Origin: Treponema sp.
GTDB lineage: Bacteria > Spirochaetota > Spirochaetia > Treponematales > Treponemataceae
DNA length: 62,383 bases
Direction: 5' to 3'
NCBI GenBank assembly: GCA_024680155.1
Contig: JAILCM010000136.1
Location: forward strand, 1 to 62,383
Under the pieces are notes generated by a model. It had not been told where the DNA came from, did no database searches, and was given only the letters and a program-made list of their open reading frames with translations. A program made the position numbers and the translations under genes. Every line of letters starts with the position of its first letter. Within the stretch, counting starts at the first letter, position 1. Below, in pieces: positions 1 to 62,383 of this stretch.

Positions 1-227
1 GCCTTTGCAAGCTGGTCGGCACAGGAAGTAGGGCGTCTTCCGCAGGTGTTTCCGGCTAATTTTGCGGCAATGTCTTCGGCTTTCATTCCGTCAAGAAGTT
101 TCGAAATTGCCTTTAAGTTTCCGTTGCAGCCACCGTCAAAAGCAATGTTTGTAATAATTCCGTTTTCATCTTTGTCAAAAGTGATTGTCTGTGCGCAAAC
201 ATTCTGTGTTTTGTATGTGTGTGTCAT
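1..227 (-). CDS. TSCPD-domain protein (TIGR03905-like), 3' end cut by window edge
   Basis: The ORF track misses this gene because its stop codon lies outside the window. The minus strand reads MTHTYKTQNVCAQTITFD and continues to GRRPTSCADQLAKA at the window edge, about 75 codons. The RPTSCADQL end matches the short TSCPD family (about 80 residues), which resembles a domain also fused to some ribonucleotide reductases; its function is not established. Conserved Cys residues (FDGGCNGN, NTCG, TSC) could bind metal or be redox-active. GGAGGAAATT directly precedes the ATG, which fixes the start. It lies about 55 bp downstream of the peroxidase gene on the same strand and could share its transcript. 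Confidence 0.8.
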   Translation of the reverse strand, partial: MTHTYKTQNVCAQTITFDKDENGIITNIAFDGGCNGNLKAISKLLDGMKAEDIAAKLAGNTCGRRPTSCADQLAK

Positions 228-281
228 AATTTCCTCCAAAGGCGCACCAAAAATATAATGCGCCCTGTTTATTCAATTCGT

Positions 282-761
282 TTATTTTGCCAAAGCTTCT
301 TTTACAAATTCATCAATTTTTTCTGGAGTATCAGTTGGAGCAAAACGATTGATTACAGTGCCATCACGAGCAACCAGGAATTTTGTAAAGTTCCACTTAA
401 TTCTTGACCCCATTTTACCTTTTTGTTCTTTTTTAAGGAAGGTGTAGAGCGGACTTTCATTTTTACCGTTTACATCAATTTTTGCAAACTGAGGGAAAGT
501 AATTCCAAAGCGGCCTGTACAGAAAGAATGAATTTCTTCATCCGAACCTGGAGCCTGTCCTGCAAACTGATTACATGGAAAATCAAGAATTTCAAGTCCT
601 TCGTTCTGATATTTTTCGTACAAATCCTGAAGTCCGTCGTACTGTGGTGTAAAGCCGCATCCTGTTGCAGTATTTACAACCAAAAGAACTTTGCCTTCGT
701 AGTTTTTAAGTGAAACATCACTTCCGTCCTGTGCTTTTACCGAAAAATCATAAATACTCAT
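282..761 (-). CDS. gpx: Glutathione peroxidase family thiol peroxidase
   Basis: A 159-residue cytoplasmic thiol peroxidase that reduces hydroperoxides. The peroxidatic residue is Cys35 in NTATGCGFT, where some family members carry selenocysteine. The family Gln is in FPCNQFAG (about residue 65) and the Trp in KWNFTKF (about 123), completing the catalytic set. Length is normal for bacterial non-seleno members, which usually use thioredoxin rather than glutathione; the reductant here is inferred. AAGGAG precedes the ATG. It is divergent from an OhrR-type repressor, and two OhrR-like operators lie between the genes, so induction by organic peroxide is the likely control. Confidence 0.93.
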   Translation of the reverse strand: MSIYDFSVKAQDGSDVSLKNYEGKVLLVVNTATGCGFTPQYDGLQDLYEKYQNEGLEILDFPCNQFAGQAPGSDEEIHSFCTGRFGITFPQFAKIDVNGKNESPLYTFLKKEQKGKMGSRIKWNFTKFLVARDGTVINRFAPTDTPEKIDEFVKEALAK

Positions 762-783
762 TGTTTTACTCCTTATTGTTTGT

Positions 784-807
784 AATTAAATTGTGTACAA
801 TCTAAAT
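784..807. promoter_or_regulatory. OhrR-like operator 1
   Basis: AATTAAATTGTGTACAAT is followed by CTAAAT. The core is an inverted repeat, ATTGT-GT-ACAAT. It closely resembles the known Bacillus OhrR operator, which combines AAATTGTA/TACAATT elements. It lies on the gpx side of the divergent intergenic region. Binding is inferred. Confidence 0.75.
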
Positions 808-842
808 CTGATATAAATATACACATAAGTATTGATTTTGTC

Positions 843-861
843 AATTAAATTGTGTACAATT
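843..861. promoter_or_regulatory. OhrR-like operator 2 overlapping the ohrR promoter
   Basis: This is a second copy of AATTAAATTGTGTACAAT with 6-bp arms, AATTGT-GT-ACAATT, starting 59 bp after the first. A promoter reads TTGATT (832-837), 17 bp, TACAAT (855-860), so its -10 box sits inside the operator. Autorepression is the simple reading. Confidence 0.75.
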
Positions 862-896
862 ATTTCAGTTTTTTAAGATTTTTTTTGGAGCTTAAT

Positions 897-1376
897 ATGG
901 ATGTAGAATTTGAAAAATCACAAAATAATGAGGAACCATGGATTCCCGAAGGTTTTAATCCGCTTTCACTGGATAATCAACTTTGTTTTGCATTGTATGT
1001 TTGTTCAAAAGAAATAATCCGCCGCTATAATCCAATTCTGGAACCGCTTGGACTAACTTATACATCCTATATTACGCTGCTTGGGCTTTGGGAAAAAGAT
1101 GATATTACGGTAAAGGAACTTGGACAAAAACTTTTTCTTGATTCTGGAACATTGACTCCGCTTTTAAAAAAGATGGAGATTCAGGGACTTGTAAAACGAA
1201 CCCGCAGCAACAAGGATGAACGCACTGTATATGTAAGACTTACGGAAGAAGGAAGGGCAATGCGTTCAAAATGTCAGGATATTCCGCGCCAGATGATGTG
1301 CTACAATTTTCTTGATTTGAATAAAGCAGGCGATTTACTGCAAAGTCTTCATTCAATTATGGAGAAAATGCAGTAG
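897..1376 (+). CDS. ohrR: MarR family peroxide-sensing repressor, OhrR type
   Basis: A 159-residue winged-helix repressor. LDNQLCFALYVCSKEI carries the reactive Cys in the same NQLCF context as OhrR, where oxidation by organic hydroperoxide releases DNA. LFLDSGTLTPLLKKME is the OhrR recognition-helix region, and the following RTRSNKDERTVYVRLT is the wing. The ORF-track start at 852 is a GTG inside the operator and just before the likely transcription start, so it is rejected. The ATG at 897 has GGAG six bases upstream. The gene is divergent from gpx and shares the operator region, so gpx is its likely target. Other OhrR proteins usually control ohr, which is absent here. Confidence 0.92.
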   Translation: MDVEFEKSQNNEEPWIPEGFNPLSLDNQLCFALYVCSKEIIRRYNPILEPLGLTYTSYITLLGLWEKDDITVKELGQKLFLDSGTLTPLLKKMEIQGLVKRTRSNKDERTVYVRLTEEGRAMRSKCQDIPRQMMCYNFLDLNKAGDLLQSLHSIMEKMQ

Positions 1377-1413
1377 TTCAGGTTCCGGCCTTATTTGTAA
1401 CAATTGTATTTTT

Positions 1414-2337
1414 TTAGACCTTGCTTACGCCGTCGCATTTTTCAACTGTATCAATTGAACCGTCATCGTTGTATTTAAATTCTGCAACGCAAACACTTCG
1501 GTGGAAAAGGTTTCCTCCAGGAAGCTGGCCTGTATGGTAGAAAAGATAAGAATGGTCTTTAAAATCAGCAATTCCAGGATGATTTGTAAAAACTCCGTCT
1601 TTATCAGTCATAAGAACACCACCGTACACCCAGGGACCAGTTGGCGATTTTGAAGTAGAGTAGGCAAGATGTTCAATGTGTTTTCCTTCTTCAAAAGCAG
1701 CGTAAACCATGTAGTAAAGATTATTTCTTTTGTAGAACCATGGACCTTCACCGTAAGAAGTTCCTGTATCGTGACTTCCTTTTGCAAAAGATTCAACAGT
1801 CATAGGAATTTTTACAACGCCAACTTCTTTGTTATACGAAATCATATCTTCATTTAAAAGAACATAACGCAATTCCGGGTTTCCACAATAAAGATAAGCC
1901 TGTCCATCATCATCAATATAAACTGTAGGATCAATATCGTTCCAGTCGCCTTCATCTACAAGAGGGTAGCCTAAATCGGTGAATGGACCTTCCGGTTTAT
2001 CTGAAAGTCCAACTGCAATTGCAATTCCGCCGTTTTTTTTGTGAACAGGGCAGTAAAGATAAAATTTTCCGTTGCGTTCAATTGCCTGTGGTGCCCAAGC
2101 TCTGTCTTCCGCCCAAGCTATATCTTCAATAGAAAAGATTTTTCCGTGGTCAGTCCAGTTTACCATGTCTTTTGTAGAAAAACAGCGCCAGTCATTCATT
2201 GTGTAAAAATCATTTATAAGAACATCTTCATCGTGGGTGGTGTACAAATAAAGTGTATCTTTGTAAACCATTGGAGCCGGGTCAGCTGTATAAATATCCT
2301 TTATGATTGGATTTTTGTGAAAAGTTTTTTCTTCCAT
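1414..2337 (-). CDS. Family 43 glycoside hydrolase (beta-xylosidase / arabinofuranosidase type)
   Basis: 307 residues, a single five-bladed beta-propeller with no signal peptide, so cytoplasmic. The three GH43 carboxylates are visible: Asp19 in TADPAPMV (base), Asp136 in DWNDIDPTVY (pKa modulator) and Glu197 in SYGEGPWF (acid). The family removes xylose or arabinose from xylan-derived oligosaccharides; the exact linkage cannot be read from sequence. GGAAG precedes the ATG. It stands apart from the GH43 pair at 23.7 kb and has no transporter beside it. Confidence 0.88.
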   Translation of the reverse strand: MEEKTFHKNPIIKDIYTADPAPMVYKDTLYLYTTHDEDVLINDFYTMNDWRCFSTKDMVNWTDHGKIFSIEDIAWAEDRAWAPQAIERNGKFYLYCPVHKKNGGIAIAVGLSDKPEGPFTDLGYPLVDEGDWNDIDPTVYIDDDGQAYLYCGNPELRYVLLNEDMISYNKEVGVVKIPMTVESFAKGSHDTGTSYGEGPWFYKRNNLYYMVYAAFEEGKHIEHLAYSTSKSPTGPWVYGGVLMTDKDGVFTNHPGIADFKDHSYLFYHTGQLPGGNLFHRSVCVAEFKYNDDGSIDTVEKCDGVSKV

Positions 2338-2367
2338 TTTTTGCTTCCTTTTTTTTTGAGTAAAGTT

Positions 2368-2994
2368 TTATTTTTTGTAGAACGTTACTGCATTTCCTTC
2401 TTTTTTCTTGCTTGTGTAAGTGCATTGGTCTGCAAGTTTATACAAGTCTTTGAAGTTTAGATTTTTTTTACCATTATGACAATATGCACCAACGCTCACA
2501 TAGATTTTTCGTTCACCAAGTTCTTCGGTGATTTTGTCCATTACATTATATAGCGCTTTTTGTGCGTCGGAACTTGATTCTTTTGTTACCGAATCTACAA
2601 ATTCTGAACTTGTTATGCGCGAAAAAGTATTTGTTTTTAAATCAATATCATACATTGACTCGTAAATATCAGCGATTGTTTGCAATCTTACGTTCAGATT
2701 ATTTGTGATTAGATTTTTGCGGGTGATATTTACAGAAACAATAAGAATTACAAAAGACGATAATATTACGGCTAAAAATGATGCGCCCATAATGTGATGA
2801 AGCGGCCTGTATAATTTGTTTGCGTTTATGGCCGATATGCTGTGCCAGCCGCAGTCTTTTACTGATTTATAAAATGAGTAACAACCTTGCGAAAGTGTTG
2901 CCGCTGTTATTATTATTACTAATACTAACGCTAGAAAATTTTTTAATCCGAGATGAAATAATGTCGTAAAAAAAGAAAATTCTTTATTTCGCAT
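2368..2994 (-). pseudogene. Decayed diguanylate cyclase, sensor and GGDEF core missing
   Basis: This 208-residue ORF looks like pieces of a larger sensor cyclase joined in frame. Residues 1-40 resemble the first membrane helix of a sensor. The next part, GWHSISAINANKLYRP, is typical of the end of a Cache domain before the second helix (about residues 70-95). A segment like IADIYESMYDIDLKTNTF, common in treponemal GGDEF proteins, follows. The last 50 residues (KIYVSVGAYCHNG, LYKLADQCTYTSKKK) are the C-terminal end of a GGDEF domain. The periplasmic sensor and the GGDEF motif itself are absent. No Shine-Dalgarno precedes the ATG. A functional minimal protein is possible but less likely. Confidence 0.65.
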
Positions 2995-3037
2995 ATTATT
3001 TTTTCATTTTCTAAAACAATTCGTCTCTGTAAAAGAA

Positions 3038-3817
3038 TTAGCCCAGCGCAACATCCAGAATCATCATTAGTGCAAAACCAAGCATGAAAGTTATGGTGCC
3101 CCAATTTGAATGTTCTCCTTCTGCCATTTCGGGAATAAGTTCTTCTATTACAACGTAAATCATTGCACCTGCCGCAAAACTTAAAAAGTAGGGAAGAACC
3201 GGCATTACAAGATTTGCAAGAAGGATTGTAATAATTCCTGCTACGGGTTCAACAACTCCAGATAAAATTCCATACCAGCAGGATCGCGCTTTTGAAAGCC
3301 CTTTTGAATGAAGCGGCATTGAAATTATTGCACCTTCCGGAAAATTTTGAATTGCAATTCCAAGAGCAAGAGAAAGGGCACCTGCTTCTGTAATTTGAGC
3401 CGAACCAGAAGCCCATCCTGCATATAAGATTCCAACTGCCATACCTTCAGGAATATTGTGAAGCGTAACGGCAAGAACCATCATTGTTGTTTTTTGGAGA
3501 TTTGTTTTTGGACCTTCTTCACTTTCGTCTAAGTGCATGTGGGGAACAGTTTTATCAAGAATTAAAAGGAAAATCATTCCTATGCAAAAGCCTACTGCTG
3601 CTGGAACAAATGCAAACTTTCCACGGTCAGCTGCCATTTCCATAGAAGGAATTAAAAGACTCCATACAGATGCCGCAACCATAACTCCGGCCGCAAAGCC
3701 CGAAAGCATTTTTTGAATGCGGGAATCCAGTTCTTTTTTCATAAAGAAAACCAGAACAGAACCGAGCACAGTTCCCAAAAATGGAATTAAAAGACCTCTT
3801 GCAATTATAAAGTTCAT
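3038..3817 (-). CDS. ZIP family divalent metal transporter
   Basis: 259 residues with about eight hydrophobic segments, located in the inner membrane. The two ZIP signature helices are clear: LHNIPEGMAVGI and IQNFPEGAIISMPL carry the His/Asn/Glu metal ligands. The shape matches the ZupT/GufA branch, which imports zinc and sometimes iron or manganese; the substrate is not determined. A GAAGGT Shine-Dalgarno precedes the ATG. A short acidic, His-containing loop (PHMHLDESEE) between helices may bind metal. Confidence 0.9.
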   Translation of the reverse strand: MNFIIARGLLIPFLGTVLGSVLVFFMKKELDSRIQKMLSGFAAGVMVAASVWSLLIPSMEMAADRGKFAFVPAAVGFCIGMIFLLILDKTVPHMHLDESEEGPKTNLQKTTMMVLAVTLHNIPEGMAVGILYAGWASGSAQITEAGALSLALGIAIQNFPEGAIISMPLHSKGLSKARSCWYGILSGVVEPVAGIITILLANLVMPVLPYFLSFAAGAMIYVVIEELIPEMAEGEHSNWGTITFMLGFALMMILDVALG

Positions 3818-3922
3818 TTTACCTTCGTTTCCTGCTTTTTTCTTATTATATACAAAAGAGCCTGCTTTTTGAAGAAGTTATGTATTAATGTAGAGCTTGA
3901 ATTTTAGGATTTGCGGATGTTT

Positions 3923-6388
3923 TTATTTTTCGTGCATATTGTATTCGGTGTCTTCGTCTATCATTTGAATCATTATTTTTGCAAGATTTGGATCAAACTG
4001 AGTTCCGGCACCTTTCTCAATTTCGGTCCTGACTTTTTCTTGAGGCAATATATTTCTGTAGCTTCGTCGGCTCGTCATTGCATCGTAGGCATCGGCTACG
4101 GCAATAATTCGGGCTTCTTCTGGAATTGCTTCTCCTTTTAAGCCATCTGGATATCCGCCACCACTGTATCGTTCGTGATGCCATCTTGCACCAATAGAAA
4201 GATTTTCACGGTCTTTTATGGTTCCCAAAATTTCATATCCAATTACAGGATGCTTTTTTATTAATTCATATTCTTCGTCAGTAAGATGTGAAGGTTTATT
4301 AATTACTTCGTCTGGAATTCCAATTTTACCAACGTCGTGCAAAAGTCCCATCATGTAAATTTCATCTTGTTTTGCTTCACTGTAGCCCGCTCTTTCTGCA
4401 ATCATCTTTGCATATTTTGCAACTCTTGAAGAATGTCCGTTTGTATAAGTGTCTTTTGCATCTATGGCGGTTGCAAGAGCTTTTACAACCTGAATATTCA
4501 TCTCTTCCAGTTTTTTACCGTAAACCTGTTCGTTTTTGTAGCCCAAATAATAGAAGAAAGTAATAAGGCAGAAGGTTATAAGAGACATCATTATATTTGT
4601 AAGAAGCTGTGCATATACGTTTTCCAAAAGTTCAGAATTATTAACAACGATTACGTCAATCCATTTTTCCATAATTGGCGAAACAAAGATTGTACATTTT
4701 TCGTTATCAAGATTTGCAGTGAATTTTCCGTATTTTGTGCTAATCATTTTTGCCAGAACATCAGGATTATATATTTCTGTAATATTTCCACCGTTATAAG
4801 CTGATTCTTTGTGTGCAATTATAAATCCGTCTTTATTAATTACCATTCCGTAGCCTTTTCCTGCAATGTCACTGTTTTTTACTAAATCGTTAATGTGACT
4901 TACAATTACATCAAGGCAAATTACATTGTGAACATTTTTAGTTTCTGCTAAAGTTGAAGAAGAAATACTTTTTGCAATTGTTATAACTACAAGTCCAGTC
5001 TGTTCATTAATATAAGGCGCTGCAATTACAACATTTCCATTGGCTTCGATTGCGGTTTTATACCAGCTTTGCGATTCTACAATGCTTTTATCAAGAGGAA
5101 TTTTTGCGGTTCCATCCAGATAAATTCCATTTACATAAGCGTAAATTCCTGTAAAATTCTTTTCAAAGCGGCTGTATTCTTTTTGTGTTTGTTCATAAAG
5201 AAATTGCTGAATGTCTTCAGAAGAATTTCCATTTTGATTCATGTAATCAATAGTGTCTGCGGTAACTCGCAAGGTTGCTTCTGCGTCTGTAAGATAGTTT
5301 TCAAGATGTGCAGAAGTCATTTTTACTTTATTTTCACCGTCTTCAAAAACTCCTGTCACTGCAACTGAATAATATTTTCTTGTATTATAAACGACTGCAA
5401 GGGTCATTAAAATAAAAGTGAAAGCTATAGTAAATAAAAGATTAACTCTGTTGTGATTTTCTTCATTTTTATCTTTTTCGTTATCCTTCTTTTTAGTATT
5501 CTGATGAAAAACTGTAAGCTTATAAAGCATTAATAGAACTAATAACGCAATGATTACAGAAATAAAAAACAGCGTAAAAATAATTACATTTGAATATTTG
5601 TCACCAGTATTTACCGCCTGAATTGATTCTTTTATCCATGCTGCCGTAAAGTAGCCGACAATACAAAGTGTAAAAATCATAAATGATGATAAAGTTTGTA
5701 AAGTTGCATTGAATCTTATATTTGAGGCGTTTGGAGTGTATTTTATAGAAGTTTCAATTTCATAATCGCGCTTCATTCCCCATGCATAAAAGACTGTAAT
5801 TATAGATGCAATAATTTCGCAGTAGAAATATGGATTTGCATAAGTTGCTTTCCAGTCAAAACACGAAGCTGTCCACATTCCATAAGTTAAAATTTCGTAT
5901 GAAAGGATAAAAACTGGTAAAAAAGGAAAATGGGCTCCGTTTTTTCTGTTGCGTATAAAATAGAATAATTCTCCAGAGCAAATAATCATTATAAAAGTTG
6001 TAATTCCAACTTCGTATATATTATTAATAATTCCACCAAATTGCATGTATAAAACAAGCAGAGGAATATTTGTAAGAAGCGGCCATAACGTTATTGGATT
6101 AAGATATTTTCTTCCATGTTCTTTTACACGACAAAGCATTGCAATCAAAAGAACGAAATAACCGATATTCCATCCAAGATTTGCAACAAAACTTGAAACA
6201 TTTGGATATGTGTCCATTACGAGCTGATAAACAGTCCAATAATAATCGCTTAAAAAACGAGCAAGAAAATAAAAAACAAGGTAATGGCAAGTTTTTTTGG
6301 GTGTTTCTATATATTTGAACAGGCAAGCTAAAAGCCCGATTATTGTGCAGAACAACGAAAAGATGTTTTCAAAACTCTCTAATGTCAT
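3923..6388 (-). CDS. Membrane Cache-domain HD-GYP c-di-GMP phosphodiesterase
   Basis: 821 residues. The N-terminal ~220 residues form about seven membrane helices. A further pair of helices follows (about 230-300), then one near 320, a periplasmic Cache-type sensor (about 340-590) and a last helix near 600. The C-terminus is an HD-GYP domain with HDVGKIG and HHERYSGGGYPDG, the metal- and substrate-binding motifs, both intact, so c-di-GMP hydrolysis is expected. The double membrane module before the Cache domain is unusual. GAGGG lies upstream of the ATG inside a 10-bp inverted repeat that brackets the probable promoter. Confidence 0.9.
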   Translation of the reverse strand: MTLESFENIFSLFCTIIGLLACLFKYIETPKKTCHYLVFYFLARFLSDYYWTVYQLVMDTYPNVSSFVANLGWNIGYFVLLIAMLCRVKEHGRKYLNPITLWPLLTNIPLLVLYMQFGGIINNIYEVGITTFIMIICSGELFYFIRNRKNGAHFPFLPVFILSYEILTYGMWTASCFDWKATYANPYFYCEIIASIITVFYAWGMKRDYEIETSIKYTPNASNIRFNATLQTLSSFMIFTLCIVGYFTAAWIKESIQAVNTGDKYSNVIIFTLFFISVIIALLVLLMLYKLTVFHQNTKKKDNEKDKNEENHNRVNLLFTIAFTFILMTLAVVYNTRKYYSVAVTGVFEDGENKVKMTSAHLENYLTDAEATLRVTADTIDYMNQNGNSSEDIQQFLYEQTQKEYSRFEKNFTGIYAYVNGIYLDGTAKIPLDKSIVESQSWYKTAIEANGNVVIAAPYINEQTGLVVITIAKSISSSTLAETKNVHNVICLDVIVSHINDLVKNSDIAGKGYGMVINKDGFIIAHKESAYNGGNITEIYNPDVLAKMISTKYGKFTANLDNEKCTIFVSPIMEKWIDVIVVNNSELLENVYAQLLTNIMMSLITFCLITFFYYLGYKNEQVYGKKLEEMNIQVVKALATAIDAKDTYTNGHSSRVAKYAKMIAERAGYSEAKQDEIYMMGLLHDVGKIGIPDEVINKPSHLTDEEYELIKKHPVIGYEILGTIKDRENLSIGARWHHERYSGGGYPDGLKGEAIPEEARIIAVADAYDAMTSRRSYRNILPQEKVRTEIEKGAGTQFDPNLAKIMIQMIDEDTEYNMHEK

Positions 6389-6394
6389 AACTTT

Positions 6395-6431
6395 TTTACC
6401 CTCGAATTTATTTTAACATAGCGAGGGTAAA
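6395..6431. promoter_or_regulatory. 10-bp perfect inverted repeat before the HD-GYP gene
   Basis: On the plus strand TTTACCCTCG (6395-6404) and CGAGGGTAAA (6422-6431) are perfect inverted copies 17 bp apart. On the minus strand the spacer holds a TAAAAT -10-like box, and the arm nearest the gene supplies its GAGGG Shine-Dalgarno. It could be a repressor operator or an mRNA hairpin that hides the ribosome site. Confidence 0.5.
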
Positions 6432-6498
6432 TGTAAAGTATATCAGTTGCAAGATTTTTCTTGTTCGCGGAATTGTGAAAAAAGATTTTAGTTTTATA

Positions 6499-7107
6499 TT
6501 ATATTTTACCCATAATTTTCTCCACAAATAAGCCGTGATGATTGCAATAGGCATAAATAGATTTTATACGTGCCCGCTTGAATCTGGCTTCGGCTGTTTG
6601 TTCCGGATAAAGTTTTGTAAGATGAATTCCATTGTCCGTAACCGCTGCAATAAACGAAATATAATGTTCTTTTGTCATAGGATGATTCAACTGAACGTAA
6701 ATTTCATCTTCAACTGGTTCAACGTGCATTTTGTGTGCTGAATCTTCTGTATCGGCAGTTTCTGCTTCCAAAGGGGGCAGGGTAATTCCGCAACAGCTGA
6801 TTATAGTTTCTCCAATTGAATAGATTACATTTCCACAAACTGGGCAAACATAAAATTTTGCCTTTTGCATATTAGAAACTTTGTTTTTATTCCGAATACA
6901 TTCACCCGACAAAAGTTCAATCACCGAAATGTCCAATGCTTTTGCCAACGGTTCAATAAGACTTATATCCGGAAATCCAAGTCCTGTTTCCCATTTGCTT
7001 ACGGCTTTTCCTGTTACGTTGATTTTTGCCGCAAGTTCTTCCTGTGTCATTTTTTTGTTTTCGCGCAAGTTTTTAATTACGCTTCCTGTAATGTAATTGT
7101 CAATCAT
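6499..7107 (-). CDS. XRE-type HTH regulator fused to a desulfoferrodoxin-like module
   Basis: 202 residues. Residues 9-65 are an HTH_3 domain (MTQEELAAKINVTGKAVSKW). Residues 86-110 hold CPVCGN and SCCG, the four Cys (88, 91, 105, 106) of a desulforedoxin iron centre. Residues 125-195 resemble superoxide reductase: HVEPVEDE, HPMTKEHYI and YCNHHGLF supply His128, His142, His148, Cys188 and His191, the usual five iron ligands. The residue before His128 is Met, where the enzyme family usually has the catalytic Lys. The protein may therefore be a redox-sensing regulator rather than an efficient enzyme. AGGAGG before the ATG fixes the start. It is divergent from the chemoreceptor gene. Confidence 0.8.
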   Translation of the reverse strand: MIDNYITGSVIKNLRENKKMTQEELAAKINVTGKAVSKWETGLGFPDISLIEPLAKALDISVIELLSGECIRNKNKVSNMQKAKFYVCPVCGNVIYSIGETIISCCGITLPPLEAETADTEDSAHKMHVEPVEDEIYVQLNHPMTKEHYISFIAAVTDNGIHLTKLYPEQTAEARFKRARIKSIYAYCNHHGLFVEKIMGKI

Positions 7108-7310
7108 TTTTCTGACCTCCTGTTTTTACTCTAACACAGGTGCAATCTAAACACTACCTACGCATCGTGGAATAAAATTTTTCTAAAATCGGTTTTTATA
7201 AAATGAATTATTATAGAATAGAATTATTTAAACTGTGTTATAATTGTTATAATTATACAATAAATGTATGCAAAAAAAATAAAATTATATAGTGAGCATA
7301 GGAGGCTCAA

Positions 7311-9446
7311 ATGCGGTTTGGATTAAAGTTCAAAATAATTATTTTTGTTGTTATTTTGATAAACCTTGCAGTTATTGCAATTGGTCTTTTTGCACGTGCT
7401 GAATTGTCAAAGTCAATTTCAAGAGATACTCAGCAGATTATGGAATTGAATGCACAAAAATCAGCACAAATTTTGAAGGATGTTAATAAAAAGGAATTCT
7501 ATCTTCTGGAATCTATTGCAAATCTTCCTTTTATTCGTGATGAAACAGTTTCTTTGGAAGATAAAGTTGCACAATTAGCAGCTGTTGCTCTTGCAGATCC
7601 TGTTCATTTTGAAAATCTTGCTTTTTATAATGAAGAAGGTATTTGTATTCGCCCGGATGGTGTTTATGTTGATGTTCATGATGTTGATTTCTTTATTCAG
7701 ACAATTTCCGGCAAACGCTTTATTATAGATCCTCTTCCAAAGAGTTATATGATTGAAGGTGCTTCTGATGACACGATTATGTTCTATTGTATTCCTGTTT
7801 ACGGTCAAAGAACAAACAAACCAATCGGTATTTTGTCATCAATGGTAAATGGTGCAGATGTTTATAACCTTTCAGAATCAATTCTTATTGGTAAGAACTC
7901 TCATCCATTAATCATTTCTACTGGTTCTGCAATGCCAATTGGTCCTACAACTTATGATGGAATGACAGCCGAAGATATTGATGCAATGCAGGCAAATGGT
8001 GGAAAAGCTGCAGAAAACGATGGTCCAAAAAATCCTTGGGATGTGATGATGGATTCTGTTATTGCAGGAAACACTGGTTATGAAGTTCTTGTTGAACCTT
8101 TCTCAAACGAAAAGAAAGTTGTTGCTTATATGCCTGTTGGGGACGAAAGTGGCTGGGCTGTTGTTTGTGCAGTTCCGTATAATGAATATTATGACAGTCT
8201 TAATAGGGTTACAAACGTAATTATTATTTCAATTATTGTTGCTGCTATTATTGTAATATTTGCAACATTCATTCTTGTTTCGGCTCTTATTAAACCGTTA
8301 AGTTTTGTAAAAACAACAATTGATGATATTTCTTCAGGTGATGCAGATCTTACAAAGCGAATTGACATAAAATTAAACGATGAAATTGGTGATGTTGTTG
8401 TTGGATTTAATAAGTTTACCGAAAAACTCCAGACAATTATTGCTCAGGTAAAAACTTCCCGCGATACTCTTGGAAATGCAGGTTTAGCACTTGATTCTTC
8501 TACTCAAAATACTGCAGGTTCAATTGATGAAATTCTTACAAGTATTGATTCAGTTCACACTCAGATTAATAATCAGTCTAAATCGGTTCAGCAGACTGCT
8601 GGTGCTGTAAACGAAATTGCAAGCAATATTGAATCTTTGGGAACAATGATTGAACGTCAGTCTTCTCAAGTTTCTGATGCTTCTGCCGCAATTGAACAGA
8701 TGATTGGAAATATTAAATCTGTAAACGTTTCTATGGAAAAAATGTCTGACTCTTTTGATGGACTTGCAAATTCAGCACAGTCTGGTATTCAAATGCAGTT
8801 GAACGTAAATACAATTATCGAAGACATTAAAAACCAGAGTGAAACCTTGCAGGATGCAAATACTGCGATTGCGGCTATTGCAGAACAGACAAATCTTCTT
8901 GCAATGAATGCGGCAATTGAAGCGGCTCATGCGGGCGAAGCTGGAAAAGGATTCTCAGTTGTTGCTGATGAAATTCGTAAACTTTCAGAAACTTCATCTT
9001 CTCAGTCTAAGACAATTGGAAATCAGTTGAATAATATTAAGGCTTCAATTGACAGTGTTGTTTCGGCTTCGGAAGAATCTAACAGGGCATTCCAGTCTGT
9101 ATCAAATAAAATTACAGATACAGAACAACTTGTTCGCCAGATTCAGGCTGCAATGGAAGAACAGAATACTGGTTCTATGCAGATTTCAAATGCGCTCCAT
9201 TCTATGAACGATTCTACAATTGAAGTAAAAACTGCCAGTGTAGAAATGTCTCAGGGAAACAAGGCAATTTTGGAAGAAGTTCGCAATCTTCAGAATGCAA
9301 CTGGCATTATGCAGACTAGTGTAGAAGAAATGACTACTGGTGCCCGCAAAATTAAGGAAACTGGTATTGCCTTGCGTGATATTTCTGAACGAATGAAGCA
9401 GTCAATTGATGAAATTGGTGGCCAGATTGATAAATTCAAAGTTTAA
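7311..9446 (+). CDS. Methyl-accepting chemotaxis protein with dCache sensor
   Basis: 711 residues. A membrane helix near residues 7-27 and another near 300-322 flank a periplasmic dCache-type sensor. A HAMP domain follows (IKPLSFVKTTIDDI to about 380), then a long coiled-coil signalling domain. The conserved hairpin tip, EQTNLLAMNAAIEAAHAGEAGKGF (quoted in part), is intact near residues 530-550 and contacts CheA and CheW. The ligand is unknown; dCache domains often bind amino acids or organic acids. AGGAGG precedes the ATG. It is monocistronic and closed by a strong terminator. It would feed the chemotaxis operon at 29 kb. Confidence 0.93.
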   Translation: MRFGLKFKIIIFVVILINLAVIAIGLFARAELSKSISRDTQQIMELNAQKSAQILKDVNKKEFYLLESIANLPFIRDETVSLEDKVAQLAAVALADPVHFENLAFYNEEGICIRPDGVYVDVHDVDFFIQTISGKRFIIDPLPKSYMIEGASDDTIMFYCIPVYGQRTNKPIGILSSMVNGADVYNLSESILIGKNSHPLIISTGSAMPIGPTTYDGMTAEDIDAMQANGGKAAENDGPKNPWDVMMDSVIAGNTGYEVLVEPFSNEKKVVAYMPVGDESGWAVVCAVPYNEYYDSLNRVTNVIIISIIVAAIIVIFATFILVSALIKPLSFVKTTIDDISSGDADLTKRIDIKLNDEIGDVVVGFNKFTEKLQTIIAQVKTSRDTLGNAGLALDSSTQNTAGSIDEILTSIDSVHTQINNQSKSVQQTAGAVNEIASNIESLGTMIERQSSQVSDASAAIEQMIGNIKSVNVSMEKMSDSFDGLANSAQSGIQMQLNVNTIIEDIKNQSETLQDANTAIAAIAEQTNLLAMNAAIEAAHAGEAGKGFSVVADEIRKLSETSSSQSKTIGNQLNNIKASIDSVVSASEESNRAFQSVSNKITDTEQLVRQIQAAMEEQNTGSMQISNALHSMNDSTIEVKTASVEMSQGNKAILEEVRNLQNATGIMQTSVEEMTTGARKIKETGIALRDISERMKQSIDEIGGQIDKFKV

Positions 9447-9487
9447 GGTGGAAAAAATCTATCTGTTAAATTTTTACGCTTAAACAA

Positions 9488-9540
9488 AAAAGACTGTTCT
9501 TTAAGTTATAAACTTTACAAAGGACAGTCTTTCTTTTTTT
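9488..9540 (+). terminator. Rho-independent terminator after the chemoreceptor
   Basis: AAAGACTGTTCTTT pairs with AAAGGACAGTCTTT (one G-U pair) across a short loop and is followed by a T-rich tail. It lies about 40 bp past the stop codon. Confidence 0.85.
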
Positions 9541-9605
9541 AATGACTATATATTTTGTCGCAGTTATTCGCTTGATTAAAAACGGGGCTGCGATTCTTTT
9601 GCCGA

Positions 9606-10802
9606 CTAGAGTCTGCTTCTAATTGCTGAAATAAACTTCCAGGAATCGAGAACTTCTTTAGCAGCTGGTTCTGCAATGCGTGCAATGTCTCCGGTCATGT
9701 AACCTTCTTCAATTGTCTGCAAAGTTGCTTTTTCAAGACGTTTTGCAAAATCAACCAAGTCTGGGGTTCCGTCGAGTTCGCCGCGTTTTGCAAGAGCTCC
9801 TGTCCATGCAAAAATTGTTGCAACTGGGTTTGTAGAAGTTTTTTCGCCTTTGAGGTAGCGGTAGTAGTGCTTTTGAACTGTTCCGTGGCTTGCTTCGTAT
9901 TCAAAGTTTCCGTCTGGGCTTACCAAAACAGAAGTCATCATTGCAAGGCTTCCACATGCAGAAGCAATCATATCACTCATAACGTCGCCGTCGTAGTTTT
10001 TTGTTGCCCACATGAATCCGCCTTCAGAACGCATAACACGAGCAACAGCGTCATCAATCAAAGTGTAGAAATATTCAATTCCTGCGGCTTCAAATTTTGC
10101 TTTGTATTCTTCTTCAAAAACGCGCTGGAAAATTGCTTTAAAGTTTCCGTCGTAAGTTTTTGAAATCGTATCTTTTGCGCCAAACCAAACGCTGATTTTG
10201 CGGTCGAGGGCGTAAGTAAAGCAGCAGCGTGCAAAGTTTTCAATTGAATTATCAAGATTGTGGATTCCCTGAATAATTCCAGGTCCTTTCATATCCATAA
10301 TTGTTTTGCGGATTTCTTTTCCGTCAACGCCTGTAAATACAAGTTCTGCTTTTCCTGCAGTTGGGCATTTAATTTCGCAGTTTTTGTAAACATCACCATA
10401 AGCGTGTCGGCCAAGAACAATCGGCTTTTTCCAGCAGCTTACAGTTCCGTGAATATTATTTACAAAGATTGGCTCGCGGAAAACAGTACCGTCAAGTTCG
10501 GCTCGAATAATTCCGTTAGGGCTAGGTGTAAGCTGTTTTAAGTGGTACTCTTCTACACGTGCCTGATTACTTGTGATTGTGGCACATTTTACACCAACGT
10601 GCAGACGTTTAATTGCGGCAGCAGCTTCGTAAGTAATTTTGTCGTCTGAATCATCGCGGCTCTTTAAGCCTAAATCATAATATTCAGTCTTTAAATCAAC
10701 ATAAGGTAAAAGGAGTTCATCCTTAATCACCTTCCATAAAACCCTTGTCATTTCATCGCCGTCAAGTTCAGCGATTGCATTTTTCATCTGAATCTTTGCC
10801 AT
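9606..10802 (-). CDS. icd: NADP-dependent isocitrate dehydrogenase, eukaryotic-like homodimeric type
   Basis: 398 residues, cytoplasmic, converting isocitrate to 2-oxoglutarate and CO2 with NADPH formation. The opening (NAIAELDGDEMTRVLWKVIK), the substrate loop (TSNQARVEEY, then SPNGIIRAELDG) and the metal-site Asp region (WATKNYDGDVMSDM) match the short homodimeric class found in eukaryotes and some bacteria rather than the E. coli Icd class. HGTVQKHY lies where cofactor specificity is set and fits NADP. No other TCA enzyme is in the window, so it probably serves 2-oxoglutarate and NADPH supply. The start has no Shine-Dalgarno and lies within a few bases of the predicted transcription start. 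Confidence 0.94.
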   Translation of the reverse strand: MAKIQMKNAIAELDGDEMTRVLWKVIKDELLLPYVDLKTEYYDLGLKSRDDSDDKITYEAAAAIKRLHVGVKCATITSNQARVEEYHLKQLTPSPNGIIRAELDGTVFREPIFVNNIHGTVSCWKKPIVLGRHAYGDVYKNCEIKCPTAGKAELVFTGVDGKEIRKTIMDMKGPGIIQGIHNLDNSIENFARCCFTYALDRKISVWFGAKDTISKTYDGNFKAIFQRVFEEEYKAKFEAAGIEYFYTLIDDAVARVMRSEGGFMWATKNYDGDVMSDMIASACGSLAMMTSVLVSPDGNFEYEASHGTVQKHYYRYLKGEKTSTNPVATIFAWTGALAKRGELDGTPDLVDFAKRLEKATLQTIEEGYMTGDIARIAEPAAKEVLDSWKFISAIRSRL

Positions 10803-10840
10803 AATGACAGTATTATATAGAAAAAAGATGTGAGTTGCAA
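10803..10840 (-). promoter_or_regulatory. icd promoter, near-leaderless
   Basis: On the minus strand TTGCAA (10835-10840), 17 bp, TATAAT (10812-10817), then nine bases to the ATG. With a normal 6-8 base gap to +1 the 5' leader is three bases or less, and no ribosome site fits. Confidence 0.65.
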
Positions 10841-10864
10841 TTATAAGGACTTTTTTAAGGACTT

Positions 10865-12913
10865 TTAGTATCCAATTCCATCGCCGTTTTTATACAAAAT
10901 TTCACTGGCATAGTCGTAGTTTGCTGTTAAGACCGGCACGTTTACAGGAAGTTTTCCACTTGGATTGTTTCCGCCAAAAATTGTATAGATGGCCGCTGGA
11001 ATGTTTGGTCCATACTGAATTATTTCATTAGAAAAATCACCGGGAAGCTCTTCCATCACACGCGCATTGTAACAGGCAATAATTGAATCAGCTTTTGTAA
11101 AACGAGCCGCATCATAAGGAAGCTGAGCACTTAAAAGAATGAACTTTTTACCTGCCTTATGAGCTTCTTTTAAAAGTTTGTCTAAAAATCCGCTGTATTG
11201 TCCGTCTTTTTTTGCAGGATTCATGTCTTCAAGACCGTATGTTGCCATTACCGCAATAATATAATCGTAGGCGGCTGAATATTTTTGTGCATTTTCTGCG
11301 TTTGGATTTTCTATATAAACGACATCAATTTTTGACTCTTCCGGAATTATTTTGTCTGTTTTTAATTTTTGAACCGCGTAATTAACGGAATTAACGTGTC
11401 CTTTGTAAGCAACCGTAATCAGAACTTTTGTTGCATTTTTGGAGTCCTGGCGGGGAGATGCGGGATTTTTGGTGTTTGGATTTTCTTCTTTAGTTGGAAC
11501 AAATCTTATAGGAAGCGTTTTTTCATCATTTTTTAGCAAAGTAATTGTTTTTAGTGTAATTTCCCATTCTTTCTGGTGATGTTCTTTTGTTCCGATAAGT
11601 CTTTCGTCTGTTTTAGGCTGGGCGAGGTAAGCGTTTTTTGTATTTTCACCGTTTACGTTCTCATTTTCTTCATCTTTATTTGTGAAAAGTCCGTATTTAT
11701 ATTTTAAACTAAGAATTCTTTTTACACTTTCATCAATCTTTTCTATAGGAATTATTCCGTCATTTACCATTTGTGCAATTCCAGAAATAAAACTTTCAAA
11801 ATCATCTAATTTTTGAGGTGTACTCAAATCAAGAGGCATAAGAAAAATATCTACACCAGCGTTAATTGCAAGTTTTGCACAATCCATTCTGTCAAAATGT
11901 TTGGCAATTGCATCCATCACCATTGAATCACTGATTATAAGCCCCTGATAATTCAGCTCGTTTCGTAAAAAGTCTGTAAGAAAAGTTTTGGAAAAAGTTG
12001 CAGGAAGCGTTATTTCTTCATGATTCAGTTTTGAAATGTAAGTTTCTTTTTCAATCTTTGGAAAACGGATGTGCGCGGTCATGAGCATATCAGTTTGAGT
12101 TAAAATGTTTTTATAAGGAAGGAGCTCAAGTTTTTTAATTTCTTCCATAGATTTGTAAATGCTCGGAAGTCCAGTGTGGCTGTCGGTAGAAGTGTCGCCG
12201 TGTCCAGGAAAATGTTTTACAGCTGTAATTATATTCTGATTATGAAAACCTTCAATTGCGGCCTGTCCAAGTTTAGAAACAAGTTCGGGATTATCAGAAA
12301 AAGAGCGGTTTCCAATTACAGGATTTGCGGGATTATTATTTATATCCATTACAGGGGCAAAGTTTACGTTTATTCCAAGCGAGCTAAGTTCCTGCCCAAT
12401 TAATTTTGCCGATTGCCTTGAAAGTTCCGGATTTTGGGCTGCTCCAAGTGCCATATTTCCACACATCATTGTGCCGGTTTTTAGTCTGGTTACGCGTCCG
12501 CCTTCCTGATCAATTGCAATGAACAGTTTTGAAATTGCTCCGCCTTCTGTATTTGCTTTTTGCATTGAATCTATTAATTCTTTTGTTGTTTTTTCATCAG
12601 GAGTGTTTTCTGTAAAAAGGATAATTCCGCCTAAATGATATTTTTCTATTGTAGATTTGATTTCTTCCGGTAGTTTTGTAAGTGCATGAGTTTTTTCAGG
12701 TGAATTGCCCCATTTCCTAAAGGTCGGCATCATCATCTGGGCAATTTTTTCTTCAAGCGTCATATTTAAAATTGCATCGTCTATAATATTTTCTGTTGGT
12801 GCAGGTTCAGTCGGTTCTGGTGTTTTTAAAGTTTTACAACCAGTGAAAAAGGCTGTAACAAAAATTACAAAAAATAAATTAAAATTTTTAAGACTGAATG
12901 ACGATTTTTTCAT
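10865..12913 (-). CDS. NagZ-like family 3 glycoside hydrolase lipoprotein
   Basis: 682 residues with a lipoprotein signal (FFVIFVTAFFTGC; the lipid-modified Cys is about residue 26), so membrane-anchored and facing the periplasm or surface. The (beta/alpha)8 domain carries KHFPGHGDTSTDSH, the NagZ-subfamily loop whose Asp-His pair acts as acid/base in beta-N-acetylglucosaminidases, and ISDSMVMDAI with the nucleophile Asp. A second alpha/beta domain fills the C-terminal ~230 residues. Likely roles are trimming amino-sugar glycans or peptidoglycan fragments outside the cytoplasm. No Shine-Dalgarno is visible, and TATATT sits six bases before the ATG. Confidence 0.86.
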   Translation of the reverse strand: MKKSSFSLKNFNLFFVIFVTAFFTGCKTLKTPEPTEPAPTENIIDDAILNMTLEEKIAQMMMPTFRKWGNSPEKTHALTKLPEEIKSTIEKYHLGGIILFTENTPDEKTTKELIDSMQKANTEGGAISKLFIAIDQEGGRVTRLKTGTMMCGNMALGAAQNPELSRQSAKLIGQELSSLGINVNFAPVMDINNNPANPVIGNRSFSDNPELVSKLGQAAIEGFHNQNIITAVKHFPGHGDTSTDSHTGLPSIYKSMEEIKKLELLPYKNILTQTDMLMTAHIRFPKIEKETYISKLNHEEITLPATFSKTFLTDFLRNELNYQGLIISDSMVMDAIAKHFDRMDCAKLAINAGVDIFLMPLDLSTPQKLDDFESFISGIAQMVNDGIIPIEKIDESVKRILSLKYKYGLFTNKDEENENVNGENTKNAYLAQPKTDERLIGTKEHHQKEWEITLKTITLLKNDEKTLPIRFVPTKEENPNTKNPASPRQDSKNATKVLITVAYKGHVNSVNYAVQKLKTDKIIPEESKIDVVYIENPNAENAQKYSAAYDYIIAVMATYGLEDMNPAKKDGQYSGFLDKLLKEAHKAGKKFILLSAQLPYDAARFTKADSIIACYNARVMEELPGDFSNEIIQYGPNIPAAIYTIFGGNNPSGKLPVNVPVLTANYDYASEILYKNGDGIGY

Positions 12914-13011
12914 ATTTTAAATATACATGAACTTTGCCAAAAAATCATCCTAATATGTAATCCTTTTTTACCAAAATTATCCTTTTTACAGTTTGCTCCT
13001 TTGATGTGTTT

Positions 13012-13587
13012 TTAATTAGTATTCATTTTTTTTAATTTTAGTTCGCTTTTTATTCCATTCAGTTCAATCTTATTTTCTGAGTTTGGATTTGAAAAATCTT
13101 CTACCATCGCGCCGTTTTCTTCAAACAAAATGGCAGTTCCAATTCCTTTGCAAACTTTCTTAAAATCCTGTGTCGCATTTATAACCAGCTGTGAAGTTGC
13201 ATTCAACTGATTAATTTCGATATTTCCCTTAAATGAAATTACCTGAATGTTCATATCAAGATTGCAGTTTATTTCCAGCGTTCCATCAAATCCATCTACA
13301 ACAACTTCATCGGTTCGGCCTTCAAATTCCAGATTAGGGCAGGTAAGATTTGTGGTAATCAATTTTTTACATAATGAAGACAATTCTGCATTTTTTATGT
13401 ACTTATTTGGAAGAATTACTTCTATATATAGTGCATCTTTTGCAGTTGTTTCGGCTACATTTTTTGCGCGGTTTACGTTAATATCAATCCGGCCTTTTAT
13501 GTCATCAATTTTTGTTTTAAAATCCTGCTGAATTGTGCTAAGACTATCAGAAGACAAAATGATTTTGATTTTTTCTCCAAATGTCAT
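13012..13587 (-). CDS. Hypothetical protein, beta-strand-rich, DUF4097-like
   Basis: 191 residues, not confidently recognised. No signal peptide or membrane segment. Residues 1-45 are helical and charged. From about 65 onward there are short alternating hydrophobic strands (LEFEGRTDEVVVDGFDGTLEI, quoted in part) as in DUF4097-type beta-solenoid proteins. CTGGAGGAC precedes the ATG, so it is probably translated. It is monocistronic, between the GH3 gene and divergent pflA. Confidence 0.7.
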   Translation of the reverse strand: MTFGEKIKIILSSDSLSTIQQDFKTKIDDIKGRIDINVNRAKNVAETTAKDALYIEVILPNKYIKNAELSSLCKKLITTNLTCPNLEFEGRTDEVVVDGFDGTLEINCNLDMNIQVISFKGNIEINQLNATSQLVINATQDFKKVCKGIGTAILFEENGAMVEDFSNPNSENKIELNGIKSELKLKKMNTN

Positions 13588-13783
13588 GTTGTCCTCCAGT
13601 AGTTAGTTTGTGATTATATTTTACACCAATTTACCTGTTTTGATAGAAATTACAGCTTATATTTTACAATATTTCTGCTACTTATCGTGGCATACTTAAA
13701 TTGTTGTATAATATGAGTTCAATGTGTTTCAATATCTATTTTTTTCTTCTATTATTTTGTATAATTTTTGTGTGAGGTTTAAT

Positions 13784-14557
13784 ATGGAAGGATATATTCA
13801 TCAACTTGAAAGTTTTGGTTGTGCGGACGGACCTGGAAGCCGCTTTATTATCTTTTTTTCGGGATGCCCTTTGCGCTGTCTTTACTGTCATAACCCTGAT
13901 ACCTGGAAAATGACTGATGGAAAACTTTATTCTGTAGAAGAACTTGTAAACGAAGCTATGTCTTGCAAGGAATATTGGGGTAGAAAGGGTGGTGTTACTG
14001 TAAGTGGCGGTGAACCTCTGTTCCAGATTGATTTTTTAATTGAGCTTTTTACTCGTTTTAAGGAATTGGGCGTTAATACTTGTATAGATACTGCTGGTGC
14101 TCCGTTCCGTGATGGTGAAGCTGCTGATGCAACCGAAGAAGATAAAGCCTGGTTTGCAAAATTTGAGCGTCTTATGCAGGTTACAGATATTCTTTTAATG
14201 GATATTAAGCACATCAACGAAGAAGAACATATAAAACTTACCGGACTTACAGGAAAAAATATCCGAAAAATGTTCGCTTATCTTGATAAAATTCAAAAGC
14301 CAATCTGGATTCGTCACGTTCTTGTTCCTGGAATTACCGATAACGATGAATATTTGACTCAAACCCGCGATTTTATTCGAACTTTACACAATGTTGAACG
14401 CGTAGAAATTTTGCCGTACCATGGACTTGGCGCAATGAAGTACAAAGATTTGGGAATTGACTATCCTTTAAAAGATTTGGAAAGCCCGACTTTGGAACAG
14501 GTGGCGAACGCAAAAAAAATTCTTGAATGTGACAAATATACAAAATGGCAGGACTAG
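13784..14557 (+). CDS. pflA: Pyruvate formate-lyase activating enzyme
   Basis: 257 residues, a radical SAM enzyme that installs the glycyl radical on pyruvate formate-lyase during anaerobic sugar fermentation. SGCPLRCLYCHNPDTW holds the CxxxCxxC cluster motif near residues 30-37, preceded by the family-typical DGPGSRFIIF. GGEPLFQ is the SAM-binding GGE motif. The track start at 13724 lies upstream of a TATAAT (13760-13765) and has no ribosome site. The ATG at 13784 follows GTGAGG, so it is preferred. pflB is not in the window. The next gene starts 15 bp after the stop and is probably cotranscribed. Confidence 0.92.
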   Translation: MEGYIHQLESFGCADGPGSRFIIFFSGCPLRCLYCHNPDTWKMTDGKLYSVEELVNEAMSCKEYWGRKGGVTVSGGEPLFQIDFLIELFTRFKELGVNTCIDTAGAPFRDGEAADATEEDKAWFAKFERLMQVTDILLMDIKHINEEEHIKLTGLTGKNIRKMFAYLDKIQKPIWIRHVLVPGITDNDEYLTQTRDFIRTLHNVERVEILPYHGLGAMKYKDLGIDYPLKDLESPTLEQVANAKKILECDKYTKWQD

Positions 14558-14572
14558 CCGCAGGAGAAAAAA

Positions 14573-14977
14573 ATGAGTAAGTATTTAGAAAGAGCAAAAG
14601 AAATCCGTGCAATCGAAATAACTCATCACAATTGTACACAGTCGGTTTTAATGTCGTTTACACAAAGTTTGAATCTGGATGACGAAACTGCTTACAAAAT
14701 TGCAGTTGCTTTCGGCGGTGGAATGAAAACAGGCTCGGTTTGTGGTGTAATCACAGGTGCTCTTATGGTGCTTGGACTTTTTGGAGTTGATGAACCTTCC
14801 GATACTCAGAAGGTTTTTAAATTTTTTCAAGCCCGACATTCAGATATGATAAATTGTAATGATTTGCTTCGTGCAAATTCTGCGGCAGGAGGACAGCGTA
14901 AAACACATTGTGATTCTCTTGTTTTTGAAATGGTTGAATATCTGGAAAAGGTGCTTAAAGAAAAAGGAAAAATATAA
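14573..14977 (+). CDS. C_GCAxxG_C_C family putative redox-active protein
   Basis: 134 residues, cytoplasmic. HHNCTQSVLMSF, FGGGMKTGSVCGVITGAL and a late HCDSLV give the Cys spacing of this family, which often accompanies anaerobic redox enzymes; its biochemical role is not established. One Cys of the middle motif (GGC in many members) is Met here (GGGM). AGGAG precedes the ATG. It sits 15 bp after pflA, so the two likely form an operon, which hints at a redox role in anaerobic metabolism. Confidence 0.82.
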   Translation: MSKYLERAKEIRAIEITHHNCTQSVLMSFTQSLNLDDETAYKIAVAFGGGMKTGSVCGVITGALMVLGLFGVDEPSDTQKVFKFFQARHSDMINCNDLLRANSAAGGQRKTHCDSLVFEMVEYLEKVLKEKGKI

Positions 14978-14990
14978 TTTTTTAATTCTA

Positions 14991-15020
14991 ACTACCTTTT
15001 TGGGTAGTGTTTTTCTTTTT
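14991..15020 (+). terminator. Terminator of the pflA operon
   Basis: ACTACC and GGTAGT form a short stem around a T-rich loop, followed by GTGTTTTTCTTTTT. It sits 13 bp past the stop. The stem is only six pairs, so it is of moderate strength. Confidence 0.7.
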
Positions 15021-15073
15021 GCTAATCATTAAAATATTTCTATAAAATCTAAAATGTTCTATTGGAGGAAAAA

Positions 15074-17473
15074 GTGAGAAAGTTTGGAAGATTTCTGATT
15101 TGTTTTTTAATTCTTGCGGCATCATTGTTTACTTTTGGATGTTTTGATGATGACGAGGATGAGTATTATAACGACATGGATGACGATGCTCGTGAATTGT
15201 TCTATGAGTATTATGGTTATTATCCAGATGAAGACGATTATTACGATGATGATAACTATTATGACTACGATGATGAAGACTACGACTATTACGACGAAGA
15301 AGATTATGACTACGATGACGATGATTATTATGACGACGATGATGACGGATGGTTTTCTTATCTCTTAGATTTGTTCGGTCTTGGTGATGATTACGATGAT
15401 GATAGTAATTACGATGATGATGACTATTATGACGACGAAGGCTACGATGATTATTATGATGACGATGATTACGGTAATTATAACAATAATAATAATCAGA
15501 ATAATTTTGATGATGCTGAATCTGCTTATGACTACTACTTTGAAGATAACAACACAAGCTCAGGTCAATCTCCTTATTATGCTGTAGACAATACTCCAAC
15601 TGTTAGCCCTGAAGTTCCTGCTAACGCTGCTGACTGGACTGTATTTATTTATCTTTGTGGTTCAGACCTTGAAACAAGAAGCAGCTGTGGTGTTACCGAC
15701 TTAAAAGAAATTGCAAAGGCTACTATCGGTTCAAATGTAAATGTTGTTATAGAAACTGGTGGTTCAAAAAAATGGCATGGTTATGGAATTCAGAATAATG
15801 AACTTGGCCGCTACATCTTAAAAGATGGAAAAATTACAAAAGTTGGTTCTGCTCCAAATGCTTCAATGGGTAAACCTGGAACTTTAACTGATTTCTTACG
15901 CTGGGGTGCAAAAAACTATCCTGCAAAAAAATATGCTTTAGATTTCTGGAACCACGGTTCGGGAAGTGTAAACGGTGTTTGTTTTGATGAAAACTTTAAT
16001 GATGATTATGGTGACAACGATTCTCTTGTTGCTTCAGAACTTAAAAAAGCATTCAGCGATGCAGAATTAAACTTTGAACTTTTCATTTTTGATACTTGTC
16101 TTAGTGCTACAATCGAAATGGCAGATACATTACAGAATTACGGAAAATACATGGTTGCTTCCGAAGAAGTTGTAATGAGTGGATGTCTTTCTTACGATAC
16201 ATGGATTTCTTCTTTGTCATCTAATCCTGCTCAAACAGGTGCTGACCTTGGAAAGCAGATTGCTCAACTTTACAGTAAAAATATGAAGAATGCTGGTTAT
16301 AGTTCTTCTTGTACAATGTCTGTTCTTGATTTGTCTAGAGTTGACCGCGTAAAACTTGCATTCCAGGCAATGGCTGCTCAGATGACTCAGAAAACACAGA
16401 ACGTTACATCTTTCCGTAACCTTATCCGTAATGGTGCAAAAGGTGTAAAATATGGTTCTGCCAGCGATAACGAAGGTTATACAAACTTGATTGACCTTGG
16501 TGAATTTGCTCAGAATGCTGCTGCCGAAGTTCCAGAACAGGCTCAGGCTGTAATTGATGCAATTAAGAGAGCAGTTCTTTTTGAAGTTCATGGTAAAGAT
16601 GAAGGTAACTCTTGCGGAATTGCAGTTTATTATCCTGTAAAATACAATGGTGATACACAACTCTATGCAGATAACGTAGATAACCGTCCTTACCTCCAGT
16701 ATCTGGATGCAATTCTTGACAAATGGCAAGCTCCATCTTGGGTTTATCAGGATAAAAAGGTAAAATCATTCGTTCCTGTAAAGAGTAAGAACTATAATGT
16801 TGCATTTAATTCTTATGTTACTAAATCAAAAAAAGATCCTCGCTATGCTTTGCAGATTACCGATGGTCTTGATTCTGTTGCTTCTGTAACAATGAATCTT
16901 TACTGGTATGATGAAGAAGCAAATGAGTTCTTGTATCTTGGTAATGATGACGCTATTAATGCAGATTGGGATAAGGGCTTGTTCCTTGATGCTTTTGAAG
17001 GTACCTGGATTACAATTGGCGACTGTTATGTTAATGCAGAACTTATTGAATGGGATGATGACGCAAACTACTATTCAATTCCAATTGAACTTAATGGAAA
17101 AGATACAAACCTTCGTATGAAGTATGACTATAACAAAGAAAAATTCTTTATTCTTGGTGTTTACGACGGTATTGAAAATCAGTCGGCTTCTAAAGGTATG
17201 CGTAAACTTAAGAAAGGTGATAAGATTGCCTTTGTTTTCTATGCTGTAAGTGCTGATGATGGCAGTGAATCTGATGAAGATGACGTTACAGCTTATATTG
17301 GTGGTGAAGTTACATATTCAAACAATCTTGTAATAGAAGACAGCGATTTGTTTGACGGTTTGTATTACTACCAGTATGAAATTGAAGATATTTTCGGTAA
17401 TGTTCAGTATAGCGACTTTATAGAAATGGAAGTTGAAGACGGTATGATTTATCTTAATACCGACGAAGACTAA
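15074..17473 (+). CDS. Clostripain-family (C11) cysteine peptidase lipoprotein with Asp/Tyr-rich tract
   Basis: 799 residues from the GTG at 15074, which follows TGGAGG; the track's TTG at 15062 overlaps that ribosome site. A signal peptide ends in FTFGC (Cys22), so it is a lipoprotein. Residues 23-140 are almost entirely Asp, Tyr, Glu and Asn (for example DYDYDDDDYYDDDDD). The C11 domain follows (WTVFIYLCGSDLET onward). His294 in FWNHGSG and Cys342 in FDTCLSA are the catalytic pair, which cuts after basic residues in clostripain. The C-terminal ~240 residues are beta-rich. The acidic tract could bind calcium, on which clostripain depends. Confidence 0.88.
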   Translation: MRKFGRFLICFLILAASLFTFGCFDDDEDEYYNDMDDDARELFYEYYGYYPDEDDYYDDDNYYDYDDEDYDYYDEEDYDYDDDDYYDDDDDGWFSYLLDLFGLGDDYDDDSNYDDDDYYDDEGYDDYYDDDDYGNYNNNNNQNNFDDAESAYDYYFEDNNTSSGQSPYYAVDNTPTVSPEVPANAADWTVFIYLCGSDLETRSSCGVTDLKEIAKATIGSNVNVVIETGGSKKWHGYGIQNNELGRYILKDGKITKVGSAPNASMGKPGTLTDFLRWGAKNYPAKKYALDFWNHGSGSVNGVCFDENFNDDYGDNDSLVASELKKAFSDAELNFELFIFDTCLSATIEMADTLQNYGKYMVASEEVVMSGCLSYDTWISSLSSNPAQTGADLGKQIAQLYSKNMKNAGYSSSCTMSVLDLSRVDRVKLAFQAMAAQMTQKTQNVTSFRNLIRNGAKGVKYGSASDNEGYTNLIDLGEFAQNAAAEVPEQAQAVIDAIKRAVLFEVHGKDEGNSCGIAVYYPVKYNGDTQLYADNVDNRPYLQYLDAILDKWQAPSWVYQDKKVKSFVPVKSKNYNVAFNSYVTKSKKDPRYALQITDGLDSVASVTMNLYWYDEEANEFLYLGNDDAINADWDKGLFLDAFEGTWITIGDCYVNAELIEWDDDANYYSIPIELNGKDTNLRMKYDYNKEKFFILGVYDGIENQSASKGMRKLKKGDKIAFVFYAVSADDGSESDEDDVTAYIGGEVTYSNNLVIEDSDLFDGLYYYQYEIEDIFGNVQYSDFIEMEVEDGMIYLNTDED
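15144..15505 (+). repeat. Low-complexity GAY/TAY codon tract encoding Asp/Tyr repeats
   Basis: About 360 bases are built mainly from GAT, GAC and TAT codons in imperfect repeats (GATGATGAC, TATTATGAC). It is in frame throughout. The repeats vary at third positions, so the amino-acid composition, not one DNA unit, seems to be conserved. It generates long spurious ORFs on both strands. Confidence 0.85.
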
Positions 17474-17501
17474 TTTGTAATTCGCTCTACTATTTACTCT
17501 A

Positions 17502-17536
17502 TTGAGTGACCGCATTATTTTTTGTATAATGTGGTC
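17502..17536 (+). promoter_or_regulatory. gatB promoter inside a terminator hairpin
   Basis: TTGAGT (17502-17507), 17 bp, TATAAT (17525-17530). The expected start is near 17537, giving a leader of about 24 bases that contains GAGGA (17551-17555). The -10 box forms the loop edge and right arm of the hairpin described in the next entry. Confidence 0.7.
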
Positions 17537-17547
17537 ACTATTTTTTT
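17505..17547 (+). terminator. Terminator of the peptidase gene, overlapping the gatB promoter
   Basis: AGTGACCGCATTAT (17505-17518) pairs with ATAATGTGGTCACT (17526-17539) with one G-U pair over a 7-base loop. Seven T residues follow (17541-17547). It ends only a few bases before the gatB ribosome site. Confidence 0.85.
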
Positions 17548-17560
17548 ATTGAGGATTATG

Positions 17561-19096
17561 ATGATTGATAAGTGGGAAATTGTAATCGGTTGTGAAATCC
17601 ACACCCAGCTTTTAACTAAAACCAAGGCTTTTTGTGCCTGCGAAAACCGTTATGGTGGAATGCCAGATACTCGTGTTTGTCCTGTTTGTCTTGGACTTCC
17701 TGGTGCAATGCCACGTATTTCTAAAGGTTATGTTGAACTGGGAGCAGTTGCAGGCCAGGCTTTGAACTGTAATATTGCACGTTTTACTAAATTTGACCGA
17801 AAACATTATTTTTATCCTGACTTGGCAAAAGGTTATCAGATTACTCAGTATGATATTCCGCTTTGTACAGACGGTTATGTAGACCTTCCTTTTAGAAGTT
17901 ACCCAAAAGATGAACAACCGGGTGGTGCAAAGTGTCGTCCACAGAATTTTATTGGTAAAGATTGTATCGTTGGCGATGGAAAATATCGTCGTGTTCGTGT
18001 AGAACGCATTCATCTTGAGGAAGACGTAGGTAAATCTTTACACTTGCAGGGCTCACACTCTTATATTGACTACAACCGTTGTGGAACTCCACTTATCGAA
18101 ATTGTAACAAAACCAGATATGACTTCTCCTGAAGAAGCAGCTTTGTTTATGCAGACTGTTCAGGAAATCCTCCGCTACGTAAAAGTAACAAACGGTAACC
18201 TTGAAGAAGGTAACATGCGTTGCGATGCTAACATCAACCTTAATGTTTGGGAAGATGGAAAGCTCTGGCATACACCAATTTCCGAAATTAAAAACTTGAA
18301 CAGCTTTAAGGCAATTCGCGAAGCTTGTACATACGAAGCTCAGCGCCAGCTTAAAGAATTCCAGGAAGATCGACAGGAATTCAACCCAGGATTTAAAGTA
18401 ACAATGGGTTGGGATGAAGAAAAAGGCCAGACTGTTGTTCAGCGTACAAAAAACTCTTTTGTAGATTACCGCTTTACAACTGAACCTGATATCAAACCTT
18501 TTACTGTAAGCGAAGAACTTATTGCAGCTGCAAAAGAAAAGGTTGGTGAACTTCCAGAAGCAAAACGTCAGCGTTATAAGGCTCAGTACGGCATGACAGA
18601 CTTTGATGTAGAAACAATCACTTCTACACGAGACCTTGCTTTATTCTTTGAAGACGCAGCAACTAAATCAAAAAATCCAAAACGCGCAGTAAACCTTATT
18701 CTAGCAGAACTCCTTGCTGTTCTAAACGAAAAGAAAATTGCAATTACAGATGTAAGTCTTACACCTGCTCATATTGCAGAACTTGCTGATGCCCTCGAAG
18801 ATGGAAAAATCACTTCTAAACAGGGAAAAGAAGTTTTTGCCGAAATGCTCGAAACTAACAAAATGCCGTCTGTAATCATCAAAGAGAAGGGTATGGAAGT
18901 TGTTAGCGATGCCGGCGAAATTGATAAAATTGTTCAGAATGTAATTGCCGCAAATCCAAAAGCTATAGAAGACTACAAGAGTGGAAAAACAAATGTAGTC
19001 GGTTGGCTTATGGGACAGGTAATGAAACTTTCAAAAGGCAAGGCAAACCCTAAGCAGGCAACAGAACTTTTAAATAAACACTTGGCCGAAATGTAA
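17561..19096 (+). CDS. gatB: Aspartyl/glutamyl-tRNA amidotransferase subunit B
   Basis: 511 residues, cytoplasmic. With GatA and GatC it converts Glu-tRNA(Gln) or Asp-tRNA(Asn) to the correct amide form. IGCEIHTQLLTKTKAFC and CVCLGLPGAMP-like segments (here CPVCLGLPGAMP) are the GatB opening, with Cys residues that bind zinc in homologues. The YDYQ-like tail, KANPKQATELLNKHL, is the tRNA-binding helical domain. Two ATGs are adjacent (17558, 17561); the second has better spacing from GAGGA. gatA and gatC are not adjacent, so the complex is encoded at split loci. Confidence 0.95.
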   Translation: MIDKWEIVIGCEIHTQLLTKTKAFCACENRYGGMPDTRVCPVCLGLPGAMPRISKGYVELGAVAGQALNCNIARFTKFDRKHYFYPDLAKGYQITQYDIPLCTDGYVDLPFRSYPKDEQPGGAKCRPQNFIGKDCIVGDGKYRRVRVERIHLEEDVGKSLHLQGSHSYIDYNRCGTPLIEIVTKPDMTSPEEAALFMQTVQEILRYVKVTNGNLEEGNMRCDANINLNVWEDGKLWHTPISEIKNLNSFKAIREACTYEAQRQLKEFQEDRQEFNPGFKVTMGWDEEKGQTVVQRTKNSFVDYRFTTEPDIKPFTVSEELIAAAKEKVGELPEAKRQRYKAQYGMTDFDVETITSTRDLALFFEDAATKSKNPKRAVNLILAELLAVLNEKKIAITDVSLTPAHIAELADALEDGKITSKQGKEVFAEMLETNKMPSVIIKEKGMEVVSDAGEIDKIVQNVIAANPKAIEDYKSGKTNVVGWLMGQVMKLSKGKANPKQATELLNKHLAEM

Positions 19097-19100
19097 TCTG

Positions 19101-19183
19101 TCATCTTCGGGCTTGTTCCGGAGAGTTGAGTGTCTGTTCAAACCGGACAATGATAGTGTCATTCCTACGCTTTTACGTGGGAA
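19101..19183. repeat. Two degenerate copies of a GTCATTCC..GCTT..GGAA palindromic repeat
   Basis: CTGTCATCTTCGGGCTTG (then TTCCGGAG) and GTGTCATTCCTACGCTTT (then TACGTGGGAA) share the layout GTCAT, stem, GCTT loop, stem. They resemble the GTCATTCC-GGGCTTGA-GGAATCT palindromes dispersed in many bacterial genomes. The second copy also serves as a terminator. Confidence 0.55.
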
Positions 19184-19192
19184 CCTTTTTTT
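19162..19192 (+). terminator. gatB terminator
   Basis: TTCCTACG pairs with CGTGGGAA (one G-U pair) over CTTTTA and is followed by CCTTTTTTT. It lies in the second copy of the dispersed repeat and touches the stop codon of the convergent EAL gene. Confidence 0.75.
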
Positions 19193-21437
19193 ACAGATGC
19201 ATATTTATAAACTGAATAAAATCCTCTTCTTTTAGTGGTTGTGAATAGAAGAAACCTTGTGCCTGGTCGCATTCAATTGAACGTAAGAAATCTCTTTGTG
19301 CTTGAGTTTCTACACCTTCAAATACTGTTTGTTTTTCCAGGCTTTTGCTCAAATTAATGAGTATATGAATAAATTTCTCAGATTTTTTGTTTATACAACC
19401 TTCTTTATTTGTTGCCGCATTTAAAAATTCTCTGTCAAATTTTAGAACGTCAACTGGAATTTTTGTAAGCATATTCAAGGAAGATTCTCCGCTGCCAAAA
19501 TCATCCATGGCAACTGTAAAACCTTCTTTGTGCAGTTTGTTTGTAATATCCTGCAGAGTTGAATTATCCATTACAGAACGTTCCAGAATTTCCAGCTGAA
19601 TCATATCTGGCGAAATTGAATATTTATTAAAAATACTCATAAAATCATTCATAAATTTATCTGGCTTATCGTGATTGCGTGACATATTTACAGAAATTGG
19701 AACAACAGGTTCTCCATTTTTAATCCTACTTTGCAGGAATTTAAAAACTTCTTCATACACATAATAGTCAAGTTTTATAATAAAACCATTGCGTTCAAAA
19801 ACTGGAATAAACGAATCCGGAGTCATGATTCCAAGTTTTGGACTGTTCCATCTTACAAGAGCCTCTGCGCCTACAATTTTATCATTTGCAAGAGAGATTT
19901 TTGGCTGGTACATAACAAAGAATTCTTTTGCATTCAAGGCCTGCTGCATATGATTTTCAATAAAAATTTCTTCATTAATTTTTTTCTGCAGGCGGAAATT
20001 ATAAATTGAATAATGAGTGAGCGCATTGTCTTTAATTGTACTTTTTGCAAAGGTTGCACGTCCAATTAAATTTTGAATTGTTATATCTTTTGAATCTTTG
20101 TTCGGCATAAAAAATGAAAGTCCTGATTTTGGAAAAAATGGAATTTCATAATTTTGAATTTCTTTGTAAAGTTTATCACTTAAATCCTTAAAATTTGTCA
20201 TTGCATGACTAACCGAATCAATTTTAATAAATATATAAAAATGGTCTGCAAAACCACGTCCAATTATTGCATGGAAATTATTTGTATATTTTCTAAGAAT
20301 GTTTGCATAATAAACAAGCAGTTTATCGCCAGTGTCTTCACCGTAATTTTGATTAATAAATTTAAATCCGCGGATATCAGCTTCTATAAGCATAAATTTT
20401 GAACGAGGACTGGCTCTTAACAGTTTTGTCGCTTCTTTTTCAAATTTCTGCCTTGTCCATAAATTTGTAAGCGGGTCGTAAACCGTAGTAATAAGCTGTT
20501 TTTTCTGGAAAAAATCAAGAAGTTTTGCTTCAATTAAAACCAGCAGTAAAATAATCGTAACAGAAACAAAAATAATCATGATTTCTGTGCGTTTTTTTGG
20601 AAGGTAAATTGCATTTATTTCATCAAGCGAAACTTTTAAGGATAGAGTCCATCCTGCTTCTGGAATTTTTGCCGTGCTCAAATAAATAAAACTTCCATCA
20701 TCTGCAAGCGAAACAAAAGTTGACGGTGGTAGTTTTGCAAGATTTTCTGTTGAGGCATTATTGTATTTTTCTTCTTTGGGAGTGTATTTTAGCCCAATAA
20801 CATCTTTTCTTGGGTGAACAAGAAAGTAACCATCTTTATCAATGAGCATGTACTCTTCACGGCTACCAACTTTAATTCCGGTAGTTCTCTGCATGAATTT
20901 ATCAATGATTACAGATGCACCCAAAACTCCAATAATTTCGCCGTTTTTGTATAAGGTTTGTTCTATACAGAAGATTTTTGTATCTTGACCTGGAGGAACA
21001 CAGATTCCGCTTATATAACAATCACCTTTGCCTTCAAGTCCTTTATGTTTTGATGGAGTCATTTGAACAATCTGTCCGTTTGAAAGATACGCTTTTCCGT
21101 CTGGAGCAAGAAAGTACAAATCCATAAAATCTTCGTGCTTTTTATAATCGTAATGTCTGATAAATTCGTAAATTTTCTTTACATCGCGGTCTTCAAAAAC
21201 TTCATCAATATAAAAAGAATATAGTGCGTTTTTGTAATTGTTCAACTGAATGCTTATGATTCGCGAAAATCCGTCCAAAGTAGTGTGAATGCTGTTAAAA
21301 TATTCGTCTTCGGCATTTTTGAGCATTCTTTTTGTGTATGCGTTGGAAATTGAAAGAACAATCGCCATAAAAATTATGGACACGAGGAAAGTTGAGATAA
21401 TTTTAGCCTTTTCGGGCGAGATTTTTTTCTTTTTCAT
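19191..21437 (-). CDS. dCache sensor, degenerate GGDEF and EAL phosphodiesterase (paralogue 1)
   Basis: 748 residues. A helix at about 14-33 and another at about 285-305 flank a dCache sensor. The GGDEF-like domain (about 325-475) reads GRGFADHF where GGDEF should be, so cyclase activity is unlikely. The EAL domain (about 490-745) keeps GAEALVRW, ILERSVM, MDDFGSGESSLNML, LKFDREF, EGVETQ and QAQGFFYSQPL, the metal and substrate residues, so it should hydrolyse c-di-GMP. No clear Shine-Dalgarno is present; TAAAAT lies six bases before the ATG. It is a tandem paralogue of the next gene upstream on the same strand, about 190 bp away. Confidence 0.9.
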   Translation of the reverse strand: MKKKKISPEKAKIISTFLVSIIFMAIVLSISNAYTKRMLKNAEDEYFNSIHTTLDGFSRIISIQLNNYKNALYSFYIDEVFEDRDVKKIYEFIRHYDYKKHEDFMDLYFLAPDGKAYLSNGQIVQMTPSKHKGLEGKGDCYISGICVPPGQDTKIFCIEQTLYKNGEIIGVLGASVIIDKFMQRTTGIKVGSREEYMLIDKDGYFLVHPRKDVIGLKYTPKEEKYNNASTENLAKLPPSTFVSLADDGSFIYLSTAKIPEAGWTLSLKVSLDEINAIYLPKKRTEIMIIFVSVTIILLLVLIEAKLLDFFQKKQLITTVYDPLTNLWTRQKFEKEATKLLRASPRSKFMLIEADIRGFKFINQNYGEDTGDKLLVYYANILRKYTNNFHAIIGRGFADHFYIFIKIDSVSHAMTNFKDLSDKLYKEIQNYEIPFFPKSGLSFFMPNKDSKDITIQNLIGRATFAKSTIKDNALTHYSIYNFRLQKKINEEIFIENHMQQALNAKEFFVMYQPKISLANDKIVGAEALVRWNSPKLGIMTPDSFIPVFERNGFIIKLDYYVYEEVFKFLQSRIKNGEPVVPISVNMSRNHDKPDKFMNDFMSIFNKYSISPDMIQLEILERSVMDNSTLQDITNKLHKEGFTVAMDDFGSGESSLNMLTKIPVDVLKFDREFLNAATNKEGCINKKSEKFIHILINLSKSLEKQTVFEGVETQAQRDFLRSIECDQAQGFFYSQPLKEEDFIQFINMHL

Positions 21438-21629
21438 TAATGAATTTTACTTAATCTTTTTAATTTATTTCCCACTAACCATTTAAAATAATATCATAAA
21501 ACGTTTTAAACTCAATGTTAAAAATGCGGAATTTGGCTTCTGTTGAAAAATGTTTTGTGGAAATTTTAGAATGTGTTTTGATTTAGAATATCTTAAAATA
21601 TCTTTAAAAAGTCGCCGTCTTTGTATTCT

Positions 21630-23564
21630 TTATTGTATTTTTTGAGGCATGGATGTTGAATTTAAAAAGTCAATAAATCCATCTTCGGTAAGCGGTTTTG
21701 AATAAAAGAATCCCTGAACCTGGTCGCAATTTATAGATTTTAAAAAGTCTCTTTGACCTTGAGTTTCAACGCCCTCAAAAATTGTGTGTTTTTTAAGATT
21801 GCGGCTCAAATCAACAAGAATTTTTATAAAATCTGCGGAACTCGGGTCAAGCATTCCTGTTTCGTTTGTGGAAGCCGAAAGAAAAGTTCTGTCAAATTTA
21901 AGAACATCAACAGGAATTTGTGTAAGCATATTCAAAGAAGATTCCCCGCTACCAAAATCATCCATTGCAACTGTAAAACCTTCTTTGTGGAGCAAATCTG
22001 TAAGTTCACGCAAAGTATTATTGTTCATTACCGAACGTTCAAGAATTTCAATTTCTATAAGATTTTTTGGAATTGAGTATTTATTGAACAAAGTCATAAA
22101 ATCATGAATAAATTTTTCGGGCTTATCGTGATTGCGCGACATATTTACAGAAATTGGAACAATATTTTTGCCTTCATCAAGCTGTTTTTGAATAAATTTG
22201 AATACCTGCTCGTAAACGTAAAAATCAAGTTTTTTAATAAAGCCGTTTTTTTCAAAAATTGGAATAAATTGATCCGGCGACATAATTCCCATTTCTGGAT
22301 TGTTCCATCTAACAAGAGCTTCTGCACCACCTGTTTTTTCTGAATTCAGCGTGATTTTTGGCTGATACATTACAAAAAATTCGCCGTTTTCCAGAGCCGA
22401 TTCGCTGTGACTTTCGATATAACGTTCTTCATTAATTCGTTTTAAAAGTTTTGAATTATAAATTGAATATTGAGTAAGAGCAGCATCTTTTATTGTGCTT
22501 TTTGCAAACGAAGCCTGTCCAATTAAATTTTGAATTGAAGCTTCTTTTTCGCGGGTTTTTCCCATAAAAAATGCAATTCCAAATTTTGGAAAGAAAGGAA
22601 TTTCGTAATCTTTTATTTCCTGGTTCAAAAATGCAAGCTGGTCTTTAAATGCAATCATGGCAGTGTGAACAGAACTGATTTTTAAAAGCATGTAAAAATG
22701 ATCCGCAAATCCGTGGCCAACAATTGCCTTGTAGTTTTGAGTTCGTTCGTTTATTTTTTTTGCATAATATTGCAAAAGTTTATCGGCGGCCTGTTCACCA
22801 TAATTTTGATTTATAAATTTAAAACCGCGGATATCAGTTTCTATAAGAATAAATTTTCCCTGTTTGTTTCTTTTCAGCTGCTTTTCGGCTTCGGCTTCAA
22901 ATTTTTGTCTTGTCCATAAATTAGTTAGCGGGTCGTAAACCGAAGCAATCAGCTGGTTTTTCTGCAAAAGATTCATTATCAGATTTTCAATTGTAAGCAG
23001 AATTATTATAAAAGCGATTGTAATCAGTATGATGTAAATTATAGAAGAATTTTTTATTGGAAGCAGGGTGTCCAGAATTTTTTGTGAATAAACAAGATAG
23101 ATAAAAAAATCAGTTTTTGAAATCTGGCGTTTGCATACAAAAAAAGAGCCTTTTCCCGGAATTGTTATGTATTCATCAGCTTTATTGATTTCTTCAAGTT
23201 TTAATTCTGCGTCGCTTATTGTTGTATTTTCGTTATTTTTGTGAACATATTTGTTTCCGTTTTTATCTGCAAGAATAAGATATTCCATTGGACCAAGATT
23301 CATTTCTCTTAAAATATAATTTAAATGCTCAAACGTGGTTGTATCCGGCTGGTCCTGGTGAAGAATTATTTCTGCATTCAAAGTTGAAGCAAGCCCAGTT
23401 GCCATGTGAGTACATACTTTTTGCTGATTTAGCTTTGTTTGAGTAACGTTCCTCTTATTTGAGATTGTGGCTGTAATTGCTACAAGCGAGCTCATAACAA
23501 TTGTTATAAGAAAAAATAAGAGTAGTTTTGCGGTAAATGATGTAAAGAATACTTTTTTATTCAA
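21630..23564 (-). CDS. Membrane sensor with degenerate GGDEF and EAL domain (paralogue 2)
   Basis: About 644 residues, highly similar to its neighbour across GGDEF-EAL but with a shorter, different periplasmic sensor (about residues 35-175). The GGDEF site reads GHGFADHF, the same FADHF replacement. The EAL residues are intact (GAEALVRW, EILERSVM, MDDFGSGESS, EGVETQ). The track start is a GTG at 23591. AGAGGA lies just before a TTG at 23564, giving MNKKVFFTSF, a normal start for a membrane protein, so that start is preferred, though not certain. Sensor divergence with a conserved output suggests duplication followed by a new input. Confidence 0.87.
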   Translation of the reverse strand: MNKKVFFTSFTAKLLLFFLITIVMSSLVAITATISNKRNVTQTKLNQQKVCTHMATGLASTLNAEIILHQDQPDTTTFEHLNYILREMNLGPMEYLILADKNGNKYVHKNNENTTISDAELKLEEINKADEYITIPGKGSFFVCKRQISKTDFFIYLVYSQKILDTLLPIKNSSIIYIILITIAFIIILLTIENLIMNLLQKNQLIASVYDPLTNLWTRQKFEAEAEKQLKRNKQGKFILIETDIRGFKFINQNYGEQAADKLLQYYAKKINERTQNYKAIVGHGFADHFYMLLKISSVHTAMIAFKDQLAFLNQEIKDYEIPFFPKFGIAFFMGKTREKEASIQNLIGQASFAKSTIKDAALTQYSIYNSKLLKRINEERYIESHSESALENGEFFVMYQPKITLNSEKTGGAEALVRWNNPEMGIMSPDQFIPIFEKNGFIKKLDFYVYEQVFKFIQKQLDEGKNIVPISVNMSRNHDKPEKFIHDFMTLFNKYSIPKNLIEIEILERSVMNNNTLRELTDLLHKEGFTVAMDDFGSGESSLNMLTQIPVDVLKFDRTFLSASTNETGMLDPSSADFIKILVDLSRNLKKHTIFEGVETQGQRDFLKSINCDQVQGFFYSKPLTEDGFIDFLNSTSMPQKIQ

Positions 23565-23617
23565 TGAAAATCCTCTAGAATATGATACCACAGTTTTTTC
23601 ATTTTTTGTTAGGAAAA

Positions 23618-23687
23618 TTTACTGATTTTTGCGGGGATGTTTAAAAATTATAATTTATTTTACTGATTTTGACGGGTATTTTTAAAT
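23618..23687. promoter_or_regulatory. Two direct repeats, 41-bp period, before the GH43 operon
   Basis: TTTACTGATTTTTGCGGGGA and TTTACTGATTTTGACGGGTA, each followed by TTTTTAAA-like sequence, start at 23618 and 23659. The 41-bp period is close to four helical turns, so both would lie on the same DNA face. They could be an operator for the xylan operon or for the divergent EAL gene. Confidence 0.5.
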
Positions 23688-23733
23688 CCAAAAGTCCTAA
23701 TCATGTGTTACTATTGTTTTCGAGGTTTTATAA

Positions 23734-25161
23734 ATGACTGCCAGCAAGAACGTGTACAAACAAAAATCCAATTCAAATCCAATTTCATCAAATGTTTTCT
23801 GCGCGGATCCAGGGGCAATTGTTTATAATGGTAGAGTTTATGTGTATGGAACTAATGATCAGCAGCAGTTTCTTCAAACAAAGCAGAATTCTTACGAACG
23901 GATTACTTCTATCGTTTGTTTTTCCAGCGATGATATGGCGAACTGGACTTTTCATGGCGAAATTGACGTAAAAGCTGCCGCTCCATGGATTTTGAATTCA
24001 TGGGCACCTGATGTCTGCATAAAGAAGATGCCTGATGGCTCTGATAAATTTTATATGTATTTTTCAAATAATGGATGTGGTGTTGGTGTCCTTTGTGCAG
24101 ACTCTCCTCTTGGTCCATGGAAAGACCCTCTTGGTGAGCCGATTGTAGATATGTTCATGCCCGAACTTTTTGGCACATGTCCGAATCCTTTTGACCCAGG
24201 CGCTTGTATTGACGAAAATGGCACCGGCTGGTTGTGTTTTGGCGGTGGAATTCCTGCTGGTTTTGATGAAAGTTTTCCTGGCTCTGCAAGAATCGCCCGC
24301 TTAAATGACGATATGATTTCTTTTGCAACTGAATTTTTACCAATTCCAGCTCCGTACTTTTTTGAATCAAGCAATATCAGGCAAATTAACGGAACTTATA
24401 TCTATACTTACAATAACAATTGGGGTGAGCGAACAAAATGGGATTACGATGCTCCAAAACCTAGTCAATGCAGTATGTCCTGTATGATGACTAAAACTCC
24501 AGAAATTCCAGAATCCTGGGAATATAAAAATCATTACTTTATGAATCCGGGCGATATGGGGCTTAATTACAGTAATAATCACATTTCGTACGTAAAATTC
24601 AACGGACAGTGGTACATTTTCTTCCATACTTTGCTGCTTCAGGAAAATATGCCTTTTGGTGGTGGTTTCCGTAGTATTTGTGTGAATAAACTTGAATTCG
24701 ATGAAGAAAAAGTTGAGTTTTCACTTTCTATGGGAAGCCGCCGCGGTGTTGAAGCAATCAAAAATGTAAATCCGTTTAAAGATGTTGCAGGAACTACCAT
24801 TTTTACAAGTGCTGACCTTGGTTTTGAAGATATTTATTCACCGGAAAGAATTGCGTCTAAAGCGTGTGCGGAAGGTGCATGGTTCATGGTAAAAAACGTG
24901 GACTTAAAAAATGGTGCTTCTAAATTGCAGGCAGAGCTAAAAGGCAAGGGAAGTGTGGAACTTAGAATTGATAATCTTTCCAATCCAGCTTCTGCGGTTA
25001 TTAATTTAGATTCTTCAGATTCTGCAAAAAGTTTGTCTTATCAGCAATTGCAGGTTCAGATTCAAAAAAATGATGCAGTAGATTTTTATGGCGTAAAAGA
25101 TGTTTATTTTGTTTTTTCAAATGCGGATATCTGTATAAAAAAATGGAAACTTATTGAATAA
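23734..25161 (+). CDS. Family 43 glycoside hydrolase with C-terminal carbohydrate-binding-like domain
   Basis: 475 residues, no signal peptide, cytoplasmic. Asp25 in CADPGAIV is the catalytic base, DPGACIDENG contains the second Asp, and FFESSNIRQI gives the general acid Glu. The region after about residue 345 is a beta-sandwich resembling CBM6/CBM36, as in arabinoxylan-active members. Likely products are arabinose or xylose from xylo-oligosaccharides. CGAGG precedes the ATG. It is followed 24 bp later by a second GH43 gene, so the two form an operon. It is divergent from the EAL paralogue pair. Confidence 0.88.
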   Translation: MTASKNVYKQKSNSNPISSNVFCADPGAIVYNGRVYVYGTNDQQQFLQTKQNSYERITSIVCFSSDDMANWTFHGEIDVKAAAPWILNSWAPDVCIKKMPDGSDKFYMYFSNNGCGVGVLCADSPLGPWKDPLGEPIVDMFMPELFGTCPNPFDPGACIDENGTGWLCFGGGIPAGFDESFPGSARIARLNDDMISFATEFLPIPAPYFFESSNIRQINGTYIYTYNNNWGERTKWDYDAPKPSQCSMSCMMTKTPEIPESWEYKNHYFMNPGDMGLNYSNNHISYVKFNGQWYIFFHTLLLQENMPFGGGFRSICVNKLEFDEEKVEFSLSMGSRRGVEAIKNVNPFKDVAGTTIFTSADLGFEDIYSPERIASKACAEGAWFMVKNVDLKNGASKLQAELKGKGSVELRIDNLSNPASAVINLDSSDSAKSLSYQQLQVQIQKNDAVDFYGVKDVYFVFSNADICIKKWKLIE

Positions 25162-25185
25162 GAATTCAATGAATAAGAGGTATTT

Positions 25186-26889
25186 ATGAAATTTAAAAAT
25201 CCTGTTTTGCGTGGAATGTATCCTGACCCAAGCATGTGTGTGGCGAACGGCAAATATTACATGGTTTGTTCAACATTCCAGTATTTTCCGGGAGTCCCTC
25301 TTTTTGAAAGTGAAGATTTAATCAATTGGAAGCAGATTGGCCACGTCCTTACACGAAAAAGCCAGCTTTTAACAGAAAAAAATAACACTGGTGCTGGAAT
25401 TTATGCCCCAACAATCCGCTACGACAACGGCCGCTTTTACATGGTTGTTACAAATGTCAGCAATATCGGCAATTTTTACGTTTATACAGACGATATTTAC
25501 GGTGAATGGTCTGATCCGATAATAGTTGAGCAAAACGGAATTGACCCTTCCTTATTTTTTGATGATGACGGCAAGGTTTATTTTATTTCTAATGGAAACG
25601 ACAGTGAAGGCCGTGGTTTTATTCAGATGAGCCAGATTGATATTGAAACCGGCAAAAAAATTACCGAAAATGAACCTCTCTGGTACGGAACCGGCGGACG
25701 TTATATAGAAGCTCCTCATATGTACAAATTTGGCGAATATTATTATTTGTTGAATGCAGAGGGCGGAACTGAGTACGGTCATATGGTGAATTACGCTCGT
25801 TCTAAAAATATTCGCGGGCCTTTTGAACCTTGCCCGTTAAATCCAGTCCTTACAAACCGAAATTTGGGCGGGTATCAGCTGCAGGGAGCCGGTCATGGTG
25901 ATATTGTTCAGGCGGCTGATGGTACATGGTGGTTCTGTCATCTTGCTTTCCGTCAGATTGACCGTTATATGCCTTTTCATCATCTTGGACGCGAAACTTG
26001 TATAGAGCCTGTAGTCTGGAAAGACGGATGGTTTTATATAGGAACGCCTGTTCAAAAAGAATGTGTCTGTGGTGCTCAAGTTGCAAACGGGTATAATCAG
26101 AAACAAGGCTATGGAAATGCGCTTTTAGAAGTTGAATGTCCGTCTGAACATAAATTTGCGCCGCAGAATTTTAGTTATACAAAAACTTTTGCTTCTTTAG
26201 CGCTTGATAAAGACTGGTGTTATTTGTGCAATCCTACTCCGCAGAATTATTCTTTTAAGAAAGATTCTTTTGAACTTACGGCTTGTGATTTAACAATTGA
26301 TACTCCTGAAGGTTCGCCGACTTTTATTGGTGTACGCCAGTGTGAGTTTGAAGAAAAAACTGAATGTACGGTCGAACTTTTTGCAGAAGGTGAAAATGGA
26401 ACTGCCGTTTCTGGTACAGATTCTTTTGCTCAAGGCGGAATTTCTGTTTATATGGATCCGAATCACCATTATGACGTTTATGTTTGTTGTAAAGACGGCA
26501 AGTTTTATGCTGAATGTAAAATTACGATAGGGCAGGCGCGTCAGGTTTTAAAATCAATTCCGCTTGAGTCTGCGCGTGCAACTTTTGTGATTGAATCTGG
26601 TCCATACAATTACAGTTTTTACATAAAAAAATCCGCTTCTGCTACAGGTTCCGCTTCTTCTGAAACCGCTGCTTCTTCTACAGAACAAAAAGTACTTCTT
26701 GGCCAGTCAGATACTCGTTATCTTTCTTCCGAAGTTGCTTGTGGATTTACAGGTGTCTTTACCGGATTATACGTGCAAAAATCCGTGGCAACCGCTGGAA
26801 CTCGTGACATCGGAGCAACTGGTACAAATGTCGCCGCCAATGTAAAAGCAAAATTTACAAATCTAAGTATAAGCCACAAAGAGGAATAG
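25186..26889 (+). CDS. Family 43 beta-xylosidase with C-terminal beta-sandwich domain
   Basis: 567 residues, cytoplasmic. The N-terminal propeller opens with FKNPVLRGMYPDPSM, with Asp14 as base. Asp120 (GIDPSLFFDDDG) and Glu175 (RYIEAPHMYK) complete the triad. The arrangement matches the XynB-type enzymes that release xylose from the non-reducing end of xylo-oligosaccharides. A C-terminal beta-sandwich (about 335-565) is typical of that group; it holds a Ser/Ala/Thr-rich insert (about 485-505) that looks like a low-complexity loop. AAGAGG precedes the ATG. It is the second gene of the GH43 operon and ends 14 bp from the convergent alarmone synthetase gene. Confidence 0.9.
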   Translation: MKFKNPVLRGMYPDPSMCVANGKYYMVCSTFQYFPGVPLFESEDLINWKQIGHVLTRKSQLLTEKNNTGAGIYAPTIRYDNGRFYMVVTNVSNIGNFYVYTDDIYGEWSDPIIVEQNGIDPSLFFDDDGKVYFISNGNDSEGRGFIQMSQIDIETGKKITENEPLWYGTGGRYIEAPHMYKFGEYYYLLNAEGGTEYGHMVNYARSKNIRGPFEPCPLNPVLTNRNLGGYQLQGAGHGDIVQAADGTWWFCHLAFRQIDRYMPFHHLGRETCIEPVVWKDGWFYIGTPVQKECVCGAQVANGYNQKQGYGNALLEVECPSEHKFAPQNFSYTKTFASLALDKDWCYLCNPTPQNYSFKKDSFELTACDLTIDTPEGSPTFIGVRQCEFEEKTECTVELFAEGENGTAVSGTDSFAQGGISVYMDPNHHYDVYVCCKDGKFYAECKITIGQARQVLKSIPLESARATFVIESGPYNYSFYIKKSASATGSASSETAASSTEQKVLLGQSDTRYLSSEVACGFTGVFTGLYVQKSVATAGTRDIGATGTNVAANVKAKFTNLSISHKEE

Positions 26890-26903
26890 TTTTTTTTCTG
26901 CGA

Positions 26904-27620
26904 CTAATCCAGAGCCTGCAGTTCAAGTGCAATTTCTTCCATTTCGCGGTCGGTCATGGCAATTGTTTCTGCTACACGGAAAAGTTCACGACGGATGCTT
27001 TCTGGAACTTGCGTTGTGTTTTTGTAATGCAGTTCGTGTTCAAGACTTGCCCAAAAATCCATTGCAATTGTTCGTAACTGAATTTCTACTCGAACGTTGT
27101 GTTCCGACTGCGAAAGGTAAACCGGCACTTCAACAACAAGATGCAAACTTCTGTATCCCGACTCTTTTGGATTTTGAATATAATCATTTTCAAGAATCAG
27201 TTTTATATCAGGCTGTTTTAAAAGCATATCGCGAACAGAATAAATATCCGAAATATAAGGACAAATTACGCGTACCCCCGCAATATCATTTAAATTAGAA
27301 ATCATCGAATCAAAGGTTACTGCAAGTTTCTTTTTTTCAAGTTTTTTAGAAATACTTTCCGGCGATTTTATTCGTGATTTTACTGTTTCTATAGGATTTC
27401 TTTTTCTACCAACTTTGCATTCTTTGTTCAAAATATCAAGTTTTGTTTCTATTTGTTTGATGGCACTTTCGTAAATCATCATAATCTGCTGAAATTGAAT
27501 TGCCATTCTGTAAAAATCGTTTTGAACTGTAAGAGATGTCTGATTTTCTGTTGGAAGATTTAGTGCTTCTGTTAAAATTGTTCCGTTGTCGACATTTTCG
27601 GATTTTACTTCTGAGCTCAT
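26904..27620 (-). CDS. relQ: Small alarmone synthetase, RelQ/YjbM type
   Basis: 238 residues, a synthetase domain only; the hydrolase, TGS and ACT domains of RelA/SpoT are absent. VKSRIKSPESISKKLEKK is the ATP-side basic motif. DIAGVRVICPYISD, NPKESGYRSLHLVV and VEIQLRTIAMDFWASLEHEL are the conserved GTP-binding and catalytic segments. It makes (p)ppGpp, and in homologues the tetrameric enzyme acts in envelope or starvation stress. The start has no ribosome site, but a promoter predicts a leaderless mRNA. The assignment to RelQ rather than RelP rests on overall likeness. Confidence 0.88.
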   Translation of the reverse strand: MSSEVKSENVDNGTILTEALNLPTENQTSLTVQNDFYRMAIQFQQIMMIYESAIKQIETKLDILNKECKVGRKRNPIETVKSRIKSPESISKKLEKKKLAVTFDSMISNLNDIAGVRVICPYISDIYSVRDMLLKQPDIKLILENDYIQNPKESGYRSLHLVVEVPVYLSQSEHNVRVEIQLRTIAMDFWASLEHELHYKNTTQVPESIRRELFRVAETIAMTDREMEEIALELQALD

Positions 27621-27655
27621 ATTTTAAAGATACAAATAAAATTGTCTGTCGGCAA
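27618..27655 (-). promoter_or_regulatory. Leaderless promoter of the alarmone synthetase gene
   Basis: On the minus strand TTGCCG (27650-27655), 17 bp, TATCTT (27627-27632), then six bases to the ATG. Transcription should start at or next to the A of the start codon. No Shine-Dalgarno is present. Confidence 0.6.
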
Positions 27656-27665
27656 CAGAAAAGCA

Positions 27666-28910
27666 CTAGAATTTTGTTGTATAACCTACATCAGCACTGA
27701 ATGCGCCGTACCACTGCGGGCTAATAAGTTTTGTAAATTCAATTTTAACCTGAGTATGCAGATTTCCCGAAAGAAATGTCGTTGATACGTATGGTGTAAG
27801 ACTTATGTTAAATTTTCCTTCAAGATTTTTTGCAAAGTCAGGACTTGAAATTGATTTTTCACCTTTAAATATTGTATAAAACGTATAATCATCCAAAGAA
27901 AATGCTGCATGACTTCCAACGCACATACTTTCACTTCCAATCAACACTCTATCCGAGAAAATGTTAGCGTTTATACCAAGCATTCCGTCTACAAATAGCA
28001 ACTGGTCAACTGTTGACTGTGGAAAACTATACAAAGAAATATGAAGATTTCCATATTTTACTTTGATTCTTGGTTCAATTAAAAGGTATACATCATCAGA
28101 AGAAAAGTTCAATGTATTTTTCTTTGGATTAAACGGAGCATTTGAAAGTCCTGCCTGAATAAAAACTCCAGTTGTAAGATTATTTCCTATAAGAAGCGTT
28201 GTTCCTGCATGCCAGTAAAGTTCGCTGAATGCAATGCTATAATCCGCATCATTTGTGATTGAAGGAGCTCCAATTCCGGCTGCAAAATCTATAGTAAAAT
28301 ATCTGGATACGAATGCAAATCTAAAGTCCGTATTTATTACATAAAATTTGTCGTCTTCGTGGTTTACATAAAAGTAGCCGCCAACAGCCAGTGGTGCATT
28401 GTGAAAACGAATTATATCAGCAATTCCAACACCAAAATGAGGGTAGAGTATTGAACCGGAAAGACCAAGCCAGCTTTCAGTCAGTTTTGAAGCTAATGGC
28501 TGAACTCCAAAATATCTTTGTAAGAAAATATCAGAACCAATCGGGTCAAAAGTTCCCATATATGCACTAAAATAGTTAGAACTTGAATCAATCTGCGAAT
28601 TCATTATTAAAGAAAGTTCGTCGATTTTGAATAAAGTTTCAGTTCCTTTAAAAATTGAATCATTAAGAATGTCGCCTGTATCTATAGAAAATTCTACGTG
28701 ACTCCATAAATGCTCGCTAAAGTTGAACTGCCCTTGAAAAAAAGCGTCAAGTGTAAGATTTGGATTATATTCTGTAGAAGTTGTATCTGTAGTGTCTGCT
28801 GCAAAATTCAATTTACCGCCAGCATAACCGCTAAAAAAAGAAATTGCGTTTATACTAATAGAAGACAGAAGCAATATTCCTGTAATCAGTATTTTTTTTA
28901 TTTTTATCAT
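27666..28910 (-). CDS. Putative outer-membrane beta-barrel protein
   Basis: About 414 residues. The ATG at 28910 (MIKIKKILITGILLLSS) follows GGAG; the track's first ATG overlaps that site and is rejected. A signal peptide ends near INAISFF. The rest is alternating amphipathic strands with frequent aromatic residues and a C-terminal TTKF, as expected of an outer-membrane barrel. There is no recognisable family motif; similar uncharacterised treponemal proteins exist. It is about 170 bp upstream of, and divergent from, cheA. Confidence 0.7.
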   Translation of the reverse strand: MIKIKKILITGILLLSSISINAISFFSGYAGGKLNFAADTTDTTSTEYNPNLTLDAFFQGQFNFSEHLWSHVEFSIDTGDILNDSIFKGTETLFKIDELSLIMNSQIDSSSNYFSAYMGTFDPIGSDIFLQRYFGVQPLASKLTESWLGLSGSILYPHFGVGIADIIRFHNAPLAVGGYFYVNHEDDKFYVINTDFRFAFVSRYFTIDFAAGIGAPSITNDADYSIAFSELYWHAGTTLLIGNNLTTGVFIQAGLSNAPFNPKKNTLNFSSDDVYLLIEPRIKVKYGNLHISLYSFPQSTVDQLLFVDGMLGINANIFSDRVLIGSESMCVGSHAAFSLDDYTFYTIFKGEKSISSPDFAKNLEGKFNISLTPYVSTTFLSGNLHTQVKIEFTKLISPQWYGAFSADVGYTTKF

Positions 28911-29044
28911 AAAAATCTCCATATTGTATAAAATACCAATTTCATTATCGGCTGTTTTTTTCTATTTCTTTATTTAAATCTGGTAATCTAAAATTTCAAA
29001 TAAAATTTAAAGATGATTAGAAAGTAAAAAAAAAAAGTTTAGGC

Positions 29045-29079
29045 TTGAAAACTCTCTGTTTCAGTATATAATGTATTCT
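29045..29079 (+). promoter_or_regulatory. cheA promoter, predicted leaderless
   Basis: TTGAAA (29045-29050), 16 bp, TATAAT (29067-29072), then seven bases to the ATG at 29080. The expected +1 is the start codon itself. The track's ATG at 29071 lies inside the -10 box, so it cannot be used from this promoter. Confidence 0.75.
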
Positions 29080-31566
29080 ATGAGCGATTATTTAGATCCT
29101 AACAATGAAGAACTGCTTAAAGACTTTTTTGCAGAAGCTGAACTTCAGGTAGAACAGCTAGAGAGTAATATTCTTGTAATAGAAAATGAGCCTACAAATC
29201 ATGAGGCTATTGATGAAATCTTCCGTGCTGCTCATACTTTGAAAGGTGGTTCTGCTACTGTCGAAATGATGGAACTTTCTCATTTTACACATTCAGTAGA
29301 AGATGTACTTGATGAAATTCGTTCTGACCGGGTTGCAGTAAATGAAGATGTTGTAGACCTTCTTCTTAGCTCTATCGATGTTATTAAAGCTATGCTAGAA
29401 GCTCGTAAGAACGGCTCTGTTTATGAAGAAAATATTGATGCTATTATAGAAAAACTTCATTCATATATTCCACAAAAAGGTGCAAAACCTGCTGCTAAAC
29501 CAGCTGCTGCTCCAAAACCGGCTCCTGTTGTTCAGCAGGCACCAGTTGTTCAGACTGCTCCGGCTCCTGCTGCTTCTGGTATGGTTCGTCCTGCACTTGC
29601 AGAAGAGGAATATCTTGAACTTAAGTCTGCTTGCGAAGGTTCTCAGAAACTTTGGTGTGTAAGTGTTAAGTTTGACGAAAGTAACCCAATGAATACTGTT
29701 GGTGGAATTCAGGTTTTTGCGGCATTAAAGACTGTAGGAAATGTTCTTAAAACAGTTCCTGATTTTGATGCTCTTTATGAAGACCAATTTTATGAAGATG
29801 TTTTCTATTATCTTGCTACAGATGCAACTTCTGAGCAGATTGAAGATGTTTCATTCCTTAGTGATGTAACATTAATTACAGATGCTTGCCAGATTACAGA
29901 TGATAATTATGCACAGGCTTCTGCTCCTGCAGCTCCAGTTCAAGCTGCTCCTGTTGCAGCTCCTTCTGCTCCTGTTTCGGCACCTGCACCTACTCAAACT
30001 TCATCTTCTAGCAATATAGACCTTATAAACGAAATTCTTTCTGATAATATAACAGAACGCAAAGAAGAACCTGCTGCTTCGGCACCTGCTTCTGCGGCTT
30101 CAGCTCCAAAAGCTCCTGCTCCAGAAAAGAAAGCTGAACCTAAAAAGGATGCTCCAGCCGCTTCTGCTCAGCATGCTCAGCAAGGTTCAATTCTTCGTGT
30201 TGATTCACGCCGAATTGATAATCTTCTTAATCTTGTTTCAGAAACTGTTATTACAAAGGCATCGTTCAACCAGCTTGCAATTCAGGCTTCTAATGAACTT
30301 ACAGTATTCCAGGGGCTTGAAGCATCGTTTAAGGAAAGACTCAGAAATCTATTTGATGATTTGCCTGATTATTTGAGCAGATTGCAAAGTGGCGATTCAA
30401 TGAACGACGTTAAAAAAGATATGCTTAAAGAATTTGGTGATTTGTCATCAACATTCGATGGTCATGAAGCAGAATTCAAAGGAATTGCAAATAAATTCCG
30501 TGCTTATACACAGAGTCTTGGTGCTGTAACAGGCGAACTTCAGGAAGGTGTAATGAAAATTCGAATGGTTCCAATCAATCAGATTTTCAGCCGCTTCCCA
30601 CGTGTTGTTCGTGATTTACAGCGTGATCTTGATAAAAAGATTGACCTTGTAATAGAAGGTGAGGATACAGAACTTGATAAGTCAGTTGTAGAAGACTTGC
30701 TTGATCCAATTATGCACTGTGTTCGTAACTCTGTAGACCATGGTATTGAAATGCCTGCTGTTCGTGCTGCTGCTGGAAAACCTGAAACTGGTACTGTTTT
30801 ACTTAAAGCTTCTAACGAAGGTAACATGATTGTTATCGAAATAAAAGATGATGGTGCCGGAATTGATGTAGAGAAGGTTAGAGCAAAGGCTATCGAACGC
30901 GGACTTATTCATCCAGATAAAAATATTACAGATCAGGATGCTTATAATCTTATTATGCAGCCAGGTTTCTCTACTGCGGCTAAGATTTCAAATATTTCGG
31001 GACGTGGTGTAGGTCTTGATGTTGTTAAGACTATGATTACGAACCTTAAGGGTAACATTTCTATTTCTTCTGCAAAAGGTAAGGGAACAACCTTTACAAT
31101 TAAGATTCCTCTTACTCTTGCAATTATTCAGGGACTTCTTGTTCGTGTTGGAAAAGAAATTTACTCTATTCCAATTGCTAACGTTATTGAAAGCCAGTGT
31201 GTTGGTCTTCAAGATATTAATCATATTGATAACTACGAAATTATGAATGTTCGTAATGAAGTTATCAGTGTGCTTCGTCTTTCAAGATTGTTCAATATTC
31301 CTGATTCTGAACAGTCTGATGAGTGCTATATCGTTATTGTCGGTTCTCAGGAAAAGAAAATCGGTGTTATGGTAGACGCTCTTATTGGTGAAGAAGACGT
31401 TGTAATTAAACCATTGCGTGATCAGTTCACAAATTCTCCTGGAATTGCGGGTGCATCTATTCTTGGAGATGGTTCTGTTTCTTTGATTATTGATGTAAGC
31501 CAGTTGCTCGAGCTTGGTGTACAGCAGGAACTTCTTGCTCAGGCTAACGAACAGATGGCAGGTTAA
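29080..31566 (+). CDS. cheA: Chemotaxis histidine kinase CheA
   Basis: 828 residues, cytoplasmic. The Hpt domain carries His52 in RAAHTLKGGSAT. A CheY-binding-like P2 region (about 170-285) is bounded by Ala/Pro-rich linkers. The dimerisation domain starts at RVDSRRIDNLLNLV and holds a long insert before ITGELQ-like sequence (VTGELQEGVMKIRM). The kinase domain shows HCVRNSVDHGIE, DDGAGI and GRGVGLDVV. A CheW-like domain ends the protein. The extended P3 region agrees with the F2-class kinases described in spirochaetes. The likely start is 29080, with a leaderless mRNA. It is the first gene of a four-gene operon; the next gene starts 15 bp after its stop. Confidence 0.96.
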   Translation: MSDYLDPNNEELLKDFFAEAELQVEQLESNILVIENEPTNHEAIDEIFRAAHTLKGGSATVEMMELSHFTHSVEDVLDEIRSDRVAVNEDVVDLLLSSIDVIKAMLEARKNGSVYEENIDAIIEKLHSYIPQKGAKPAAKPAAAPKPAPVVQQAPVVQTAPAPAASGMVRPALAEEEYLELKSACEGSQKLWCVSVKFDESNPMNTVGGIQVFAALKTVGNVLKTVPDFDALYEDQFYEDVFYYLATDATSEQIEDVSFLSDVTLITDACQITDDNYAQASAPAAPVQAAPVAAPSAPVSAPAPTQTSSSSNIDLINEILSDNITERKEEPAASAPASAASAPKAPAPEKKAEPKKDAPAASAQHAQQGSILRVDSRRIDNLLNLVSETVITKASFNQLAIQASNELTVFQGLEASFKERLRNLFDDLPDYLSRLQSGDSMNDVKKDMLKEFGDLSSTFDGHEAEFKGIANKFRAYTQSLGAVTGELQEGVMKIRMVPINQIFSRFPRVVRDLQRDLDKKIDLVIEGEDTELDKSVVEDLLDPIMHCVRNSVDHGIEMPAVRAAAGKPETGTVLLKASNEGNMIVIEIKDDGAGIDVEKVRAKAIERGLIHPDKNITDQDAYNLIMQPGFSTAAKISNISGRGVGLDVVKTMITNLKGNISISSAKGKGTTFTIKIPLTLAIIQGLLVRVGKEIYSIPIANVIESQCVGLQDINHIDNYEIMNVRNEVISVLRLSRLFNIPDSEQSDECYIVIVGSQEKKIGVMVDALIGEEDVVIKPLRDQFTNSPGIAGASILGDGSVSLIIDVSQLLELGVQQELLAQANEQMAG

Positions 31567-31580
31567 AATAGGAATTTATT

Positions 31581-33002
31581 ATGGAAGCTAATGTTGCAAC
31601 ACAGGTAATTGAAAAGGTTGAAACTATTTCTAATGCTCAGGTAAATCAGGAAAATGCGACCTTTATAGATTTCAAGATGGTAACTTTTTCTCTTGCAGAA
31701 AAGGATTACGCAATTGATATTATGCATGTAAAGGAAATTGCAAAGGCTGGTCGTTTTACTTATGTACCAAATACTTTGCCGTTTGTTCTTGGTGTATATA
31801 ATCTTCGTGGTGAAATTATTCCTATTTTGGATTTGCGTTTGTTCTTTAATATTCCTGTTCCAAAACGAACTGGTAATAAACTTGAAAATCTGCTTATCCT
31901 TAATGTTGATGATCAGAAATTTGGGCTTGTTGTAGATAAAATAGACAAGGTAGTAGGCGTTCAAAAGAGTACAATTCAGCCGCCACATCCACTTTTTGGT
32001 GATATTAACATTAAATATATTGACGGAATCGTAGAGGCTTCAAACAGACTTTATGTTTTGCTTGATGTTCTTAAGATTTTTGCGGCTAAAGAAACAAAAG
32101 AATCTGCTTCTTCTAGTTCAAAGGAACTGGAACCAAGTAAAGATGATAAATATGCAGCTCTTAGAGCAAATATGGAGAAAGCTGCTGCAGATGCGCGAAA
32201 TGCAAAAAAAGCGGCTGAACAACAGGCTGCAGCAACTCCAAAAAATGAAGATGATGGCAAATCAGCATTAAATATTAAATTTATTTCTGAAACACTTGCC
32301 AACTATAAGAAATTTTATGTTTCAAATGTAAATGACTCTTGGGTAAACCATAGATATAGTGAATGGGAAAAGGAACGAGGTGCTGATAAGACACAGCTTC
32401 AGAATGAAGGAGAGGCTGAAAGTTTCTTAAAGACCTTCTGGTCTCAGTTTACTGGTTCGTGGTGGTCAAAGGAATTTGCTCAAAGTATAAAGAATTTGCT
32501 TCCAGACAATTCTGCAAAACAGATTATTGTATGGAATCCAGGTTGTGGTAAGGGAATGGAAACTTATTCGCTTGCCTGCGTGCTTAAAGAAAAATATCCA
32601 AACTCAAGAATCAGAATTTATGCTCAGGATGTCGATTTGTTGAGCGTTTCAAATGCATCATTAATGTCTGTTCCTGCTAATTTGGCTGACGACTGGTACG
32701 GACCGTATCTTTCTAAAAAGGCAAATGGCGATTTGACATTCAATGAAGAAATTAAAGAAAGTGTAATGTTTGAATATCATGATTGTAAGAACGCAAATGC
32801 TCTTCCGATGGTTGACATTATCTTTACTCGTGATTTATTATCATTACTTGATGTTGATGCTCAGAAACTTTTGATGAATGAGTTCTTGGAAAAGATGAAA
32901 GGAAATGCAGTTGTCATTGTTGGTGAGAACGAAGCTATTCCATCATCTTTAGGTTTTGGTGAAAAAAGTGTTGGTGCTTTAGTTGCATATACAAAAGATT
33001 AA
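31581..33002 (+). CDS. CheW-CheR-like fusion chemotaxis coupling protein
   Basis: 473 residues. Residues 25-175 are a CheW domain (VTFSLAEKDYAIDIMHVKEI, LGVYNLRGEIIPILDL, quoted in part). An Ala/Lys-rich linker (about 180-225) follows, then a CheR-like methyltransferase fold (about 240-470). Its SAM loop reads WNPGCGKGMETYSLA, close to the CheR motif. Such fusions are a described hallmark of spirochaete F2 chemotaxis arrays, where the CheR-like part is thought to be structural. AGGA precedes the ATG. It is translated with cheA upstream and cheX 15 bp downstream. Confidence 0.93.
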   Translation: MEANVATQVIEKVETISNAQVNQENATFIDFKMVTFSLAEKDYAIDIMHVKEIAKAGRFTYVPNTLPFVLGVYNLRGEIIPILDLRLFFNIPVPKRTGNKLENLLILNVDDQKFGLVVDKIDKVVGVQKSTIQPPHPLFGDINIKYIDGIVEASNRLYVLLDVLKIFAAKETKESASSSSKELEPSKDDKYAALRANMEKAAADARNAKKAAEQQAAATPKNEDDGKSALNIKFISETLANYKKFYVSNVNDSWVNHRYSEWEKERGADKTQLQNEGEAESFLKTFWSQFTGSWWSKEFAQSIKNLLPDNSAKQIIVWNPGCGKGMETYSLACVLKEKYPNSRIRIYAQDVDLLSVSNASLMSVPANLADDWYGPYLSKKANGDLTFNEEIKESVMFEYHDCKNANALPMVDIIFTRDLLSLLDVDAQKLLMNEFLEKMKGNAVVIVGENEAIPSSLGFGEKSVGALVAYTKD

Positions 33003-33017
33003 AAAGGGGATAAAAAC

Positions 33018-33500
33018 ATGCGAGTAGAATACATTAACCCGTTTGTTGAGACTTCATTCCGTGTTCTTCAGGAAGTTCTTGGTGGTGCGGAAGTAAAGCG
33101 TGGCGATTTATATCTTAAATCGACTGCAATGCCTGTAATGGGAGTTGCTGCTTTGGTTGGTTTGGCAGGAGACGTTGAAGGTCGTGTTCTTTTCGATATG
33201 ACAATGGAAACTGCTTTGAACATTGCTTCTGCAATGAATGGTGAGACTTTGGCAGAGTTTGATGATCTGGCAAAGGCTACAATTAGTGAGCTTGCAAACT
33301 TGATTACTGCACAGGCAGTAACAAAGCTCCATGAACTTGGTTTTAAGTTTGACTTAACACCACCAGCATTGTTTGTTGGACAGAAAATGGAAATTGCAGC
33401 CCTTGGTGGCACTTCTGAAAATGTAGAAGCTCTTATCGTTCCATTACTTTCTGACTGTGGAAAGATTGAAGTTAATGTTGCAATACGAGAAAGAGCGTAA
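33018..33500 (+). CDS. cheX: CheY-P phosphatase CheX
   Basis: 160 residues, cytoplasmic. It dephosphorylates CheY-P in place of CheZ. The active helix reads ATISELANLITAQA, giving the E-x-x-N pair Glu91/Asn94 used for in-line hydrolysis. CheX-type phosphatases are the spirochaetal standard (Borrelia, Treponema). AAGGGGA precedes the ATG. It lies between the CheW fusion and cheY in one operon. Confidence 0.94.
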   Translation: MRVEYINPFVETSFRVLQEVLGGAEVKRGDLYLKSTAMPVMGVAALVGLAGDVEGRVLFDMTMETALNIASAMNGETLAEFDDLAKATISELANLITAQAVTKLHELGFKFDLTPPALFVGQKMEIAALGGTSENVEALIVPLLSDCGKIEVNVAIRERA

Positions 33501-33513
33501 ATAGGAGTATAAA

Positions 33514-33948
33514 ATGAAAACTACAACAGACTATCCTACAATTAATGAACGTCCGCCTGAGGGAAGAAAAGACGATGGTACTTCTTACAAAGTATTGATT
33601 GTTGACGATTCTATGTTTGTTGCTAAACAGCTTGGTCAGATTTTAACAAGTGAAGGTTACGAAGTTGTTGCAACTGCCGTAGATGGAAAAGAAGGTGTTG
33701 ATAAGTATAAAGAATTGTGTCCACAGGTAGACCTTGTAACAATGGATATTACAATGCCTAAGATGGATGGAATTACAGCTCTTGAACAGATTATGGCTTT
33801 TGATAAAAATGCAAAAGTTGTAATGGTAAGTGCTCTTGGTAAGGAAGAACTTGTTAAGAAGTCACTTATGACTGGAGCAAAAAGCTATATCATCAAGCCT
33901 CTTGACAGAAAGAAGGTTCTTGAACGCATTGCTAAGGTTTTAAGCTAG
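33514..33948 (+). CDS. cheY: Chemotaxis response regulator CheY
   Basis: 144 residues, a single receiver domain. The acidic pair is Asp31/Asp32 (VLIVDDSMF), the phosphoacceptor is Asp78 (LVTMDITMPKMDG), and the Thr/Ser and Lys positions are VMVSALG and IIKPL. An N-terminal extension of about 23 residues (TDYPTINERPPEGRK) precedes the domain and is absent from E. coli CheY. AGGAG precedes the ATG. It is the last gene of the chemotaxis operon, followed by a strong terminator. Confidence 0.96.
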   Translation: MKTTTDYPTINERPPEGRKDDGTSYKVLIVDDSMFVAKQLGQILTSEGYEVVATAVDGKEGVDKYKELCPQVDLVTMDITMPKMDGITALEQIMAFDKNAKVVMVSALGKEELVKKSLMTGAKSYIIKPLDRKKVLERIAKVLS

Positions 33949-33961
33949 TAATTTATATAAA

Positions 33962-34009
33962 TGCTGCATTTTGTAGGGGTATTCTTTATAAAATGCAGTG
34001 TTTTTTTTT
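33962..34009 (+). terminator. Terminator of the chemotaxis operon
   Basis: TGCTGCATTTTGTA pairs with TATAAAATGCAGTG (14 pairs including three G-U) and is followed by nine T residues. Confidence 0.88.
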
Positions 34010-34070
34010 GTTCAAAGAATAGTTTAAAATTCTTTCTTGTGAGCAAATCTATATTTAATAAATTTTTCGC

Positions 34071-34805
34071 TTAGTAAATTCGGAATTCAATTCCGTCTAA
34101 TTTGTTTATAATCACAAAATTGTACTTCTCGTATTTCTTAATTAATGTTCTAAGTTGGGATATATGCACTTTCAGAGATGCTGTTGAAATCTTTCTGTAG
34201 TGTTTAGAATATCTATTCTGCAAATCTTCAAATGTAATTGTATTATCTTTGTATTCAAATAGAATTTGTAAAAGATAAAATAGATTGTTTGGCATGTTAG
34301 ATTCGGCTTTGAATTCGTAAATAATGTTTGGAGAATTTGTTTCTATTACGTGACCAAAATAACTGGAATGCCGCATGTATTCTGGAATTGGCGTTGGCTG
34401 CTGCATAAGTTTGATGTATGGCCTAAGTTCATTCGATTCTATTGTTGATTCAATTACTTTAAGCGCATTTTTTAGTTCTTCACTGGAAAAATCCATATTA
34501 TCTGGGTAAAAACTTTCCAGAAAATGCAGCCAATATTGAGTTCTGGTTGGTGCAATAATACATGGATCATTGTAAAATATTAATGGAATTGGTCTTTTGT
34601 TTGCAAACATAAAATCATATACATTAAATTGATTGTGATTGTAAACTAAGTAATCAAGGACAAGTAAATCTGGTGGATTAATCATATTTGAAACTGCGTT
34701 GTAAACTAAATCTTGTCTTGTAAAAATGTAACAGGAATGTTGGGGTAATTTTTCGGCAATTATATGACAAATTTCTGGCTGTGTCGTATAAAAAATAATT
34801 ATCAT
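34071..34805 (-). CDS. Atypical response regulator with OmpR-type winged helix
   Basis: 244 residues. Residues 1-110 look like a receiver domain (PPDLLVLDYLVYN keeps an Asp), but the acidic pair expected after strand 1 is absent (IIIFYTTQPE), so normal Mg-dependent phosphorylation is doubtful. Residues 170-244 end in a trans_reg_C-like winged helix (TASLKVHISQLRTLIKKY, then FVIINKLDGIEFRIY). It is probably a DNA-binding regulator of unknown input. It has no Shine-Dalgarno; the promoter predicts a leaderless mRNA. It is convergent with cheY and divergent from malQ. Confidence 0.75.
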   Translation of the reverse strand: MIIIFYTTQPEICHIIAEKLPQHSCYIFTRQDLVYNAVSNMINPPDLLVLDYLVYNHNQFNVYDFMFANKRPIPLIFYNDPCIIAPTRTQYWLHFLESFYPDNMDFSSEELKNALKVIESTIESNELRPYIKLMQQPTPIPEYMRHSSYFGHVIETNSPNIIYEFKAESNMPNNLFYLLQILFEYKDNTITFEDLQNRYSKHYRKISTASLKVHISQLRTLIKKYEKYNFVIINKLDGIEFRIY

Positions 34806-34841
34806 AAATTTAATTATATTCTGAATTGTAATATTCGTAAA
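34803..34841 (-). promoter_or_regulatory. Leaderless promoter of the atypical regulator
   Basis: On the minus strand TTTACG (34836-34841), 17 bp, TATAAT (34813-34818), then seven bases to the ATG. There is no ribosome site in the gap. Confidence 0.65.
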
Positions 34842-34890
34842 AAAAATATATTGTTATACAGATAATTTTTTATTAGATTCTGGAGTTTTT

Positions 34891-36477
34891 ATGGAATTCA
34901 AGAGAAAAAGTGGGGTGTTGTTGCATCCTACATCTTTACCGGGAAGTTGGGGAATTGGAACTATAGGAAAAACTGCTTATAATTTTGTAGATTGGCTTGT
35001 AAGTGCTGAACAGTCGTTGTGGCAGGTTCTTCCTCTTGGACCAACTGGTTATGGTGATTCTCCTTATGCTTCTTTTTCAACTTTTGCAGGAAATCCTTTG
35101 CTTATAGATCTTGATTTGCTTGTTGAAAAAGGATGGGCGTGTAAAAAAGATATTCTTCCTCCAGATTATATTAAAAAAAATGGCAACGTTGATTTTGGTG
35201 CTGTTACCTGGTGGAAAATTCCAGTTTTAAAAAAGGCGGCTGCATATTTTCTGGAAAATGCAGGAGCTGAAGATAAGGCTTTGTACAAAAATTTTTGTAA
35301 GGAAAAACGTGACTGGCTAGAAAAATATTCAATTTTTATGAGTATTAAGGCTGAATTTGATGCAAAAGCAGCGCAAGAAAAGCCTGAATCTTCCATCTGG
35401 TTTAAATATTGGCCAAAAAATCTGGCATGCTGCGACGAAAATGCCGTAAAATCTTGGAAAAATGAACATTCTCTGGAAGTTGAACTTTACAGCGTGATTC
35501 AATTTTTCTTTGAAGTTCAATGGCTAGAATTAAAAAAGTATGCGAACGAAAACGGCGTTGAGCTTATTGGTGATATTCCGATTTTTGTAGCTCCTGACAG
35601 TGCTGATGTTTGGGCAAATCAGGAATTTTTCCAGCTTGATGAAAACGGATGTCCAAAATTTGTAGCAGGTGTTCCTCCGGATTATTTTAGTGCGGATGGT
35701 CAGCTTTGGGGAAATCCTTTGTATGATTGGTATAAAATGAAAAAAGATTCTTATTCGTGGTGGATAAAGCGGATTAAGCGTATTTTTGAATTGACTGACA
35801 TTTTGCGTATTGACCATTTCAGGGGCTTTGAAGCGTATTGGTCGGTGCCTTTTGGAGAAAAAACAGCAATTCATGGTGAATGGATTAAAGGACCTGGAAT
35901 TGATTTGTTTAAAACTATTCGCCGTAAGCTTGGAGATTTACCTGTAATTGCAGAAGATTTGGGCGTTATTACAGACGAAGTTCGTGCTTTGCGTGATGAA
36001 ACTGGATTTCCTGGAATGAAAGTTTTGCAGTTTGCGTTTAGTACGAATGAAATTAAGGAAAACGGATTTACAAATGTGTTCCTTCCGCATCAGTTTTGTA
36101 CAGATAATTGCGTTGTTTATACTGGTACTCACGATAACGATACATTGCAGGGGTGGCTTGAAGCGGCTAGTGATGAACTGATTGTTCTTGTTGCATCTTA
36201 CATTGAAGGTAAAAAACTGACTGTAGAAAAGGCGAGGGCTCTGGTAAAAAGTGGTGCTTTAAGAAAAGATATGATAAAAACTGTAATTGCTTCTAATGCC
36301 GTTTACGCTGTTGTTCCAATGCAGGATATAATTGGTTGTGGAAATGAAGCGCGTATGAATATGCCTTCTACAACTGGTGCAAACTGGACCTGGCGTATGA
36401 ATACTGGTGATTTAAAGCAAAAATTTGCAGAAGAACTTGCATTTATTTCTAATTTATACGGACGAAATCTGGACTAA
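34891..36477 (+). CDS. malQ: 4-alpha-glucanotransferase (amylomaltase)
   Basis: 528 residues, cytoplasmic, GH77. It transfers alpha-1,4-glucan segments between malto-oligosaccharides. GVLLHPTSLPG is the family opening. The catalytic groups are in LRIDHFRGF (nucleophile Asp), VIAEDLGVI (acid Glu) and GTHDNDTLQGW (stabilising Asp). Length matches bacterial MalQ. CTGGAG precedes the ATG. It is monocistronic and ends 20 bp from the convergent xylanase gene, with no clear shared terminator. It implies use of maltodextrins or stored glycogen. Confidence 0.95.
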   Translation: MEFKRKSGVLLHPTSLPGSWGIGTIGKTAYNFVDWLVSAEQSLWQVLPLGPTGYGDSPYASFSTFAGNPLLIDLDLLVEKGWACKKDILPPDYIKKNGNVDFGAVTWWKIPVLKKAAAYFLENAGAEDKALYKNFCKEKRDWLEKYSIFMSIKAEFDAKAAQEKPESSIWFKYWPKNLACCDENAVKSWKNEHSLEVELYSVIQFFFEVQWLELKKYANENGVELIGDIPIFVAPDSADVWANQEFFQLDENGCPKFVAGVPPDYFSADGQLWGNPLYDWYKMKKDSYSWWIKRIKRIFELTDILRIDHFRGFEAYWSVPFGEKTAIHGEWIKGPGIDLFKTIRRKLGDLPVIAEDLGVITDEVRALRDETGFPGMKVLQFAFSTNEIKENGFTNVFLPHQFCTDNCVVYTGTHDNDTLQGWLEAASDELIVLVASYIEGKKLTVEKARALVKSGALRKDMIKTVIASNAVYAVVPMQDIIGCGNEARMNMPSTTGANWTWRMNTGDLKQKFAEELAFISNLYGRNLD

Positions 36478-36497
36478 TACAGTACAGTCTAAAAAAA

Positions 36498-37559
36498 TTA
36501 TTTAATAATCCTGGTGAAAGCGGGTTTTGCACTGCCGTCTGCATTAAACAAAAGCGGAATGTCAGTTCTGTCTGGAACCGGGAAAAAGTTTTTCCAGCTT
36601 GTGCTGTCGGTAACGCCCCAAAGAATTACTTTTTCCAGGTAACCTTTTTTAGCACAACGCTTAAAACATTCAAAAAGTTCGCTGTATCTTTGAGCCTGTT
36701 CTTCCAAAAGTTCTGCGGTATATTCTTTTCGGGCTTCTTTTTCGGATTCGTAAGCAGAAACATCCATTTCGGTCACTAAAACTTTTACACCAAGGCTTCC
36801 AAATAAATTTATTGTTTCTTCAATCTGTTCGACCGGCGGATTTTTTATACTTATGTGCATTTGTAATCCTACTGCATGAACTGGAATTTCGCGTTCCAGC
36901 ATTCCTTTTACAAGTTCGTACATTGCCTGGCGTTTTTGCGGAATAATTTCGAGATTATAATCATTAATTACAAGTTCTGCTTTTGAATCTGCTTCATGCG
37001 CCCACAGAAATGCTTTGTCTATATAATCTGGACCAAGAATATCGTACCACAAAGAATGGTCGTCTTTTGTTCGTAAAACAAAGGTTTTATCTGAAATAAC
37101 TTCGTTTACAACATCAAAAGAAGAAACCTGGAAACCTTTGCAATAATTCATTACCGAACGGATATAATGTTTGAGTCTGTCTTCAAGAATTTCTTTTGAA
37201 ACTGCTGTTCCGTCATTGTTTTTAAAAAGCCAGTCGGGAGTTTGAGAATGACAGACAAGAGTGTGCCATCGCATTTGAAAATTATTGCATTTTCCGAATG
37301 TTAGAAAATCGTTTGCCTTTGAAAAATCAAGTTCAGTTTCGCTTTTATAAATGCTGTCCATTTTTGTGCAGTTTTCAGCAACAATCAGGTTAAAATGTTT
37401 TTTTGCAAGTTTTGTTTCTATTGAATCGTGAGTAAGTGAATAATGATTAAGTGCAGTTCCGATTGAAAAATAATCCTTAAAAACGTCTTTTAAACTAACT
37501 GCATTCTGGTCTATGTTAGATTTTTGGTCTTTATGAAAATCTGAAACTTTTTTTTCCAT
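36498..37559 (-). CDS. Family 10 endo-1,4-beta-xylanase, no signal peptide
   Basis: 353 residues, a single (beta/alpha)8 GH10 domain. Glu153 in FDVVNEVISD is the acid/base and Glu264 in VLVTEMDVSAY the nucleophile. WHTLVCHSQTPDWLF and LQMHISI are the substrate-subsite motifs. The absence of a signal peptide puts it in the cytoplasm, like intracellular GH10 enzymes that cut short imported xylo-oligosaccharides. The ribosome site is weak. It is just downstream of a response regulator gene on the same strand, whose divergent partner is a sugar-sensing kinase; control by that pair is an inference. Confidence 0.93.
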   Translation of the reverse strand: MEKKVSDFHKDQKSNIDQNAVSLKDVFKDYFSIGTALNHYSLTHDSIETKLAKKHFNLIVAENCTKMDSIYKSETELDFSKANDFLTFGKCNNFQMRWHTLVCHSQTPDWLFKNNDGTAVSKEILEDRLKHYIRSVMNYCKGFQVSSFDVVNEVISDKTFVLRTKDDHSLWYDILGPDYIDKAFLWAHEADSKAELVINDYNLEIIPQKRQAMYELVKGMLEREIPVHAVGLQMHISIKNPPVEQIEETINLFGSLGVKVLVTEMDVSAYESEKEARKEYTAELLEEQAQRYSELFECFKRCAKKGYLEKVILWGVTDSTSWKNFFPVPDRTDIPLLFNADGSAKPAFTRIIK

Positions 37560-37618
37560 AGAGACAGTATGCGATAAGTCAAAATTTAATAAAATCGGTA
37601 GTTTTTCTTAAAACCTTT

Positions 37619-38269
37619 TTAGTGGCTTGTCCATTCAATTGCCATTTGTCTTAATTCTGCTGATGACGCACAGTGGAGCTTAATTTTGATGTTTTCTTTG
37701 TGTGTATCAATGGTTTTTATGCTCAAATTAAGTTTTCCGGCAATTTCTACGGTTCCAAGACCTTTTCCAATTAAAGTAAAAATCTGGAGCTGGCGGTCAG
37801 AAAGTGTAGAGATTAAATCGAAAGGTTCTTTTTCTGCTTTTGAAGAATCTGATTCGGAAATATCTTTAAGGCGTTGTTTTTCATTTTCGCTAAGATAGAT
37901 TCCGCCGCTCATTACTGTTTGAATTGCGTTTATAACCTGAGCTTCGGCTTCCTCTTTCATAATGTAACCTTTTGCACCAGCTTTGAGCGCCCGTTCTGCA
38001 TAAAAACGTTCGTCGTGCATGGAAAGTACAAGAACTGTTGTTTTTGGCTGCATTACAAGAATATCTTTTATTAATTCAAGTCCGTCTTCCTGTCCTAAGT
38101 TTAAATCTACAATGGCAAGATTTGGTTTTAAATCATTAATCATGGAAATAGCTTCCATTCTGTCTTTTGCCATTCCTGTGACTTTGTAAATTTTTTGAGT
38201 TTCAATTAACTGAGCAAGACCTCTGCTGAACAAAGGATGATCGTCTATAATTAATACTGTATATTCCAT
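37619..38269 (-). CDS. NarL/FixJ family response regulator
   Basis: 216 residues. The receiver domain (1-120) has IIDDHPLFSRG with the acidic pair, Asp55-region phosphoacceptor in LAIVDLNLGQEDG, LVLSMHD and IMKEEA. The LuxR-type HTH (about 150-210) reads LSDRQLQIFTLIGKGLGTVEIAGKL (quoted in part) and IKTIDTHKENI. It is the obvious partner of the divergent histidine kinase, 45 bp away. Both genes start without a Shine-Dalgarno. The xylanase gene lies 59 bp downstream and may be in the same transcript. Confidence 0.93.
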   Translation of the reverse strand: MEYTVLIIDDHPLFSRGLAQLIETQKIYKVTGMAKDRMEAISMINDLKPNLAIVDLNLGQEDGLELIKDILVMQPKTTVLVLSMHDERFYAERALKAGAKGYIMKEEAEAQVINAIQTVMSGGIYLSENEKQRLKDISESDSSKAEKEPFDLISTLSDRQLQIFTLIGKGLGTVEIAGKLNLSIKTIDTHKENIKIKLHCASSAELRQMAIEWTSH

Positions 38270-38314
38270 AATTATATAATATCACAAAATTAAAAAAAAA
38301 TGTATAATGAATTT
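38270..38314. promoter_or_regulatory. 45-bp divergent region with two predicted leaderless promoters
   Basis: Plus strand: TATAAT (38303-38308), six bases, ATG at 38315. Minus strand: TATTAT (38281-38276), six bases, ATG at 38269. Both -35 regions are weak and A/T-rich. With only 45 bp between start codons, neither gene has room for a normal leader if both promoters lie here. Confidence 0.7.
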
Positions 38315-40381
38315 ATGCGGATTGGCTTAGTTTTAAACATTCTTGATGAAGAATATCAAATTTCGGTGTATTCGGGCGTAAAAAAACGTGCACAGGAGCT
38401 TGGCGTTGAGCTTATTTGTTTTCAGCAGGAAAATCTAAAGTTTGCGGAAAAATCATTGCTGGCTTCATTTCCTTCAAAAGAGTTTTTTAATCTTGATGGA
38501 ATAATTTTTTTAACTTCGGTAATTTCGGATAAATATGATATTAAATGCAAAAGTCAGCTTGAAAAATTGTGGGGAAAAATTCCTGTTGTTTCGGTAGGAC
38601 AAAAAGTTCAGGATATCCCGTCGCTTTTGATTCAGACTGACGCTTCTATGAAACAGCTTATAGAACACTTGATTTTAAATCACAACTATAAGAAGTTTTT
38701 TTACATTGGCGGTTCATTAAAACATCAGGATGCAATCAAGCGTGAAGAAATTTTTATAAAAACTATCGAAGCTTACAAACCGTGGTACCCAGAACTTTCG
38801 TATACAATAAAACGTGGATGGTTTACTGAAAAAGCGGCGATTAAAGCGATGGAAACTTATTATGCGGAAGGTCATGGAGCTCCAGATGTTATTGTTTGTG
38901 CAAATGATAATATGGCGATTGGTGTTTACAAGTTCCTTAAAATCAATTCCGACAATCCAGAAATTGGTTTTCCTGCGGTAACTGGTTTTGATGATGTTCC
39001 ACAGGGGCAATTTGTAATTCCAGCTCTTACAACCGTACATCAGCCTATGGTAGAAACTGGTGAAGCCTCGGTAGATGCAATTCTAGATTTGATTGACAAA
39101 AAAGAACTTCCGTCTGAGCAGTTTATTGAATCTAATCTTGTTTTGCGAAATTCCTGCGGTTGTGGTCCAGAAAAAGCATTGCATTTTGATGAAGAAGTTC
39201 TTGAAAAAATGCAGTCTCGTTTTGTTCAATCAGAAATGCTTTTGCGAACTGTAAGTTATATTGGTCAGGATTTAAATTATTGTCAGACTCTTTGGGGGCT
39301 TCAGTATATAATCAACGAAAATATTGCTCAGCTTGGAATAAAAAATTTCTGCGTTCTTGCTTTTTCTATAAAAAATCAGGCGATTGATGCTTCTAAAATT
39401 AAAGTAAAAGATGTTTATGTAAGACGAAACGGTGTTCATTTTGAAAATTTTACGAATGGTGAAGAGTTGTCACTGAGTGATTTTTACTCAAAATATCTTT
39501 ATTACGATGATGAAATTCCTAATTCAATGATTTTTAAGGCTCTTCATATTGCTGGTGAAATTATTGGTTGTGTTCTTTATGATGGGCCGTCAGATATTCT
39601 TCCCTATTTGTGTTCTGTTTGTATAAGTATTGGACAGTCGATTATGCGAATTCTTGATATTGAAGAGCGAAAAAAACGTTCTGAGTATCTTGAAAAGGAA
39701 GTTGAAAAGCGTACCCGCGAACTTTTGGAAGCTAATTCTAAGCGAATGGAAGTTGAAGCGGAAGTTTTGAGAATTAGTGAAATTGAACGTCAGCGGTTCA
39801 GTAATGATTTGCATGATGATATTTGCCAGCGGCTTGCAGGAATTTCTATGCTTTGTAAGAGTTATTCAAATCAAAGTGATCCGGTTGATAAAAAACAGAT
39901 GCTTGAACTTGCCGAGCTTATAAGCGATACTTTGGTAACGACCCGTCAGTATGCTCATAATTCTTATCCGGTTGAACTTGAAAGCCTTGGAATGAACAAG
40001 AGTATTCATAATCTTTGTGTCAGTTTTGAAAAGCAGACTGGAATTAAGGTTTTGTATGAATGGGCGGTTCCTGAATCAGTTGTTTTTGATAAAACCCAAA
40101 AGCTGAATATTTTTAGAATCATTCAGGAAGCTTTGCATAATGTGATGAAACATTCACGGGCGGCATCAGTTTTGGTGCAGATAAAAAAAACAGGCTCAAA
40201 ATTGTATGTAAAAGTTGTGGATGACGGATGCGGTATAAAAGCTAAACGTTCAGAGTTGGGTGAAAAGAAAGGGCTTGGTATTAATTCCATGCAGTATAGG
40301 GCGAACCAGATTGGAGCGTCTTTTACCGTAAAGGCGAACAAACCAAGCGGTACCTGCGTTCAAGTTGTACTAAAGTTGTAG
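38315..40381 (+). CDS. Cytoplasmic histidine kinase with LacI-type sugar-binding sensor
   Basis: 688 residues. Residues 1-285 are a LacI/GalR-type periplasmic-binding fold without its HTH (RIGLVLNILDEEYQ, VIVCANDNMAIGVYKF, PALTTVHQPM). A central region (about 300-455) resembles a GAF domain, followed by a coiled coil (about 460-490). The NarX-type HisKA_3 motif is EIERQRFSNDLHDDICQRL, and the ATPase domain shows EALHNVMKHS and DDGCGI. No signal peptide or membrane helix is visible, so the sugar must be sensed inside the cell. The track start at 38300 overlaps the -10 box and is rejected. It pairs with the divergent NarL-type regulator. Confidence 0.88.
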   Translation: MRIGLVLNILDEEYQISVYSGVKKRAQELGVELICFQQENLKFAEKSLLASFPSKEFFNLDGIIFLTSVISDKYDIKCKSQLEKLWGKIPVVSVGQKVQDIPSLLIQTDASMKQLIEHLILNHNYKKFFYIGGSLKHQDAIKREEIFIKTIEAYKPWYPELSYTIKRGWFTEKAAIKAMETYYAEGHGAPDVIVCANDNMAIGVYKFLKINSDNPEIGFPAVTGFDDVPQGQFVIPALTTVHQPMVETGEASVDAILDLIDKKELPSEQFIESNLVLRNSCGCGPEKALHFDEEVLEKMQSRFVQSEMLLRTVSYIGQDLNYCQTLWGLQYIINENIAQLGIKNFCVLAFSIKNQAIDASKIKVKDVYVRRNGVHFENFTNGEELSLSDFYSKYLYYDDEIPNSMIFKALHIAGEIIGCVLYDGPSDILPYLCSVCISIGQSIMRILDIEERKKRSEYLEKEVEKRTRELLEANSKRMEVEAEVLRISEIERQRFSNDLHDDICQRLAGISMLCKSYSNQSDPVDKKQMLELAELISDTLVTTRQYAHNSYPVELESLGMNKSIHNLCVSFEKQTGIKVLYEWAVPESVVFDKTQKLNIFRIIQEALHNVMKHSRAASVLVQIKKTGSKLYVKVVDDGCGIKAKRSELGEKKGLGINSMQYRANQIGASFTVKANKPSGTCVQVVLKL

Positions 40382-40438
40382 CTGAAACTTGGGCTGGCGA
40401 GGGTGGAGTAGAGTGTTTGTGCTTAAAGGAGTTTTATT

Positions 40439-41026
40439 TTGAAAAAGAAGAATAAATTTTTACAGCTTCTTGACCTTTATTTTACGTTTGCAAAAATTGG
40501 GGCATTTACTTTTGGTGGTGGGCTTGCAATGATGCCTATGATGCAGCGTGAACTTGTTCAGAGTCATGGCTGGATTACAGAAGAAGATTTGATTGATTAT
40601 TATGCAGTTGGCCAGAGTACGCCGGGAATTATTGCAATTAACGTTGCAACTTTTGTCGGTTACAGGCAGGCTGGAATTCTTGGTGGAGTAATTGCCAGTC
40701 TTGGAATGGTAACTCCGTCGCTTGTAATAATAATGATTCTTGCAAGGCTGATTAATTCAATTTCGGAATATCCGCTTATTCAAAAAGCTTTAAAAGGAAT
40801 TAACGTTGCGGTTGCAGCTCTTCTTACAAGTGTAATTGTGAATTTTGCAAAAAAGACAATTAAAAATGTGTGGAATGCTGTTTTTATGGTGATTGCCTTT
40901 GTGCTCGTATTTTTCTTTAAGTTGCAGTCGTTTTATATAATTCTTGTGGCAATAGCAACTGGAGTTGTGTTTACGCTGATTAAGCAAAAGAAGGCGGATA
41001 ACGAAAATGAAGGTGGCGAAAAATGA
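40439..41026 (+). CDS. chrA: Chromate transporter family protein, N-type half
   Basis: 195 residues, about five or six membrane helices. KIGAFTFGGGLAMMPMM and VGQSTPGIIAINVATFVGY are the CHR motifs. It is a short-chain member that works with the overlapping second half. The start is a TTG with AAAGGAG upstream. In CHR families the substrate is often chromate or sulfate, but for paired short proteins the physiological substrate is often unknown. It overlaps the next gene by 4 bases, so the two are translationally coupled. Confidence 0.88.
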   Translation: MKKKNKFLQLLDLYFTFAKIGAFTFGGGLAMMPMMQRELVQSHGWITEEDLIDYYAVGQSTPGIIAINVATFVGYRQAGILGGVIASLGMVTPSLVIIMILARLINSISEYPLIQKALKGINVAVAALLTSVIVNFAKKTIKNVWNAVFMVIAFVLVFFFKLQSFYIILVAIATGVVFTLIKQKKADNENEGGEK

Positions 41027-41595
41027 GTTATCTTCAGCTTTTTCTTACGTTTTTTTATATAGGACTTTTTACAATTGGCGGCGGTGTTGTTGCAATTACT
41101 CTTATGCAGCAGGCGGTTGTAGATAAAGGAATTATTTCTGCCGATCAGTTTTACAATATGATTGCCATTTCCGAAAGTACACCGGGGCCTCTTGGAACAA
41201 ATATGGCAACCTACATTGGTTTTAGTCAGCACGGAGTTTTGGGAGCGATTGTTGCAACTTTAGCCGAAGCCCTTCCTTCCATAATTATCATCCTTATAAT
41301 TGCGCATTTTCTTGAAAAATTTCATAAAAATCCTCTTGTAAAAGGTGCGCTCAGTTTTTTGCGGCCAGTTACTACGGGGCTTGTTCTTGTTCCGGCCCTT
41401 CAGATTTTTATTTATGCGGTAATGAATCTGCCGGAGGATTTTGCGGTTTTAAAACAAATCAGCGAATGGAAAAATCTTTTTAACTGGATGAATCTTGCGG
41501 TTTACGAACTTTTTACTGTGCTTTTATTTAAGTTTAAGCTGCATCCAATTTTAATAATTTTGATGGGCGCGGCGTTCGGAATGCTGTTTTTGTAG
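41023..41595 (+). CDS. Chromate transporter family protein, C-type half
   Basis: 190 residues, membrane protein. IGLFTIGGGVVAITLMQ and ISESTPGPLGTNMATYIGF are again the CHR motifs, so the two proteins are homologous halves that probably assemble with opposite topologies. The ATGA overlap with the previous gene fixes the start. The pair forms a two-gene operon after the sensor kinase, probably with its own promoter because a 57-bp gap with AAAGGAG intervenes. Confidence 0.88.
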   Translation: MSYLQLFLTFFYIGLFTIGGGVVAITLMQQAVVDKGIISADQFYNMIAISESTPGPLGTNMATYIGFSQHGVLGAIVATLAEALPSIIIILIIAHFLEKFHKNPLVKGALSFLRPVTTGLVLVPALQIFIYAVMNLPEDFAVLKQISEWKNLFNWMNLAVYELFTVLLFKFKLHPILIILMGAAFGMLFL

Positions 41596-41623
41596 GATTC
41601 TTTTTAAGAAGATTCTGCGGGAT

Positions 41624-42373
41624 TTAATCTTTTGTGGAAGTTTTAGCAATTTTCTTACGATAAATTCTGCTCCTATTTTTAGTGCCAACGCATTCAATCA
41701 ACTCCATTTTGTTGAATACCCAAATCATAAGATGGGCGTTGTTGGATGCGGCTCCTGGTTGTACCAGTTTTTGCGTTTTTAATTCTTCTGCAAGCATTTT
41801 TGCTGAAAATTTCTGAGGGAGATTAGGCGGGAGCAGGGCAAGATAATCGTTTGCAGTTCGGAACTGTTTTGTTTCAAAAATTTCGTCCAATTTTTTTCCG
41901 GTTTTAAGCCAGTTTCTTCTAAAGCGACGACGTCCGTTTCTAGATTGAACTGGTTCTGTTGTGCGGACTCTTTCTTCGGTAATTTTTACTTCCAGAACTT
42001 CAAGTGTAAAATTTGGGTTCAAAAGTACCGGGTAAATTCCTGTTAATTCACGAAAAATACTGTAAATGTTTTCTTTTTTTGGGCTTTTTCTGTAAGAAAT
42101 TTTGTTTCCTTCTGAATCTGTTAAAAGAATTTTGCGTTCAACTGGAACCGGGTGGACTAGTTTTATTTTTATTCCTCGTTCCAGAGCGTCCAAAATTTTT
42201 GGTAGTAATTTTGCAAGATTTTTAGTCTGAATCTCGATAATTCCTTCTTCCGGCGAAAAGATATCGTAAATGTAGCCGTTCTTTTCAACTTCGGTTTGAC
42301 CTTCCGTTTGCTGTGAGTACAAAAGTTTAAGTGTTTTGTGCAGATGGCTTTCATTCATCGTAGAAAACTGCAT
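41624..42373 (-). CDS. Putative PD-(D/E)XK-fold protein with EIQTK motif
   Basis: 249 residues, cytoplasmic, not a named protein. YIYDIFSPEEGIIEIQTKNL gives the D-x(n)-E-x-Q-T-K arrangement of a restriction-endonuclease-like fold near residues 37-52. KIKLVHPVPVERKI follows, a combination seen in an uncharacterised family. The middle is Arg-rich (RNGRRRFRRNWLK). The C-terminal ~80 residues look like a winged helix (SAKMLAEELK, NKMELIECVG). DNA binding or cleavage is therefore plausible but unproven. TATAAT lies ten bases before the ATG, so the leader is very short. Confidence 0.6.
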   Translation of the reverse strand: MQFSTMNESHLHKTLKLLYSQQTEGQTEVEKNGYIYDIFSPEEGIIEIQTKNLAKLLPKILDALERGIKIKLVHPVPVERKILLTDSEGNKISYRKSPKKENIYSIFRELTGIYPVLLNPNFTLEVLEVKITEERVRTTEPVQSRNGRRRFRRNWLKTGKKLDEIFETKQFRTANDYLALLPPNLPQKFSAKMLAEELKTQKLVQPGAASNNAHLMIWVFNKMELIECVGTKNRSRIYRKKIAKTSTKD

Positions 42374-42507
42374 TTTGTTACCTATTATAACCCGTTGTTT
42401 TAATTCCTGTTTAGTGTACTGATTGCTAATCGTTTGTGAAGTATAAAAATGTATGTGTAAAAAACTTTATAAAGATAAATTTTTATTATTATCTGCATAA
42501 AAAGGCG

Positions 42508-42580
42508 TTGACTTTAGCAAATTTTGCTATAAAATGTACGTTAAGTGGGAAAAAGTGGTAAAAAGTGGTAATAAGTGGGT
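42508..42580 (+). promoter_or_regulatory. mraZ promoter and four MraZ-box repeats
   Basis: TTGACT (42508-42513), 16 bp, TAAAAT (42530-42535). Directly downstream are four GTGG repeats at an exact 10-bp period: GTGGGA (42545), GTGGTA (42555), GTGGTA (42565), GTGGGT (42575), ending at the ATG. MraZ is known to bind such 10-bp-spaced GTGGG repeats and repress its own cluster. Confidence 0.85.
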
Positions 42581-43024
42581 ATGAATCTGTTAACTGGTGA
42601 ATACAATAATACAATTGATGACAAAGGTCGTGTCTCCTTTCCCTCAAAGTTGAGAACGGCTGTTAATCAAGATGCAGTTATTGTTACCAAAGGTTTAGAT
42701 CGCTGCTTGTGGCTTTTTACCTCTGAAGAGTGGGAGTCTTTTCAGACTAAGCTGCTGGGGAATGCTTCTATGATGAAAACAAAAAGTTTAAATGTCGTTC
42801 GTCATTTTGTAGCACCTGCCCAGCTTGTGGAATTTGATAAAAACGGACGGCTTTCTATTCCCCAGAGCTTACGCGAATATGCGAATCTTTCTAAGGATTG
42901 TACAATTCTTGGCATGGCAAAATGTGTTGAATTGTGGGATTCTCAGGTTTATAAAGATTTTCAAATTGAAACCGACAGCTCGTTCCGTGAATCTGCGGAA
43001 GAATTTAATGATATACATTTTTAG
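42581..43024 (+). CDS. mraZ: Transcriptional regulator MraZ
   Basis: 147 residues with two SpoVT-AbrB-type beta domains (YNNTIDDKGRVSFPSKLR and VEFDKNGRLSIPQSLREY). It binds GTGGG repeats as a ring-shaped oligomer and autoregulates the division and wall cluster. The track start at 42575 is a GTG inside the fourth box; MNLLTGEYNN from 42581 matches the family start. The last GTGGGT repeat is also the nearest thing to a ribosome site. First gene of the cluster. Confidence 0.94.
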   Translation: MNLLTGEYNNTIDDKGRVSFPSKLRTAVNQDAVIVTKGLDRCLWLFTSEEWESFQTKLLGNASMMKTKSLNVVRHFVAPAQLVEFDKNGRLSIPQSLREYANLSKDCTILGMAKCVELWDSQVYKDFQIETDSSFRESAEEFNDIHF

Positions 43025-43050
43025 AAATTATATTGTGAGAAAGTGGGAAA

Positions 43051-44037
43051 ATGGAAATAGTTCACACTCCGGTTTTATTAAAAGAATGTCTCGAATATTT
43101 GTCTCCTATAGGCGAGCCGTATGAATCAAAAGCTTTAATGATTGATTCTACGCTTGGTGAAGGCGGACACACATATAATTTCCTTTCTAAATATAAAAAT
43201 CTTTCAATTGTTGGACTTGATGCTGATTGCGTAATTCAGGCAACGGCAAAAGAACGTTTGGCTGAGTTTGGAGACCGTGTACATTTTTATAACGGCTGGT
43301 TCAACGATTTTTATGCAAATTATCCAGCAGAATATGATAAACCTGATTTAATTCTTTTTGATTTGGGAATTTCTGTTTTTCATTACGAAAAATCTGAACG
43401 TGGATTTTCTTTCCGCTATGATGAAAAACTTGATATGCGTTTAAATGCCGGTTCAGAAAAATCTGCGGCCGATTTGGTAAACGAACTTCCTGAAGAAAAG
43501 CTTGCTGATTTAATCTATCTTTATGGCGAAGAAAAACTTAGCCGAAGAATTGCTTCTGCAATTGTTAATGCCCGTCGCGGTGGAAAAATTGAATCTTCAA
43601 AAGCTCTTGCAGAAATTATCTGGAATGCGGTTCCTGCAAATTACAGATATGGTCAGATTCATCCTGCAACAAGAACTTTTCAGGCTTTGCGAATTGCGGT
43701 AAACGGAGAATTAAAACGACTTCCGCTTGCAATTCATTCTGCATTTAACTGTCTTAAACCAGGCGGAAAAATGGGTGTAATTACGTTCCATTCGCTGGAA
43801 GATAGAATTGTAAAAAATTATTTCCGTAATCTTGGAAAACAGTGCGTTTGCCCGCCGGAAGTTGCTGTTTGTCGTTGTGGCGGAAATGCTTGTGCAGAAA
43901 TCCTTACTCGCAAACCAGTTTGTCCAACCGAAGAGGAAATTAAAACTAATTCACCTTCACGAAGTGCAAAATTGCGTGTTGTTAGAAAAATTGCTGATGC
44001 TAATGAGTATCGGCTTGTGGGCGTGGAGGGATTTTAA
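43051..44037 (+). CDS. rsmH: 16S rRNA m4C1402 methyltransferase RsmH
   Basis: 328 residues, cytoplasmic. It N4-methylates C1402 of 16S rRNA with SAM. HTPVLLKECLEYL is the family start, DSTLGEGGHTYNFL the SAM-binding motif, DLILFDLGISVFHYE and RGFSFRYDEKLDMRL the active-site segments, and GVITFHSLEDRIVK the late motif. A Cys-rich loop (CVCPPEVAVCRCGG) near the C-terminus is longer than in many homologues. GTGGGA, a single MraZ-box-like hexamer, lies just before the ATG. Its TAA overlaps the next ATG by one base. Confidence 0.95.
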   Translation: MEIVHTPVLLKECLEYLSPIGEPYESKALMIDSTLGEGGHTYNFLSKYKNLSIVGLDADCVIQATAKERLAEFGDRVHFYNGWFNDFYANYPAEYDKPDLILFDLGISVFHYEKSERGFSFRYDEKLDMRLNAGSEKSAADLVNELPEEKLADLIYLYGEEKLSRRIASAIVNARRGGKIESSKALAEIIWNAVPANYRYGQIHPATRTFQALRIAVNGELKRLPLAIHSAFNCLKPGGKMGVITFHSLEDRIVKNYFRNLGKQCVCPPEVAVCRCGGNACAEILTRKPVCPTEEEIKTNSPSRSAKLRVVRKIADANEYRLVGVEGF

Positions 44038-44351
44038 TGAGAGGAATTGCGCGTTTAAAAATAAAAGAGGCGTTTAAAATTATTGGAATCAGTCTTATTA
44101 CGCTTTCAATTCCAGTAATTCTTGGGCTTTATGCTTTTCAGGCAAAAAAATATTCTGATTTAACAAAAGAAGTGATTGAGCTTGAAGCAAAACAGGAAAA
44201 ATTGATTGAGGAAAATAAAAAGCTTGTTGGCGAAATAAGCATTCTTTCAAATGCGGAACGAATTGAAAAGATTGCAACCGAAGAACTTGGAATGCACAAG
44301 GCTGAATCGGATGATATTATTCGCGTAGAAATGACTGGGGAGAAAAAATGA
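44037..44351 (+). CDS. ftsL: FtsL-like septum protein
   Basis: 104 residues. A short basic N-terminus, one membrane helix (about 13-33), then a leucine-zipper-like coiled coil (about 38-75) with heptad hydrophobics (LTKEVIELEAKQEKLIEENK, quoted in part). This is the topology of FtsL, which complexes with FtsB and FtsQ in the divisome. Position between rsmH and the wall genes supports the call; sequence conservation is too low for certainty. It overlaps rsmH by 1 base and murF by 4. Confidence 0.75.
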   Translation: MRGIARLKIKEAFKIIGISLITLSIPVILGLYAFQAKKYSDLTKEVIELEAKQEKLIEENKKLVGEISILSNAERIEKIATEELGMHKAESDDIIRVEMTGEKK

Positions 44352-45907
44352 TGGGAGCTGCGGAAAACATGACGGACGCTTTACAGAAAAATGAATCTTT
44401 ACTCACAATGCCGGAATTGGTTGCCGCAGTAAAAGGCAGCATGCTTGGGGTGGGGGCAGAATCTGTTTCCTTTACTTCCGTTGCTACAGACAGCCGTAAT
44501 GTTGTTTCTTTTTCTCTTTTTGTTCCGCTTGTTGGTGAAAAACAAAACGGACATATTTACATTCCTCAGGCTTTGGAAAAAGGTGCGAGTGTTGTTTTTA
44601 TAAATACCAGCGAATATTCCGAAAAATCAGCTTTGTATGATGAAATGGCTTCTAAAAATCCGGGAGTTGCTTTTATAACTGTAGAAAATACTCTTCACGC
44701 GTTGCAGGATGCGGCAGAAGCTTACGTTGCAAAATTCCCGAATCTTACAAAAGTTAGCATAACCGGTTCCTGTGGAAAAACTACAACAAAAGAGCTTATG
44801 GCGGCAGTTTGTGTTCGTCATTTTGGAGCAGAAAACTCAGTTTATACAAAAGGGAATTTTAATTCCGAAACCGGACTTCCACTTTCAGTTTTTAATATCC
44901 GCAAAGAACATAAAGTCGGTGTTTTTGAAATGGGCATGAACCGAGTAAACGAAATCGGCGAAATTTCTAAGGTTTTAAAATCAAAGTACGGAATCATAAC
45001 AAATATTGGAACTGCTCACATTGGAATTCTTGGTTCACGCCAGAATATTGCAACCGAAAAACGAAAATCATTTGATTATATTCCAGCTGATGGAGCCTGC
45101 TTTGTTCCAGCAAGCGATGATTTTGCAGATTTTTGTACTCAAAATGTAAAAGGTAAAATTGTAAAATTTGGTGATGATGAAAAATCACTTGCGGAACTTG
45201 GAATAAGTGATGTAAAAGACTGCGGAATTCTTGGTACAAAATTTATTCTTGATGGAATTCAGGTAAATCTTCATCTTGGCGGAAAATATAATTTTATTAA
45301 TGCTCTTGGTGTAATTGCTTGTGCAAAAGAACTTGGAATTCCAGCTGAAGAAATTAAAGAAGGAATTGAAAGTGTAAACGGACTAGCAGGACGACTGGAA
45401 ATTAAACGTCTTGTTTTAAAAAATAAATCTCTTCTTTTAATTCAGGATTGTTACAACGCAAATCTTGATTCAATGAGCGCTTCAATTGAATTTGGGGCAA
45501 AGCTTGTACAAGGCGGGGCTGGACCTGATGACGCTGGCGTTTGTGGAAAGGACGCTTGCAAAATCATTTTTGTACTTGGCGATATGAAAGAGCTTGGGGA
45601 TTCTTCAGAAAAATCACACAGAGAAATTGGTACAAAACTTAATTCAGTTGCTGAAAATGCAGAAGTTTTTGTTTTCTTTGTTGGTCCCGAAATGCACTTT
45701 GCGTTTGAAGAATTTGCCTGCAAAAATCACGCTGAATATTTTGAAAATAACGAGGAAAACTCATTTAGAAAAATTGCAGATAAGATTGAAGATATTGCTT
45801 CCAAAGACGATGTAATCCTTTTAAAAGGTTCGCATTCAATGTCGCTTGAAAAACTTACTGATTTATTCTTGAAAGACGGAGGAACGCTAAAAGATGAATC
45901 ACTATAG
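44348..45907 (+). CDS. murF: UDP-MurNAc-tripeptide D-alanyl-D-alanine ligase
   Basis: 519 residues, cytoplasmic. It adds D-Ala-D-Ala to the peptidoglycan precursor. GSCGKTTTKEL is the ATP loop, TKGNFNSETGLPLSVF the Mur-ligase substrate motif, and DCYNANLDSMSASI and GDMKELGDSSEKSH the late conserved blocks. Spirochaetal genomes vary in the third amino acid (ornithine in treponemes), which MurF accepts. Start ATG 44348 or 44351 (adjacent). It overlaps ftsL by 4 bases and ftsW by 14, so the cluster is tightly packed. Confidence 0.94.
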   Translation: MMGAAENMTDALQKNESLLTMPELVAAVKGSMLGVGAESVSFTSVATDSRNVVSFSLFVPLVGEKQNGHIYIPQALEKGASVVFINTSEYSEKSALYDEMASKNPGVAFITVENTLHALQDAAEAYVAKFPNLTKVSITGSCGKTTTKELMAAVCVRHFGAENSVYTKGNFNSETGLPLSVFNIRKEHKVGVFEMGMNRVNEIGEISKVLKSKYGIITNIGTAHIGILGSRQNIATEKRKSFDYIPADGACFVPASDDFADFCTQNVKGKIVKFGDDEKSLAELGISDVKDCGILGTKFILDGIQVNLHLGGKYNFINALGVIACAKELGIPAEEIKEGIESVNGLAGRLEIKRLVLKNKSLLLIQDCYNANLDSMSASIEFGAKLVQGGAGPDDAGVCGKDACKIIFVLGDMKELGDSSEKSHREIGTKLNSVAENAEVFVFFVGPEMHFAFEEFACKNHAEYFENNEENSFRKIADKIEDIASKDDVILLKGSHSMSLEKLTDLFLKDGGTLKDESL

Positions 45908-47081
45908 TTTTTCGGCAGAACGGCCTGTTGAGCAGTATCACAAGACCGATCTTGGATTTTTAATTGCATTATTTCTTCTCTGGGGGCTTGGACTCTTTGC
46001 AATGTTTGTTTGTTCACAAAATTATGCAATGAGAGCTTTTAATAATCCGTATCACTTTCTTCAGCGCCAGTTAATTTATTCGGGAGTGGGGATGGTTCTT
46101 TTCCTGTTCTTCTGCTTCCTTGATATGAAATATATTAAAAAACTCGTGATTTTTATTGTTTTGTTTTCAGTTTTGCTTTGTCTGCTTGTTTTTATTCCGC
46201 CTTTATCGGTTGAATTGAACGGTGCACGACGATGGCTTAAACTTCCATTTAAAATGACCTTCCAGCCGTCGGAACTTGTAAAATTTTCTATGGTTTTGTT
46301 CCTTGCAAACTATTTTGACAAAGAATTTGACAAGGAAAATGAAGAAGACAGAACGGTTTTGCCTTGTGTAATCGGATTTTTAATTCTGGTTACGCTGGTT
46401 CTTTTGGAAAAAGATTTTTCTACAAGTGTTTTCCTTATAATTATTGGAATTTTGATGTTTTTTGTTAGCGGCGCAAAATTAAAGTGGATCTGGCCGTTCT
46501 TAATTTTTTCAATTCCAATTTCAATTCTGGTAATCACTTCCGAAAAATACAGAATTGAACGTTTGCTGTACTTTTTAAAGCCTTCAGAAGGGGCTTCAAC
46601 TGTAAACTTCCAGGCAAACGCTTCTAAAAATGCAATTAGTGCCGGCGGATTCTGGGGTGTTGGAATTGGACGCAACTTAAAACGTTTGAACAGCATTCCA
46701 GAAGTTCAGGCTGACTATATTTTTGCTGGTTGGGCAGAAGCAATGGGCTACATTGGTGTAATTGCCTTTTTTGTACTTTTGCTCTTTTTTGCGTGGAGAG
46801 GTTACAGAACTGCATTTAAAACTCCAAACAGATTTGCTGCTTACGGAAGTTTTGGCTGTATTTCGGTAATTTTTGTTCAGTCTATGGTGAACTGCATGGT
46901 AGTTTGTGGTTTGCTTCCTTCAACTGGAATTCCGCTTCCATTTTTTTCGGGAGGTGGTTCTTCTATAATAATAACTCTGGCAATGTGTGGGTTTGTGCTC
47001 AACGCTTCCAGGTGCGAAGAAAAGGATGAAGGTTTCAGGCAAAGTGCCGTTATTAATAGTGATAATTTATATACATTATAA
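45894..47081 (+). CDS. ftsW: Septal peptidoglycan polymerase FtsW
   Basis: 395 residues with about ten membrane helices, SEDS family. The catalytic loop includes the conserved FQPSELVKF and NGARRWLKLP, and late GLLPSTGIPLPFFSGGGSS is the family C-terminal signature (quoted in parts). It polymerises lipid II at the division site with a class B PBP; that partner (ftsI) is not in this cluster. FtsW rather than RodA is favoured by location next to ftsQ-ftsA-ftsZ. Confidence 0.92.
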   Translation: MNHYSFSAERPVEQYHKTDLGFLIALFLLWGLGLFAMFVCSQNYAMRAFNNPYHFLQRQLIYSGVGMVLFLFFCFLDMKYIKKLVIFIVLFSVLLCLLVFIPPLSVELNGARRWLKLPFKMTFQPSELVKFSMVLFLANYFDKEFDKENEEDRTVLPCVIGFLILVTLVLLEKDFSTSVFLIIIGILMFFVSGAKLKWIWPFLIFSIPISILVITSEKYRIERLLYFLKPSEGASTVNFQANASKNAISAGGFWGVGIGRNLKRLNSIPEVQADYIFAGWAEAMGYIGVIAFFVLLLFFAWRGYRTAFKTPNRFAAYGSFGCISVIFVQSMVNCMVVCGLLPSTGIPLPFFSGGGSSIIITLAMCGFVLNASRCEEKDEGFRQSAVINSDNLYTL

Positions 47082-47115
47082 AAAGTTAAAATAGAGGATA
47101 AAAGGGATTAGGAAA

Positions 47116-47949
47116 ATGAGTGACATCGGTTTTTACATTGGTGATGATTACGAAGAGGTTACGGAGGTAAATACGTCTTCTTCAGATGAAAAGGCAGAGA
47201 AGAAATTTAAGGCAATCAAGATTATTTTTGTTGTACTTTGTGTGCTTCTTCTTGGTGAACTTGTTGTATACAAATATGTTTTGCCAGTTTTTTCAAATCC
47301 TAAAGTTACAATTTCGGGGCAGGTAAATTATTCTGCCGAAGACATTGCGATGCTCCTCCTTCCAATGAACAGTTCTTCCTGGCTTGATTTTGATGTTGAT
47401 CAGGCTGTTTCCCTTTTGTGTTCAGAATCTGGAATTGCAAATGCGCGTGTAGAAAAAAAATTCCCTGATAAAATCTTTGTTTCAGTTTCGGAACGTACTC
47501 CGGTAGCTGTGACTTTTGCTTCCGAAAAAGGTCATTCTTATCCTTTGCAGATTGATAAATATGGAGTTCTTTTTCCTGTAAATCCTCGTGTAAAACTTGA
47601 TACAAATTCAGTTCCTATTGTTTCTGGGCTTCCAATTGAATATGTTACCGATGGAGCCAGAATTGCAGATAAATTTAAACCTCTTATTGAACAAATTTCT
47701 GCAATTGGTGCTAAATCAAGTAAATACTTTGCGAGCATTTCGGAAATTTGCGTTATTCCAAAAGAATTCGGAAACTACGAGCTTGCACTTATTCCTTCTC
47801 AGTCTAAAATTCGAGTTTTAACGGACAGGTCATTGAATGAAGATTCGTTAAACTATATGATGATAGTACTTGATGTTTTAAATCTTCTTGATACGGATGT
47901 TATCGAAGTTGATTTAAGATATGGTTCAGTTTCTTGTAAGACAAAATAG
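47116..47949 (+). CDS. ftsQ: Cell division protein FtsQ/DivIB
   Basis: 277 residues. A ~35-residue acidic cytoplasmic tail, one membrane helix (about 36-58), then a POTRA domain (NPKVTISGQVNYSAEDIAMLL) and an FtsQ-type beta domain (VSERTPVAVTFASEKGHSY, DKYGVLFPV). It recruits late divisome proteins. ATTAGGA precedes the ATG. It sits in the conserved ftsW-ftsQ-ftsA order. Confidence 0.88.
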   Translation: MSDIGFYIGDDYEEVTEVNTSSSDEKAEKKFKAIKIIFVVLCVLLLGELVVYKYVLPVFSNPKVTISGQVNYSAEDIAMLLLPMNSSSWLDFDVDQAVSLLCSESGIANARVEKKFPDKIFVSVSERTPVAVTFASEKGHSYPLQIDKYGVLFPVNPRVKLDTNSVPIVSGLPIEYVTDGARIADKFKPLIEQISAIGAKSSKYFASISEICVIPKEFGNYELALIPSQSKIRVLTDRSLNEDSLNYMMIVLDVLNLLDTDVIEVDLRYGSVSCKTK

Positions 47950-47960
47950 GGGTTTGGGGA

Positions 47961-49205
47961 ATGATTGTTGGACTTGATATAGGAACAAGTGTAATAAAAG
48001 TTGCCGTCGGTGAAGTAGATGAAGACGGAAAATTACAGATAATTGCAACTTCTTCAAGAAAATCTGCGGGACTTCGTAATGGAGTTATTGTTAATATTGA
48101 AGATGCAAAAGATGCAATTCGCGAAGCAATAGAAGCTGCCGAACAGGATGGCGGAATTTTGGTAAATTCTGTAATTACTGCAATTGGTGGTTCACAAATA
48201 GAAGGCGAGCAGTCAAAAGGTGTTGTTCCTGTAAGAAGTAATAAAAATAACCGCGAAATTACAACTGATGATGTAGATAAAGTAATAGACAACGCTACTG
48301 CAATCATGCTGCCGGAAGATAAAGAAAAACTTCATGTAATCCCGCAAAATTATATTGTTGATGGCTTTGGTGGAATTCGCGATCCTATTCACAGAATTGG
48401 AATCCGTCTTGAAGCAGAAGTTTTTATTGTAACTGCAGCAAAAACAATAATTCAGAATATGCGGGCTTGTATTTCAAGAGCGGGCTATGCTTTGGATGGA
48501 GTAATGCTCAAAACTCTTGCACAAACTCAGTCTGTTTGCCACGAAGACGAAATGGAACTTGGGTCTATTATTATTGACCTTGGTGCCGGTACAACCGATG
48601 TTCTTGTTCTTTTAAATGGAGCTCCAGTTGGTACAGCTTCTGTCCCTGTTGGCGGTAACCTTGTTACAAACGATATTGCAATTGTTACTGGCATTCCAGT
48701 TTCTGCTGCCGAAGATATTAAATTAAAATATGGATGTTGCTGGGGTCCAAGTGTTGGCGAGGATATTGATGTAATTCTTCCGGGCGTTGGTGGAAGAGCT
48801 CCAGAAATTATTGGTAAAACACAGCTTTGTCAGATTATTCAGGCACGAATGGAACAGATTTTTACAATGGTAAAAGCTGCAATCATGAAAAATACCAACG
48901 ATTCAATCAAACAGCTTTCGGGAAATATCATTCTTACTGGTGGTGGTGCTCAATTTGAAGGTGTAGTTGAACTTGCTCAGGCAGTATTCAAAACTTCATC
49001 AGTTCGTCTTGGAATTCCGGAAAATCTTGGTGGAATAGAAGAAAAATACCGCCGACCTGATTTTGCAACTGTAATTGGACTTGTAACTGCAAATAAAGGT
49101 CTTGCACAAAATAAAGAGCACAGACGTAAGATTAGGGGACATCAGAATAAAACTGGTGGTGAAAAAGTTAGTTTCCTTAAAAAAATAAAGGATGCCCTTT
49201 TTTAG
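47961..49205 (+). CDS. ftsA: Cell division actin-like protein FtsA
   Basis: 414 residues, actin fold. GLDIGTSVIKVAVGEV is phosphate loop 1, IIIDLGAGTTDVLVL phosphate loop 2, and ILTGGGAQFEGV the adenosine motif. The 1C domain lies between. The C-terminal KVSFLKKIKDALF is an amphipathic membrane-targeting helix. It tethers FtsZ to the inner membrane. It starts 11 bp after ftsQ with GGGG-type ribosome sequence. Confidence 0.95.
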   Translation: MIVGLDIGTSVIKVAVGEVDEDGKLQIIATSSRKSAGLRNGVIVNIEDAKDAIREAIEAAEQDGGILVNSVITAIGGSQIEGEQSKGVVPVRSNKNNREITTDDVDKVIDNATAIMLPEDKEKLHVIPQNYIVDGFGGIRDPIHRIGIRLEAEVFIVTAAKTIIQNMRACISRAGYALDGVMLKTLAQTQSVCHEDEMELGSIIIDLGAGTTDVLVLLNGAPVGTASVPVGGNLVTNDIAIVTGIPVSAAEDIKLKYGCCWGPSVGEDIDVILPGVGGRAPEIIGKTQLCQIIQARMEQIFTMVKAAIMKNTNDSIKQLSGNIILTGGGAQFEGVVELAQAVFKTSSVRLGIPENLGGIEEKYRRPDFATVIGLVTANKGLAQNKEHRRKIRGHQNKTGGEKVSFLKKIKDALF

Positions 49206-49244
49206 AGAAAAGTTGAAAAAAAAAGTTCATAGATGGGAGGAAAT

Positions 49245-50615
49245 ATGGATTTTTCTATTGTTGAAGATACAACTGGAATTAATGAAGAAGTAGAAGGCAG
49301 CAGCCCTACAAAAATCAAGGTAATTGGTTGCGGTGGCGGTGGTTCAAATGCCGTTAACCGAATGATTAGCACAAAGCTTTCTAATGTTGAATTTATTGTA
49401 ATTAATACAGATCTTCAGGCTTTAAAAGGTTCAAATGCCTCAAATAAGCTTGCAATTGGTCAAAAAGTTACAAAAGGACTTGGTGCTGGTGGACGGCCGG
49501 AAGTTGGTGAACAGGCTGCCGAAGAAGATAAAGAACTTATTACAAATGCATTGCGCGGTGCAGATATGGTTTTTATTACTGCAGGAATGGGCGGTGGAAC
49601 TGGAACTGGTTCTGCTCCTGTTGTTGCAAGAATTGCGCGTGAACTTGGTGCATTGACTGTTGGTGTAGTTACAACTCCTTTTGATTTTGAAGGTCCGGTT
49701 AGAATGCGTCAGGCTAAAGCTGGTTTGGAAAAATTGCATGAGCAGGTTGACTCTTTAATCGTAATTCCTAATCAGCAGCTATTAAAAGTTGTAGATAAAA
49801 ATACTCCTGTAAGACAGGCTTTCCTTATTGCTGATGATGTTTTGCGTCAGGGTGTAGAAGGAATTTCAAATATTATTACACGTGCCGGCGAAGTAAATAC
49901 CGACTTTGCAGATGTAAAAAATACAATGCAGGGACAGGGAAATGCAATCCTTGGAATTGGTGTTGGTGAAGGCGAAAACCGCGCAGTAGAAGCAGCTACA
50001 AAAGCAATTTCGAATCCTTTACTTGAAGATTCTCATATTGACGGTGCAAAAAATATTCTTATTAATATCTGTGCTTCGGAAGAAGTTTCTATGAACGAAG
50101 TTGAAGAAATTTGTAATATTGTTACAGCTTCTGCAGATAAAGACCGCAACGTTTATTTTGGACAAGTTATTGACCATTCAATGGAATCAAAAATCAGTGT
50201 TACAGTAATTGCAACTGGTTTTGAACAGGCAGCAAAAGAAAGAGCTGAACAGCAGGCTGCGGCTAAAGAAAAAGAAGAACCTGTAGTTTATGATGAAAAC
50301 GTAATTCGTTCTGGTGAACTTGAAAAAATTCTTCATTCAGGTTCATTCGTTTCTAAAAAAGATTTGGAAGCTGAAAAAAAGGCTCAGAGCGAATTGTTTA
50401 ATTTTAATCAGGATGGAACTGAAAAACAGGATTCTGGAAAAAATGATAAAAACGGAAATCTTGGAAATTCATTGTTCCAGAATGAAGACTTGAGCAATTA
50501 TGCAAAACAGTCACGCAAACAGTTTGTTCCTTCTGGATATGCAGGTCCGGATGATTTAACAAAACCTGCAATCTGGTCAACAAACGGTTTGAGTAAGACA
50601 ATCAATCTTGAATAG
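49245..50615 (+). CDS. ftsZ: Cell division GTPase FtsZ
   Basis: 456 residues, the tubulin-like ring protein. [18 protein letters not shown] and [15 protein letters not shown] (the tubulin signature) bind GTP, and [17 protein letters not shown] holds the T7-side residues. The track's ATG at 49233 is part of the ribosome site; GGGAGGAAAT points to ATG 49245 ([10 protein letters not shown]). A C-terminal linker (about 335-430), rich in Lys/Glu/Asn, leads to [14 protein letters not shown], the terminal peptide for FtsA binding. Asn3 codons apart from xerD: its stop lies 3 bp before the next ATG. Confidence 0.97.
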
Positions 50616-50618
50616 AAT

Positions 50619-51500
50619 ATGACTATAGAAGATTTTCTGAATCAGTTTTATTCCGACTTAATTCTTGTAAAAAGGGATCAGGAACTTACTGCCCAAACTT
50701 ATAGAATTTCATCGCAGGAATTTTTAAACTGGCTCGAAAATCAAAAGATAAAACTTAAGGAAGTTACAACTCAAACTCTTTCGTTTTATCTTATAAGCAG
50801 AAAAGAAAATGGTGCTTCTGAAATAACGATTGCAAAAGATATTTCTGCTTTACGGGCGTTGGGTGATTATCTTGTTAGAAAAAATATCTGGCAGGAAAAC
50901 ATTACGCTTTTATTAGACCGGCCAAAAGCTGCAAAGAATCTTCCAAAGGTTCTTTCGGTTGAACAGGTTGACGCTCTTCTTGCCTGCATAGACACCAGTA
51001 CTCCCATCGGCAGGCGGGATGATGCGCTTTTTGAACTGATTTATTCGTGCGGTCTGCGTATTAGCGAAGCGTGTTCACTTAGGGTTGTAAACGTCCACAT
51101 GAATGAAAATTTAATTTTAGTTCATGGTAAAGGTGATAAAGAACGCCTGGTTCCTTTTGGTGGGCGGGCTGCAGAAAAGTTAGATTTTTATTTAAAAGAA
51201 GTTCGTCCGGAGCTTGTAAAAGGACGGAATGTTGCCGAAGTTTTTGTAAACTATAAGGGCGAACCAATTACAAGAAAGGGCGTCTGGAAAAAGTTTAAGC
51301 AGCTGGAAACTCTATCCGGGGTGCAGGCAAAGGTTCATACATTGCGCCATTCGTTTGCAACCCATCTTTTGAGCGGTGGTGCAGACTTACGTTCGGTGCA
51401 GGAACTTTTGGGGCATGCAGATTTGTCTACAACTACGATTTATACGCACGTTACAGACACTCAGCTGCAACAGGCGCATGAAAAATATTTTGAAGATTAG
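50619..51500 (+). CDS. xerD: Tyrosine recombinase XerD-like
   Basis: 293 residues. An N-terminal SAM-like core-binding domain (1-100) and a catalytic domain with Arg (CGLRISEACSL), Lys (VHGKGDKERLVPF), HTLRHSFATHLL, GHADLSTTTIYTHV (His and the nucleophile Tyr). It resolves chromosome dimers at dif with a partner recombinase; the other Xer in this window, xerC at 55.5 kb, is the obvious partner. Which is C and which is D is an inference. It begins 3 bp after ftsZ with no ribosome site, so translation is probably coupled. Confidence 0.85.
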   Translation: MTIEDFLNQFYSDLILVKRDQELTAQTYRISSQEFLNWLENQKIKLKEVTTQTLSFYLISRKENGASEITIAKDISALRALGDYLVRKNIWQENITLLLDRPKAAKNLPKVLSVEQVDALLACIDTSTPIGRRDDALFELIYSCGLRISEACSLRVVNVHMNENLILVHGKGDKERLVPFGGRAAEKLDFYLKEVRPELVKGRNVAEVFVNYKGEPITRKGVWKKFKQLETLSGVQAKVHTLRHSFATHLLSGGADLRSVQELLGHADLSTTTIYTHVTDTQLQQAHEKYFED

Positions 51501-51509
51501 GAGCTTTGT

Positions 51510-52232
51510 ATGAAAAAAATTAGTTTTGTTATAATCGGATTTTTTGTTTTCTCACTTTTTTCTTGTAAAGTTTCTAACAAAACAATCATGCGTCATCAAA
51601 AGCTTGAAGAAGGCGTTCAAAATCCTACAACTATAGAAGAACTAAAGTCTGCAATAGAAAAATATCAGGATAGAGTTGCAGATGTTCAGCTGGCACAAAG
51701 TCAGATTGGAATATGGTACAAAATTCTTGGAACCCGCTATCTTGATAATAAAATGTACGGTGAAGCTTTAAATTGTTTTAAGGAAGCCCTGAATTATTAC
51801 CCGGACAATCAGAATCTTTACTATTATGTTGGAGTTTGTGCAGGTTATATGTCGCATGCTGCAATGGATTTTGGTGGAACCGGTGCAAACGAAATCCGCT
51901 ATAATTATTTAAAACTTGCAGAAGATGCTTATTCACGTGCAATTGCTATAGAAGACAGATATGTTCGTGCAATGTATGGATTGGGCGTTCTTTATGTGTT
52001 TGAACTTGATGAACCTGCAAAAGCAATCGCTCCTTTGGAAAAACTGATTTCAATTGATACAAAAAATGTTGACGCAATGTTTGTGCTTGCAAGAGCGTAT
52101 TATTCTACTTTTGAATTTGACAAATCGGCAGAAATGTATGATAAAATAATAGAAACAACAAAATCTGCTGAAACAAAGGCAACCGCAGAGGAGAATAAAA
52201 AAACAGTTCTTGATGCAGCTTACGGACAATGA
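51510..52232 (+). CDS. TPR-repeat lipoprotein
   Basis: 240 residues. A lipoprotein signal ends in SLFSC (Cys19). Several tetratricopeptide-like repeats follow (GEALNCFKEALNYYPDNQNLYYY, quoted in part; AEDAYSRAIAIEDRYVRAMYGLGVLYV; VDAMFVLARAYYSTFEFDKSAEMYDKII, in part). It is probably a periplasmic scaffold; no function is known. TTAGGAG precedes the ATG. It follows xerD by 9 bp and overlaps dprA by 20 bases, so it belongs to the same transcript. Confidence 0.85.
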   Translation: MKKISFVIIGFFVFSLFSCKVSNKTIMRHQKLEEGVQNPTTIEELKSAIEKYQDRVADVQLAQSQIGIWYKILGTRYLDNKMYGEALNCFKEALNYYPDNQNLYYYVGVCAGYMSHAAMDFGGTGANEIRYNYLKLAEDAYSRAIAIEDRYVRAMYGLGVLYVFELDEPAKAIAPLEKLISIDTKNVDAMFVLARAYYSTFEFDKSAEMYDKIIETTKSAETKATAEENKKTVLDAAYGQ

Positions 52233-53268
52233 TGAAAAAGACATTTTAAACATCTCATTAAACAGAATTACTTTTTTGTCGTGCAAAGAAAAAATTTTGT
52301 TAGCAAAAAATCTTGACAGTTATAATACTCTTGCATTACTTTCTATAGAAGAGATTTCGCAACTTGTAAACAGAAGCTTTAGCTCGCGTGTCGTTTGGAA
52401 TGGAGCGGAAAATCTAAAAATGGCAAAGGCGGCTTTACATTATTGTAGAACGCTTGGAATTCAGCTTTTGCTTTATACAGATTCTGAATATCCTGAACTT
52501 TTGCGTCAGATTGCGGATCCGCCGTATCTTCTGTTTTGTCGTGGAAATGTCGGCATTCTTGCGGAACGGTCGGTTTCTGTTGTAGGAACAAGAAGACTTA
52601 CTCAGGCTGGTAAAAAGGCTGCTTTAAATTTTGCCTACGATGCAGTTATGGATGGTTGTACGGTTGTTTCTGGCCTTGCTAACGGTGCGGACGGATATGC
52701 TCATCAAGGTGCAATTGATGCTTATTACGATGCAGAAGAAAAAGGCGCTGATACTGCAAAATTAGGACGGACTATTGCGGTTCTTCCAAGCAGCATTGAC
52801 GAAATTGTTCCTGCTGGGCATAAAAAACTTGCAGCGCAAATTCTTAAAACTGGCGGTTGTATTATTAGTGAATACGAGCCAAGAATGGGAATGGCAAACT
52901 GGCATTTTGTTGGTCGTAACCGAATTATTGCAGGATTGTCACCGGCTACGGTTGTAGTTGAAGCTCCTGCTGGAAGTGGTGCTCTTATTACTGCCGATTT
53001 TGCACTTGATTCTGGGCGAGATGTTATGTTCCACGAAGCGGCATTCGGCGAATTGGCAAAACAAGTTTCGGAAGGTGTACAGGCAACTTTGCAGGCGGGA
53101 CTTTCGCAGGGAGTTGTAAGCCGTCACAAAGTTGAAAATACACCGCAGAAATTTCTGGAAGCTGGTGCTCCTGTAATAACCAGTTATTCAGATTATTGTA
53201 AAAAACTTATTTCTGCGCCGGGAACAGAAAATCATCCTTTGCAGCAGGAATTATTTGATAATAATTAA
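52213..53268 (+). CDS. dprA: DNA processing protein DprA/Smf
   Basis: 351 residues. A helical N-terminal domain, then a Rossmann-like DprA fold (about 95-310): SVSVVGTRRLTQAGKKAALN, VVSGLANGADGYAHQGAID, IAVLPSSIDEIVPAGHKKLA and FVGRNRIIAGLSPATVVVEA are family blocks. It loads RecA on incoming single-stranded DNA in naturally competent bacteria, and many non-competent bacteria keep it. The track start is a TTG at 52210; the ATG at 52213 is preferred. It overlaps the TPR gene. Confidence 0.92.
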   Translation: MQLTDNDEKDILNISLNRITFLSCKEKILLAKNLDSYNTLALLSIEEISQLVNRSFSSRVVWNGAENLKMAKAALHYCRTLGIQLLLYTDSEYPELLRQIADPPYLLFCRGNVGILAERSVSVVGTRRLTQAGKKAALNFAYDAVMDGCTVVSGLANGADGYAHQGAIDAYYDAEEKGADTAKLGRTIAVLPSSIDEIVPAGHKKLAAQILKTGGCIISEYEPRMGMANWHFVGRNRIIAGLSPATVVVEAPAGSGALITADFALDSGRDVMFHEAAFGELAKQVSEGVQATLQAGLSQGVVSRHKVENTPQKFLEAGAPVITSYSDYCKKLISAPGTENHPLQQELFDNN

Positions 53269-53308
53269 GATTAGATTTATTATATATAAGTATATATAGG
53301 AAAGAATT

Positions 53309-55438
53309 ATGGCAACTAAAAAAGCAAAAACACCTCAGACTCTTGTAATTGTTGAGTCTCCTGCAAAAGCTCACACTATTGAAAAATATCTTGGTGCAGG
53401 TTATACGGTAAAGGCCTCTATGGGACACCTGATTGATTTACCAAAATCAAGAATGGCAATCGATATAGAAAACGGATTCCAGCCTGAATACATTACCGTT
53501 AGAGGAAGGGCAAAGCTTTTAAAAGAACTTCAGAAGGACGCAAAAAAATCAGATTTTGTCCTTCTTGCATCGGATAACGACCGCGAAGGAGAAGCAATTG
53601 CCTGGCATTTGAATAACGCTTTAAAAGATAAAACTGATGCAAAAATCAGCCGAATTGTTTTTAACGAAATTACACCGGCAGCCATAACCGAAGCCGTAAA
53701 ACATCCTGGCGAAATTGTAGAAGCAAAAGTAAATGCTCAAAAAGCACGTCGTGTTCTTGACCGCCTTGTTGGTTATAATTTAAGCCCGCTTTTGTGGACA
53801 AAGGTAAAAAACGGACTTTCTGCAGGTCGTGTTCAGTCTGTTGCCCTGCGTCTTATCTGTGAACGAGAAAAAGAAGTTGAAGACTTTTTGCCGGAAGAAT
53901 ACTGGTCACTTGATGCAGATTTTGCTAAAGGAAAAACTTCGTTCACAGCTCAGCTTGTAAAATATAAGGGCGAAACTCCAGAATTAAAATCAGAAGCGGT
54001 AGTAAACGAGATTATAGAAAAAATTAAAAATTCACCTTGTACCGTTACTTCAATTAAAAAAACAGAAAAAACTGTACGTCCAAAGGCTCCGTTTACAACT
54101 TCTAAAATGCAGCAGGCCGCCGCAAACAGACTTGGATTCACTTCGCGTAAAACCATGCAGATTGCACAGCAATTGTATGAAGGTATTCAAATTGGTGCAA
54201 ATCGTGTCGGACTTATAACTTACATGCGAACAGACTCAGTTCGTATTTCTGATACAGCTCTTGCAGATGTTCGCGACTGGATTTCTAAAAATCATCCTGA
54301 AGATTTACCTGCAGAGCCAATTCATTATGCAGTTGGAAAATCAGCACAGGACGCACATGAAGGTATTCGCCCAACTTATACAACTTACACTCCTGAAAGT
54401 GTAAAAGAATATCTTACTCACGACCAGCTCCGCCTTTACACAATCATTTGGGAACGCTTTGTTTCTTCACAGATGAATAACGCAAAAATGATTACAACTT
54501 CGGTTGAAATTTCAAGTGGAGATGCACTTTTCCGAACAGCCGCAAGTAAGATTTCTGAAAAAGGTTTCTATCACGTAATTAAACTGCTTTCTTCAAAAGA
54601 AGATAAATCAACATCGCTTCCTGCAATGAAAGAAGGCGAAACAATTGATGTAAATAAATTCCATCCGGAACAGCATTTTACACAAGGTCCAGCACGTTAT
54701 ACCGACGCTTCAATTGTACGCATGCTCGAAGAAAAAGGAATAGGCCGACCTTCTACCTATGCACCAATCATTTCGGTTTTGCTTGACCGCTATTATGTAA
54801 CCCGTTCAAACAAACAGTTAGTTCCAACTCAGCTTGGAAGAATGATTTCTAAGATTTTGGTTGAAAGTTTTCCTGATGTAATAAATGAGCATTTTACTGC
54901 AGAAGTTGAAAATAATCTTGATAAAGTTGAAGCTGATGAACTTGTTTGGAACAAAATGATTGGCGAATTCTTTGATCCGTTCAAGCACCGTGTTGATGAA
55001 GTTATGACAACTCAGGAAAGCATTAAAGGGTTCTTGGATGAAGAAACTGACAAAACTTGTGAGCTTTGCGGCAAACCAATGATTAAAAAGCTTGGTCGTT
55101 TTGGATTCTTTCTTGCATGTTCAGGCTTCCCAGAGTGCCACAATACAAAATCAATTCCGCTTGCAAAATGTCCATGTAAAGATTGTGACGGCGAAATTGT
55201 TGAACGAAAAACAAAGGGTAGAGGAAAGTCTTTCTTTGGATGTACGAATTATCCGACCTGTACGTTTATCAGTCACTTTAAGCCATTGGAAAATCAGTAT
55301 TGTCCAAAATGCGGTTGGTTCCTGGTAGAAAAATTCGACAAGAAAAACGGAAGCTACAAGTCTTGTATCAATCCTGACTGCGATTACCTCCATACTGCCG
55401 ACGAAGAAGTTCCTGTTGTTACAGAAGAGGAAGAGTAA
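53309..55438 (+). CDS. topA: DNA topoisomerase I
   Basis: 709 residues, type IA. The TOPRIM domain (about 10-130) has VIVESPAKAHTIEKYLG and ASDNDREGEAIAWHL (Glu and DxD for Mg). The nucleophile Tyr is in LITYMRTDSVRIS. The C-terminus has three zinc-ribbon modules: CELCGKPMIKKLGRFGFFLAC, CPCKDCDGEIVERKTKG...CTNYPTC, and YCPKCGWFLVEK...SCINPDC, all with four Cys. It relaxes negative supercoils. AGGAAAG precedes the ATG, downstream of dprA by 40 bp. Confidence 0.96.
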   Translation: MATKKAKTPQTLVIVESPAKAHTIEKYLGAGYTVKASMGHLIDLPKSRMAIDIENGFQPEYITVRGRAKLLKELQKDAKKSDFVLLASDNDREGEAIAWHLNNALKDKTDAKISRIVFNEITPAAITEAVKHPGEIVEAKVNAQKARRVLDRLVGYNLSPLLWTKVKNGLSAGRVQSVALRLICEREKEVEDFLPEEYWSLDADFAKGKTSFTAQLVKYKGETPELKSEAVVNEIIEKIKNSPCTVTSIKKTEKTVRPKAPFTTSKMQQAAANRLGFTSRKTMQIAQQLYEGIQIGANRVGLITYMRTDSVRISDTALADVRDWISKNHPEDLPAEPIHYAVGKSAQDAHEGIRPTYTTYTPESVKEYLTHDQLRLYTIIWERFVSSQMNNAKMITTSVEISSGDALFRTAASKISEKGFYHVIKLLSSKEDKSTSLPAMKEGETIDVNKFHPEQHFTQGPARYTDASIVRMLEEKGIGRPSTYAPIISVLLDRYYVTRSNKQLVPTQLGRMISKILVESFPDVINEHFTAEVENNLDKVEADELVWNKMIGEFFDPFKHRVDEVMTTQESIKGFLDEETDKTCELCGKPMIKKLGRFGFFLACSGFPECHNTKSIPLAKCPCKDCDGEIVERKTKGRGKSFFGCTNYPTCTFISHFKPLENQYCPKCGWFLVEKFDKKNGSYKSCINPDCDYLHTADEEVPVVTEEEE

Positions 55439-55441
55439 GCC

Positions 55442-55490
55442 GTTAGCAGTTTGCAGTAAGCTTGTGGCTAATAGCTAAAAGCTTGCGGCT
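55442..55490 (+). repeat. Seven phased heptanucleotides, consensus NNNNGCT/A
   Basis: The 49 bases between topA and xerC divide exactly into GTTAGCA, GTTTGCA, GTAAGCT, TGTGGCT, AATAGCT, AAAAGCT and TGCGGCT. GC is fixed at positions 5-6 of every unit, while the first four bases vary. It begins 4 bases after the topA stop. Confidence 0.7.
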
Positions 55491-55510
55491 ATTCCACCGA
55501 TAATCTAAGC

Positions 55511-56413
55511 ATGACACTTTGTGAATTAACTGATGAATTTTTATCTTATATAGATGCCGTGCGCGGGCTTTCGGAAAATACAGTGCTTGGTTATAAAAAT
55601 GATCTGACACTGCTGCAGGAATTGCTTTCGCCCCAAATGGAAATTTCTTCAATCACAAAGGAAAATCTTCTTTTGTGCATAGGTCAGCTTTCAAAAAAGA
55701 ATCGTTCGGCGGCTTCTATAAACCGTTTTATTGCGGCTGTTAGAACTATGTTTTCTTATGCGCACAAATTTGGTCATATTCAAAAAAATCCAGCCCTCGA
55801 AATAAAAACTGTAAAGCTTCCAAAGAAAATTCCAGCTTTTATGACAAAAGCCGAAGTTACAGAACTTTGCGAAATGCCACAAAAAAATGAACTTTTGTGG
55901 GAAAAACGCGATTATGCTATTTTTGAAATGCTTTATTCTTCCGGCTGTCGTATAAGTGAACTTACAAATTTAAAACTAAGTGATTTTACAGATTCTTATC
56001 ATGCGGCCATTGTTACAGGAAAGGGGAATAAACAGCGTAAAGTTTTTTTTGCAACAAAAGCAAGAGAAGCCCTTACAGAATATCTTGAAGACCGTAAGAA
56101 AATCCTGCTTGAAAATAACGTTACAACTCCCGTGCAAGAACTTTTTATAAATCAAAAAGGCCATCCAATTACAACCGGTGGAATGCGTTATATAATTTCG
56201 CGCTATTCAGGCTCTGAAGGAACAAAACATCACATAAATCCTCATGCTTTTCGCCATACTTTTGCAACCCAAATGCTTTCAAACGGTGCTGATGTCCGCA
56301 TGGTTCAGGAAATGCTCGGCCACAGTTCAATCAGTACAACCCAACGATATACCCATGTTACTACAGAACAGTTAAAAGAGATTTACAAAAAGGCACATCC
56401 ACATTCGGAGTAG
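55511..56413 (+). CDS. xerC: Tyrosine recombinase XerC (CodV-like)
   Basis: 300 residues. N-terminal domain EFLSYIDAVRGLSENTVLGY; catalytic residues in CRISELTNL (Arg), VTGKGNKQRKVFF (Lys), HAFRHTFATQML (His-x-x-Arg) and GHSSISTTQRYTHV (His, nucleophile Tyr). The topA-xerC-hslV-hslU order is the same as in many Firmicutes (codV-clpQ-clpY) and supports the XerC name. No Shine-Dalgarno; GATAAT lies six bases before the ATG. The gene is flanked by heptanucleotide repeat arrays on both sides. Confidence 0.9.
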   Translation: MTLCELTDEFLSYIDAVRGLSENTVLGYKNDLTLLQELLSPQMEISSITKENLLLCIGQLSKKNRSAASINRFIAAVRTMFSYAHKFGHIQKNPALEIKTVKLPKKIPAFMTKAEVTELCEMPQKNELLWEKRDYAIFEMLYSSGCRISELTNLKLSDFTDSYHAAIVTGKGNKQRKVFFATKAREALTEYLEDRKKILLENNVTTPVQELFINQKGHPITTGGMRYIISRYSGSEGTKHHINPHAFRHTFATQMLSNGADVRMVQEMLGHSSISTTQRYTHVTTEQLKEIYKKAHPHSE

Positions 56414-56419
56414 TAGGAT

Positions 56420-56477
56420 TTAGGTTTTAGGTGTTAGGTTTTAGGGGGGGCGGTAAGTGGTTGGTTGTTAGTTGTTA
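56420..56477 (+). repeat. Heptanucleotide array TTAGGTT / GTTGTTA after xerC
   Basis: TTAGGTT, TTAGGTG, TTAGGTT and TTAGGGG follow in exact tandem (56420-56447), then a G-run, then two tandem GTTGTTA units (56464-56477). It begins 7 bases past the xerC stop. The unit length matches the array before xerC, but the sequence differs. Confidence 0.7.
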
Positions 56478-56734
56478 GGGTGTTCCCTCAGTCGCCACTT
56501 CGTGTCGCCAGAGGTCGGCTGTTCCACACTTCGCTAACGCTCATTCGACGCAACCTTCGGTTTCTTACGAACGCCTTCTGCGGTGTTCCATAGCCTAACG
56601 CGTTTTATTATAGGTTTAATGATTTAGTTAAAAAGTACTTAAATATTTGTTTAAAAATCTATGTAAAATTCTCTTAAAATTTTAGTTTAAAAATAATTTA
56701 CTTGTGCTATAATTTAAGTAGAGGTGTAAAAAAA
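56478..56734 (+). other. Non-coding stretch: GC-rich remnant, then lipoprotein promoter
   Basis: 56478-56606 is distinctly GC-richer than its surroundings and contains small stems such as CGCCACTTCGTGTCG and AACCTTCGGTTTC. No ORF of interest was seen, and it resembles a decayed intergenic repeat. From 56607 it is very AT-rich, with TATAAT (56708-56713) and AGAGGTG just before the lipoprotein ATG. Confidence 0.5.
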
Positions 56735-57781
56735 ATGAAAAAGAATTTATCTTTGGTGGCAATGGCTGCTGTTGTTTGTTCGTTTTTTGTTGGTTGTGCG
56801 TCTACTTCAAATAAAGGCGCATTTGTTTCTACAGTTGAACATCCAAGAACTTATGTAATCGATCTTGCAGATGCAAAAACTGGAAATGTTTCTAAATTCA
56901 ATCTTTTAAGTGGAACTCAGATTTATGGAAGCAATAATGAATTTACAGATTTCTTAAAATATGATCCACCACAGAAAGGCGATACTTTTGAAGTTCATTA
57001 CAAAGGCGTTTCTGATATTGATCTTCCTGGAATTGAACTTTGTATTTCAAATCATTCAACCTGGAATAATTTGATTTCTCAGGAACAGTGCGAACTTGCA
57101 TTGGCAGAAGATATAAAAGCAGGCGTTCCTTTTGAAGGTGTAAAAACTTATGTTTTGGATGGTACCGCTCCTTCAGCTACAGCAAAAGTTTTCTTTGATT
57201 TGTACTATGACAACTGTTTGATTAAAAATGATCCTGCAAAATACCCGGTAACAGGCAAAAAAGCAACAATCACCTGGGAAAAAACTGATGTAGAAACAAC
57301 AAATACAGCGCTTGATTCTGGAGAAGTTGTTACACGTCCAGAAGGCCCGATTGAATTTGTAGTTGAAGTTTCTGATGTTGCAAAACTTCTTCAGTTTGAT
57401 GTCGGCGATACAGAAAATGGAAACGTTGTTAATTTCAAAACAATCACAACAATTACCGATGCTCCAGTTTTCAAATATTATCTTCCAAAAAAAGGCGATA
57501 CAGTAACCGTAAGCTACAACGGAACTTCTGATGTTGATATTAACACTCCAATTACCCTTACCGTAGTAGACAATTCAGAAGCAGCCGGCTGGTGGAAAGA
57601 AATTTGTGCTGGTGCCGACGAATGGAAAACCTGGGGTGATGACCCAATCGTTGCCGGCCAGGAATTTACAGTAAAACAAAGCTTTACAGTTACTTCTGAT
57701 GCCGTTGGTGGAGTAGCCATTATTGCCATCTACCCGGCCGAAGGCGCAACCGGTGCTTTGTGGAAGTTTATCAGGAAGTAG
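56735..57781 (+). CDS. Lipoprotein with two homologous repeat domains
   Basis: 348 residues from ATG 56735, which follows AGAGGTG; the track start at 56702 lies upstream of a TATAAT and is rejected. The signal ends in FFVGC (Cys19). The mature part has two similar halves: KTGNVSKFNLLSG with PPQKGDTFEVHYKGVSDID, and ENGNVVNFKTIT with LPKKGDTVTVSYNGTSDVD. Each is a beta-rich unit of about 150 residues. No known family or function was recognised. It has its own promoter and a strong terminator, so it is an independent unit placed between xerC and hslV. Confidence 0.8.
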   Translation: MKKNLSLVAMAAVVCSFFVGCASTSNKGAFVSTVEHPRTYVIDLADAKTGNVSKFNLLSGTQIYGSNNEFTDFLKYDPPQKGDTFEVHYKGVSDIDLPGIELCISNHSTWNNLISQEQCELALAEDIKAGVPFEGVKTYVLDGTAPSATAKVFFDLYYDNCLIKNDPAKYPVTGKKATITWEKTDVETTNTALDSGEVVTRPEGPIEFVVEVSDVAKLLQFDVGDTENGNVVNFKTITTITDAPVFKYYLPKKGDTVTVSYNGTSDVDINTPITLTVVDNSEAAGWWKEICAGADEWKTWGDDPIVAGQEFTVKQSFTVTSDAVGGVAIIAIYPAEGATGALWKFIRK

Positions 57782-57833
57782 GATTTTTGATTTTATTGAT
57801 ATGATGGATACACCGCCCATCTAAATTTTTTAT

Positions 57834-57866
57834 AAGACCATCGATTTTTCGGTGGTCTTTTTTTTG
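57834..57866 (+). terminator. Terminator after the two-repeat lipoprotein
   Basis: AAGACCATCGA pairs with TCGGTGGTCTT (one mismatch or G-U) over TTTT, followed by seven or more T residues. Confidence 0.87.
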
Positions 57867-57908
57867 CATTAAAGAAATGTTTTATTCACACTCCACTATG
57901 CGTATAAC

Positions 57909-57942
57909 TTGCGGATTGGGTATATAAATGATAAAATAAAAT
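57909..57942 (+). promoter_or_regulatory. Leaderless promoter of the Rpn-type nuclease gene
   Basis: TTGCGG (57909-57914), 17 bp, TAAAAT (57932-57937), then five bases to the ATG. No Shine-Dalgarno is present. Confidence 0.55.
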
Positions 57943-58758
57943 ATGACTAAAAAGGATCTGACAAAGAAGCAGAAAATGATTGCTCGTCTTCAGGAGTTTA
58001 CGCTGATGGACGATGACTTTATGACACGCTTTTTTGAAAATGATAAGGACTGTACTCAATTTGTACTTCAGATAATTCTTGAAAATAAGAAGCTTAAGGT
58101 AATTGATACAGTTGCTCAGAAAAACGTAAAGAACCTTGAAGGTCGTTCTGTAAGACTTGATGTTTATGCAAAAGACAATAAAGGTAAACCTTACGATATT
58201 GAAATCCAGAGAGCTGATAAAGGTGCCGGTGCAAAACGAGCACGCTATAATTCTGCTTTGATGGATGCAGATATAACTGTTCCTGGTGAAGATGCTAAGA
58301 ATCTTCCAGAAAGCTATGTCATTTTTATTACTGAGAATGATATTTTAGGAAAAGGCTTGCCACTTTATCACATAAACCGTATTGTAGAAGAATGCAATTT
58401 TCCATTCGGAGATGAAAGTCACATCATCTATGTGAATGGAAAATATGAAGGTGATGACCCGATTGGCGACCTAATGCATGACTTTCATTGCAAAAAGGCC
58501 GATGATATGAAAAATAAGATTCTGGCTGACAGAGCTAGATATCTCAAAGAAGACGAAAAAGGGGTAAAACATATGTGCAGAATAATGGAAGAAATGGCAA
58601 AAGAAGAAAGAAAAGAAGCTGTAAGAGAAAGAGATATTCAAGTTGCTACAAAACTCCTTAAACAGGGAAAACTTTCTGATAAAGAAATTATGGAATTGCT
58701 AGGTTTTAATGAAAAGCAGATGAAAGAAATAAAAGAAAATGTCCTTGTTCTGGCGTAG
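57943..58758 (+). CDS. Rpn family PD-(D/E)XK nuclease / transposase-type protein
   Basis: 271 residues. FMTRFFENDKDCTQFVLQIIL is the family start. Asp73 (SVRLDVYAKD) with Glu87 and Gln89 (YDIEIQRA) form the PD-(D/E)XK core, and RARYNSALMDADI is the next conserved segment. The C-terminal ~60 residues are a charged helix and a short ARERDIQVATKLLKQGKLSDKEI-like tail (quoted in part). Family members (annotated as PD-(D/E)XK nuclease family transposase) are abundant in gut bacteria; E. coli Rpn proteins promote RecA-independent recombination. No inverted repeats were seen around it, so mobility is not shown. Confidence 0.88.
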   Translation: MTKKDLTKKQKMIARLQEFTLMDDDFMTRFFENDKDCTQFVLQIILENKKLKVIDTVAQKNVKNLEGRSVRLDVYAKDNKGKPYDIEIQRADKGAGAKRARYNSALMDADITVPGEDAKNLPESYVIFITENDILGKGLPLYHINRIVEECNFPFGDESHIIYVNGKYEGDDPIGDLMHDFHCKKADDMKNKILADRARYLKEDEKGVKHMCRIMEEMAKEERKEAVRERDIQVATKLLKQGKLSDKEIMELLGFNEKQMKEIKENVLVLA

Positions 58759-58820
58759 TCTTATGTGCAAAAGGTAGCTGTCCTGGCTTAATTGATACAG
58801 GCTCCCCCAAAAAAAATAAA

Positions 58821-59417
58821 ATGCCCTTCAAAAAAGACTTCCAAACTTTCGTAGACTTTCTCAAAACCACCGATTCCCCGGAAGAAATCAAAAAGGCGTA
58901 TCGCAAAATCCTTATGAAATATCATCCAGACCACGCAGACGAAAAAGATAAGGAACTTTATAACGATTATATCATTTTAATAAACAAAGCTTATGCTGCG
59001 GGGCGTACCAAAACTAAAGAAACTGAAATCAAAGCGAACTGGCAGACGGCGGGGCAGAACTCACAGCAAACTTACGTTTTTACAAAAACTGGTCCTGACG
59101 GAAAAACTTATTCTTACAAGTGCCGAAATTATTTTGATTACTTATACAAGGTGGCCCGCTACGAATATGACAAAGGGCACGAAATCCTGCATTTTCATCA
59201 TATTAATTATCTTGATAAAAAAGCCCTCGATCAGAATTCTTTAGAAGTTATGCAGCATTACTGGAACTCCATAAAGTGTTATAAATTTTTGCAAAAGAAC
59301 TGCCATGATGCAGTAATTTTATCTACCTGTGATTTTGAATTAAAAATGGTACAGGAGGCTGTTAATAATTTGGCCCGTACAATCATCGTTTCTGATAATG
59401 CACTTATGCAGCTTTAA
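58821..59417 (+). CDS. J-domain protein with a C-terminal domain of unknown function
   Basis: 198 residues. Residues 1-60 are a J domain: EEIKKAYRKILMKYHPDHADEKD (quoted in part) contains the HPD motif that stimulates DnaK. Residues 85-198 are unrecognised and rich in aromatic and His residues (KCRNYFDYLYKVARYEYD, HEILHFHHINYLD). No Gly/Phe or zinc-finger region, so it is not DnaJ itself. The ribosome site is poor. It lies 62 bp after the nuclease gene and before hslV, outside the usual xerC-hslV gene order. Confidence 0.82.
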   Translation: MPFKKDFQTFVDFLKTTDSPEEIKKAYRKILMKYHPDHADEKDKELYNDYIILINKAYAAGRTKTKETEIKANWQTAGQNSQQTYVFTKTGPDGKTYSYKCRNYFDYLYKVARYEYDKGHEILHFHHINYLDKKALDQNSLEVMQHYWNSIKCYKFLQKNCHDAVILSTCDFELKMVQEAVNNLARTIIVSDNALMQL

Positions 59418-59463
59418 TTTTCTTACTCTTAAAAACTTCCTTCTTCAAAATTGATTTTTTTAT

Positions 59464-59498
59464 TTGCCTAGTGCCACTTAAATCATTATATTTATTAT
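59464..59498 (+). promoter_or_regulatory. hslV promoter, predicted leaderless
   Basis: TTGCCT (59464-59469), 17 bp, TATATT (59487-59492), then six bases to the ATG at 59499. No ribosome site is present in the gap. Confidence 0.7.
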
Positions 59499-60041
59499 AT
59501 GGGAAATAAGAAAATCAGAAGCACTACGATTCTTGCAGTGCGACGTAATGGTAAAGTTGCGATGGCTGGCGATGGTCAGTGTACTCTTGGAGAAACTGTT
59601 TGCAAAGGTAACTCGCGAAAGGTTCGAAAAATTTATGACGGAAAAATCTTAACTGGATTTGCAGGTAGTGTTGCAGATGCTTTTACTCTTCTTGATAAAT
59701 TTGAAACTAAGGTAAAAGAATATAACGGCGATATTATGCGTTCTGCTGTTGAACTTGCTAAGGCATGGCGTACAGATAGAAGTTTGCAGAAACTTGAAGC
59801 TATGCTCCTTGTTGCCGATAAAAATAAGATTCTTCTGATTAGCGGTGACGGTAACGTTATTGAGCCAGAAAAAGATGCAATTGCAATCGGTTCCGGCGGA
59901 AATTATGCTTATTCTGCTGCTCTTGCATATTTGGATAGTTCAGATTTGAGCGCAGAAGAAATTGCCAAACGTTCCCTTATGATTGCGGGAAGCATTTGTA
60001 TTTACACAAATCAGAATTTAACGATTGAAACTTTGGAATAG
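59499..60041 (+). CDS. hslV: HslV protease subunit (ClpQ)
   Basis: 180 residues. It forms the two-ring proteolytic core of Hsl[18 protein letters not shown] shows an eight-residue prosequence before the Thr that becomes the N-terminal nucleophile. [35 protein letters not shown] and [13 protein letters not shown] are family blocks. It is followed by hslU 36 bp later. It has a predicted leaderless promoter of its own. Confidence 0.95.
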
Positions 60042-60077
60042 AACTCGGGCCGCAAGGGGCTTTTACAGGAAATTAAC

Positions 60078-61610
60078 ATGGAAATTACAAAGAACACTGA
60101 ACTTACACCAAAACAGATTGTAGAAAAACTTGATTCATATATCGTTGGGCAGGAAAAAGCTAAGCGTGCAGTTGCTGTTGCACTTCGTAACCGTTTCCGC
60201 CGTCTTAAATTGCCTGAAGAAATGCGTGATGAAGTTGCTCCAAAAAATATTTTGATGATTGGGCCGACTGGTGTTGGTAAAACCGAAATTGCACGTCGTC
60301 TTGCAAAATTGTGCGGGGCACCTTTCCTTAAAGTTGAAGCTACAAAATATACAGAAGTTGGTTATGTTGGCCGCGATGTTGAATCTATGATCCGTGATTT
60401 GATGTCGGTTGGTTATAATGATGTAAAAGCCGAAATGGAAGAAGCTTTGCGCGAAAAATCTGTTTCGGTTGTTGAAGAAAAATTGCTTGATTTGCTTTTG
60501 CCTGGAACTGGAAAAAAGACTGCTTCTAAAAATGCAAAAGATGGAGCAGGGGCAGGAAATGGAGCCGGCGCATCAGGTGTTTTTCAGCAGGTTTCTCCAA
60601 CCGAAATTACAATCGACCTTAATAAAATTGCCGCAGATGGCGTTATTGACATAAATGCTCAGAATCAGACTCTTGCCGAACAGCAGAAAACTGACGAAGA
60701 AAAAGCTGAAGAAGAAAGAAATAATCACACTCGCGAAAAGTTCCGTCAGATGCTACGCGATGGTCAGCTTGAAGACCGCGAAGTTGAAATGACTGTTCAT
60801 CATCAGCCACAGATGCCTAGTATGGAAATTATTGCAGGTGGAAGTATTGATGATTTACAGAACAGCATGCAGGGAATTGTGAATATGCTTAATGGTGGCG
60901 GTCGTCGTTCTAAAAAACGCATGATTTCTATCCGCGAAGCCCGCAAAATCATTACAGAAGAAACTTTGGACGGAATGGTTGATCACGACAAAGTTTGTGA
61001 AGAAGCAAAAAAGCGTGTAGAGCAGAGTGGAATTATCTTTATTGATGAAATTGATAAAATTGCCGTTCATGGAGAAAGCCACGGTCAGGATGTAAGCCGC
61101 GAAGGTGTTCAGCGCGATATTCTTCCAATTGTAGAAGGAAGTAACGTAAACACAAAATATGGTGTAGTTGATACAACTCATATTTTGTTTATTGCGGCTG
61201 GTGCATTCAGTGTTGCAGCTCCAAGTGATTTGATTCCAGAACTTCAGGGACGTTTCCCATTGCGTGTTGAACTTGAATCTTTGCACAAGGAAGATTTCAA
61301 GCGCATCCTTACAGAGCCAAAAAATTCTCTGGTAAAACAGTACACAGCTCTTTTGGAAACAGAAGGTGTAAAACTTCATTTTGCCGACGAAGCTTTGGAA
61401 CGCATGAGTTTTATTGCAGAAGACGTAAATGCCCGCAGCGAAAATATAGGGGCTCGCCGCCTTCATACAATTTTGGAAAAAGTTCTCGACGAAATTGCTT
61501 TTGATGCCGACGAACATTCCGGCGAAACAATCGAAATCGATGCCGCTTACATTGATTCCAAATTGAACGACGTTGCCAAGAACGAAGACTTGAGCAGATA
61601 TATTTTGTAA
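60078..61610 (+). CDS. hslU: HslU ATPase subunit (ClpY)
   Basis: 510 residues, the unfoldase partner of HslV. Walker A GPTGVGKTEIARRLAKL, Walker B IIFIDEIDKIA, the pore motif in EVGYVGRDVESMIRDL, and the C-terminal EDLSRYIL that inserts into HslV. An I-domain (about 110-250) holds an Ala/Gly-rich stretch (GAGAGNGAGASG) longer than usual. CAGGAA precedes the ATG. It is cotranscribed with hslV. Confidence 0.95.
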   Translation: MEITKNTELTPKQIVEKLDSYIVGQEKAKRAVAVALRNRFRRLKLPEEMRDEVAPKNILMIGPTGVGKTEIARRLAKLCGAPFLKVEATKYTEVGYVGRDVESMIRDLMSVGYNDVKAEMEEALREKSVSVVEEKLLDLLLPGTGKKTASKNAKDGAGAGNGAGASGVFQQVSPTEITIDLNKIAADGVIDINAQNQTLAEQQKTDEEKAEEERNNHTREKFRQMLRDGQLEDREVEMTVHHQPQMPSMEIIAGGSIDDLQNSMQGIVNMLNGGGRRSKKRMISIREARKIITEETLDGMVDHDKVCEEAKKRVEQSGIIFIDEIDKIAVHGESHGQDVSREGVQRDILPIVEGSNVNTKYGVVDTTHILFIAAGAFSVAAPSDLIPELQGRFPLRVELESLHKEDFKRILTEPKNSLVKQYTALLETEGVKLHFADEALERMSFIAEDVNARSENIGARRLHTILEKVLDEIAFDADEHSGETIEIDAAYIDSKLNDVAKNEDLSRYIL

Positions 61611-61753
61611 AATCAGCGAAAAAATAAGATTTACATTCTTTCGTCAATTCATTACTATAGAAAGTAACATTTTACAACAGCTGACAACCGACTTGTTTAT
61701 ACATGCTCGCCCGACATACTGGGGAAATTGCGGTTTTCAGCGAGAAGGTTTTT
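61611..61753 (+). other. Leader region before the aspartokinase gene
   Basis: 143 bases without a gene. It contains a small stem (TTACT-ATAGA-AAGTAA) and GAGAAGG as the aspartokinase ribosome site. No T-box, lysine riboswitch or attenuator structure could be recognised with confidence. Confidence 0.4.
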
Positions 61754-62383
61754 ATGATTACTTTGAAATTCGGCGGTACATCTATGGCCAACGCCCGCCG
61801 CATCCTGGCTTCCAGCGAGATTATCATTTCTCGTGCAAAGGAAGACCGTCTTTCTGTTGTCGTAAGCGCGGCAGCTGGTGTTTCTAACACCCTTCAGTCT
61901 GCAATTGACGCTTGTACCGGTGGAATTGCCGGAACCAATTACGTAAACGACATCCGCAACACTCACAACGAAATCTGTCTGGAATTGCAGTCTAAGCTTC
62001 CGGGCTTTGATGCGGAAAAAACAATGGCTCGCCTTGAGCCCAATTTTACTGAACTCGAAAAATTACTTGCCGGCTGTGTTTCATTCGGCGAATGTCCTGA
62101 TACTGTACATTGTCGCATTATGGGTATGGGAGAACTTCTCTCTGCACCTATTATGGAAAATGTTTTGCTTGCAAAAAAGCAGAGTGTAATTTTCCTTGAC
62201 AGCCGCAAATTTGTTTTCACAACTGGAAATCAGAAAGAGGGTGAAGCTGATTATTCTGCATGTAATGAAGCATGTGCTCCATTCCGTGACGGCGCTTCTC
62301 CTAGCCAGACACGCATTCTTCTCTTCCCAGGCTTTATCTGTACATGGTCTGGTGGAACAGGAACAAAGCCTGTTATGGGACTT
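61754..62383 (+). CDS. Aspartokinase, N-terminal part; possibly ThrA type (cut by window edge)
   Basis: 210 codons with no stop, so the ORF track lacks it. MITLKFGGTSMANARRI is the aspartokinase start (the KFGGTS motif binds ATP), followed by VVVSAAAGVSNTLQ and FPGFICTW near the window end. It phosphorylates aspartate for lysine, threonine and methionine synthesis. Whether it is fused to homoserine dehydrogenase cannot be seen because the window ends. GAGAAGG precedes the ATG at 61754. Confidence 0.9.
   Translation, partial: MITLKFGGTSMANARRILASSEIIISRAKEDRLSVVVSAAAGVSNTLQSAIDACTGGIAGTNYVNDIRNTHNEICLELQSKLPGFDAEKTMARLEPNFTELEKLLAGCVSFGECPDTVHCRIMGMGELLSAPIMENVLLAKKQSVIFLDSRKFVFTTGNQKEGEADYSACNEACAPFRDGASPSQTRILLFPGFICTWSGGTGTKPVMGL

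Follow-up and report, generated by a model that had tools for sequence, protein, structure and literature searches.

In this Treponema, a promoter stands almost directly before the start codon of the chemotaxis kinase gene cheA, and the mRNA most probably begins at the AUG or 1 to 2 nucleotides (nt) before it; the 5'-terminal AUG would then recruit the ribosome, while the partner genes of the operon would be led by Shine-Dalgarno (SD) sites. The position of the promoter, the lack of an SD site, an ATG in every locus, conservation across most of the class, and SD sites at the downstream genes were observed directly. From these we infer the exact +1, a leaderless (70S-type) mode of initiation, and selection for a functional reason. 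A leader of 1 to 2 nt and no leader at all leave the same sequence signature, so the predicted start carries this margin. The relevant features of the window, by which we mean the whole stretch of 62,383 nt that was analyzed, are the following.

27666-28922, minus strand: divergent gene upstream of cheA
29045-29050, plus strand: -35 hexamer TTGAAA of the cheA promoter (promoter scan; kept in relatives)
29067-29072, plus strand: -10 hexamer TATAAT (promoter scan; conservation anchored on the -10)
29073-29079, plus strand: discriminator of 7 nt, GTATTCT, with T at -1 relative to the ATG
29080-29082, plus strand: cheA start codon ATG and predicted leaderless transcription start (ATG conservation)
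29080-31566, plus strand: cheA, complete, 828 amino acids, with Hpt, P2, dimerization, HATPase, and CheW domains (Pfam)
31570-31573, plus strand: SD site (AGGA) of cheW-cheR
31581-33002, plus strand: CheW-CheR fusion gene (Pfam)
33004-33009, plus strand: SD-like AAGGGG of cheX
33018-33500, plus strand: cheX (Pfam)
33503-33507, plus strand: SD site AGGAG of cheY
33514-33948, plus strand: cheY (Pfam)
33959-34003, plus strand: terminator-like hairpin with a T run, end of the che operon

The region from 29040 to 29090 reads taggcTTGAAAactctctgtttcagtaTATAATgtattctATGAGCGAT. Within it, positions 29045 to 29082 form the string TTGAAA-N16-TATAAT-GTATTCT-ATG, with a spacer of 16 nt and a gap of 7 nt between the -10 hexamer and the ATG. 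The site matched a sigma-70-type promoter (-35 and -10 hexamers spaced by 16 to 18 nt) at 11 of 12 positions and was the joint best, with one other site, in a scan of 12 kb (24 to 36 kb). As expected for a leaderless mRNA, the -10 element lies directly 5' of the start codon, and no SD-like string was found 4 to 17 nt upstream of the ATG. The usual distance from a -10 element to +1 is 6 to 7 nt, which would put the transcription start of cheA at 29079 or 29080. The combination T(-1)/A(+1) is a favored initiator, and A29080 has a T before it. A preliminary description of this DNA had placed the promoter seven bases before the ATG at 29080, had reported the lack of an SD site, and had stated that the only alternative ATG overlaps the -10 box. 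The sequence and the promoter scan agree with the coordinates, and the other two statements were borne out as well: the only other in-frame ATG is at 29071, and a TGA at 29014 closes the frame.

The gene content and order, as judged by Pfam domains, are those of the spirochete che operon of the cheA-cheW-cheX-cheY type, with CheW fused to CheR: a single 473-amino-acid protein joins CheW to a CheR methyltransferase domain (31581 to 33002). The claim that the other genes have normal ribosome sites and that cheA alone depends on leaderless initiation was correct with regard to these sites, both in the window (AGGA, AAGGGG, and AGGAG) and across relatives. In the same set of loci, an SD site was present at 50/60 cheW-cheR, 77/79 cheX, and 21/21 cheY genes but at only 6 of 116 nonredundant cheA loci, when a 4-mer or better was counted as an SD. 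Conversely, a promoter of at least 9/12 at the leaderless distance was found at 86/116 cheA genes versus 1/60 for cheW-cheR, 1/79 for cheX, and 0/21 for cheY. The cheW-cheR and cheX genes of relatives also start with GTG or TTG, unlike cheA. The assembly yielded no 16S tail for the organism itself, and the anti-SD was assumed to be standard, as supported by the downstream SD sites.

To follow the arrangement across relatives, we gathered cheA loci from named genomes as well as from further genomes sampled at the levels of genus, family, and class, and redundancy was cut at 85% identity, although the relatives are still not independent samples. Among 150 nonredundant loci of the class, 107 carried a promoter of at least 9/12 with the -10 hexamer ending 5 to 9 nt before the ATG, versus 1 to 6 of 150 at six other, control distances. 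With a threshold of at least 10/12, the numbers were 80/150 at 5 to 9 nt and at most 1/150 at the control distances. The gap from the -10 to the ATG was 6 to 8 nt in all 38 loci of the own genus and its nearest relatives and in 34/38 of a further family set, and mostly 6 to 9 nt in termite-gut treponemes; in one family locus (L160), which scored 8, TTGACC and a weaker -10 hexamer were similarly placed. The other families of the class mostly showed gaps of 9 to 10 nt and some of 14 nt or more. These longer gaps point to short leaders there, so that strict leaderlessness would be a property of the family and not of the whole class.

The start codon was ATG in 197/197 loci, in keeping with the AUG preference of leaderless mRNAs. 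The base at -1 was T in 44/44 nonredundant close relatives and in 72% of distant loci (80% overall, against a background of 33%); a T before the ATG fits initiation of transcription on the A of the start codon. Homologues throughout the class aligned with the product of the 29080 start from its first residue onward and began with MSDYLD or nearly so. The 5' end of cheA was weakly folded (an average of -3.4 kcal/mol for the first 40 nt versus -6.6 internally), although low 5' structure and a preference for ATG are also frequent in ordinary genes. Beyond -50 the DNA was barely conserved in the distant set, at about 0.04 to 0.11 bit per site. Since the promoter keeps a constant place relative to the ATG while its flanks have diverged, the conserved object is a promoter tied to the start codon that leaves no space for an SD site. 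Taken together, promoter position, SD absence, ATG, and T(-1) across relatives strongly support the proposal of a leaderless cheA made in the preliminary description.

Conservation in the promoter (29044 to 29072) extended beyond the hexamers. A C precedes TTGA, most distant relatives have TTGAC at the -35 position where the window has TTGAAA, and TTGACTTA is present in many distant relatives; in the own genus, TTTTCGG in the spacer is also conserved. The additional bases are possibly a regulator site. Codon 2 of cheA (29083 to 29085) was AGY in 117/117 loci versus 29% AGY among the serine codons of these genes overall. As a signal linked to leaderlessness it was dropped, because AGY also occurs in four loci without a leaderless promoter (L157, L181, L190, and L191).

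The arrangement was absent from some class loci, among them these four, L159, and L194. In the same four, the nearest upstream gene is codirectional. The gene upstream of cheA is divergent in most loci with the near-ATG promoter. In another locus (L189), an SD site lies within a short leader of cheA. Sampled cheA orthologues from outside the class mostly had SD-like strings, such as AGGAG, AAGGAG, GGAGAG, and AAGGGG, and no promoter near the ATG. The simplest reading of this distribution would be that cheA turned near-leaderless in an ancestor of most of the class and strictly leaderless within the family, with a change in a few lineages. The leaderless cheA is thus very probably real and derived, as judged from these comparisons.

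Three other explanations of the pattern were weighed. The mRNA might carry a longer, SD-less leader of the S1/A-rich type, made from an unrecognized upstream promoter, with the near-ATG motif minor or inactive. The region upstream of cheA is indeed A-rich, and bacteria do have SD-less genes with leaders (PMC5397173). However, between cheA and the divergent gene the promoter scan gave no second candidate on the plus strand, sequence well beyond the -35 is not conserved in distant relatives, and it is the position of the promoter relative to the ATG, not the flanking DNA, that has been kept. We consider such a leader unlikely. Translation from the ATG at 29071 (29071 to 29073, plus strand), which would add three residues at the N terminus, has in its favor that no other ATG of the open frame precedes this in-frame codon. 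It lies within the -10 box, though, and would be absent from a transcript of this promoter; moreover, it is not conserved, most relatives having TATAATA, and in homologues from outside the class the start codon corresponds to 29080 and mostly follows an SD-like site. A start at 29071 is therefore extremely improbable.

The closeness of promoter and ATG could also be an accident, or a result of compact intergenic DNA, and mean nothing for translation. AT-rich DNA does produce such matches, and promoters at this distance precede about 2 to 3% of sampled genes. Against this, a match of at least 11/12 at this distance had a P of about 5 × 10^-5 for the window alone (dinucleotide shuffle of the 157-nt intergenic region), and the arrangement was kept in over 100 diverged loci, far above the control distances. 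Nor is the intergenic region, at 157 nt, compact, and the divergent upstream gene in most such loci does not fit this explanation either. An accidental placement of this kind is very unlikely, and pure chance is already excluded by the conservation, while a neutral history of retention of the near-ATG promoter is still compatible with it.

The background frequency came from 271 kb of the organism's own sequence (20 contigs and the window) and, for relatives, two samples of 400 kb. Promoters of at least 10/12 located 5 to 8 nt before gene starts numbered 10 in the own genome (other bins, 0 to 8), 12 in G132 (0 to 9), and only 4 in G109. The perfect leaderless-type pattern occurred 13 times in the own genome sample versus 4 times for a reversed control. 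These counts suggest that roughly 2 to 3% of sampled genes may be leaderless, a rough figure given that gene starts were called mechanically. One of them is smpB (L260/L273; C19:22482-22943), with TTGAAA-17-TATAAT-6-ATG and no SD site; the architecture was kept in 24/28 nonredundant family loci, and an SD was present in 1/28. Perfect promoters of this type were also found at L265, L267, L271, and L272, with products that are an xpt-like phosphoribosyltransferase, an ankyrin-type protein, a FAD-dependent enzyme, and a sensor kinase. The names of smpB and of the xpt-like, sensor kinase, and FAD-dependent genes were assigned by eye from translations. As a further gene with conserved leaderlessness, xpt was rejected, because the results were mixed, with the architecture in only 4/13 loci. 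In the window itself, the genes at 34071 to 34805 (minus strand) and 38315 (plus strand) have a full TATAAT 5 to 8 nt before the ATG and a weaker -35 (4/6). By its architecture, cheA is thus a member of a small set of putatively leaderless genes and not unique.

In the leaderless reading of cheA, the housekeeping (sigma-70-type) RNA polymerase would transcribe the che operon from TTGAAA-16-TATAAT, and the transcript would open with the cheA AUG or with at most 1 to 2 nt before it. Ribosomes would engage the 5'-terminal AUG of cheA directly, like those on other leaderless mRNAs, and cheW-cheR, cheX, and cheY would be translated through SD sites further along that RNA. Possibly, the putative leaderless start sets the ratio of kinase to coupler or senses conditions that favor 70S initiation, as had been proposed in the preliminary description. 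More far-reaching is the idea of a selected, class-wide translational control point, at which CheA output is governed through 5'-AUG/70S initiation apart from its SD-led partners and which, with the gene of the ribosome rescue factor SmpB in the same set, couples chemotaxis signaling to the condition of the translation apparatus; we regard this as doubtful.

Leaderless genes are usually published as lists for single genomes, and long-term retention at a single gene has seldom been shown. Here, cheA seems to have passed from an SD-led state, as seen outside the class, to a near-leaderless or leaderless one within it, which has persisted over most of the class. Because its operon partners kept their SD sites, the che operon is a natural setting in which to compare two modes of initiation within a single transcript, and the leaderless start is a clear prediction that can be tested in culturable treponemes. 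Our search of the open literature found no leaderless cheA and no transcription start site map for Treponema; the older papers on the che operons of T. pallidum and T. denticola lay outside the search and may contain promoter mapping.

Model leaderless mRNAs, such as that of phage lambda cI, have a 5'-terminal AUG and no SD site and initiate in the 70S-type manner. The cheA mRNA resembles that of cI in its predicted 5'-terminal AUG and in the absence of an SD, but it differs in that cheA opens a chemotaxis operon in which the other genes are SD-led. On the genome scale, leaderless genes were predicted in 6 of 18 spirochete genomes, at an average of 3.9% of genes (PMC3160421), which is close to the 2 to 3% estimated here; Treponema does not appear in the main text of that study, which thus makes no gene-level statement on treponemal cheA. 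That spirochetes make leaderless mRNAs is established: in Leptospira interrogans, differential RNA-seq identified about 440 of them, with untranslated regions of under 10 nt, and motility genes were underrepresented among the leaderless genes at 37°C (PMC5243855). The L. interrogans mRNAs were mapped by experiment, genome-wide, and in another spirochete lineage, whereas the cheA start is predicted from sequence; the two cases are alike in that both concern spirochete transcripts that start at, or within a few nucleotides of, the start codon.
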